Assembly: GCA_022562055.1 (NCBI GenBank)
Contig: JADFQA010000034.1
Span: 1-33,646 of the forward strand
Length of the DNA: 33,646 nucleotides
Direction of reading: 5' to 3'
From: Acidobacteriota bacterium
Lineage (GTDB): Bacteria > Actinomycetota > Acidimicrobiia > Spongiisociales > UBA5794
How positions within the stretch are numbered: position 1 is the stretch's first letter; each line of letters starts with the position of its first letter. The notes below the pieces were generated by a model. The model did not search any database. It was given only the letters and a program-made list of their open reading frames with translations, and was not told the origin of the DNA. Of this stretch, positions 1 through 33,646 are shown one piece after another. The translations under genes and the position numbers were made by a program.

Positions 1-355
1 GTCCAGCTCGGCCCGACGCATTCATACACATCGGGACCCCAAATCCGGGTCCGTTTACTAGGGCGAACAGGTCACCACCTAGTCCGCAGGTCGTCGGAAG
101 AACAACCCCTAGTACGGCGTTGGCGGAGATAGCCGCGTCGATGGCGGATCCGCCAGCCCGCATGGTGTCGATGGCGGCCTCTGTTGCCAGGAAGTGCGGC
201 GTGACGGCGGCCGTTGTTCCCGCCCCACCTTCTTGTTCTGGCGTCCTGACACGGCACCCAACGTGCGGTGTCAGGACGCCAGAACGGACCGCGGCCGTTT
301 TACCTGTGCCCCGTGATGTGAGCGTGGCACTGGTGTCACGCGGGTTGAAGGTCAT
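1..355 (-). CDS. ggt: gamma-glutamyltransferase-like protein, N-terminal part (runs off left edge)
   Basis: The minus-strand frame is open from the ATG at 355-353 to the window edge. After about 50 unrecognised residues it reads TPHFLATEAAIDTMRAGGSA, then IDAAISANAVLGVVLP and CGLGGDLFALV. This is the conserved N-terminal block of the gamma-glutamyltranspeptidase (Ntn-hydrolase) family, in which the A(S/T)EA...RAGGNAVDAA...LGVV.P..(S/C)G.GGD segment precedes the autocatalytic Thr, which would lie outside the window. Family members cleave gamma-glutamyl bonds (glutathione and similar compounds), often in the envelope. No signal peptide is visible. The start codon overlaps the stop of the upstream gene as ATGA (355-352), with GGAG 11 bases upstream. 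The leading ~50 residues are unusual and contain a long perfect hairpin (235-285). No other start codon exists between that hairpin and the conserved block. Gene symbol and substrate are family-level only. Confidence 0.72.
   Translation of the reverse strand, partial: MTFNPRDTSATLTSRGTGKTAAVRSGVLTPHVGCRVRTPEQEGGAGTTAAVTPHFLATEAAIDTMRAGGSAIDAAISANAVLGVVLPTTCGLGGDLFALVNGPGFGVPMCMNASGRAG
235..285. repeat. perfect 18-bp inverted repeat inside the 5' end of the ggt-like gene
   Basis: Arms 235-252 and 268-285 are exact reverse complements, and the core arm begins TTCTGGCGTCCTGACAC at 236. The 15-base spacer can add 4 more pairs (254-257 with 263-266) around a 5-base loop. There is no T-run after either side, so it is not a classical intrinsic terminator. 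It lies about 70 bases into the ggt-like reading frame, before the conserved domain begins. It could be a palindromic repeat element, a translational control hairpin or an operator. Confidence 0.7.
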
Positions 356-1065
356 TCGGTGAGTTGCTCCAAGCGACGGTTTAGAGCGTCGAGAATGGCC
401 TTGACCGCTGCACTCGTGCTGTCACCCTGTTCGATGGCAGAACCCACTGCCACCTCTTCGCTGTGGCGGTCGTTCGAACCAACCACGACCGCGATCATTA
501 TCTTGCGCATACCGACGCTTGCCGGCCCGATGCCGTCGAGCGCCATGGCCGGGGCGCGAGGAAACGACGACTGGATCGCTTCGAGCGTTGCCTCGCCGAT
601 CAATCGCAGCCGCGCCGACTCTGCGATCGGTCCCGCGGCGACACCGACATGCTCCTCTTCCTTGTACGAGAGTTTGACGGTGATGGTCGTCCGTGCGCCT
701 TCTGGCTCTTCGACGACCTCGACGAGCGCAGGACGTTGACGCGCATCGAGGGTGCTGTTCGGGGCGTTGATCTGAACCACCGAAACGACACGCCGGTCAA
801 TTGATTCACCGAATTTCGCCATGACGAGTGACTGGACGTCACGAACTACCTGTTTGGCGGTACGGTCAGGCGCTGCCAAGACATGCACTTCAACAATCTT
901 GTTTCCGTCGCGTACGACGCGCACCGCGTCGACGGAGTCGAGCCGCGTCAGCGACTCTTCTATCTCCCGCACCTGCACGTGTACCCGCTTTCCGACTGCG
1001 TGACTCCGCAGCGTAGTCGTTCTGTGTCTCGTTGTGTTCGCAGAGAGCAACGCGTTCTGTGGCAA
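352..1065 (-). CDS. conserved hypothetical protein (two-domain, actinobacterial)
   Basis: This encodes 237 residues in an open frame that ends in ATGA overlap with the ggt-like gene. I do not recognise a named family with certainty. Residues ~31-97 (REIEESLTRLDSVDAVRVVR, then a VEVHVLAA strand and QVVRDVQSLVMAKFG) read like a small alpha/beta domain that measures pairs of strands and helices. Residues ~115-235 form a second alternating domain ending in a helix, AVKAILDALNRRLEQL. There is no signal peptide, membrane segment or catalytic motif. The first ~25 residues are basic and poorly structured, so translation may really begin at a downstream GTG near VGKRVHVQV. Its job is unknown; coupling to the ggt-like gene suggests co-expression only. 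Confidence 0.6.
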   Translation of the reverse strand: MPQNALLSANTTRHRTTTLRSHAVGKRVHVQVREIEESLTRLDSVDAVRVVRDGNKIVEVHVLAAPDRTAKQVVRDVQSLVMAKFGESIDRRVVSVVQINAPNSTLDARQRPALVEVVEEPEGARTTITVKLSYKEEEHVGVAAGPIAESARLRLIGEATLEAIQSSFPRAPAMALDGIGPASVGMRKIMIAVVVGSNDRHSEEVAVGSAIEQGDSTSAAVKAILDALNRRLEQLTE

Positions 1066-1370
1066 CCGACCACTGATCGCGACGACACTTGGAGCAACGC
1101 ACCAATCGGTCCTTGCGTGTACGGCTATCCCTTCATAGTCTGGTGAAGTCGCCGAGAGGTGATATGACCATCCGGGGTTGAGGACCGAACGGAGCTTCCG
1201 TTAAGTGGGGTTGGTCGTGCACGTAAACAACAGAAAATTTTCCTCCTCGTACGAGGTGGAAACCAAGGGTGACGCCCAGATCCGTTCCGACCGAACACCA
1301 AGCGTAGCGATTGACCCAGTACCGGCGGCGATGTCGGTGGTGAGAAAGTTCGCAAAAGGGTTGATGTTTA
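1066..1370. other. intergenic region before the HD-GYP pair
   Basis: About 300 bases lie between the divergent hypothetical gene and the small ORF at 1371. No supportable protein-coding gene is seen on either strand. It holds a perfect 6-bp stem with a 3-base loop (AACGGA-GCT-TCCGTT, 1188-1202) and the larger palindrome at 1239-1262. It should contain promoters for both directions, but I cannot assign -10/-35 elements with confidence. Confidence 0.5.
1239..1262. promoter_or_regulatory. 24-base near-perfect palindrome, candidate operator
   Basis: The centre CCTCGTACGAGG (1245-1256) is a perfect 12-base palindrome. After one mismatch on each side, TTTCC (1239-1243) pairs with GGAAA (1258-1262). 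With a central dyad and no loop it resembles a binding site for a dimeric regulator rather than an RNA hairpin. It sits ~110 bases upstream of the small ORF and ~245 bases upstream of the first HD-GYP gene. The regulator is unknown. Confidence 0.5.
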
Positions 1371-1460
1371 GTGAAAAGTCAGATAGCAAGAATCGCACTG
1401 GCCGCTGGTGCATTCGCAACTGCAATGGTCGTGGGAGTGGCTAACTTCCGCGTTGGCTAA
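1371..1460 (+). CDS. possible 29-residue membrane peptide
   Basis: A GTG start at 1371 follows AAAAGGG about 10 bases upstream, and the frame ends at TAA 1458-1460. The product begins VKSQIARIALAAGAFATAMV: two positive residues, one uninterrupted hydrophobic stretch (residues ~6-23), then NFRVG. That is the layout of a single-span small membrane protein with a positive N-terminus. It lies 47 bases upstream of the first HD-GYP gene and reads in the same direction, so it could be the first gene of that operon or a leader peptide. I recognise no family, and length alone does not prove that it is translated. Confidence 0.4.
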   Translation: MKSQIARIALAAGAFATAMVVGVANFRVG

Positions 1461-1507
1461 GTAACCGTCTCGGAACGGTACTGGGCGTCCCAATCAATGG
1501 ACTAGTA

Positions 1508-2860
1508 GTGTTAGTGATCGACCCTCTTAGACAGCGACGGCTTCGGATCCGCTACGCAATCGCGCTCGGCGTTGCGGGTCTTCTTGTACTTTTTACTCTG
1601 TTTCTGGTCGGTGGCGTCCCCACGGCCCAAAGCTGGGGTCTGTGGATGCTCTTCGCTCCGGTGTATCTATACCTTGAATGGAATGCGCTGGAGGTCAATG
1701 ATCGCTTAATCGCGTCACCAGGCGTCATGATCGCAATGACCGCTGCGTTGGCGATCGGCCCAGAAGACGCTTTGGTGTTGGTGCCTCTCATGGTTGCGAT
1801 CGGACCCATTGCTCCAACAGATGTTCGCTTGCGGCGATGGTTCCAGCCGATTGTCAACTTCGGACAGTTGACGATTTCAGCAGCAGTGATGGTCACAATT
1901 CTCGCGATTTGGCTCCCCGAATACCCCCTTGAGCGAACTGATCTGTGGCGCGTCGCGCTGGTCACAATTGCGGGGGCAGGGACGTACACTTTTATCAACT
2001 TCCAAGCGGTCACATTGATCGTGCGCAATGTGTTTGGCCGCCGAGATGTGCGGCCCTGGTCCAATCTGCCAAGTATCGTGACGCCAGCGCTGGGGATGGG
2101 TTTTGTCGGCGGTCTTCTCGGTGCGGCCTACCACCTCGCAGGGAACGGGATTCTTCCCCTGATCGTGATCGTGTTCTTCGTCGGGCACATGACGTTTGCG
2201 TCGTACGCGCAGCTTCGCGAGGCGCAGGAGTCCACCTTGAGAGGTTTCATCAAGGCCCTGGAGGCAAAGGACCTCTACACGCGTGGGCACACCGAACGAG
2301 TCGCGTATTTTTCCGAACTCATCGGGCAGAAAATGGGCTTTAACGGGACTCGGTTGGAGGGTCTGAGGTGGGCTGCGCTGATCCACGATGTCGGGAAGCT
2401 TGCCGTGCCCCGCGACTTGATTCGTAAGAATGCCCGGCTCACCCGGGAGGAATACGCCCAGATGCAAGAGCATGTGCATCTGGTGGAAGACCTGTTGGCG
2501 GCCGTCGACTTCCTCCAGCCGATGGTCGTCTTCGCATCGAACCATCACGCCCACTTTGATGGCGCCGGCTACATCGGCTCACACGAGCACGATGTTGGGA
2601 ATCTGCCAATGGAGGCCCGGATCCTGGCTGTCGCGGACTCGTTCGACGCAATGACAAGCACCCGTTCGTATCGGGTGGCATTGTCGCAGCCGTACGCATT
2701 CGCCGAGCTGCGACGTAACGCTGGTTCGCAGTTTGACCCCGAGGTTGTAGAGGTTCTCATCGAGGTATTGACTTCGAGGGGCGAGGTGTACGGTTCTGTG
2801 GACATGGTGGACGATGACGAGGCGCGTCGCATTGCCGAGGAGGGGTGGACGAATGCCTAA
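1508..2860 (+). CDS. membrane-anchored HD-GYP domain phosphohydrolase (probable c-di-GMP phosphodiesterase)
   Basis: This encodes 450 residues from a GTG start. Residues ~14-235 hold about seven hydrophobic segments (a MASE-like membrane sensor region), followed by a cytoplasmic HD-GYP domain at ~245-435. Metal-binding and signature residues are visible: His261 in RGHTERV, HDVGK (293-297), His321 in EHVH, NHHAHFDGAGY (345-355) and ADSFDAMTS (376-384). The GYP signature reads GYI (354-356), a common tolerated variation but not canonical. HD-GYP proteins hydrolyse c-di-GMP to pGpG or GMP; here the input would be something sensed in or at the membrane. It overlaps the next HD gene by 8 bases, so the two are co-translated. 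A second GTG two codons downstream is an alternative start. Confidence 0.85.
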   Translation: MLVIDPLRQRRLRIRYAIALGVAGLLVLFTLFLVGGVPTAQSWGLWMLFAPVYLYLEWNALEVNDRLIASPGVMIAMTAALAIGPEDALVLVPLMVAIGPIAPTDVRLRRWFQPIVNFGQLTISAAVMVTILAIWLPEYPLERTDLWRVALVTIAGAGTYTFINFQAVTLIVRNVFGRRDVRPWSNLPSIVTPALGMGFVGGLLGAAYHLAGNGILPLIVIVFFVGHMTFASYAQLREAQESTLRGFIKALEAKDLYTRGHTERVAYFSELIGQKMGFNGTRLEGLRWAALIHDVGKLAVPRDLIRKNARLTREEYAQMQEHVHLVEDLLAAVDFLQPMVVFASNHHAHFDGAGYIGSHEHDVGNLPMEARILAVADSFDAMTSTRSYRVALSQPYAFAELRRNAGSQFDPEVVEVLIEVLTSRGEVYGSVDMVDDDEARRIAEEGWTNA

Positions 2861-4094
2861 AACTGCTTTCCGAACGTTGTCGGTTGCGACTTGGATCGCC
2901 ATGGTTGCCCTTGGCGTCGTGTTGTACCCGAGCGCAAAGGTGAGCCCGTTGTTGCTGGTCGCGTCGGCTGCGTTGTTGCTGGGTGCGCAGACCATCTCGG
3001 TGCCGGCACCGTCGGGGGGAACGGTGTACCTTGGGCTGAGTGTTGCTTCTGCAACGCCGATGCTCACACGCGATACGGTGTCGACGATCGTGATCTTTTC
3101 GGTCGGGATGGCGGGCGCCTGGATGGTGCTTACCATCCGTAGGTCCGAGGCCGTCGAGCGCGGCAGCGAGTTTGTTGCCGAGGTAGTCGCTCTAGGGGCA
3201 TTCGCACTGGCCTACCACGGTGTCGACGAGTGGCTTGTTGTATGGAACGGGTCGAGATCGCTCCAGGTAGGGGTGTCCATTCTTTCGGCAGGCCTCGCCT
3301 GGTACTTGGTGCGCGCGGCCCTGCGCTCTCTCACAGGTCTTGAGGAGGGCGATCTGTCGGTTCGATTTCTTTGGCTGCTGGCGCTGGAGGATTGGACCGT
3401 TGTAATTTCGCTGCTTGCCTCTGGAGCCATTTTTGGCTTTACGTTTCCATCTATGGGTTGGTGGGCGTTCCCTATCTCAGCGCTGCCGTACCTCTTTAGC
3501 CACTCCGCCTTTGTGCGATACCATCAGACTCGGGTCACCTACGGTCAGACGATCCGGGCGTTGGCTCAGATCCCTGAAGTGGCTGGACTTGCGCCCGGTG
3601 GGCATTCGTCGCGTACCGCAGACCTTGCCGTGTCGATCGCTCGGGAAATCGGCCTCCATCCTGACGATGTGACGCTGCTTGAGTACGCCGCGCTTATGCA
3701 CGACATCGGACGGATCACGCTAAACGAACCGGCGATTCTGCGCGCTGGATACACCGAAGAGGACATCGCCCAATGGGGTGCCCAGATCATTGCGGAGGCA
3801 CCGTATCTTGAGTATGTCGCTCAGGTCGTTGCGGTCCAGCACCATCCCTACCAGCATCACGGTGCAGCTACAGACGAGGACGTGCCGGTGTTGTCGAGGA
3901 TCATCAAGGTAGCGAGCGCGTACGACCACGCGACTCGCGAAGCAGGTTTTGCACCGATCGATGCAATGGACCAGATTCATCGCGGATCTGACTATGAATT
4001 CGACCCGAGAATTGCGGACTCGCTACACCGGGTCCTTGAGCACCGCGGTGTTCTCAACGGCCAAGATGGAACACCGTTGACGCCGCAGAGTTAA
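2853..4094 (+). CDS. membrane-anchored HD domain protein, divergent HD-GYP paralogue
   Basis: This encodes 413 residues. The ATG at 2853 is preferred because GAGGAGGGG lies 8-10 bases upstream, within the end of the previous gene, giving an ATGCCTAA stop-start overlap. Hydrophobic segments run through residues ~8-218. A cytoplasmic HD domain follows at ~230-400, with GGHSSRTADLA (249-259) and MHDIGRITL (282-290). The later QHHPYQHHGA keeps the paired histidines, but the Lys of HDxGK is Arg and the GYP loop is missing. It is probably a paralogue of its upstream neighbour with altered or lost activity, perhaps a regulatory partner or a different phosphohydrolase. A convergent gene follows. Confidence 0.8.
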   Translation: MPKTAFRTLSVATWIAMVALGVVLYPSAKVSPLLLVASAALLLGAQTISVPAPSGGTVYLGLSVASATPMLTRDTVSTIVIFSVGMAGAWMVLTIRRSEAVERGSEFVAEVVALGAFALAYHGVDEWLVVWNGSRSLQVGVSILSAGLAWYLVRAALRSLTGLEEGDLSVRFLWLLALEDWTVVISLLASGAIFGFTFPSMGWWAFPISALPYLFSHSAFVRYHQTRVTYGQTIRALAQIPEVAGLAPGGHSSRTADLAVSIAREIGLHPDDVTLLEYAALMHDIGRITLNEPAILRAGYTEEDIAQWGAQIIAEAPYLEYVAQVVAVQHHPYQHHGAATDEDVPVLSRIIKVASAYDHATREAGFAPIDAMDQIHRGSDYEFDPRIADSLHRVLEHRGVLNGQDGTPLTPQS

Positions 4095-4114
4095 TGTCCG
4101 GAGCGCTTGTAGCT

Positions 4115-4153
4115 CAGGTCGACCTGCTGACGACAAGGTCGCAGTTCCGACCT
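4115..4153. terminator. hairpin cluster between convergent genes, candidate terminator
   Basis: CAGGTCGACCTG (4115-4126) is a perfect palindrome. Directly after it AGGTCG (4136-4141) pairs with CGACCT (4148-4153) around a 6-base loop. The two share the AGGTCG arm sequence, so alternative pairings are possible. The position, between the HD gene stop (4094) and the end of the opposing DUF5317 gene (4196), fits a bidirectional terminator, but no T-tract follows. Confidence 0.35.
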
Positions 4154-4195
4154 CGCACAGGACCCGTATTGGTCAACCTACCGTCTTGCGAATCC

Positions 4196-4756
4196 TCACG
4201 ATCTGGCGGCCGACCCCGGTGGAGTTCGCGCTCCTTTTCTGAAGAGGCGGGCAGGCTGGCGGATGTGGTGCTCGATCAGCGTTCCGAGACCAATCGCGAA
4301 AAAAATATCACCCAGCGAAATGACGTTTCCTGGCATTGGCAAGACGTCAGCGAGAAACGGCAGGCGTGTCGAGGTATCGAGTAGTACGTGCTTGGCGCCG
4401 AGCGGTAGCGAGAAGGTTCCCCCTGCGAGCTCGACTGCTTCGGGTAACACCGGCATGCCCCCGTTGACGGCGATGACAGTGAAATTCATCAGTAGTCCCA
4501 CCCCGGTCATCCACATACCGGGCGCTGTCCAGTTGGCTGCAACCAGGCCCAAGAGCACGACGTAGCTGGTGAGCACCAGAATCCGTGCGAGCAGCCGCTG
4601 GTCAGAGTCCAGGACGCTGGCGGCTATCTGCATGCCAAACCCGACAAAAAGCAGCCACCACCCCCGTATAAACATGTCCGTAAAATTGCCAAGGTTGCCT
4701 CCGCGCAACAACGCGATCGCAACCGGAACAATGAGTACGAACACCAGCAACAGCAT
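4196..4756 (-). CDS. DUF5317 family membrane protein
   Basis: This encodes 186 residues. Hydrophobic helices run at ~2-20, 28-48, 56-75, 80-98 and near 145-160. The core motifs NGGMPVLPEAVELAG, GAKHVLLDTSTRLPFLADVL and ISLGDIFFAIGLG match my memory of DUF5317, a multi-pass family common in actinobacteria and some Firmicutes, with function unknown. The tail after residue 165 is basic and disordered, which fits a cytoplasmic end. It is transcribed away from the crotonase gene (shared upstream region 4757-4946) and towards the HD pair. There is no operon partner. Confidence 0.75.
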   Translation of the reverse strand: MLLLVFVLIVPVAIALLRGGNLGNFTDMFIRGWWLLFVGFGMQIAASVLDSDQRLLARILVLTSYVVLLGLVAANWTAPGMWMTGVGLLMNFTVIAVNGGMPVLPEAVELAGGTFSLPLGAKHVLLDTSTRLPFLADVLPMPGNVISLGDIFFAIGLGTLIEHHIRQPARLFRKGARTPPGSAARS

Positions 4757-4946
4757 GAGTAAGAGAGTAGTGCACCGCTGGCGAAGTGCATCTGAGCGCC
4801 GTTGACCAACTGGCTGCCTGTGAGGGCTGGTTCGCCGTCGGGCGGGGTCTCTACGCTATTTGAAGTACGTCTCGCCTGCGCTCGTGTTGAAGCGGGCAAG
4901 CGACGTGGACCCGCTGGGTCGGCTACCGTCACTCGTGGAGGTACCC

Positions 4947-5714
4947 GTGGTCCGTTACGAAAGTGGCGGTGGTCGTTGCACGATCACTATTGACGATCCT
5001 GATCGGCACAACCCGATGTCGGCAGAGGTCATGGTCGACCTTGTCGGTGCGGTCCGAAGGGCTGCCGACGACGGCGACGTGCGGGTGATCGTGATAACGG
5101 GTGCCGGTGACAAGAGTTTTTCTGCCGGAGGTGATCTTGCTGGCGGGTTCGTCGACACTCCGCTCACCGGTCATGAAGGACGCGGTGCGTTGGTGGCGCT
5201 TTTTCGGAGTCTTCGGCGGTGTGGGAAACCAACGATTGCCCGGGTAAATGGCCATGCCTTGGGCGGAGGTTTCGGGCTTGCTGCCGCGTGTGACATCACG
5301 ATCGCCTCGGAGCGTGCAACCTTTGGGACCCCGGAGGTGAACATCGGTCTGTGGCCCATGATGATTTCTGCCGTCCTCAAACCACTCGTGCCTCGCAAGG
5401 CGCTGCTAGACATGATGATGACCGGTCGCCGGTTTAGCGCTGACGAAGCGTTGCAGATGGGCATTGCGACGCGGGTCGTTCCGCACGAGGAGCTTGATCA
5501 CGAAGTGGACAAAACCGTTGATGCCCTGCTTGCAGTGAGTCCGTCGGTGTTGGCTCTCGGCAAGGATTCCTTTTACGCCTTTGCGGATGTGGGGTTCGAT
5601 GCGGCTCTTGACTCTCTCCATATCGGCTTAACAGCATTGGCAACGACCGATGATGCCCAAGAAGGAGTTCGCGCGTTTGTCGAGAAACGCAGCCCCGAGT
5701 GGCGGGGTACGTGA
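4947..5714 (+). CDS. enoyl-CoA hydratase/isomerase family (crotonase fold) protein
   Basis: This encodes 255 residues from the GTG at 4947, chosen because GGAGG ends 5 bases upstream and the length then matches the usual ~255-260. The frame is open further up to an ATG at 4860, but those residues are not family-like. The oxyanion-hole segments are FSAGGDLAGG and ALGGGFGLAAACD, followed by FGTPEVNIGLWPMM. In classical enoyl-CoA hydratase two glutamates activate water. The second is present (PEV), but the first, expected in GGGCELA-type sequences, is replaced by Gly in GGGFGLA. That points to an isomerase-, hydrolase- or hydratase-like crotonase of unknown substrate rather than a canonical hydratase. 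It acts on acyl-CoA thioesters in the cytoplasm. Confidence 0.85.
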   Translation: MVRYESGGGRCTITIDDPDRHNPMSAEVMVDLVGAVRRAADDGDVRVIVITGAGDKSFSAGGDLAGGFVDTPLTGHEGRGALVALFRSLRRCGKPTIARVNGHALGGGFGLAAACDITIASERATFGTPEVNIGLWPMMISAVLKPLVPRKALLDMMMTGRRFSADEALQMGIATRVVPHEELDHEVDKTVDALLAVSPSVLALGKDSFYAFADVGFDAALDSLHIGLTALATTDDAQEGVRAFVEKRSPEWRGT

Positions 5715-6258
5715 ATGCGAGTTGAGGCGGACATGCCGGCACGGGTGTGGAAGCTCGTCGTGCCGATGTATCGCCGCTGTCTCGGTCGGGGTCGGCAGCT
5801 TCGCCGTCGAGGACAATCGTTATGAGCTGGTCGAAACGCTGTTCTCCCTCGCTCGGAGTGAACCAATTCGTCAGTTCAAGAGAAACGGAACCGTGCAGCG
5901 CTGCCCAGAAGATTCGTGACAAATCTGCTGGATTCGACTTTCTGAACTGGCCCTCTTCTTGCGCTTCTACAAACAACTCAGCAACGATTGTTTGCAGTCG
6001 GCGGGCGTCATCTCGATCGTCGGGCGATGGCAGCAGTTCTCGGACCCTGGGACCGTACATGAGTTCGTACAGGTGCGGGGATGCCACCGCAAAATCTCGG
6101 CAGGCGACGCCGAAGTATCTGGAGGCCGCGAAAATCAGAAAAGCAGCAACCCACACGCACTCCATGATCCTCGTCACCTCGTTCGTGCCCCCTACCGCCT
6201 GAAGATTTGCCCAGTCGTGATACGTGTGGGTCCGCGGACGCAAAACCGTCCGTGCCAT
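5434..6258 (-). pseudogene. TetR-type regulator remnant, ligand-binding domain only
   Basis: Residues ~46-152 (ASRYFGVACRDFAVASPHLY, YGPRVRELL, IVAELFVEAQEEGQF, LSRIFWAALHGSVSLEL, LITIVLDG) match the C-terminal domain of TetR-family repressors. The N-terminal helix-turn-helix that should occupy the first ~50 residues is absent: residues 1-45 do not resemble one, and only 18 bases separate the start from the neighbouring gene. The original stop also seems lost, because the frame continues ~125 residues antisense into the crotonase gene with no family similarity. Gene decay is the simplest reading. The alternative is a DNA-binding-deficient protein, real C-terminus near 5780, that acts by hetero-dimerising. 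Confidence 0.55.
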
Positions 6259-6276
6259 CGTTCCCAGAGGGAGGGA

Positions 6277-6891
6277 TCAGGGACCGATGACCGGTGCGAG
6301 CAGTCGATCGATGTCTGATTCGGCGAGTTGGCCGAACACCGTTTCGACGATGATGCCCTCGCTCGAAATGATGTATGTTGCCGGCATCCCGACGGGTGGG
6401 TAAGTGTTCGCCACGATGTCACGCGTGTCGTAGGCGATCGGGTAGCTGATGCCGATCTCCTCGATGAAGGCTTGTGCCTCGCCGAGATCGTCGTTCACAG
6501 CGACACCGAGGAACATCACGCCGGGGTACCGGGCGAACGCTGCGTCGATATCGGGCATTTCGGCTCTGCACGGACCGCACCATGAGGCCCATAAATTGAG
6601 GAACACTGGCCGTCCATCTGTCTCAAGGAAATCGTAGAGATTGAAGAGATCTCCGTTGGCTAGGACAAGTTCGAAATTTGGTGCGACGTTTTCGTCACCC
6701 CCGATGTCGGGTGCGAGGTCCTCCAGGGTCCGAATGGTGATGTTGGGGTTGATCTCCACATCGATCGTCACCGGCGCGACCGACACGGTGTCTCTCGACT
6801 GAACCATGGCAAACGCCATCAGCGCTAACGCCGCCACACCAACGACCACGAGCAACAGCGTCTTGCGTTTTGCGGATTCGGCGGGGTTCAC
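6277..6891 (-). CDS. TlpA/ResA-like membrane-anchored thiol-disulfide oxidoreductase
   Basis: This encodes 204 residues. A short positive N-terminus and one hydrophobic helix (~11-30) anchor or export the protein, with no lipobox. The thioredoxin-like domain spans ~68-200: APNFELVLANGD opening, FLNLWASWCGPCRAEMP with the CxxC at Cys105/Cys108, and a cis-Pro in VGMPATYII. This is the AhpC-TSA/Redoxin layout of TlpA, ResA and CcmG, which reduce disulfides in cytochrome c maturation or refold exported proteins outside the membrane. No cytochrome biogenesis gene is next to it. The neighbour downstream is the TetR remnant, and upstream lies the divergent signalling gene. Confidence 0.85.
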   Translation of the reverse strand: MNPAESAKRKTLLLVVVGVAALALMAFAMVQSRDTVSVAPVTIDVEINPNITIRTLEDLAPDIGGDENVAPNFELVLANGDLFNLYDFLETDGRPVFLNLWASWCGPCRAEMPDIDAAFARYPGVMFLGVAVNDDLGEAQAFIEEIGISYPIAYDTRDIVANTYPPVGMPATYIISSEGIIVETVFGQLAESDIDRLLAPVIGP

Positions 6892-7171
6892 GGAGATTTG
6901 CTTTCGGAGTGTCAGACGTAGCGTATCGCTCCCTGTGGCTTATCCCGAAATGTCTCTCGATTTCTCCAGGGCTGGCCGTTCGTCTGATCGTTGGGATCGG
7001 CAGGACTCGGTGCGGGCCACACATCCTCCATCGGTTTTGAGGAGTTTCGGACCGTCTTCAAACTAGTCCAGGAGATGAAAAAAGATCTCACTTGCGGTCC
7101 TATTGTGCCGACGGTACAGAGATGGCGCCCGCAAGCCGGGCGTACGACGCCGCCTATTACACGAGGTCGTC

Positions 7172-8236
7172 ATGAGGGAGCTTCGAGCCGCATTCCGCGA
7201 AGGACTTCCGCCGCTCATTGAGGCCCTCGAAGGCGTGGTTTCAAAGATTGCGTCAGGATCCTCCGATGTCGAGGATGAAGCTCGCCGTCTGGCACACCAA
7301 CTCAAGGGGTCAGGCGGGAGTTTTGGATACCCCAAGGTCACCAACGCGGCGCTCAACGTTCTCGAGTCGTCGGCGCCCGCGATGGTCGAACCGTTGGAAA
7401 GCCTCATTGCGCTTATGCGGCGTATTGTCAGTGAGGACGCGTCCACCGTCACCCAAATTCTCGTCATTGACGACGACCCCTTGATCCAGCAGCTTCTGGT
7501 TGCGACGCTGCGTAGCGACAGCCGCGATGTCGTCGTTGCCGGCTCGTTGTCCGAAGCTGAGAAGGTGTTCTCGCAGGATTGGTCGCTGATTATTCTTGAC
7601 CTGTTTCTCCCCGATGGTGACGGAAGACACGTGATAAAGCAGCTCCGCGAGGCTGCTGACACGGCGCTAACGCCGATCCTCGTTTTATCTGGCGCGAGTT
7701 CCGGGCTAGCGAGAGATGAATGTCTCGATCTTGGTGCAGTCGCGTTCGTTGAGAAACCTTTTGTCCCCGCCGAACTGTTTGAAATCGCCGACCAGATTCT
7801 CCACGGAACTCTGGTTCGGCAGACCACGGGCGACTTGTCCGTCGATGAGGAGTCCGATTTGCCTGGTCCTCACACGATCCTGATCGCGGAAGATGATGAA
7901 CTCACCGCGACGTTGATCAAGGACCGGCTCATTCGCAACGGATTTGAAGTCGTCCACTGCACCAACGGCCAAGAAGCGCTGGAGGTTGCAGAGCGCCAAC
8001 CGCTGGCATTGGCGATTCTTGACGTGAAGATGCCACGGATGGACGGATTTGAGTTGTTGGCCAAGTTGCGGCAGCTGCCTCACCTGGCGGACACACCGAT
8101 CATGATGCTGACCGGTATGGGTAGCGAACGCGACGTCGTCCGGGGCTTTGAACTCGGTGCGAATGACTACGTTTTGAAACCCTTCTCACCCGCCGAGTTA
8201 GTCGCCCGGATTGATCGACTTCTGGCGCAGTCGTGA
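7172..8236 (+). CDS. Hpt-REC-REC phosphorelay protein without output domain
   Basis: This encodes 354 residues from the ATG at 7172, which has GAGG about 6 bases upstream (the frame is open 23 codons further). An Hpt-like helical domain (~1-88) contains AHQLKGSGGSFGYP with phospho-accepting His42. The first receiver (~95-210) has acidic pocket DDD 100-102, phospho-Asp143 in ILDLFLPDGDG and Lys195 in VEKPF. The second receiver (~235-352) has EDD 240-242, Asp284 in ILDVKMPRMDG and Lys336 in VLKPF. No DNA-binding, GGDEF or enzymatic output is present, so it probably passes phosphate or gates a partner. The next genes in line are the HEAT remnant (GTGA overlap) and a GT2 synthase, suggesting control of polysaccharide production. 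No histidine kinase is in the window. Confidence 0.85.
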   Translation: MRELRAAFREGLPPLIEALEGVVSKIASGSSDVEDEARRLAHQLKGSGGSFGYPKVTNAALNVLESSAPAMVEPLESLIALMRRIVSEDASTVTQILVIDDDPLIQQLLVATLRSDSRDVVVAGSLSEAEKVFSQDWSLIILDLFLPDGDGRHVIKQLREAADTALTPILVLSGASSGLARDECLDLGAVAFVEKPFVPAELFEIADQILHGTLVRQTTGDLSVDEESDLPGPHTILIAEDDELTATLIKDRLIRNGFEVVHCTNGQEALEVAERQPLALAILDVKMPRMDGFELLAKLRQLPHLADTPIMMLTGMGSERDVVRGFELGANDYVLKPFSPAELVARIDRLLAQS

Positions 8237-8727
8237 CCGCTGGAGGTGTGCGGCATGCGCGGGGCTGGCGTGTTGGCGCAGGGTTTGTCTGTCGAGGAGC
8301 GACCAAACACGCGTCGAACTGCGTAGGACGCGTCGGACGTAAGTAGCGTGGCGTTTCCGCTGGCGCCATAGCGGCGCTGCTGATTGCTGGGGATCGACCG
8401 GAAGACCGTGAGCTGCTCGTCGCGTCGTTGCGGGTGATCGGAGCGGTTGGGCAGTCAAAACACGTAGACGTCGCACGCCCTCTTCTGGCACACGAAGACC
8501 CTGTTGTCCGGGCACAGACGGCGATCGTTCTTGGAAACATCGGGGACGCGTCCGATGGTCTCGCGCTTGCCCACGCGGTCGGCGACGAGTCGCCGTGGGT
8601 TGCGATTCACGCGGCCGCAGCGCTACGGCGGTTGGGGCAGGACGCCACGCTGCGGATCCTTAAGGACGCGCCAGAAACCAACTCAGAGGCCGCCTTTGAG
8701 GCCTTGGCAGAGGCTGTGTCGCAGTGA
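8233..8727 (+). pseudogene. HEAT-repeat protein gene interrupted by an in-frame stop
   Basis: A GTG at 8233 overlaps the preceding stop as GTGA, and its frame is the same as the HEAT-repeat reading downstream. A TAG at 8344-8346 interrupts it after 37 codons. From 8347 the frame reads AAALLIAGDRPE-like helices, LRVIGAVGQSKHVDVARPLL, EDPVVRAQTAIVLGNIGD, SPWVAIHAAAALRRLG, then EAAFEALAEAVSQ: two to three HEAT/PBS-lyase-like repeats, usually protein-binding scaffolds. If translated at all, it would need the TTG at 8428 (99 residues), which has no clear ribosome site. The first 37 codons look unlike HEAT repeats, so additional frameshifts are possible. The end overlaps the start of the GT2 gene. 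Confidence 0.55.
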
Positions 8728-10169
8728 TGGGTGTCCTCGATGTGATCAATGTTGTGGCTCTCGGGTACTTCGCCGCTCTCAACTTGACCTATCTCGCTTT
8801 GACGATTGCGTCGTTCCCGCAGACCCGCCGGTACGTCGCTCGGCTAAAGACCTTGCATGTGAACGAACTCGTCGGTGCCGCCGGCAGCCTCCCGATTTCC
8901 CTTCTTGTGCCCGCGTTCAATGAAGAATCGACCATTGTCGAGGCGACCCGGTGTCTGCTGACGCTCCGCTACCCGGAGTACGAGATCATCGTGATCAGCG
9001 ATGGCTCCACCGATGGCACGATCGCCGCTATGACCGAAGCATTCGAGTTGCGGCCCGCGCATCGGCTACCGACGAGCGTGATCCCAACAGCCGTGGTCTC
9101 CGGCGTGCTCCGCAGCCGGATGCACCCCCATCTGTGGTTGATCGACAAGGAAAACGGGGGTAAAGCTGATGCCTTGAACGTAGGTCTCAATCACTCCAGG
9201 TATCCGTTGTTCGCTGCTTTGGACGCGGATACCCTGCTCGAACCTGATGCGTTGGTTCGGATCGCGCGCCCGTTCCTCGAAGATCGACGGACAGTTGCCG
9301 CCGGGGCGATGATCCGCATCGCCAACGGTTGCAAGATCGAAGCCGGCGAGGTCGAGGAAGTCGCGCTGCCGCACAGATTGCTTCCCGAACTTCAAATCGT
9401 TGAGTATCTGCGGGCGTTCTTTGTCGGTCGTGTCGGATGGAATGCCGTGGGGGCAACTCTGATTGTCTCGGGGGCGTTTGGTGTCTTCCGGCGATCGATC
9501 GTCGCCGCAGCCGGGGGGTTCTCGACCGACACCGTGGGCGAAGATATGGAGCTGATTGTCAGGCTTCATCGCTACTGCCGAGACAATGACATCCCGTACC
9601 GAATCTCATTCATCCCGGACCCGGTTGCATGGACCGAGGCACCTGAGACACTGCGGACGCTCGGCCGTCAACGAAGCCGCTGGCAGCGTGGCCTTGCGCA
9701 GGCGCTAACCCGGCACATACGGATGTTGGGCAACCCGCGTTACGGTTCTCCCGGCGTTCTAGCATTTCCGTATTACTTCTTCTTAGAGCTGCTTGGCCCC
9801 GTCATCGAGGTAATCGGGTACGCAGCCTTCGCAACGTCGGTGGCGCTCGGGGTGGCTTCACCCCGGTTTGTGATCGCCTTCCTGCTTTTGAGTGTGTTTT
9901 TCGGGTCGGCGCTGTCTGTAGCCGCCGTCGCTCTTGAGGAGATGTCATTCCGGCGGTACCGCAAGGGTCGCGACCTGGCCGTGCTGTTGGGATTGGCCCT
10001 CGTCGAGACCCTTGGGTATCGACATCTCAACACGTTTTGGCGTCTCCAGGGTCTTTGGGCGTTTCTGCGTGGCGACCGCGACTGGGGCACGATGGAGCGC
10101 CGCGGCTTCGGTGGTGACGGACAGGACTCGGCTACCGGACGCGAGTCGACCGGTGCGGTCAGCCGGTGA
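8724..10169 (+). CDS. membrane GT2 glycosyltransferase, processive polysaccharide-synthase type
   Basis: This encodes 481 residues. GTG 8724 and ATG 8727 are adjacent start candidates overlapping the HEAT stop. An N-terminal membrane helix (~9-30) precedes the catalytic domain, which holds VPAFNEEST (62-70), SDGSTDGT (92-99), DAD (167-169), VGED (271-274) and QRSRWQRG (316-323), the D, DxD, GED, QxxRW set of BcsA/PgaC/hyaluronan-synthase-like enzymes. C-terminal hydrophobic helices lie at ~342-365, 365-380, 382-410 and near 425-440. Such proteins polymerise a sugar from a nucleotide donor and help move the chain across the membrane. The sugar cannot be told. No c-di-GMP-binding PilZ domain is visible. 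The gene end overlaps the convergent secreted-protein gene by 11 bases. Confidence 0.85.
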   Translation: MMGVLDVINVVALGYFAALNLTYLALTIASFPQTRRYVARLKTLHVNELVGAAGSLPISLLVPAFNEESTIVEATRCLLTLRYPEYEIIVISDGSTDGTIAAMTEAFELRPAHRLPTSVIPTAVVSGVLRSRMHPHLWLIDKENGGKADALNVGLNHSRYPLFAALDADTLLEPDALVRIARPFLEDRRTVAAGAMIRIANGCKIEAGEVEEVALPHRLLPELQIVEYLRAFFVGRVGWNAVGATLIVSGAFGVFRRSIVAAAGGFSTDTVGEDMELIVRLHRYCRDNDIPYRISFIPDPVAWTEAPETLRTLGRQRSRWQRGLAQALTRHIRMLGNPRYGSPGVLAFPYYFFLELLGPVIEVIGYAAFATSVALGVASPRFVIAFLLLSVFFGSALSVAAVALEEMSFRRYRKGRDLAVLLGLALVETLGYRHLNTFWRLQGLWAFLRGDRDWGTMERRGFGGDGQDSATGRESTGAVSR

Positions 10170-10995
10170 CTTTGAAGGACACTTCGCCAGAGACTGACTT
10201 GGCGGTGCCTGCCTTGGTGTAGGACACCTCGACGGTCAACACATAACTGCCAGGGGACATTGCCGTTGCATCGATCAGGAAGCGGGCGACATCGGTCTCG
10301 CCATCCTCGAGGCTGTCGTTGTAATACAGGCTCGTGAATGGGCGGTCCGCTGGGTAGGTGATCGCGGTGCCGAGCGGTCCTGTGACGGTGATCTCGATGT
10401 CGCTGAGGACGGGGGCGAGGCCGGTCCACTCGACCCCAAGCCACGCGGGCTCGCCGACGGAGACCGATCCGGCGTCCGTGGTTGCCTGAGCAATGTCGTC
10501 ACCCTTGAACTTTGCAACAGGGACCTTTATCTCGTAGTTCTGCTTGTCGTTCTTGCCGTCTTGAACCCAGGTCGCAACGACCTTCAGCTTGATGTTCTTG
10601 CTGCCATACGGGACGGACAGGCGTACAGAGGTGAAATCGATTTCGTTGGCAGACAGGGTGTCGTTGTCCATCAGACTGCTGTAGGAGGCCGTGTTGGCGG
10701 GATACTCGATGGTCACGCCACGGCTCTCTGTGGTGACTGCGATCTTGAAGTCGGTCGCATCTGTGCGCTTCGCTTTCCAGCTGAATGCGACCCATGCGGT
10801 GTCACCCTCGACGACGGCGGCGGTCCTCTTTGTCTTGAGCTCGACCTTGCCTTCATCCTTGCCGGTGCGTTTGTCCTCGACTTTGACTTTTTTAGTTTCC
10901 TCGACTCTGTCTGACTCCTCGGCCGCAAGGACCGGGCCAGCGGAGAATGCCAAGAGGCCGATCGTCAAAAGGAGGGTGAGTGCTTTCTTCATCAT
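10159..10995 (-). CDS. secreted protein with two tandem Ig-like repeats
   Basis: This encodes 278 residues (277 if the second ATG at 10992 is used; AAGAGG is better spaced for it). A Sec signal peptide KKALTLLLTIGLLAFSAG with cleavage after VLA is clear, followed by a ~35-residue highly charged Lys/Glu/Asp linker. Two beta-rich domains of ~95 residues follow. Both contain the same block: EYPANTASYSSLMDNDTL in the first (~96-113) and TYPADRPFTSLYYNDSL in the second (~205-221). An acidic turn and a strand to the end of each repeat come next. The protein ends in a beta strand, so there is no membrane anchor or sorting motif. The function is unknown; the pairing with a polysaccharide synthase is suggestive only, as it is on the opposite strand. 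Confidence 0.75.
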   Translation of the reverse strand: MMKKALTLLLTIGLLAFSAGPVLAAEESDRVEETKKVKVEDKRTGKDEGKVELKTKRTAAVVEGDTAWVAFSWKAKRTDATDFKIAVTTESRGVTIEYPANTASYSSLMDNDTLSANEIDFTSVRLSVPYGSKNIKLKVVATWVQDGKNDKQNYEIKVPVAKFKGDDIAQATTDAGSVSVGEPAWLGVEWTGLAPVLSDIEITVTGPLGTAITYPADRPFTSLYYNDSLEDGETDVARFLIDATAMSPGSYVLTVEVSYTKAGTAKSVSGEVSFKVTG

Positions 10996-11085
10996 GCCTC
11001 TTAGATCGGGAGTAGGCGCAGATTTTTAAACATGTCGACGCGCTGTTAGGGCTCGGCCCGTGTGGACTAGTCAGCCGACGACCCG

Positions 11086-11373
11086 TTATGAGAGACAGTA
11101 CGCCTCGTACTGTTCGGCTACCTGGGCGCGGAGATCCGGTGACGAAGCGAGGTCTTCCTTAAAGGTTTCGTAGTCAGCGCGGCTCAGTCCGGCAGTGGCC
11201 AACCTGTCTTCGAGTTCGGCGTCGAGTGCACCAAGATCATCGAATGTTTGGCGCTGCACGTCGCATTGCCAACGCGCCTCCAACGCGACCTCAGCGTCGG
11301 CCGTACCACCACTGCATGCGGTGGCCAGAGATGCAAGGGCGATGGTGATCGCTCCGATGCGTTGTGGGCTCAT
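11086..11373 (-). CDS. small putative lipoprotein
   Basis: This encodes 95 residues from the ATG at 11373; the frame is open 9 codons upstream, but this start gives a proper signal peptide. MSPQRIGAITIALASLATAC carries a hydrophobic core and lipobox LATAC, so Cys20 would be lipidated and the protein tethered outside the membrane. The mature part is helical and acidic (LGALDAELEDRLATAGLSRA, FKEDLASSPDLRAQVAEQY) and keeps two more cysteines, one near mid-protein (QCDVQRQ) and one near the C-terminus, which could pair. I recognise no family. It stands alone between the Ig-repeat protein and the M28 peptidase, all on the same strand. Confidence 0.6.
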   Translation of the reverse strand: MSPQRIGAITIALASLATACSGGTADAEVALEARWQCDVQRQTFDDLGALDAELEDRLATAGLSRADYETFKEDLASSPDLRAQVAEQYEAYCLS

Positions 11374-11467
11374 CTCTAGCGTATCGAACGATGCCGCCAC
11401 TTCTTAAGCGGGGCCCACGCATTGGGGTACGCGGACGCTGGCTCGTCCTCACCTCCGGGGGTCGGGT

Positions 11468-12424
11468 TTATCCTCGTCCGGCGAGGATCTCAAGGGTCGC
11501 CGCTATGAGGCGGAGGTTTTCGAGTAGTGTTTCGCCGTCGATATGGCTGTCGCCATCGGTGTGATAATCGAGGTCGCCGGGTCTCCAGACGAACACCGAC
11601 GGCACGCCGAGTTTGGCGAATGGCTCGTGGTCCGAGTTTTCGCCTCGGTCAATCTTGCGCACGTCGATGCTGACCTCCTCGCCCGCTTCGAGGATGACTT
11701 CAGCCGCGGCGTCGTCTGTTCCTGTGAGGGTCACCGCCATGACGGGGAATGGCTCGCCGACCATGTCGAGCGAGATCATCCAGTCCGGAAGATTCCCTTG
11801 CTCAGCCATCGTGGCTGCCCGCAGCCGCGATCCGAAGTGGTGATCGTCGCGGGGGTGGCCAAGCGTGACTTCCTCGGCGCCGAAGAATACGATCGTGATG
11901 GTGAGTGCCTCGATTGGCATTTCGTTGAGGCGGCGAGCCAACTCAAGAAGCCCGACGGTTCCGCTACCGTTGTCGTCGGCGCCTGGGCTCAAGTGCACAC
12001 TGTCGTAATGCGCGCCTACGAGGACGGTTGCAGGCCCGTCGCCGAAGGACGACCAGATGTTCATGCTCAGCGCCTTGCCTGGTAGCGGGACGGACTCAGT
12101 TCTCTGGTGGACCCCAAGGGTCTCAAGCTTTCCCTGGATGAATGTCGCAGCTGCCCTTTCTGCCTCTCCGCCGGCTTCGCGTGGTCCGTTAGCGAGGAGC
12201 ACTTCGAGGTCCGCCAACATTCGCCGCAGGGTCGCGTCGTCATCTCGGTCTAGGACTTCAGCGGGTACCGACGTGGTGGTGGTCGGTGCAGCGGTCGTCG
12301 TGCTAGGCGGAGACGTCGAGACGATCGAGCTTTGCGGTGTCGACACGGACGCGTCCTGTTGTGTTGAGCACGATGTGAGCAGCAGCGTGACAGTGACCGC
12401 GACGGTGCGCACAGGGTGGTTCAT
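11468..12424 (-). CDS. M28 family zinc aminopeptidase, lipoprotein
   Basis: This encodes 318 residues. The signal peptide ends in lipobox LLTSC (Cys19), followed by a Ser/Thr/Pro-rich linker (~20-60) typical of an extracellular lipoprotein. The M28 catalytic domain has the expected two-zinc ligands in order: His in GAHYDS, Asp in GADDNGSGT, Glu-Glu in FFGAEE, Asp in SLDMVG, and His in DYHTDGDSH near the end. M28 enzymes remove N-terminal residues or act as carboxypeptidases on extracellular peptides. There is no PA domain. It is divergent from fetB, and the upstream region 12425-12512 must hold promoters for both. Confidence 0.9.
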   Translation of the reverse strand: MNHPVRTVAVTVTLLLTSCSTQQDASVSTPQSSIVSTSPPSTTTAAPTTTTSVPAEVLDRDDDATLRRMLADLEVLLANGPREAGGEAERAAATFIQGKLETLGVHQRTESVPLPGKALSMNIWSSFGDGPATVLVGAHYDSVHLSPGADDNGSGTVGLLELARRLNEMPIEALTITIVFFGAEEVTLGHPRDDHHFGSRLRAATMAEQGNLPDWMISLDMVGEPFPVMAVTLTGTDDAAAEVILEAGEEVSIDVRKIDRGENSDHEPFAKLGVPSVFVWRPGDLDYHTDGDSHIDGETLLENLRLIAATLEILAGRG

Positions 12425-12512
12425 CCGAGCAAGCGTAGTTGACGTTTGGGGATTCGCCTGGGCAAAACCGTACAGTGTGGTTGTCAGTCGTATCCACGAA
12501 AAGAGGTCTGCG

Positions 12513-12536
12513 ATGACCAGCGGGCACCCAGTATGA
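12513..12536 (+). CDS. 7-codon leader ORF coupled to fetB
   Basis: ATG at 12513 reads MTSGHPV then TGA at 12534-12536. The only convincing ribosome site in this stretch, AAGAGG, lies 6 bases upstream of this ATG and not of fetB. The stop overlaps the fetB start as ATGA. That layout fits termination-reinitiation or a leader peptide that sets fetB expression. Its translation is inferred. Confidence 0.4.
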   Translation: MTSGHPV

Positions 12537-13315
12537 ACGTAGTCGGGTTTCCCGTAGTTCTGGCATCACTGTCCCTGGTGATCATCGCCCTTGGGCTGGC
12601 CCGGTGGTTGCGGCTCGGCATCGAACGAGAACTGTTCGTCGCCGCGGTCCGGGCGGCGATCCAGCTCTCTGCTGTGGGCGTGCTCTTCGCTGCGATCTTT
12701 GGTTCGAGTCGCGCCAGCTTGTGGGCGTGGACGTGGGTTGCGTTCATGGTCGTCAACGCGACCCGCGTCGTGCTGCGGCGCGCCGAGCACGCTATCGACC
12801 ACTTGGCATGGGCTGCGGGGCTCGCAATCGCGGGTTCAGCGGCAATCAGTATCTCAGTCACATTCGGGTTCGGCGTCCTTGACTACAACCCGGTGGCTTT
12901 GGTTGTGATTGCCGGCATCACAATCGGGAATGCGGTCCCGGCGTCAGTGCTCGCCGCAAAACAGTCCATCAGCCTATGTCGTGATCACGTCGGTGATCTC
13001 GACGCCGTGCTGGGTTTGGGCTTCGACAGGCGTCAAGCAGTTCGCTTCATGGCGCCGCGGGCTGCCAGAGCCGCGATGGTTCCTCAGATAGAACGCACTA
13101 AGGTCGTCGGCCTCATTGCGTTGCCGGGCGCGATGACCGGACTCTTGCTCGCCGGCGTCGACCCGGTCGATGCCGTCGCGGTCCAGCTCCTCGTGATGTA
13201 TCTGGTGCTCGGCACCGTTGCCGTCTGTGTCGTGACGGTTGTCACAACGGTAACGAGCGCCGCCGTCACCGAGGACCTAAGGGCGGCGGAATGGACCAGA
13301 ATGGCGAACAAATAG
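12533..13315 (+). CDS. fetB: FetB/UPF0014 family ABC-type permease
   Basis: This encodes 260 residues with about seven hydrophobic helices (for example 4-20, 34-50, 56-72, 84-106, 112-128, 188-205 and 210-235). The hallmark segments AAIQLSAVGVLFAAIFG, GITIGNAVPASVLAAKQSIS, LGLGFDRRQAVRFM, then ALPGAMTGLLLAGVDPVDAV match the UPF0014 family that includes E. coli FetB, the membrane half of an iron exporter. The partner ATPase FetA normally sits next to FetB but is not in this window. The ATG at 12533 is chosen because the family begins at this point; upstream residues in the open frame are unrelated. The gene ends 2 bases before the convergent FMN reductase stop. Confidence 0.8.
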   Translation: MNVVGFPVVLASLSLVIIALGLARWLRLGIERELFVAAVRAAIQLSAVGVLFAAIFGSSRASLWAWTWVAFMVVNATRVVLRRAEHAIDHLAWAAGLAIAGSAAISISVTFGFGVLDYNPVALVVIAGITIGNAVPASVLAAKQSISLCRDHVGDLDAVLGLGFDRRQAVRFMAPRAARAAMVPQIERTKVVGLIALPGAMTGLLLAGVDPVDAVAVQLLVMYLVLGTVAVCVVTVVTTVTSAAVTEDLRAAEWTRMANK

Positions 13316-13317
13316 GT

Positions 13318-13908
13318 CTATGTCGCTCGGTGTGTGCGGCTGGCCGCAACGGCATGGTGAACGAACGTCGTCACGGCGTCTTCGTCGACACCGACGATGT
13401 TTCTGTCCTTGTCCACTGACAGTGAACCGGCAGCCAGCATGACCTCAGGGACGGTGGCGTGCACGTTTGCCATGAACGTCCTCAACATGTCGAGCCCGCG
13501 GCGGCCACCACGCTCTCCTGATACCGCCGAAGCCAGCATCACCGTGACCCCGACGAGGCAACGTCGATCCACACGGCTCATCCAGTCATAGGTGTTTTTG
13601 AACAGCGCCGGAAACGAACCGTTGTATTCAGGCGAAACCAGGATGAGAACGTCTGCGGTCTTGACGAGATCGACGAGCTGGCTTGCCGTATCGGGGACAC
13701 CGTCGCGCTGCTCATCATCGCCGTTGTACATCGGCATTGGGAAATCGACGAGGTCGATCAACATCGCCTGAGTCCCGGCGGCGAGAATGCGTTGCGTGAG
13801 GAGGCGGCCGAGAGCCTGATTCAGCGACAGCTCTCGAGTGCTTGCGGGCATAACCAGGATGCGTGCGGTATCTTGTTTCGTTTTCGGGTCGTGCGATACG
13901 TGGTCCAT
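13318..13908 (-). CDS. NADPH-dependent FMN reductase family protein
   Basis: This encodes 196 residues from the ATG at 13908 (a further 20 in-frame codons exist upstream but do not look like protein of this family). The flavodoxin-like fold opens with ILVMPASTRELSLNQALGRL, where the S-T-R loop binds FMN phosphate. It continues with LIDLVDFPMPMYNGDDE and the signature LILVSPEYNGSFPALFKNTYDW, in which PEYNGS binds the flavin ring. Members reduce FMN, quinones, azo compounds or chromate with NAD(P)H in the cytoplasm. The tight 2-base convergence with fetB leaves no room for a separate terminator. Confidence 0.85.
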   Translation of the reverse strand: MDHVSHDPKTKQDTARILVMPASTRELSLNQALGRLLTQRILAAGTQAMLIDLVDFPMPMYNGDDEQRDGVPDTASQLVDLVKTADVLILVSPEYNGSFPALFKNTYDWMSRVDRRCLVGVTVMLASAVSGERGGRRGLDMLRTFMANVHATVPEVMLAAGSLSVDKDRNIVGVDEDAVTTFVHHAVAASRTHRAT

Positions 13909-13987
13909 GTTCCGTTTTCTAGTTGAGGGCAGTGGATCGTAACCAGCCCTGGGGTCCATCGACGACACTCCCGGCTATTGCGGCGCT

Positions 13988-14458
13988 ATGGAAATTCTGA
14001 GCCGGCACCTCGCCCAGATCAATGTTGCCAAGGCTGTTGGGGCGCGTGATTCAGTGGACATGAAAGGGTTTATCGATCTGTTTGACGAAGTCAACGCCGA
14101 GGGGATGATCATCAAGAACCTCTCTGCGATTTAGGAGAACTACAAAGAGGCAGGGGTTGAACGCCTGGTTATCGCCCGCGTTGTCGAGACAGCCGCTGGT
14201 GTCGATGCGTATTGTGCAGCCGTCTCCGGGGCTGAAATCACGGTCGTTGATCTGCGTGGGCCTACGGAGACCGCGCACGAGCGGATCGCCCGGCGCGAAT
14301 ACAGCTCAGAGTGGGTACACAAGCTGCAGGAGCGCAGCGACGAGCTTCGATCCATTCTCGAGTCAAATGGTGTTGCGCACTTCGTTGTGTCAACACAGGG
14401 CGCGACACCCGAGGACGTCGCACAGACCATCCTCGAACTCGTCGGTTGGATTGGATGA
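13988..14458 (+). pseudogene. chimeric pseudogene: DUF3291-like start joined to a P-loop-kinase-like C-terminus, with in-frame TAG
   Basis: From ATG 13988 the frame reads MEILSRHLAQINVAKAVGAR, MKGFIDLFDEVNAEG, which resembles the first ~40 residues of DUF3291 proteins (HLAQ.N.A.......M..F.....IN). It then changes to MIIKNLSAI, meets TAG at 14132-14134, and continues in the same frame with ENYKEAGVERLVIARVVETA, GAEITVVDLRGPTETAHERI, RREYSSEWVHKLQERSDELR, VAHFVVSTQGATPEDVAQTI, ending TGA 14456-14458. The second part resembles the C-terminal half of P-loop nucleoside/shikimate-kinase-like proteins whose Walker A half is missing. In comparable proteins a Trp often precedes N-Y, so TGG to TAG is the likely mutation. 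The family calls are from memory and moderate. Confidence 0.6.
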
Positions 14459-14482
14459 TGAAGCTTCGGTGCCAGCTTCATC
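14457..14482 (+). terminator. 9-bp hairpin at the end of the pseudogene
   Basis: GATGAAGCT (14457-14465) pairs perfectly with AGCTTCATC (14474-14482) around an 8-base loop. It overlaps the pseudogene stop codon and lies just upstream of the toxin-antitoxin pair. No T-tract follows, so termination is uncertain; it may insulate the antitoxin promoter. Confidence 0.35.
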
Positions 14483-14559
14483 TGGTCGATCCGCGGTGGC
14501 TCCGTGTTGAGAAGAATACAGGGGTTCTCAAGGGGTGTCATACGTCGTAGAGTGTGTGT

Positions 14560-14811
14560 ATGACGATGCTCAGCTTTCGAGTGGACGATGAAGAGGCGGT
14601 GAACGCCCAGCAATGCGCAGAGCGGCTCGGCATTGACCGATCGCAACTGTTACGCGACGCGCTGCACCGCCATCTTGTGCGGCTTCGGGACGAAAGCGAT
14701 ATTGCGGCCTGGATGGCAGCACCCCTGACGTCGGATGAATTGGCGTTTAGTGAGGTCGCCGACTGGGGGCCCTCGGAGGACTGGTCGGACTGGGCGCATG
14801 CAGCGCGGTGA
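14560..14811 (+). CDS. ribbon-helix-helix antitoxin (MazE/CopG-like)
   Basis: This encodes 83 residues from ATG 14560 (a GTG two codons earlier and an ATG two codons later are also possible). The N-terminus MTMLSFRVDDEEAVNAQQCA, ERLGIDRSQLLRDALHRHL has the beta strand and two helices of a CopG/RHH DNA-binding fold. It is followed by an acidic Trp-rich tail (ADWGPSEDWSDWAHAA) of the kind that wraps and neutralises a MazF toxin. It overlaps the toxin gene by 14 bases. As usual for such pairs it should repress its own promoter. Confidence 0.8.
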   Translation: MTMLSFRVDDEEAVNAQQCAERLGIDRSQLLRDALHRHLVRLRDESDIAAWMAAPLTSDELAFSEVADWGPSEDWSDWAHAAR

Positions 14812-15106
14812 AATCTGGTTCGCTGACACGCCAGGAGGCGACCGGCCGGTGCTCGTATTGACGAGGGATCCGGCCGCGGATCGTATCGGGGGAGTTGTCG
14901 TAGTCGCGTTAACCCGTACGAGACGTGGCCTCGTATCGGAGTTGGAGTTGTCGCCAGACCTCGACGGCGTTCCAACCGAATGTGTGGCTAATTTCGACAA
15001 CATGCACACACTGCCGCGGGGCGCCTTTCGGCGACTCGTTACACAACTCTCTCCGCAGCGTCGCGCAGATGCATGTCAAGTGATGGTTGACGCCACTGGC
15101 TGCTAA
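14798..15106 (+). CDS. MazF/PemK-type endoribonuclease toxin
   Basis: This encodes 102 residues from ATG 14798, within the antitoxin 3' end. MQRGEIWFADTPGGDRPVLV carries the R-G-E-I-W and R-P-V-L-V signatures of the MazF/PemK barrel. ECVANFDNMHTLPRG contains the conserved N-(F)-D-N/T segment near the active site, and the C-terminal helix is present. Members cleave mRNA at short sequences, slowing growth when the antitoxin is degraded. Length and order (antitoxin first, overlapping) are standard, so the module looks intact. Confidence 0.85.
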   Translation: MQRGEIWFADTPGGDRPVLVLTRDPAADRIGGVVVVALTRTRRGLVSELELSPDLDGVPTECVANFDNMHTLPRGAFRRLVTQLSPQRRADACQVMVDATGC

Positions 15107-15141
15107 TCGGGATACATGCGAACGATGCTGTGCTGTCAGTT

Positions 15142-16170
15142 CTACGACGACACGAAGAAGTCCCACGCAAGCCTGACACCACCAGCGTCTCGGCATAGCG
15201 GTCCCACGATGGGTTCGAGGAGTAGCTCGCCGGCGAAGGTGTAGTTCGTCGACGGCATCGAGTGGCCGCCACCTTCCATGGTCAAGATCTCCAGCGCGGC
15301 ACCGCCCGGCCCCGCATTGAACCGTTCGGTCGTGAGCGTGCAGCCGTCGCGGCGGTTGGTGTTCTTGATCTGGACGATTCCGAGACCGTCCGGTGTGGCA
15401 CGGTTCGTCTTGATCCACCACTCTCGGGTTTCAGCAACCGACTTCACAGTCCCGCGGTCGCGATCAGCGATCTTGCCACCGTCCCAGGGCATAAGTGGGT
15501 CCTCGGTGCCATTTGCGAGGAGAAGCGGTACGGGCGAGTCAGGACCCACCAAGTCGTCCCGATCGGGAAGGTTCGCAATGAAGGAGGCTCCGGCTGCGAA
15601 CGTTTCGGGTGTTTCGATCAGCAGCCGTTGGGCCATCATCCCGCCGTTCGACAGGCCCGTCACGAACACTCGATCCGGGTCGACATCGTGGTGTTCGATC
15701 ACCCAATCGATCACGCGGTTGATGAACTCGACGTCGTCGGCCTCTGAGTCACCAACGCTAAACGGTGAGCGAAGGTCATTCCACTGCTGACGGTTGCCCG
15801 TGGTGTCGCCTGTTGTTGGGTTCACCCCGTTCGGTGCCACCACGACGAATCCCTTCTCCTCAGCCAGCGCCACCCAGTCGCCACTTCCGGCTCCTTTTAG
15901 GACCGCCCGCATATCTCTGGTCCCGCCGTGGAGCAGTACCACTAGCGGTGCGTTGGCACCGACGCTCGGAGGCCGCACGACGGTGAACACCCGTTGGAGG
16001 CCGTCGACATCAATAGTGATTTCTCCGGTCGCACCGACCCGGGATGCATCGGGACGGTCGGGCTGCGCGGTTGTGACGACCGGCTGCGACGAATCGGCCT
16101 GCTGAGCGGTCTCGGCCGGTTCGGTGCGACGTCGGTCACCTCCACGGCTTGCGACCACCAATACAAGCAT
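15142..16170 (-). CDS. PHB-depolymerase/LpqC-like esterase (alpha/beta hydrolase), exported
   Basis: This encodes at least 342 residues. A hydrophobic N-terminal segment is followed by a Gln/Ala/Thr/Pro-rich linker (~20-45) and a hydrolase domain. PLVVLLHGGTRDM forms the oxyanion region, VTGLSNGGMMAQRLL is the nucleophile elbow (G-L-S-N-G), NGTEDPLMPWDGG supplies the acid Asp, and GGGHSMPS holds the catalytic His. This is the order of the CE1/PHB depolymerase-LpqC family, which cuts polyester or feruloyl esters outside the cell. The start is doubtful: no ribosome site precedes ATG 16170. The upstream frame is open to a TGA at 16266-16264 and encodes an Arg-rich stretch then VWKFAAVFV, which completes the membrane helix. 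A rare start such as CTG at 16245 is possible. Confidence 0.82.
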   Translation of the reverse strand: MLVLVVASRGGDRRRTEPAETAQQADSSQPVVTTAQPDRPDASRVGATGEITIDVDGLQRVFTVVRPPSVGANAPLVVLLHGGTRDMRAVLKGAGSGDWVALAEEKGFVVVAPNGVNPTTGDTTGNRQQWNDLRSPFSVGDSEADDVEFINRVIDWVIEHHDVDPDRVFVTGLSNGGMMAQRLLIETPETFAAGASFIANLPDRDDLVGPDSPVPLLLANGTEDPLMPWDGGKIADRDRGTVKSVAETREWWIKTNRATPDGLGIVQIKNTNRRDGCTLTTERFNAGPGGAALEILTMEGGGHSMPSTNYTFAGELLLEPIVGPLCRDAGGVRLAWDFFVSS

Positions 16171-16266
16171 GACGAAGACCGCGGCGAATTTCCAGACACG
16201 ACGTCTCCGCCGGCGACCAGCGCGTGGTTGCCGCGGGGCTTTCAGGAATACCTCATATCGGTATCA

Positions 16267-16504
16267 TTGTCGGCCGTGGGAGCGTCTCTTTGAGGTTTCC
16301 AGGTTCGCAAGCGAACGCGGATCGCTATTGCCGGAGTCCACCTGTTTCGATACCTGTGAGCTTCCGTTCCCTTTTCCGCTTCCACGATCCAAGATCGGTG
16401 ACTGCTCGACATAGCGGCTGGCGGTTGCGTACTTTGTTGTGACCACGGTTTCTATCGGCCGTCGCCAACCTCACGCACACCCACCACCGCCAGATACGCC
16501 CGGT
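16267..16504. other. intergenic region upstream of the esterase
   Basis: About 240 bases (the whole gap 16171-16572 is ~400) lie between the esterase and the SLH gene, both on the minus strand. I find no supportable gene here. A small hairpin GTTCG-CAAG-CGAAC occurs near 16303-16316. The rest should contain the esterase promoter, but I cannot place it. Confidence 0.4.
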
Positions 16505-16558
16505 CGCCTTGGGCAAGGCGCAACATGGGGGACCACGGATGTGGTCCCCCATGTTGCG
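16505..16558 (-). terminator. strong 18-bp hairpin terminator after the SLH gene, with an overlapping second stem
   Basis: Arms 16519-16536 (CGCAACATGGGGGACCAC) and 16541-16558 are perfectly complementary around a GGAT loop, 14 bases past the SLH gene stop. Next to it CGCCTT (16505-16510) and AAGGCG (16515-16520) form a second stem that shares bases 16519-16520, so the two structures compete. There is no T-tract on the minus side. Strength and position favour a transcription terminator or a 3' mRNA-stabilising element. Confidence 0.65.
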
Positions 16559-16572
16559 TTGTTTGGTCGGTG

Positions 16573-17166
16573 TTAGTTGCCCATCAGCAACACGGTGAAC
16601 CTTCCGTCAGCGAGACTTCCCGTCGAGTCGTAGCAAGCCACCCTGACGGTGCCCCCGCCCCAGCCGCTGTTTTGGCAGTTGACACCAGCTGACGCGTACG
16701 TCGACACTTGCGAGTGACCGATGGTTCCCCAGCCGGGGAAGGTCACGACGTACCTGCCGACTGCGGTCCGGGTGTAGGTTATTGCAGCTCCTTCGGAATT
16801 GTACGCGTAAGTGGCGTCCGCCGTGATAGGCGCATCAAGAGTCGGAGACGTGGTTTGTGCCCACATCCATGCTGTTCCGCCATAGACTTCCTTGGCGTCA
16901 ACAACCTGATTGGTTGACAATCTGCGCATGAACGCCGCCATCTGTTCTCGCGTGACCGAGTCACCGGGGCAGAATTTTCCGTCTCCACAACCCAGCGTCA
17001 CGCCTGTGTCAGCCAGCCATTCAATGTCGTCGTGAAATATGTTGCTGTCCGGAACATCGCTGAATGAGTGTGCCGCCCACGCCCCCGCCGGCAATAGCAA
17101 CGCTGCTGCAACGATAAACGCTGCAAACAAGTATGCGTGCTTTTTCTGGATGGATATGTTGATCAT
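16573..17166 (-). CDS. secreted protein with S-layer-homology-like motif
   Basis: This encodes 197 residues from ATG 17166, with GGGAG 9-10 bases upstream. A signal peptide (HAYLFAAFIVAAALLLPAG, cleavage after AWA) is followed by a single SLH-type segment: FSDVPDSNIFHDDIEWLADT, GVTLGCGDGKFCPGD, VTREQMAAFMRRL. Full SLH proteins carry three such repeats that bind cell-wall polysaccharide; one copy with this GC..FCP variant is widespread in Acidimicrobiia-like genomes. The rest (~85-197) is beta-rich, with TYTRTAVGRYVVTFPGWGTI and paired cysteines in NCQNSG and VACYDS, resembling a small surface domain. It is probably cell-surface attached, role unknown. Confidence 0.8.
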   Translation of the reverse strand: MINISIQKKHAYLFAAFIVAAALLLPAGAWAAHSFSDVPDSNIFHDDIEWLADTGVTLGCGDGKFCPGDSVTREQMAAFMRRLSTNQVVDAKEVYGGTAWMWAQTTSPTLDAPITADATYAYNSEGAAITYTRTAVGRYVVTFPGWGTIGHSQVSTYASAGVNCQNSGWGGGTVRVACYDSTGSLADGRFTVLLMGN

Positions 17167-17469
17167 ATGTCGCTTCTCCCTTTTAGACGCCCCCTTCAAT
17201 CAACCTCATAACCCTACCGATCGGAAGTGCGGTTGTGGGGACTGTCTTTTTCAGCGAGACCGTCGTGTACGGTGGGTCCGTCCGGCTCGCGCGCAACGTT
17301 GGGTGCGCCGGGTGTTCCTCGTTGCTCCGCTGCTCACCGTCGGCGTCGAGATAAGAGCCTGGTGGGACGCTCCGGCAGATCGGCGACTGAAACATTGGTC
17401 ACTATTTTCGAAATCGCATGGGGTTGATCGCCGCGACTGAGAAAGATTCCGTGGATGTTTCGAGAAGTA
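17167..17469. other. divergent intergenic region between SLH gene and acnA
   Basis: About 410 bases (17167-17576) separate the two divergent genes. The left 300 bases show no convincing coding frame on either strand. The right 100 bases hold the inverted repeat at 17470-17501 and the putative acnA promoter, listed separately. Confidence 0.45.
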
Positions 17470-17501
17470 GCCATGAATCGTTCTTGCGGGCGATTCATGG
17501 C
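17470..17501. promoter_or_regulatory. perfect 11-bp inverted repeat upstream of acnA
   Basis: GCCATGAATCG (17470-17480) and CGATTCATGGC (17491-17501) are exact inverted repeats separated by 10 bases, i.e. centre-to-centre about two helical turns. It ends where the -35 region of the putative acnA promoter would begin (-10 TACACT at 17524-17529, 17 bases after 17501-17506). Placement suits an operator for a dimeric regulator. It does not match the published AcnR motif as I remember it. It could alternatively fold as an RNA stem. Confidence 0.5.
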
Positions 17502-17523
17502 CTGGAGACTTCAGCATTGTCGG

Positions 17524-17529
17524 TACACT
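17524..17529 (+). promoter_or_regulatory. putative acnA -10 element
   Basis: TACACT fits the actinobacterial TANNNT -10 consensus and lies 47 bases upstream of the acnA ATG. The -35 at the right spacing (CCTGGA, 17501-17506) is weak, which would suit an activated or alternatively controlled promoter. Confidence 0.35.
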
Positions 17530-17576
17530 GAGGTGCGGCGCGAGAGTTGCCAGTTTGAAAAGATCGAGAGCTTCGC

Positions 17577-20261
17577 ATGAACACCCCACATGATCCGTAC
17601 CAGGCACGAACGACCGTCTCCACATCGCTTGGCGAACGCACGATCTATCGGCTTGATGCCCTTAGAGACATGGGTGACATAGACTCGCTTCCCTACACGA
17701 TCAAGGTTCTGCTCGAGTCTGTGTTGCGGAACCACGACGGTCGTATCGTCACCGACGACGATGTTCGGGTTTTGGCCCAGTACGATGCTTCCAAGGTCGG
17801 CGAGATCGAGATTGCGTTCAACCCGGGGCGTGTGGTGCTGCAGGATTTCACCGGCGTCCCAGCGGTAGTGGATCTTGCCGCGATGCGGTCCGCCATTGTG
17901 CGTATGACGGGTGACGAGAGCGCCGCCCAAAAAGTGAACCCGCAGGTCCCGGCCGATCTGGTCATCGACCATTCCGTCCAGGTAGATGCTTACAACTCGG
18001 GGATGGCCCTTCAGATCAACTCCGAGCGCGAGTTCGAGCGCAACCAGGAACGATATGAGTTCCTCAAATGGGGACAGAGCGCGTTTGACAACTTCAGCGT
18101 TGTCCCGCCGGCGACCGGCATCGTGCATCAAGTAAATCTTGAGTATCTCGCCAAGGTTGTGTGGGATGCGAACGGCATGCTGTACCCAGATTCGCTTGTC
18201 GGTACCGACTCTCACACCACCATGATTAACGGACTCGGTGTCGTTGGATGGGGTGTTGGAGGCATCGAGGCAGAGGCCGTGATGGTTGGGCAACCGATCT
18301 ATATGCTGCTTCCCGAGGTTGTCGGGTTCAAACTCACCGGCTCCCTTCCAGAAGGCACAACTGCAACCGACCTGGTACTCCGCGTCACCGAGATGCTTCG
18401 GGGGCTTGGCGTGGTCGGCAAGTTTGTCGAGTTCTTCGGTCCTGGCCTGGCCGACATGCCGCTTGCGAACCGTGCGACGATCGCCAATATGGCACCCGAA
18501 TACGGTGCCACGGTCGGCTTCTTTCCGGTGGATGAGCAGACACTGAAATATATGCGTCTGTCGGGGCGCGATGAGGCGCTTATCGAAACGGTCGAGCAGT
18601 ACTGCCGGATCCAGGGGATGTGGCGCGAGGACAGTCGCCAGATCACCTATTCAGACACGCTTGAACTTGATATGGCGACGATCGAACCATCGCTCGCCGG
18701 TCCGAAACGTCCACAGGACCGCATCGCGCTTTCGAACATGAAGGCCCAGTGGCACACGGATCTCGCCGGGCAGCTGCGCACCGACGGCGAGGTTTTCCCT
18801 GTCGAGGGAGTCGAAGTCACGTCCGAAGGTGCAACGTTTCACTTGGCCGATGGCGATGTCGTCATTGCGGCAATCACGTCGTGTACCAATACGTCGAATC
18901 CCGATGTCATGGTCGCCGCCGGGCTTGTTGCGCGCAAGGCTCGCGAGCGTGGCATCACCCGCAAACCGTGGGTGAAGACTTCACTGGCTCCAGGGTCCAA
19001 GGTGGTCATTGAGTATCTGGAGCGGGCCAACCTGCTTGTCGATCTTGAAGCGGCGGGTTTTTATAACGTCGGGTTCGGGTGTACGACGTGCATTGGGAAC
19101 TCCGGTCCGCTACCGGATGAGATCTCCGCCGCGATCAACGACAACAATCTTGTCGCGACGTCGGTGCTGTCCGGCAACCGGAACTTTGAAGGTCGCATCT
19201 CGCCCGACGTTCGTGCGAATTACCTGGCGTCACCACCGCTGGTTGTTGCCTATGCGCTTGCGGGGACGGTGGACATCGACCTCGCTTCAGAACCGATTAC
19301 TCAGGATGCCGACGGGAATGATGTGTTCCTCAAGGACATCTGGCCCACTCAGGCCGAGGTGAACCAGATCGTGGCTTCTTCGGTGACCCGTGAGCAGTTC
19401 CTGGAGCAGTACGGCAACGTGTTCGAGGGAAGCGACGAATGGCGGGACATCGATAGCTCGGAGTCGTCGCTGTATCCGTGGAATGACGCTTCGACGTATA
19501 TTCAGGAGCCGCCGTTTTTCGTCGACCTCGCACCGGACCCGACCCCGATTGTTCCCATTGCGGGTGCCCGGGTGCTTGCAAAATTGGGCGATTCGATCAC
19601 AACCGACCACATTTCTCCGGCGGGCGCAATCGGTCCGGATACTCCCGCCGGCAAGTTCCTTACCGAGTCTGGTGTCGAACTTCGCATGTTTAACTCGTAC
19701 GGGTCGCGCCGCGGTAACGACCGCGTGATGACCCGTGGCACGTTCGCCAACATCCGGGTCCGTAACCAACTAGCCCCGGGAACCGAGGGTGGGTGGACGC
19801 TCGACTTCACCGACGGGGAGGTAAAGAGTATCTACGACGCCAGTCTCAGCTACAAAGATGCCGGGATTCCTCTCGTTGTGCTCGGCGGCAAGGACTACGG
19901 CATGGGATCGTCGCGCGACTGGGCTGCGAAGGGAACGTTCCTTCTGGGTGTCAAAGCCGTGATTGTCGAGTCGTACGAACGTATTCACCGCTCCAATCTC
20001 GTGATGATGGGTGTGCTGCCGCTTACCTACGTCGATGGCGAGAATGCTGACTCGCTGGGCTTGGATGGTTCCGAGACGTTTGCGATCGATGTCGACGATT
20101 CGCTGACGCCACGTCAGCTAGTGAAAGTGACGGCGTCGAAAGCAGATGGATCGAAAACCGAGTTTATGGCGATTGTCAGGTGTGACACCCCGGTCGAAGT
20201 CGAGTACCTTCGCCACGGTGGCATCCTCCACATGGTGCTGAGAAGAATGGCCGAGTCCTAA
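17577..20261 (+). CDS. acnA: aconitate hydratase, AcnA/IRP1 type
   Basis: This encodes 894 residues, the usual length of the AcnA group. It interconverts citrate and isocitrate in the TCA cycle in the cytoplasm. The three [4Fe-4S] ligands are present: Cys436 in [10 protein letters not shown], and Cys502 and Cys505 in [14 protein letters not shown]. Other signatures are [20 protein letters not shown] (207-226), GVGGIEAE (226-233), SGNRNFEGR and, in the C-terminal swivel domain, [20 protein letters not shown] and [22 protein letters not shown] precedes the ATG by about 6 bases. It stands alone as a transcription unit; an inverted repeat (17470-17501) lies upstream. No truncation or substitution of a key residue was noticed. 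Confidence 0.97.
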
Positions 20262-20394
20262 GACGTCGAGACTCGCCGTGGCTTCTTGATCGAGTTGTAT
20301 TGGGAGACCCGTGGTCACGGCACGAAGTCAGTTATGGACCAGCGCGTGTTTCCCACGCACGATGGTTTAGGTTCGGCTACCCAGTCGATGCGCG

Positions 20395-20795
20395 CTATCC
20401 ACGCGGCTGCTGCAGGGCCCCCTCCTCGACGCTTGATCCTCCACCACCGAAAGTCACGTTGTCTCCGTACGACAGAGTGTGAGAAACACCATCCAGGGTC
20501 TGGAACGAGATCGAATTCGCCTCTCGTAACCATGTGGTCCGATCAGCGGGCCACACCAGCAGAACGCTTTCCGTTCCTGTCTCCACCACAGTGCAGTCGC
20601 CGTTAGGGCGAGCACGCCGCCGATCAGAGCCTCGTCGCCGCCATTCGGTACCGCAGGACCAACGGCGAGTGGCCCCCACGAGGACTCCCCTTCAGCGTCG
20701 TTCTTGCTACCGTCACCGCAGCCGGCAGCGACAAGGATGACGACCATCGCGATCCCGACCCAGTGTCTCAATCCGACAAATGAACGCAGAATCAT
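20395..20795 (-). pseudogene. frameshifted lipoprotein gene
   Basis: From ATG 20795 one frame gives a lipoprotein signal (HWVGIAMVVILVAAGC, lipobox VAAGC) and then SSWGPLAVGP, EALIGGVLALTA. The family-like continuation is in a different frame: NGDCTVVETGTESVLLVWPA, DRTTWLREANSISFQTLDGV, YGDNVTFGGGGSSVEEGA, ending at 20395. The switch lies near 20620, where both frames read plausibly over a few codons, so a one-base deletion (or equivalent) is likely. The combined protein resembles small actinobacterial lipoproteins with a W-P-x-D-R-T-x-W...V-x-F-G-G-G-G-S core. The C-terminus also looks shortened. It could be a sequencing error instead of real decay. Confidence 0.6.
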
Positions 20796-20853
20796 GGCGC
20801 CAACTCTATTCCGTCGATTATCACGCTACTAGGGGGCGATACGGTCGTGACAC

Positions 20854-21966
20854 CTAGCGTTCGTTGGCCTCTAGGACTCTCAGAATGTTTTCGCCGAGCA
20901 TCTTTCTGATATCGGTCTCGGACCACGATCTCGCAAGTAACCCGGCCGTAATGTTCGGGTATGTCGACACATCCTCGAGACCCTTGGGGAGCGAGGTGAT
21001 GCCGTCGAAGTCGGATCCGAGACCGACGTGATCGATACCCGCGACTTCGGCGATATGTTCGATGTGGTCGAGGACGATCTCGATATCACCCATGGGTATA
21101 GGGTTCTGAGCGGTGTACTCCGCCATTGCCTCACGAAAGTCGTCCTCGTTGGAAGTTGACGTACGGATTCTGCGTGTTGCGGCAAAGAGTTTCATCGTGT
21201 CGTCGCCGGTGTCGGGGACGACGAACAACGAGAAGAAGTTCACCATGACGACACCGCCATTTCCACAAACGGCCCGCAACACATCGTCGGGCACATTACG
21301 AGGGTTGTCCGATACCGCATACGCCGACGAGTGTGATGCCATCACCGGGAGGGTGCTCACATCGAGAGCGTCGCGCATCGTGTCTGCGGAGACATGCGAG
21401 ATGTCAACGATCATTCCCATGGCGTTCATCTCACGGACGACGTCGCGACCAAAGTCGGTGAGACCGCCGTGGCGCATCTCGTCGGTCGCCGAATCTGCCC
21501 AGTCGAGTGTGTCGGCGTGGGTGAGCGTCATGTAACGGACCCCGCGTTCAAACAACGTGTGGAGCTTGTCGATCGAGTTCTCGATGGAGTGTCCACCCTC
21601 GGCACCCATCAGACTTGCGGTCCGCCGAGAAGCTCTGATGCGCCGAACATCGTGGGCGGTGGTTGCTGCCTCGAACGCTGCGGGGTAACGCGCATTCATC
21701 TGTTCGACGAGATCGATCTGTTCCATCGTGTGTTTGAAAGGCGCTTCGCTTTCGCACGGCACATACACCGACCAAAACTGAGCACCGACACCACCACGGC
21801 GGAGACGTTCGATATCGGTGTGGACGTGGGGGAGAGGCGTTGACGGGTCCATCGAGTCAAACGACGAGCCCGCCCTAGTCCGCACCTCCCACGGGAAGTC
21901 GTTATGGCCATCAACCACCGGCAGATCGTCATGAATCCGCTGGGCGGCGTCGGCGAAATCTGTCAT
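20854..21966 (-). CDS. membrane dipeptidase (M19, renal dipeptidase family)
   Basis: This encodes 370 residues from the ATG at 21966 (16 in-frame codons upstream would run into the divergent gene). TIM-barrel zinc peptidase signatures are in order: VVDGHNDFPW (HxD), SLMGAEGGHSIENS (bridging Glu), VDISHVSADTM (His), VMASHSSAYAVSDNPRN (His) and GLGSDFDGI (Asp). Family members hydrolyse dipeptides, including D-amino-acid containing ones, and in some cases beta-lactams or N-acyl-D-amino acids. No signal peptide is present, so it is probably cytoplasmic. It is divergent from the MDMPI-family gene with only ~50 bases between them. Confidence 0.92.
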   Translation of the reverse strand: MTDFADAAQRIHDDLPVVDGHNDFPWEVRTRAGSSFDSMDPSTPLPHVHTDIERLRRGGVGAQFWSVYVPCESEAPFKHTMEQIDLVEQMNARYPAAFEAATTAHDVRRIRASRRTASLMGAEGGHSIENSIDKLHTLFERGVRYMTLTHADTLDWADSATDEMRHGGLTDFGRDVVREMNAMGMIVDISHVSADTMRDALDVSTLPVMASHSSAYAVSDNPRNVPDDVLRAVCGNGGVVMVNFFSLFVVPDTGDDTMKLFAATRRIRTSTSNEDDFREAMAEYTAQNPIPMGDIEIVLDHIEHIAEVAGIDHVGLGSDFDGITSLPKGLEDVSTYPNITAGLLARSWSETDIRKMLGENILRVLEANER

Positions 21967-22016
21967 GTGTCTATCGAACGTTCGGTGGAGGCCAAGATGC
22001 TTGTATCTTGCCACTC

Positions 22017-22637
22017 ATGCGAGATGCTGCACTACTTCTTCAGATCGAGGCCGAGGCCTACCAGCCACTCCTCGAAGGCCTCACGCCCGCCGACTTCGAC
22101 AGACAGACGGTGTGCGACTTGTGGTCGGTGCGCGACGTAGTTGCGCACCAGTCGGCGGTTCTCCAAATTGTGGAATCGGGGGATCAGGCCTCATTCACCC
22201 CGGAGTCAAACCAAGAGGACGTCGATCATCGCAAGACGTGGGACATCGGTCGGCTTCTTGGCGAGTTGTTCGGCGGATACGCCAATGTCATTGCCAAGAT
22301 CGATGCTGCCGGCGGTGCGCTCGATTCATTCGGCCTCGCCCAGTTCATCCACGGTGGCGATGTGAGAGATGCTGTCGACGCCGACGACGCGTTTGCAAGC
22401 CCTGGCCATGAGATTGCTGTTGACCTTCTCCACGACAAGTCCACCGTGATGAAAAAGATGCCGGTCGTCACCCGGATCGACGGTGTGTTACGCCAGTTCG
22501 GGTCAGATCTTGATCCGGTAGGACATCTCGCAACCGACACGGAGACTTTCGTGAGATTGTGTGGCGGACGCAACCCGGATCCCACCAAGTGGTCGGTCGA
22601 AGGCATGTCGGCAGCAGACTTTGTGCTGTATAACTGA
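22017..22637 (+). CDS. maleylpyruvate isomerase family (mycothiol-dependent, DinB-like) protein
   Basis: This encodes 206 residues from ATG 22017 (a TTG three codons earlier is possible). The four-helix DinB/MDMPI N-terminal domain is recognised by LTPADFDRQTVCDLWSVRDV, VAHQSAVLQIV (metal His), FGLAQFIHGGDVRDAVDADD (His plus following Asp) and a C-terminal region resembling the TIGR03083-type family. Related enzymes use mycothiol, the actinobacterial low-molecular-weight thiol, as cofactor. Specific substrate cannot be read from the sequence. It is divergent from the M19 dipeptidase. Confidence 0.75.
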   Translation: MRDAALLLQIEAEAYQPLLEGLTPADFDRQTVCDLWSVRDVVAHQSAVLQIVESGDQASFTPESNQEDVDHRKTWDIGRLLGELFGGYANVIAKIDAAGGALDSFGLAQFIHGGDVRDAVDADDAFASPGHEIAVDLLHDKSTVMKKMPVVTRIDGVLRQFGSDLDPVGHLATDTETFVRLCGGRNPDPTKWSVEGMSAADFVLYN

Positions 22638-22805
22638 TGCGACGCGTGAACGTGGTGGGGACATCCAGGATACGGAGCTAGATGACAATTCTGGAGGTAT
22701 CAACCCACCGCTCGGTATTCGTCTCGCAATGATGGGCTACGACGAACTCAAGCGGGTGATAGCTGAGAGCCGACCGTGAACGATCGTCGGTCTCGTAGCG
22801 TTGAA

Positions 22806-22825
22806 GCCGGGCGGTGAGACCCGGC
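22806..22825. terminator. hairpin between convergent genes, candidate terminator
   Basis: GCCGGG (22806-22811) pairs with CCCGGC (22820-22825) around an 8-base loop, just beyond the manA stop (22834, minus strand) and ~170 bases past the MDMPI gene. No T-tract is present. The remaining 22638-22805 stretch holds no supportable gene. Confidence 0.35.
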
Positions 22826-22833
22826 GGGAGCCT

Positions 22834-23841
22834 TCACGGACCGTTGACGAGGCCCGTCTCAAGGAGGACGGTTGGTTGGACGACGTGCACAGTTGTCTCG
22901 GTTGCGATCACAGCCGGGAGCACGATCGTTGAGCCAATCGGAAACACTGTGGCCCCTTCACCGGGGGCTTGTATGGACACGGATCCGTCGGCAACCATCA
23001 ACACCCGAAGTTCTTCCGCATTGTGCAACGCGATCTTGCCTGCGTCGTAGCGGTGTTCGCGTTGCCAGTAGTGATCGGTCGCGATAAGCAGCCGGGTGCG
23101 GTCGACCTGCGAAGGAGCGAGGTAGGTTCCAAGGTCCGAAGACATTTCGAGCGTGTCGAGCGCTTCGGTGATGTGGAGCGTGCGAGGTTCCCGCCCATAC
23201 TCTTCGGTCCAGTCGTAAATCCGAAAGGTTGTGTCGCTCGGCGTCTGGGTCTCGGCAACGACGACACCCGCACCAAGGGCATGGACGACACCCGCCGGCA
23301 GGTGGTGAAAGTCGCCGGGACGGGCATCAAAGGTTTGTAGGAGTTCAACGATGGCTGGCGTCCCGGCTGTGGCAGCGACGTCCGCAATAGAGACTCCGTC
23401 GCGAAATCCCTTGTACAACGCTGCTCCGGGGCGGGCGTCGAGGACGTACCACGATTCGGTTTTCAACGCTGCTCCCGAATGGCGAGCGACGTACTCCGCA
23501 TTGGGATGGACCTGAATCGACAGGTGCTCGTTGGCATCGAGCAGTTTGACGAGCAACGCAAAGGCGCCGTCGGGCATTGCGGTGGCTGTGCCGAGGAAAT
23601 CAGAACCATAGGTTGCAATCAAGGCTGACAGGGCCAAACCGCGTTGCGGTCCGCTAGCGACATACGAATGTGACTCGGCTGCGTCCGTGGCCGTGCCATC
23701 GGGGAGGTCGGCGATCTCCCAGCTTTCGCCGACAAGCTCGCCGATCGGCAGCGTCTTACCAAATCGCTCCAAAGCGCGACCGCCCCATGGCTTAAGCACC
23801 AAGATGGGTTCGAATGTCAAAAGTCCGAGCGGCGGGATCAT
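22834..23841 (-). CDS. manA: mannose-6-phosphate isomerase, class I
   Basis: This encodes 335 residues from ATG 23841 (20 upstream in-frame codons are not family-like). It interconverts mannose-6-phosphate and fructose-6-phosphate, feeding GDP-mannose and glycan synthesis in the cytoplasm. Cupin and zinc-site signatures are visible: LVLKPWGGRALERFGK, LLVKLLDANEHLSIQVHPNA (Q-V-H-P zinc ligands), TESWYVLDA (Glu), and LPAGVVHALGAGVVVAETQT, where the zinc His and the Glu near it sit, then DTTFRIYDW. The length is at the shorter, bacterial end of the family. It stands alone; the 281 bases upstream (23842-24122) hold no recognised gene. Confidence 0.88.
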   Translation of the reverse strand: MIPPLGLLTFEPILVLKPWGGRALERFGKTLPIGELVGESWEIADLPDGTATDAAESHSYVASGPQRGLALSALIATYGSDFLGTATAMPDGAFALLVKLLDANEHLSIQVHPNAEYVARHSGAALKTESWYVLDARPGAALYKGFRDGVSIADVAATAGTPAIVELLQTFDARPGDFHHLPAGVVHALGAGVVVAETQTPSDTTFRIYDWTEEYGREPRTLHITEALDTLEMSSDLGTYLAPSQVDRTRLLIATDHYWQREHRYDAGKIALHNAEELRVLMVADGSVSIQAPGEGATVFPIGSTIVLPAVIATETTVHVVQPTVLLETGLVNGP

Positions 23842-24122
23842 CGTTGTGGAGTGTATCCGTTTCGCCGCATTCCTAGAAGATCGAAGCGCTGCACCACACA
23901 AGACGCGCGTCGCGCAGGGATGGCGGGAGCACCGGATCGATCTGCCGGTCGGCTACCGCGCGTTCCTCTTCACGATCGGAGGGATGAGATTTGGCGCAAA
24001 TCGGTCCGAGCTTGCCGGATACAGAATCCGTACTGAGTAGAAGGACCGAACTGTTTTCCGAATCTATAGTGATCGACTGGTTGCTGATCTAGAAAATGGC
24101 TGAGAGGATTGACGAAATCCGA

Positions 24123-25115
24123 CTAATTCCACAACGTGACATGCACACTCGGTCGGAAATGCCGGATGTTGGCGCCTGAACCCGAGAGCATCGCTCGGGT
24201 GGCTCGGGGGGTCGTGATGAAACGCATGAGTTCGGCGGCCACGGCTGTGGTCTGCGACGAGACCAGAGACGTGGCCGTCCACACACCAGATTCCGTCGTA
24301 CCCCGAGCGGAAATTCGCTTGAGGCTTCCATTGGCTAGATAGCTGGCGGTCCGAAAATCAGGAAGGATTGCAATGCCTCCGTTGGTTTGGATCTCGCTGA
24401 TGGCAGCGGCGTGGCTCTGAAATATTCGTTGATTTTCTTCAGGCACGGCGAAGCGCTTGAGCAGGCGAGCAGTTGCGCCACGCTCTTCAGCAGCCGATGG
24501 ACCAAGGAACCATGTCTGCGAGCGGAGAGTCGCCGCATCGCCTCGACTCTTTGCCAACGGGTGATTGGCGCTCGCAACGATTACCAACTCGTACCTTAGA
24601 AACTGGCTGCTCCGAAAACTGTGTGTGGAGATAGGACTCATCGGGGAGATAACGATGTCGGCTTGGCGAGACGAGAGGAGTTCGGCAGCCCGGTGGCTCG
24701 GGTGGACGCTCATCTCGACCTCGATGTCGTTGGCGCGCTTCTTGAAAAGTTCTAGAAGACCCGCAGCGGCGTATTCGGCAAAGAGACTTGTGGTTGCCAG
24801 TCTCAATACCCGCTGACCGCGGCTGGCGGCGAGCACTTCTTGACGGGTCTGTTCTTGCAATCCCAAGAGTTCTTGCGCCCGAGCTGCTAACCGTAACCCG
24901 CCCGGAGTAAATGCCAGCCCGGCCGACGACGGATGGTAGAGCGGGTCGTTCAACTCCTTGCGCAGCGCTGCGGTGTGAGAAGAGATGGCCGCCGCGCTGA
25001 TTCCCAATTCGTCAGCCGCCGCCTTGGCGGTGCCGTGTCTGACGATCGCTGCAAACGCTCTTAGCTGTGTCGGTGTCACGTACCCGCACTTTCTGATGTT
25101 GTCAGCATCTATCAA
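24123..25115 (-). CDS. LysR-family transcriptional regulator, divergent from cox operon
   Basis: This encodes 330 residues. The winged HTH is near the N-terminus: TPTQLRAFAAIVRHGTAKAA, ADELGISAAAISSHTAALRK, followed by an L-x-F-T-P-G-G-L-R-L-type wing and a linker helix. The C-terminal periplasmic-binding-like effector domain (~100-310) contains LRLATTSLFAEYAAAGLLEL and ADIVISPMSPIS. It is transcribed away from coxM with 86 bases between the two starts, the standard arrangement for a LysR regulator controlling its neighbour. Divergent LysR genes accompany form I CO dehydrogenase loci in several actinobacteria, so an activator of cox expression is likely. The inducer is unknown. Confidence 0.88.
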   Translation of the reverse strand: MIDADNIRKCGYVTPTQLRAFAAIVRHGTAKAAADELGISAAAISSHTAALRKELNDPLYHPSSAGLAFTPGGLRLAARAQELLGLQEQTRQEVLAASRGQRVLRLATTSLFAEYAAAGLLELFKKRANDIEVEMSVHPSHRAAELLSSRQADIVISPMSPISTHSFRSSQFLRYELVIVASANHPLAKSRGDAATLRSQTWFLGPSAAEERGATARLLKRFAVPEENQRIFQSHAAAISEIQTNGGIAILPDFRTASYLANGSLKRISARGTTESGVWTATSLVSSQTTAVAAELMRFITTPRATRAMLSGSGANIRHFRPSVHVTLWN

Positions 25116-25120
25116 GCGAT

Positions 25121-25136
25121 TTAAGGCATCCCTTAA
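25121..25136. promoter_or_regulatory. 6-4-6 dyad, candidate LysR operator
   Basis: TTAAGG-CATC-CCTTAA is a perfect dyad only 6 bases from the LysR start and 8 bases upstream of the -35 of the putative coxM promoter. The place fits an activator site serving coxM and autoregulating lysR. It is not an exact T-N11-A LysR box, so the assignment is inference. Confidence 0.5.
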
Positions 25137-25143
25137 GTCACTA

Positions 25144-25173
25144 TTGACCGATGCGGGGATGCGTCGGTAGATT
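25144..25173 (+). promoter_or_regulatory. putative cox operon promoter
   Basis: TTGACC (25144-25149) and TAGATT (25168-25173) are separated by 18 bases and resemble a housekeeping-type promoter; coxM ATG is 28 bases further on. The 5' leader would therefore be about 20 bases and contain GGGAG. Confidence 0.45.
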
Positions 25174-25201
25174 CGGATTGTACCCGACCTGGGAGCCTGA
25201 A

Positions 25202-26077
25202 ATGCAAGTACCTGCGCCGTTCGAATATGAGCGGGCCACTAGCGTCGAGCATGCTATCGCGTTGCGAGAGCGTTTAGGTGAGGAGGCGAGATTCATTGCT
25301 GGCGGCCACAGTCTGCTGCCGATGATGAAGCTCAGACTCGCGAATCCTGAATATCTGATCGACATCAACGATCTCACAGAACTGTTCTACATCACTGAGG
25401 CGGAGGGGGAAATTCGGATCGGAGCGATGACGCGGCATCGTGATTTGCTTGATTCTGACTTGTTGGCTCAGCACTTCCCGATCTTTCGCGATGCAGAGAA
25501 AGTCATTGCCGACCCGGTAGTTCGTAACCGTGGAACGCTCGGCGGATCGCTCTGCCAAGCCGACCCTTCAGAGGATCTGACCGCGGTATGCAACGCACTC
25601 GATGCGTCCTGCGTGATCAAATCGACCAGTGGAGAGCGTGTCGTATCGATGAGCGATTTCCACGTTGGACCCTACGAGACAGCAGTGGGTCCCGCTGAAA
25701 TGCTGACCGAAATCCGCATTCCGCTGAAACCCAACTCAGGTAGCGCGTATGAAAAGGTTGAACGTCGAGCGGGCGACTGGGCAATAGTCTCGGCGGGTGC
25801 TGCAATCTGGATGGATGGTGATCGAATCGCCGATGGAAGGGTCGGACTTGCAGCTGTCGGCCCGAACACCACTTTGATTGGACCTGTGTCCGACGCGCTC
25901 CACAATGTCGTGCCGTCCGAAGACCTCTACGAGGCAGTAGGAGAGATTGCGGCTGCGAACTGCGCCCCCCAAGACGATCTACGAGGGACGGTTGCCTATA
26001 AGACGCACCTTGCGAAAGAACTTACCCGGCGAGCACTACGGCGGGCTGTGGCCCGAGTCCAAGGACAGGAGGCCTGA
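25202..26077 (+). CDS. coxM: aerobic carbon monoxide dehydrogenase, medium (FAD) subunit
   Basis: This encodes 291 residues from ATG 25202, with GGGAG 6 bases upstream. It is the flavoprotein that takes electrons from the Fe-S subunit and hands them to the respiratory chain. FAD-binding signatures are AGGHS (33-37) in IAGGHSLLPMMKLRLANP and TLGGS (112-116) in RNRGTLGGSLCQADPSEDL, at nearly the same positions as in Oligotropha CoxM. The C-terminal domain contains GDWAIVSAGAAI. Order M-S-L, as in known cox operons, and a 1-base gap to coxS show one transcript. Confidence 0.93.
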   Translation: MQVPAPFEYERATSVEHAIALRERLGEEARFIAGGHSLLPMMKLRLANPEYLIDINDLTELFYITEAEGEIRIGAMTRHRDLLDSDLLAQHFPIFRDAEKVIADPVVRNRGTLGGSLCQADPSEDLTAVCNALDASCVIKSTSGERVVSMSDFHVGPYETAVGPAEMLTEIRIPLKPNSGSAYEKVERRAGDWAIVSAGAAIWMDGDRIADGRVGLAAVGPNTTLIGPVSDALHNVVPSEDLYEAVGEIAAANCAPQDDLRGTVAYKTHLAKELTRRALRRAVARVQGQEA

Positions 26078-26078
26078 G

Positions 26079-26564
26079 ATGCAGGTGAACATGACCATCA
26101 ACGGCCAAGAGATCAGCGAGGAGATCGAGCCTCGCCTCCTTCTCGTGCATTTCATCCGAGACCAAGTCGGTCTCACAGGAACTCATTGGGGCTGTGACAC
26201 CAGCAACTGCGGGACGTGCGTCGTACTAGTCGACGGCGAGCCGGTGAAGTCCTGCACGATGCTTACGGCAATGGCCGGCGGCCACGACATTACAACCGTC
26301 GAAGGCCTCGAAGTGGATGGGGTCCTTGACCCGATACAGGAGGGATTCATGCAATGCCATGGGTTGCAGTGTGGCTTTTGCACACCCGGCATGATGCTGA
26401 CCGCACGGGCACTTCTAGACAAGAACGCCGACCCGAGTGATGCCGAGATCCGGGAGGCCATTTCTGGCCAGATCTGCCGTTGTACGGGGTATGCAACCAT
26501 CGTGCGATCCATTCAGTGGGCCGCTAACAATCAGCTAGAAGCTGCGATCGGGAGTACATCATGA
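26079..26564 (+). CDS. coxS: aerobic carbon monoxide dehydrogenase, small (2x[2Fe-2S]) subunit
   Basis: This encodes 161 residues from ATG 26079, with AGGAGG overlapping the coxM stop region. The N-terminal plant-ferredoxin-like domain has Cys39, Cys44, Cys47 and Cys59 (GCDTSNCGTC...KSC). The C-terminal helical domain has Cys98 and Cys101 (GLQCGFCTPGMM) and Cys133 and Cys135 (GQICRCTGY) for the cluster next to the Mo centre. Spacings match the xanthine oxidase family exactly. It relays electrons from CoxL to CoxM. It overlaps coxL as ATGA. Confidence 0.96.
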   Translation: MQVNMTINGQEISEEIEPRLLLVHFIRDQVGLTGTHWGCDTSNCGTCVVLVDGEPVKSCTMLTAMAGGHDITTVEGLEVDGVLDPIQEGFMQCHGLQCGFCTPGMMLTARALLDKNADPSDAEIREAISGQICRCTGYATIVRSIQWAANNQLEAAIGSTS

Positions 26565-28948
26565 CCACAACCGAAACTCCGACCGAGGCAGCAGAAGAGC
26601 AAGAACGGCCGATCGGATTCGGTCGATTACTGCGGAAAGAAGACCCTCGACTGATTCGCGGGATGGGAAACTTTGTTGATGACATCCAGCTTCCTGGCAT
26701 GCTGCACCTCGCGATATTGCGGTCCCCAATGGCGCATGCCCGAATCGTCAGCATTGATACGTCGGCGGCGCTTGCTCACCCCAAGGTGGTTGCGGTCATC
26801 ACAGGTGAGGATCTTGCCGAGAAAGGTCTGGCGTGGATGCCGACCCTCTCCAACGACACACAGGCAGTGTTGGCGACCGACAAGGTTCGATTCCAGCACC
26901 AGGAGGTCGCCTTCGTTGTCGCTGAGGACCGATACTCGGCGCGCGACGCGCTTGAACTCATCGTTGTCGACTACGAGCGGCTTGATCCGGTAATCGACGT
27001 TCGTAAGGCGCTTGATGCCGATGCTCCGTTGATTCGCGATGACCTTGAAGACAAGACTGACAACCGGATCTTTGACTGGGAGACCGGTGACGAGGCCGCG
27101 ACCGCTGAGGTATTCGACAGCGCCGACGTCGTAGTCAGCGAGGAAATTATCTACCCGCGAGTTCACCCTGCACCGATGGAAACGTGCGGATGTGTTGCCG
27201 ACGTCGAACGTGTGTCGGGCAAGTTGACGCTGTGGTGCACGTCGCAGGCACCGCATGCGCACCGCACCATCTATGCATTGGTCACAGGTTTACCGGAACA
27301 TAAAATTCGGATAATTGCGCCCGATATCGGCGGAGGCTTCGGCAACAAAGTGCCGATCTACCCCGGGTATGTGTGTGCGATTGTGGCTTCGCTGGTGATC
27401 GGCAAGCCCGTGAAATGGATGGAGGATCGTACCGAGAACCTGGTCAGCACAGGATTTGCCCGTGACTACATCATGAAGGCCGAAATCGCAGCCACGAAGG
27501 ATGGAAAGATCCTCGCGGTACGCAGCGAAGTGCTTGCGGACCATGGAGCATTCAACGGGGTCGCCTCGCCCGCCAAGTACCCTGCCGGGTTCTTTGGTGT
27601 GTTCACAGGCAGCTACGACCTTGAGGCAGCGTATACGAAGATGACGGCCGTGTATACGAACAAGGCGCCGGGCGGCGTCGCGTACGCGTGTTCTTTCCGG
27701 ATCACCGAGGCGGTCTACATGGTGGAACGTCTTGTCGACTGTCTCGCATACGAATTGGAAATGGACCCAGCCGAACTCCGTCTGAAGAACCTTCTCAAGC
27801 CCGAGCAGTTTCCGTACACGACGAAAACGGGATGGGTGTACGACTCGGGCAACTACGAGCCGGCGATGCGCAAGGCCATGGACATGGCTGGTTATGACGA
27901 ACTGCGTCGCGAGCAGGCTGAGAAACGTGAGCGCGGAGAGCTGATGGGTATCGGTGTTTCATTTTTCACTGAGGCCGTGGGCGCAGGGCCCCGCAAGGAC
28001 ATGGACATCCTGGGTCTCGGAATGGCCGACGGCTGCGAACTCCGTATTCATCCCACTGGCAAGGCGGTGGTACGTCTGTCGGTGAAGTCACAGGGTCAAG
28101 GACACGAGACAACATTTGCGCAGATAGTCTCGGAAGAAATCGGCATTCCTCCAGAAGACATTGAAGTTGTGCAGGGCGATACCGACAACACGCCGTTCGG
28201 TCTGGGCACCTACGGGAGCCGGTCCACGCCGGTGTCGGGTGCTGCCGCGGCCCTCGTGACCCGCAAGGTGCGCGACAAGGCACAGATCATCGCCTCCGGC
28301 ATGCTGGAAGTTTCCGTTGCGGACCTTGAGTGGAACAAGGGTTCGTTTTCGGTGAAGGGCGATCCGTCTAAATCGGTGACGATTCAAGAGATTGCGTTCA
28401 GGTCCTACGGCGCCGGTGACTTGCCCGAGGGAGTCGAAGGCGGACTCGAGGCGCAGATCTGTTACAACCCGGAGAACTTGACGTACCCGTTCGGCGCATA
28501 CATCTGCGTCGTCGACATCGATCCCGGTACTGCTGTTGTCAAAGTACGACGCTTTATTGCGGTCGACGACTGCGGCACACAGATCAATCCGATGATCATT
28601 GAAGGGCAAGTGCACGGCGGCCTAACGGATGGCATTGGCATGGCAATGATGCAGATGGTTTCGTTCGATGAGGACGGCAACTGCCTTGCTGGTTCGTTCA
28701 TGGACTACCTGATTCCCACGGCGTTGGAAACGCCAACATGGGAGACCGGTTACACCGTCACGCCGTCGCCGCATCACCCGATCGGCGCAAAGGGAATTGG
28801 CGAGTCGGCAACGGTTGGTTCACCTCCAGCTGTTGTCAACGCAATCGTCGATGCCCTGAAGCCGTACGGCGTTCGGCACGCCGACATGCCACTGACACCG
28901 TCGCGGGTGTGGGAGGCCATGCAGGGCAACCACACTCCGCCGATCTGA
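26561..28948 (+). CDS. coxL: form I aerobic carbon monoxide dehydrogenase, large (molybdenum) subunit
   Basis: This encodes 795 residues from ATG 26561 (GGGAG 7 bases upstream). It oxidises CO plus water to CO2 at a Mo-Cu site with molybdopterin cytosine dinucleotide. The deciding motif is AYACSFR at 374-380, the form I active-site loop (AYxCSFR) whose cysteine (Cys377 here) binds Cu in Oligotropha CoxL; form II proteins read AYRGAGR. Other family residues are APDIGGGFGNK (253-263), GQGHETTFAQI near 510 and GAKGIGESATVG with the catalytic Glu748. It lacks a signal peptide, as expected for a cytoplasmic, membrane-associated complex. Length (~800) is normal. The accessory genes that follow support a true CO dehydrogenase. 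Confidence 0.95.
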   Translation: MTTTETPTEAAEEQERPIGFGRLLRKEDPRLIRGMGNFVDDIQLPGMLHLAILRSPMAHARIVSIDTSAALAHPKVVAVITGEDLAEKGLAWMPTLSNDTQAVLATDKVRFQHQEVAFVVAEDRYSARDALELIVVDYERLDPVIDVRKALDADAPLIRDDLEDKTDNRIFDWETGDEAATAEVFDSADVVVSEEIIYPRVHPAPMETCGCVADVERVSGKLTLWCTSQAPHAHRTIYALVTGLPEHKIRIIAPDIGGGFGNKVPIYPGYVCAIVASLVIGKPVKWMEDRTENLVSTGFARDYIMKAEIAATKDGKILAVRSEVLADHGAFNGVASPAKYPAGFFGVFTGSYDLEAAYTKMTAVYTNKAPGGVAYACSFRITEAVYMVERLVDCLAYELEMDPAELRLKNLLKPEQFPYTTKTGWVYDSGNYEPAMRKAMDMAGYDELRREQAEKRERGELMGIGVSFFTEAVGAGPRKDMDILGLGMADGCELRIHPTGKAVVRLSVKSQGQGHETTFAQIVSEEIGIPPEDIEVVQGDTDNTPFGLGTYGSRSTPVSGAAAALVTRKVRDKAQIIASGMLEVSVADLEWNKGSFSVKGDPSKSVTIQEIAFRSYGAGDLPEGVEGGLEAQICYNPENLTYPFGAYICVVDIDPGTAVVKVRRFIAVDDCGTQINPMIIEGQVHGGLTDGIGMAMMQMVSFDEDGNCLAGSFMDYLIPTALETPTWETGYTVTPSPHHPIGAKGIGESATVGSPPAVVNAIVDALKPYGVRHADMPLTPSRVWEAMQGNHTPPI

Positions 28949-28953
28949 CATCG

Positions 28954-29856
28954 ATGCTGGCCCATCGACGTCAGGCTGATCGCGCCGCAGAACTTACGGC
29001 ACAGGATATTGCCTTTGTGCAGGCGACCGTCGTGCGAGCGCAGTGCCCGACCTCAACAAGGCCTGGAGATTCAGCGATCATTTTGGCTGACGGAACGATC
29101 GAGGGATTTGTTGGAGGTCAGTGTGCGGAGAGTTCTGTGCGCGCGGCGGCGGCCTCTATTTTCGATTCTGGCGAGGCCCTGTTGTTGCGAATTCTGCCCG
29201 AGGGCGAAGACGACTTCCCCGAGAGCGAAGGGGCTAAAACGGTCGTCAACCCTTGTCTCTCGGGTGGTGCCGTCGAGGTCTTCCTTGAGCCGATGCTGCC
29301 GTCACCGAGAGTCACTCTGGTCGGAACGTCGCCCATTGCGAGCGCGCTCGAGCTCTTCGCTGGTCACCTTGGATTTCTGGTCCAAAACTGCGACCCGAAA
29401 ACGTTGGACCTAAACAACTGCGTGGCTGTTCTCATATCTAGCCATGGCCGTTTCGAAGGCGAGGCGATTCGAACCGCTCTCGACGGGGGAGTGAAATTCA
29501 TCGGACTGGTTGCGAGCGCGGCAAGGGGGAAAGCCGTTCTCGTCGAGCTCAATCTGTCCGAGGACGAGCGACGCATTGTAAGAACGCCGATAGGGATCGA
29601 CATCGGCGCCAAAACGGCCGAAGAAATTGCACTTTCGATCTTGGCCGAATTAGTTCGGGCCGTTCGAAAAGAGGGGCTCAGGCCGACGTCGCCGATTGTG
29701 ACCGATAGACCCGAATCTGCACTTGACCCCGTGTGCGGCATGACGGTGGTCGTTGCTCACGACACTCCACACCTTGTCGTTGACGGCATTGACCATTGGT
29801 TCTGCAACTCAGGTTGTCGGACACGCTATGCCGAGGAAATCGGTCTCACCCTGTGA
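28954..29856 (+). CDS. XdhC/CoxI-family maturation protein fused to a YHS domain
   Basis: This encodes 300 residues from ATG 28954, 5 bases after the coxL stop (the frame is open far upstream but only as a shadow of coxL). Residues ~5-90 match the XdhC/CoxI N-terminal domain (VVRAQCPTSTRPGDSAIILA, GFVGGQCAESSVR). Residues ~115-240 form the Rossmann-like C domain (VTLVGTSPIASALELFAGHL). XdhC proteins bind and insert the Mo cofactor and promote sulfuration of the large subunit. The last 45 residues (256-300) are a YHS domain: LDPVCGMTVVVAHDTPHLVV and FCNSGCRTRYAEE, a cysteine-rich fold found in metal, notably copper or silver, handling proteins. This fused form probably corresponds to genes annotated coxF. 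The start has no strong ribosome site. Confidence 0.88.
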   Translation: MLAHRRQADRAAELTAQDIAFVQATVVRAQCPTSTRPGDSAIILADGTIEGFVGGQCAESSVRAAAASIFDSGEALLLRILPEGEDDFPESEGAKTVVNPCLSGGAVEVFLEPMLPSPRVTLVGTSPIASALELFAGHLGFLVQNCDPKTLDLNNCVAVLISSHGRFEGEAIRTALDGGVKFIGLVASAARGKAVLVELNLSEDERRIVRTPIGIDIGAKTAEEIALSILAELVRAVRKEGLRPTSPIVTDRPESALDPVCGMTVVVAHDTPHLVVDGIDHWFCNSGCRTRYAEEIGLTL

Positions 29857-30443
29857 ACAGGTTTGTAGTGGGACTTGTTCTGGGTGCCGGTGCCTCGCAG
29901 CGAATGGGACAGCCTAAACAGTTGCTGCCCTACCGAGGCAAACCCCTGTTGCAATCCGCGGTAGACAACGCGCTCGGCGCAGAGTTCGCTCAGGTTGTCG
30001 TCGCCATCGGAGGAGCTGCCTCCGAGGTGCGGGCATCAATTGACTTTGGAGCTGCAGTGGTCGTCGAAAACGTGCGCTTTACGGCGGGATGTTCTTCGTC
30101 GATCTTGGCCGCCCTCGACGTGGTTGACGCCAAGGCCCAAGGTATCGTTTTGCTTCTTGGTGACCAGCCAGACGTTTCTACCTCGACGATGAACCGGTTC
30201 GTTGCCGATGCCGACGGTCCCCTTGCTGTATCTCGTTATGCCGACGGGCGGGGCCATCCGTTGTGGTTTGGGAGGGAAATCTTTGACGATCTACGCAAGC
30301 TCCAAGGCGACAAGGCGGTATGGAAGCTCCTCGAATCTGGTCGCTATCCGGTTGATGAAATTTTCGTTGACGGCGTTGTGCCTGGAGATGTTGACACGTG
30401 GGACGACTACCGCCAACTATTGGCCAGTGAGTCAAACTCGTGA
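29853..30443 (+). CDS. MobA/MocA-like molybdenum-cofactor nucleotidyltransferase
   Basis: This encodes 196 residues from GTG 29853, overlapping the XdhC stop as GTGA. The NTP-transferase fold opens with VLGAGASQRMGQPKQLLPYR, with GxGxSxRMGxPK binding the nucleotide triphosphate, and LLLGDQPDVS provides the metal-binding Asp. Enzymes of this group add CMP (MocA) or GMP (MobA) to molybdopterin. Because form I CO dehydrogenase uses the cytosine dinucleotide form, MocA activity is the likely role here. The reading is a single, standard-length domain. Confidence 0.85.
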   Translation: MNRFVVGLVLGAGASQRMGQPKQLLPYRGKPLLQSAVDNALGAEFAQVVVAIGGAASEVRASIDFGAAVVVENVRFTAGCSSSILAALDVVDAKAQGIVLLLGDQPDVSTSTMNRFVADADGPLAVSRYADGRGHPLWFGREIFDDLRKLQGDKAVWKLLESGRYPVDEIFVDGVVPGDVDTWDDYRQLLASESNS

Positions 30444-31327
30444 CCGATTTCACCGATCGGGAGACGCTCATCACGGCGCTCGACGGAGCTGACTACCTCG
30501 TTGACGAGGGTCTTGCCACTGCGCTGTTCTTGGCCCAGGCTCTTCGGCAACCACTACTACTCGAAGGCGAGCCTGGCGTTGGCAAGACAACAGCGGCCAA
30601 GGCAATGGCTGCGGTCCTCGATGGACCGTTGATCCGCCTCCAATGTTATGAAGGCATCAGCGTCTCGGAAGCGCTGTACGAGTGGAACTACGCGCAGCAA
30701 ATGTTGGCCATACGGATCGCCGAAGTATCGAACAATAGTGTCACCTCGGCCGACCTTTGCTCCGAAGAGTTTCTGCTCGATCGTCCGCTGCTGAAGTCTG
30801 TCCGACACCCTGGGCCAACTCCAGCCGTGTTGTTGATCGACGAGATCGATCGGGCGGATGACGAGTTCGAGGCGCTGCTACTTGAGTTCCTCGGTGAACA
30901 GTCTGTGACGGTTCCAGAACTCGGCACCTTTCGCGCGATTGTCGACCCGGTGGTAATCCTGACATCAAACAGAAGCCGCGAACTGCACGACGCCCTCAAA
31001 CGACGCTGCTTATACCATTGGATCGAGTTTCCGTCGGTCGAGAGGGTCGCGCAGATCGTGCGACGAAACGTACCAAGCGCCGCCGAACCCCTCGTATCGG
31101 CGGCGACCGCGTTTGTTGGCCGAGCACGGCTTCTCGACCTCGACAAACCACCAGGAGTTTCCGAGGTGATCGACTGGGTCGGCGCACTCCATGCCTTGGG
31201 CATCACGCAACTCGACAATGCCAGCGTGCAAGCGACGCTTAGCGCGGTGGTTAAGACGCCTGACGACCACCGACGGACGACCGAGGCTTTGTCATCTCAA
31301 GAACTCACTGTGGAGACCTCCGCGTGA
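30440..31327 (+). CDS. coxD: CoxD, MoxR-type AAA+ ATPase for CO dehydrogenase maturation
   Basis: This encodes 295 residues from GTG 30440 (GTGA overlap with the upstream gene). Walker A GEPGVGKT lies at 43-50, Walker B LLIDEIDRAD at 131-140, sensor 1 in VVILTSNRSREL, and an arginine finger region in DALKRRCLYHWI. CoxD of Oligotropha is a membrane-bound ATPase needed to assemble the [CuSMoO2] active site; it works as a chaperone with the VWA partner CoxE, present here two genes on. The position between the nucleotidyltransferase and CoxG/CoxE fits this. Confidence 0.93.
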   Translation: MTDFTDRETLITALDGADYLVDEGLATALFLAQALRQPLLLEGEPGVGKTTAAKAMAAVLDGPLIRLQCYEGISVSEALYEWNYAQQMLAIRIAEVSNNSVTSADLCSEEFLLDRPLLKSVRHPGPTPAVLLIDEIDRADDEFEALLLEFLGEQSVTVPELGTFRAIVDPVVILTSNRSRELHDALKRRCLYHWIEFPSVERVAQIVRRNVPSAAEPLVSAATAFVGRARLLDLDKPPGVSEVIDWVGALHALGITQLDNASVQATLSAVVKTPDDHRRTTEALSSQELTVETSA

Positions 31328-31366
31328 TCAAGACCAATCGGACAAATGAATGGAAGACCGAGCACC

Positions 31367-32011
31367 ATGAAAATTGAGAACGAATTTCGGGTCAACGCCC
31401 CTATCGAGGTGGCATGGAAGTTTCTCACCGACCTGCCGGCGATTACGCCGTGTTTGCCTGGAGCGAGACTCACGTCAGTTGAAGACGAAACATACAGCGG
31501 CACCATCAAGATCAAGGTGGGGCCCGTCACCGCCGAGTACTTGGGCACTGCCATCTTCGTGTCAAAAGATGACACTGCATATCGGGCAGAGATTTTGGCG
31601 AAGGGACGGGACTCACGCGGCTCTGGCAACGCAGACGCCGTAATCGTCGCTCAACTGACATCCGACGGCGATGTTACCGTGGTGAACATCGACACGGATC
31701 TCAAGATCAGCGGCAAGGTCGCCCAATTCGGCCGCGGCGTCATGATCGACGTGTCCAACAAGCTGATCGGTCAGTTTGTTGAGTGCCTCGAAGACAAGAT
31801 CCGCGAGCAACGAGAAGAGGGTGCTGCTCACTCGGGGCCGGAAGGCGACGATGCAGAATCGATACTCACGATCGGTGACGACACTGAAGTTGAGGCTCTC
31901 GACCTCACCGCGGTCGCCAGCGGGGCGGTGCTCAAGAGAGTCGTTCCTGTTATCGCGGTGATCGCCGTGCTGATCCTATTCTGGCGAGTTGTCTTGTATG
32001 AGCGGCAGTGA
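31367..32011 (+). CDS. coxG: CoxG, SRPBCC-fold protein with C-terminal membrane anchor
   Basis: This encodes 214 residues from ATG 31367; an ATG at 31346 in the same frame would add 7 residues, and neither has a strong ribosome site. The SRPBCC/polyketide-cyclase-like fold opens MKIENEFRVNAPIEVAWKFL, TDLPAITPCLPGA, then YSGTIKIKVGPVTAEYLGTA and a C-terminal long helix VSNKLIGQFVECLEDKI. A ~40-residue acidic linker leads to one hydrophobic segment (VVPVIAVIAVLILFW, ~190-207) near the end. CoxG is needed for membrane attachment of CO dehydrogenase in Oligotropha, so the C-terminal span probably is the anchor. GTGA overlap with coxE shows coupling. Confidence 0.9.
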   Translation: MKIENEFRVNAPIEVAWKFLTDLPAITPCLPGARLTSVEDETYSGTIKIKVGPVTAEYLGTAIFVSKDDTAYRAEILAKGRDSRGSGNADAVIVAQLTSDGDVTVVNIDTDLKISGKVAQFGRGVMIDVSNKLIGQFVECLEDKIREQREEGAAHSGPEGDDAESILTIGDDTEVEALDLTAVASGAVLKRVVPVIAVIAVLILFWRVVLYERQ

Positions 32012-33219
32012 CCGCCGCGACGATCTTTCGGAATGTCGACAGCGCCATCTTTGTAGCGGCATTCGCCGATCGCCTACGGAACGCCGGGGTAGAAGTCGGG
32101 GTGCCTTCGGCCACCCGCTTCAGCGAAGCAATGTCGCATTGTGCCCCGACTGATGCCATCACTCTCTATTGGGTTGCCCGAACGTGTTTGATACACGATC
32201 GAAATGACCTTGATGTGTTCGATGTAGTTTTCGACCAAATCTTCGAAGGTGGAGGCCTGTCGATCAATCCCCGGCAGCGTGCTGTACCCCGGCCAATCGT
32301 CAAGCCCCAGGGAACGGTTATTCGAACCCCCGCCGCGACGGACATTGTGCGGGGGAGAATTGTCACGAACGCTCGGCCCATCATCGTCGACGACGGGGAC
32401 GACGACGATGATGATGACGACGGCGGCAATGAATCTGTTTTGTCCGAGCTGCTACCTTCTGCTTTCAGTCATCTCGCAGACACGCCATTCGAGCAGCTCA
32501 GCATCTACGAACTCGATCTGATCGGTGGTTGGCTTGATGCCATGTTGATTACGTTTCCCACGAGACGGACCCGTCGTTTTCGGCCTGCCAACCGTCCCGG
32601 ATCGATCGATCTTCGACGCACGATGAGCGTGGCACGCGCAACCGGTGGCGAGCCGATCCGACTTGTGCACCGGCGTTTACGTCGTCGACCGCGCAAGATT
32701 GTCATGCTTGCGGACATGAGTGGCTCCATGGAGGCTTTCAGTCGGATCTATTTGCATCTCATGAGGGGTCTTGTCACTCACGGGCACGCCGAGGTATTCA
32801 TCTTCTCAACATCTTTGCGTCGAGTAACCACACAGTTGCGTGACCGCGATCCGTTGCGTGCAATAGATCGCTTGTCCGAAGAAGTCATCGATCGGTTCGA
32901 TGGAACGAAGATTGCTTCCAGCATCCATCAGCTTTTAGCCAGTCCGATCTGGTCCAATGCGGTACGAGGGGCAATCGTGATCATCGCATCGGATGGGTGG
33001 GACGCTGATCCTACCGACATTCTCCAACAGCGTATGCTGCGACTCCGGAGGATGGCTCACCGGATCATCTGGATCAACCCCCGCTCGGCTGCCAACGATT
33101 TTGAACCGCTCGTCGGTGGCATGGCGGCAGCTCTTCCCTTCACCGATGAGCTGTTGAGCGGGCACACACTAAGCGCGATGCACGACGTGATTGCATCGAT
33201 CGCCTCTGCCAGAAACTGA
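32008..33219 (+). CDS. coxE: CoxE, von Willebrand factor A-domain protein
   Basis: This encodes 403 residues from GTG 32008 (GTGA overlap with coxG). It has an N-terminal helical domain (~1-120), an acidic run of aspartates at 128-138 encoded by a GAC/GAT repeat (32387-32425), and a C-terminal VWA domain (~228-400). The VWA MIDAS motif is DMSGS (236-240) in IVMLADMSGSMEAFSRIY, with EVFIFSTSLRRVT and IIASDGWDADPTDI later in the fold. CoxE partners with the AAA+ protein CoxD in assembling the Mo-Cu site. It is the last gene of the operon; a hairpin plus T-tract follows at 33244-33281. Confidence 0.92.
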   Translation: MTAATIFRNVDSAIFVAAFADRLRNAGVEVGVPSATRFSEAMSHCAPTDAITLYWVARTCLIHDRNDLDVFDVVFDQIFEGGGLSINPRQRAVPRPIVKPQGTVIRTPAATDIVRGRIVTNARPIIVDDGDDDDDDDDGGNESVLSELLPSAFSHLADTPFEQLSIYELDLIGGWLDAMLITFPTRRTRRFRPANRPGSIDLRRTMSVARATGGEPIRLVHRRLRRRPRKIVMLADMSGSMEAFSRIYLHLMRGLVTHGHAEVFIFSTSLRRVTTQLRDRDPLRAIDRLSEEVIDRFDGTKIASSIHQLLASPIWSNAVRGAIVIIASDGWDADPTDILQQRMLRLRRMAHRIIWINPRSAANDFEPLVGGMAAALPFTDELLSGHTLSAMHDVIASIASARN

Positions 33220-33243
33220 CCCAACGATTGCATCGGATCGACA

Positions 33244-33281
33244 CCGGTCCAGTTCGACTTCGAACGGCGCCGGAATTTTTT
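33244..33281 (+). terminator. intrinsic terminator after the cox operon
   Basis: CCGG (33244-33247) pairs with CCGG (33270-33273), enclosing the perfect stem GTTCG-ACTT-CGAAC (33252-33265), followed by a run of six T at 33276-33281. It lies 25 bases after the coxE stop. The short internal mismatches weaken the outer stem. Confidence 0.6.
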
Positions 33282-33350
33282 CCGAGTTTTCTTTTTTGGG
33301 GTGGCGTTTTGGGTCGTTTCGTGTCGGGGGTTGGTGTTACTTTTCGGGGT

Positions 33351-33380
33351 ATGAGTACGTTTACCGTGTCGGATCGGTGA
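33351..33380 (+). CDS. 9-codon leader ORF before the DUF222 gene
   Basis: ATG 33351 reads MSTFTVSDR then TGA at 33378-33380, overlapping the GTG start of the endonuclease gene as GTGA. The peptide itself looks like the beginning of many DUF222 proteins, so a one-base shift in the N-terminal coding sequence is an alternative to a genuine leader. Confidence 0.4.
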   Translation: MSTFTVSDR

Positions 33381-33646
33381 CGCTCTCGGTTGAGGACGGC
33401 GAGGGTTTCGCTGACGCCATTGGGCGCATGTTTGACGATGAGATAGAGAAGACGGTTGTTGATCTGAAACATCAGGTCGATGTCACCACGGCACGGTTGT
33501 TGGTCGCGGTTGATGAGTTAGAACGCCGTGACATTCCCCGCATGGGGTACCGGTTGTCAACGACGGGGTGGTTGACCAGGTTCTTGGTCATGTCTGGTCG
33601 TGAGGCGTCAGGTTTGGTGAAAACCGCCCGCTCGTTGGCCAAAATG
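33377..33646 (+). CDS. DUF222 (13E12-type) HNH endonuclease-like protein, N-terminal part (runs off right edge)
   Basis: From GTG 33377 the frame is open to the window end: VTLSVEDGEGFADAIGRMFD, DEIEKTVVDLKHQVDVTTAR, LLVAVDELERRDIPRMGYRL, STTGWLTRFLVMSGREASGL, then VKTARSLAKM. This is the helical DUF222 domain that precedes an HNH nuclease domain in a large actinobacterial family, with the typical W-L-(x)10-A-(x)2-L/V-(x)n-A-R-x-L pattern. The HNH part would lie outside the window. The function is unknown; copies are numerous in such genomes and behave like mobile or selfish genes. The T-rich, low-complexity 33276-33300 region lies upstream. Confidence 0.75.
   Translation, partial: MTLSVEDGEGFADAIGRMFDDEIEKTVVDLKHQVDVTTARLLVAVDELERRDIPRMGYRLSTTGWLTRFLVMSGREASGLVKTARSLAKM

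Follow-up and report, generated by a model that had tools for sequence, protein, structure and literature searches.

A YHS domain fused to the CoxF assembly protein accompanies form I CO dehydrogenases and may help to deliver their copper

The stretch of 33,646 nucleotides analysed here (the window) encodes, within a form I CO dehydrogenase (CODH) operon, a CoxF protein that ends in a YHS domain, and wherever we could read the molybdenum enzyme next to such a fused gene it was of form I. With its unusual Mo-S-Cu site, form I CODH drives the aerobic oxidation of CO, which includes removing it from the atmosphere. We think it probable that the YHS domain is a built-in copper module, with which CoxF captures copper and passes it to CODH. 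What is new is the YHS-fused CoxF; CoxF itself, and its assignment to copper insertion, are already known (PMC4240915). A first-pass annotation of this DNA had proposed the fusion and asked whether it goes with form I enzymes, an association for which the evidence is much stronger than that annotation could know; its ideas about copper insertion fared less well, as described below, and the tail turns out to be dispensable.

The window protein belongs to the CoxF clade

The operon is compact and lies on the + strand at 25199-33219, in the order coxM-coxS-coxL-xdhC-mocA-coxD-coxG-coxE. The first three genes encode the CODH subunits: the FAD subunit (coxM, 25199..26077, +; FAD_binding_5, CO_deh_flav_C), the 2Fe-2S subunit (coxS, 26079..26564, +; Fer2, Fer2_2) and the Mo/Cu subunit (coxL, 26561..28948, +), which is of form I by a TIGR02416 score of 1413 bits against a cut-off of 991 and by the active-site loop AYACSFR read in the sequence. 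The xdhC gene (28954..29856, +), whose 300-residue product we call P0001, starts 5 bp past the coxL stop, and its own stop codon overlaps the start of a mocA-like molybdopterin cytidylyltransferase gene (29853..30443, +; NTP_transf_3, with TIGR03310 as best NCBIfam match, under its cut-off). Downstream are coxD (30440..31327, +; AAA_5), a MoxR-type AAA+ ATPase whose position and score make it the ortholog of Afipia CoxD, coxG (31346..32011, +; PF06240 COXG) and coxE, a VWA protein (32008..33219, +; PF05762 VWA_CoxE). The gene immediately preceding coxM (24123-25115, -) encodes a divergent LysR-type regulator, a possible controller of the operon. The aconitase gene acnA (17577-20261) is found about 5 kb upstream of the cluster; in Thermomicrobium roseum, acnA (L032:9380-12163) is directly downstream of a form I cox cluster, a shared neighbourhood that may be due to chance.

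We identify P0001 as a CoxF, the member of the XdhC family that serves in the assembly of form I (Mo/Cu) CODH. It matches XdhC_CoxI at residues 16-79 (E 3.8e-15, 56 bits against a curated cut-off of 24.3) and XdhC_C at residues 121-233 (E 6.2e-18, 66 bits against 29.7). The cox cluster of Oligotropha (Afipia) carboxidovorans contains two XdhC proteins, CoxF and CoxI (PMC2997495). A maximum-likelihood tree (quick method), built on the core only with the tail left out, sets P0001 with Oligotropha CoxF (L031), apart from nearly all other XdhC proteins, in one group of 142 rows on a starred branch (99); the group comprises all CoxF rows and one other XdhC (L090). The gene context agrees, with form I coxL adjoining and coxD and coxE downstream. 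The alignment with Oligotropha CoxF includes the invariant core cysteines. Cys57 (codon 29122..29124, +) occupies an invariant column of the CoxF alignment, in a GGxCA signature that is mostly missing from other XdhC proteins. Cys101 (codon 29254..29256, +), in CxSxG, is likewise an invariant core cysteine and aligns with the putative copper site MCPSHGTM of Oligotropha CoxF (PMC4240915), where P0001 reads NPCLSGG. Both cysteines are invariant in CoxF with or without the tail. The cysteine register differs between the CoxF group (GGxC and CxSxG) and other XdhC proteins (GGC and CGG).

The strain OM5 protein (pHCG3, L031 11977-12819) is the natural comparison, being encoded in a coxMSL-DEFG cluster, next to form I coxL, and placed in the same clade. 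Unlike P0001 it has 280 residues, no YHS tail and a different gene order. The first-pass annotation had supposed that copper delivery to CODH has no assigned chaperone, but work on Oligotropha had given that task to CoxF, to whose clade P0001 belongs. Pelzmann et al. 2014 reported that the CODH of coxF or coxE mutants has Mo but is devoid of Cu, and they put CoxF forward as the protein that supplies the copper (PMC4240915). Copper per CODH was 0.00 in E::km and 0.043 in F::km, against 1.47-1.62 in wild type, while Mo was complete, and sulfane sulfur almost so, in the enzyme from these insertion mutants (PMC4240915). Neither CoxE nor CoxF is produced without the other, each being missing from the other's mutant (PMC4240915), and the role of CoxF therefore cannot be separated out in the Oligotropha mutants. 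In the Oligotropha enzyme, insertion of the Mo cofactor precedes that of copper (PMC4240915), and the earlier suggestion that a fused tail couples Mo-cofactor insertion to copper delivery goes beyond the evidence. The C-terminus of Oligotropha CoxF had been read as a phytase motif (RHGQRQS). Alphaproteobacterial CoxF relatives have RRTGQRQ, RRRGQRR or RRQRAR in place of the phytase pattern RHGxRxP (loci compared, with Oligotropha itself as L031: L031, L102, L106, L178, L211, L214, L220), and this lack of conservation weakens the phytate-copper model. A literature search, with subscription papers and preprints outside its scope, returned no publication in which YHS and either XdhC or CO dehydrogenase both appear; a possible reason for this silence is that the sole CoxF studied has no tail.

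The C-terminal tail is a diverged YHS/TRASH domain

The tail occupies residues 256-300 of P0001 (29719..29853, +) and has the sequence ALDPVCGMTVVVAHDTPHLVVDGIDHWFCNSGCRTRYAEEIGLTL; the C-terminal end of the protein is DPVCGMTVVVAHDTPHLVVDGIDHWFCNSGCRTRYAEEIGLTL. The residue range is that of the first-pass annotation, which had placed the DNA start one codon early, at 29716. Pfam YHS (PF04945) does not match the window protein, and loosening the threshold does not change this, so we tested the family assignment through homologues and a leave-out profile. Homologues carry a YHS domain at the same position of the protein (in the same order, on a Thermomicrobium plasmid and in 80 public loci), and Pfam YHS is called in 61/66 aligned homologues. 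Against a profile of 74 tails, from which the window and nine close relatives had been excluded, the window tail scores 50.0 bits, and the best of 5000 shuffles reaches 11.9. The fusion that had been proposed is therefore real, and the window tail is a diverged YHS/TRASH domain.

The pattern of one Asp and three Cys described as a YHS metal-ligand set (PMC4626032) is present in P0001 as D258 (29725-29727), C261 (29734-29736), C284 (29803-29805) and C288 (29815-29817), all codons on the + strand, and these are the putative ligands by analogy with that work. Among 119 tails, the Asp is kept in 113 and the three Cys in 118, 118 and 119, respectively. The congener L002, 78% identical, retains the tail; with pN 0.11 and pS 0.61, near the values of the core, the tail appears to be under purifying selection.

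The structure prediction that had been called for gives a confident tail. The AlphaFold2 model of full-length P0001 has a pLDDT of 93.7, and that of the isolated tail (49 residues) reaches 94.2. The tail was modelled alone because a Foldseek search with the whole model returns XdhC folds only. With the tail model, the top Foldseek rows are all of eL24 type, at a TM of about 0.6, with modest scores and E above 0.3, and the VIA comparison gives Z 5.2 and rmsd 2.6 over 44 aligned residues. The protein eL24 is the metal-binding TRASH prototype (PMC4626032). The YHS domain of phenol hydroxylase also matches the tail in sequence, but we set it aside as uninformative on metal. One Chloroflexi CoxF (L075:9989-11155) ends in a tandem pair of YHS domains (Pfam YHS 112 bits, 2 stretches).

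Two other kinds of YHS protein resemble the tail. The adenylyl cyclase of Mycobacterium phlei has, like P0001, a short C-terminal YHS fusion with the Asp and three Cys, and micromolar Cu2+ activates it where six other ions fail to do so (PMC4626032); unlike what we propose for CoxF, its domain is the sensor of a signalling enzyme and delivers no copper to a metalloenzyme. Cu-transporting P-type ATPases share the DPVCGM...YFC...C motif, with copper binding proposed, not demonstrated (PMC4626032), but they are membrane pumps. YHS matches in ORFs of about 1000 residues occur in the window's phylum. Stand-alone short YHS reading frames of 58-91 residues are also seen in actinobacterial genomes (G059, G095, G105, G116, G110, G099, G042).

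Association with form I coxL, and losses of the tail

The tail tracks form I coxL, a point that the first-pass annotation had wanted surveyed, in three samplings. The first went outward from CoxF, picking proteins by similarity and ignoring their neighbours; each tailed protein with a readable Mo subunit adjoins form I coxL. The second went outward from coxL in 80 genomes of the window's phylum, where intact CoxF at form I loci always has the tail and the XdhC of non-form-I clusters never does. The third was a whole-genome, alignment-based search of 80 genomes of the phylum. It finds a tailed CoxF in 14/15 genomes with form I coxL (one, G053, counted on a partial coxL of 848 bits, and the fifteenth, G057, cut by a contig end) and in 0/65 without, and the other XdhC matches end where the Rossmann domain ends. 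Fisher's p for these genomes is 1e-14, a description rather than a test of independent events, given the kinship of the genomes and the probable single origin of the tail.

Pooled and deduplicated, the samples contain 118 intact tailed XdhC proteins, of which 101 have a readable Mo-hydroxylase neighbour, in all 101 cases form I CODH. An apparent non-form-I exception, L069, merely has an X in its AYxCSFR motif. Tailed proteins make up 118/142 intact CoxF, a biased frequency, as the pool was enriched by its collection for form I neighbours and tailed homologues. We looked for the outcome that the first-pass annotation had named as refuting, the same tail on xdhC genes beside Cu-free hydroxylases, and found it in 0/130 other XdhC proteins, 31 of them beside non-form-I enzymes. 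Rhodobacter XdhC and the generic XdhC/CoxI proteins (PDB 2we7, 2we8, 3on5) belong to this tail-less set; they share XdhC_CoxI and the Rossmann fold with P0001, but have the GGC/CGG register and serve Cu-free hydroxylases. Many of the non-form-I clusters with a tail-less XdhC also hold coxD, coxE, coxG and mocA. In the same phylum this is so for form II clusters (loop AYRGAGR; L126, L127, L129, L130, L153, L162, L166 and similar), and those genes alone, XdhC included, therefore cannot mark copper insertion.

Tailed CoxF proteins are widespread. We find them in Actinomycetota, Acidobacteriota, Chloroflexota, Bacteroidota, Gemmatimonadota, Rokubacteria and Deinococcota, in gamma- and betaproteobacteria, and in SAR324, Thermoplasmata and Natronorubrum. 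The tail is missing in all sampled alphaproteobacterial CoxF, including that of Afipia/Oligotropha. Among CoxF proteins drawn from form I coxL, several proteobacterial ones lack it, as do 3/23 intact ones from Actinomycetes (L225, L226, L247). Nonomuraea L180 was checked as a possible artefact and proved to be a genuine tail-less CoxF at a form I locus. Other apparent losses are not real: L009 is a MAG frameshift with the tail present in another frame, and L050, L121 and L245 are genes cut by contig ends. Two SAR324 loci (L094:12195-13001 and L073) have, in each cluster, a tailed CoxF and a second, tail-less CoxF-related XdhC, which suggests a division of labour.

Over all tree rows the tail changes state about seven times, one of them the L009 frameshift, and the pattern suggests an early single gain followed by several losses, including in the sampled Alphaproteobacteria. 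The YHS-fused form is apparently the commoner and older form of CoxF. Whether it was also the ancestral standard copper loader of Mo/Cu CODH, with YHS as a fused, dedicated metallochaperone that the lineage of the sole studied CoxF has lost, we regard as evenly balanced. Beside tail-less form I loci we found no convincing short ORF for a separate YHS gene that could replace the tail (the best scores 11.4 bits, most below 9). As tail-less CoxF proteins exist beside form I coxL, the tail would improve or regulate something and be dispensable.

A role for the YHS domain in copper delivery

By analogy with copper-responsive YHS proteins, the domain most likely binds copper through Asp258/Cys261/Cys284/Cys288 and helps to bring it to CODH. 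The YHS domain would capture copper with these four residues; the copper would be passed on, perhaps via the invariant core cysteines Cys57 and Cys101, and would reach the sulfurated Mo site of the folded apo-CODH, with CoxE and CoxD taking part. We infer the copper binding, the arrival at CODH and the relay route from the exclusive pairing with form I, the CoxF clade, the conservation of the ligands, the breadth of the distribution, the apparent purifying selection, the modest fold match to eL24 and the published copper data on CoxF and on YHS, for which delivery is the best explanation. Several points count against it. The Oligotropha mutants do not separate CoxF from CoxE; with one gain and subsequent travel with the operon, much of the association would have arisen without independent events; the tail is not needed everywhere and is missing in the very CoxF where the copper role was shown; and YHS/TRASH domains are not Cu-specific by sequence, as eL24 binds Cd2+ and the YHS domain of toluene-4-hydroxylase was found empty (PMC4626032).

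The same dispensability would suit a copper sensor or gate, in which binding of copper would let CoxF associate with CODH or CoxE only at times when the metal is available, and the copper that is inserted would be supplied by the core site or by a different donor. The M. phlei cyclase, switched on by Cu2+, provides a precedent (PMC4626032), and the invariance of Cys57 and Cys101 whether or not a tail follows means that the basic transfer site may be in the core. Carrying and sensing look alike in sequence, and we consider sensing unlikely to be the main role. A role outside copper chemistry, in which the tail binds Zn or some other ion and acts as a small structural element or as a docking module recruiting CoxF to CoxL or CoxE, also seems rather unlikely to us. 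Treble-clef-like TRASH folds are often structural, the nearest folds to the tail are ribosomal eL24 and monooxygenase hydroxylases, and the Cd2+ binding of eL24 fits as well; but coxD, coxE, coxG, mocA and XdhC are all retained in form II clusters within the phylum, where the tail never occurs, which is hard to reconcile with generic docking, and the Asp and three Cys are the set proposed for Cu-responsive YHS domains, as opposed to the four-Cys set of eL24. That the YHS domain fused once to an early CoxF and has since travelled with the form I operon, functionless today, would fit the few changes on the tree and the tolerated losses, but is very improbable given four ligand positions almost fully conserved over many phyla and two domains and the signs of purifying selection on the tail.

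If copper delivery is indeed the role, the tail would be an example of a metallochaperone domain joined to a maturase of the Mo cofactor. Copper delivery to CODH has so far been modelled on one alphaproteobacterium, from short motif matches (the phytase motif and a CxxH-like copper site). For most of the other lineages sampled, the YHS domain offers a candidate copper site with better support, and it singles out four residues. The tail is also a genomic marker that separates the accessory genes of form I CODH from those of its Cu-free relatives, and its presence on CoxF suggests a testable answer to how copper enters CO dehydrogenase.
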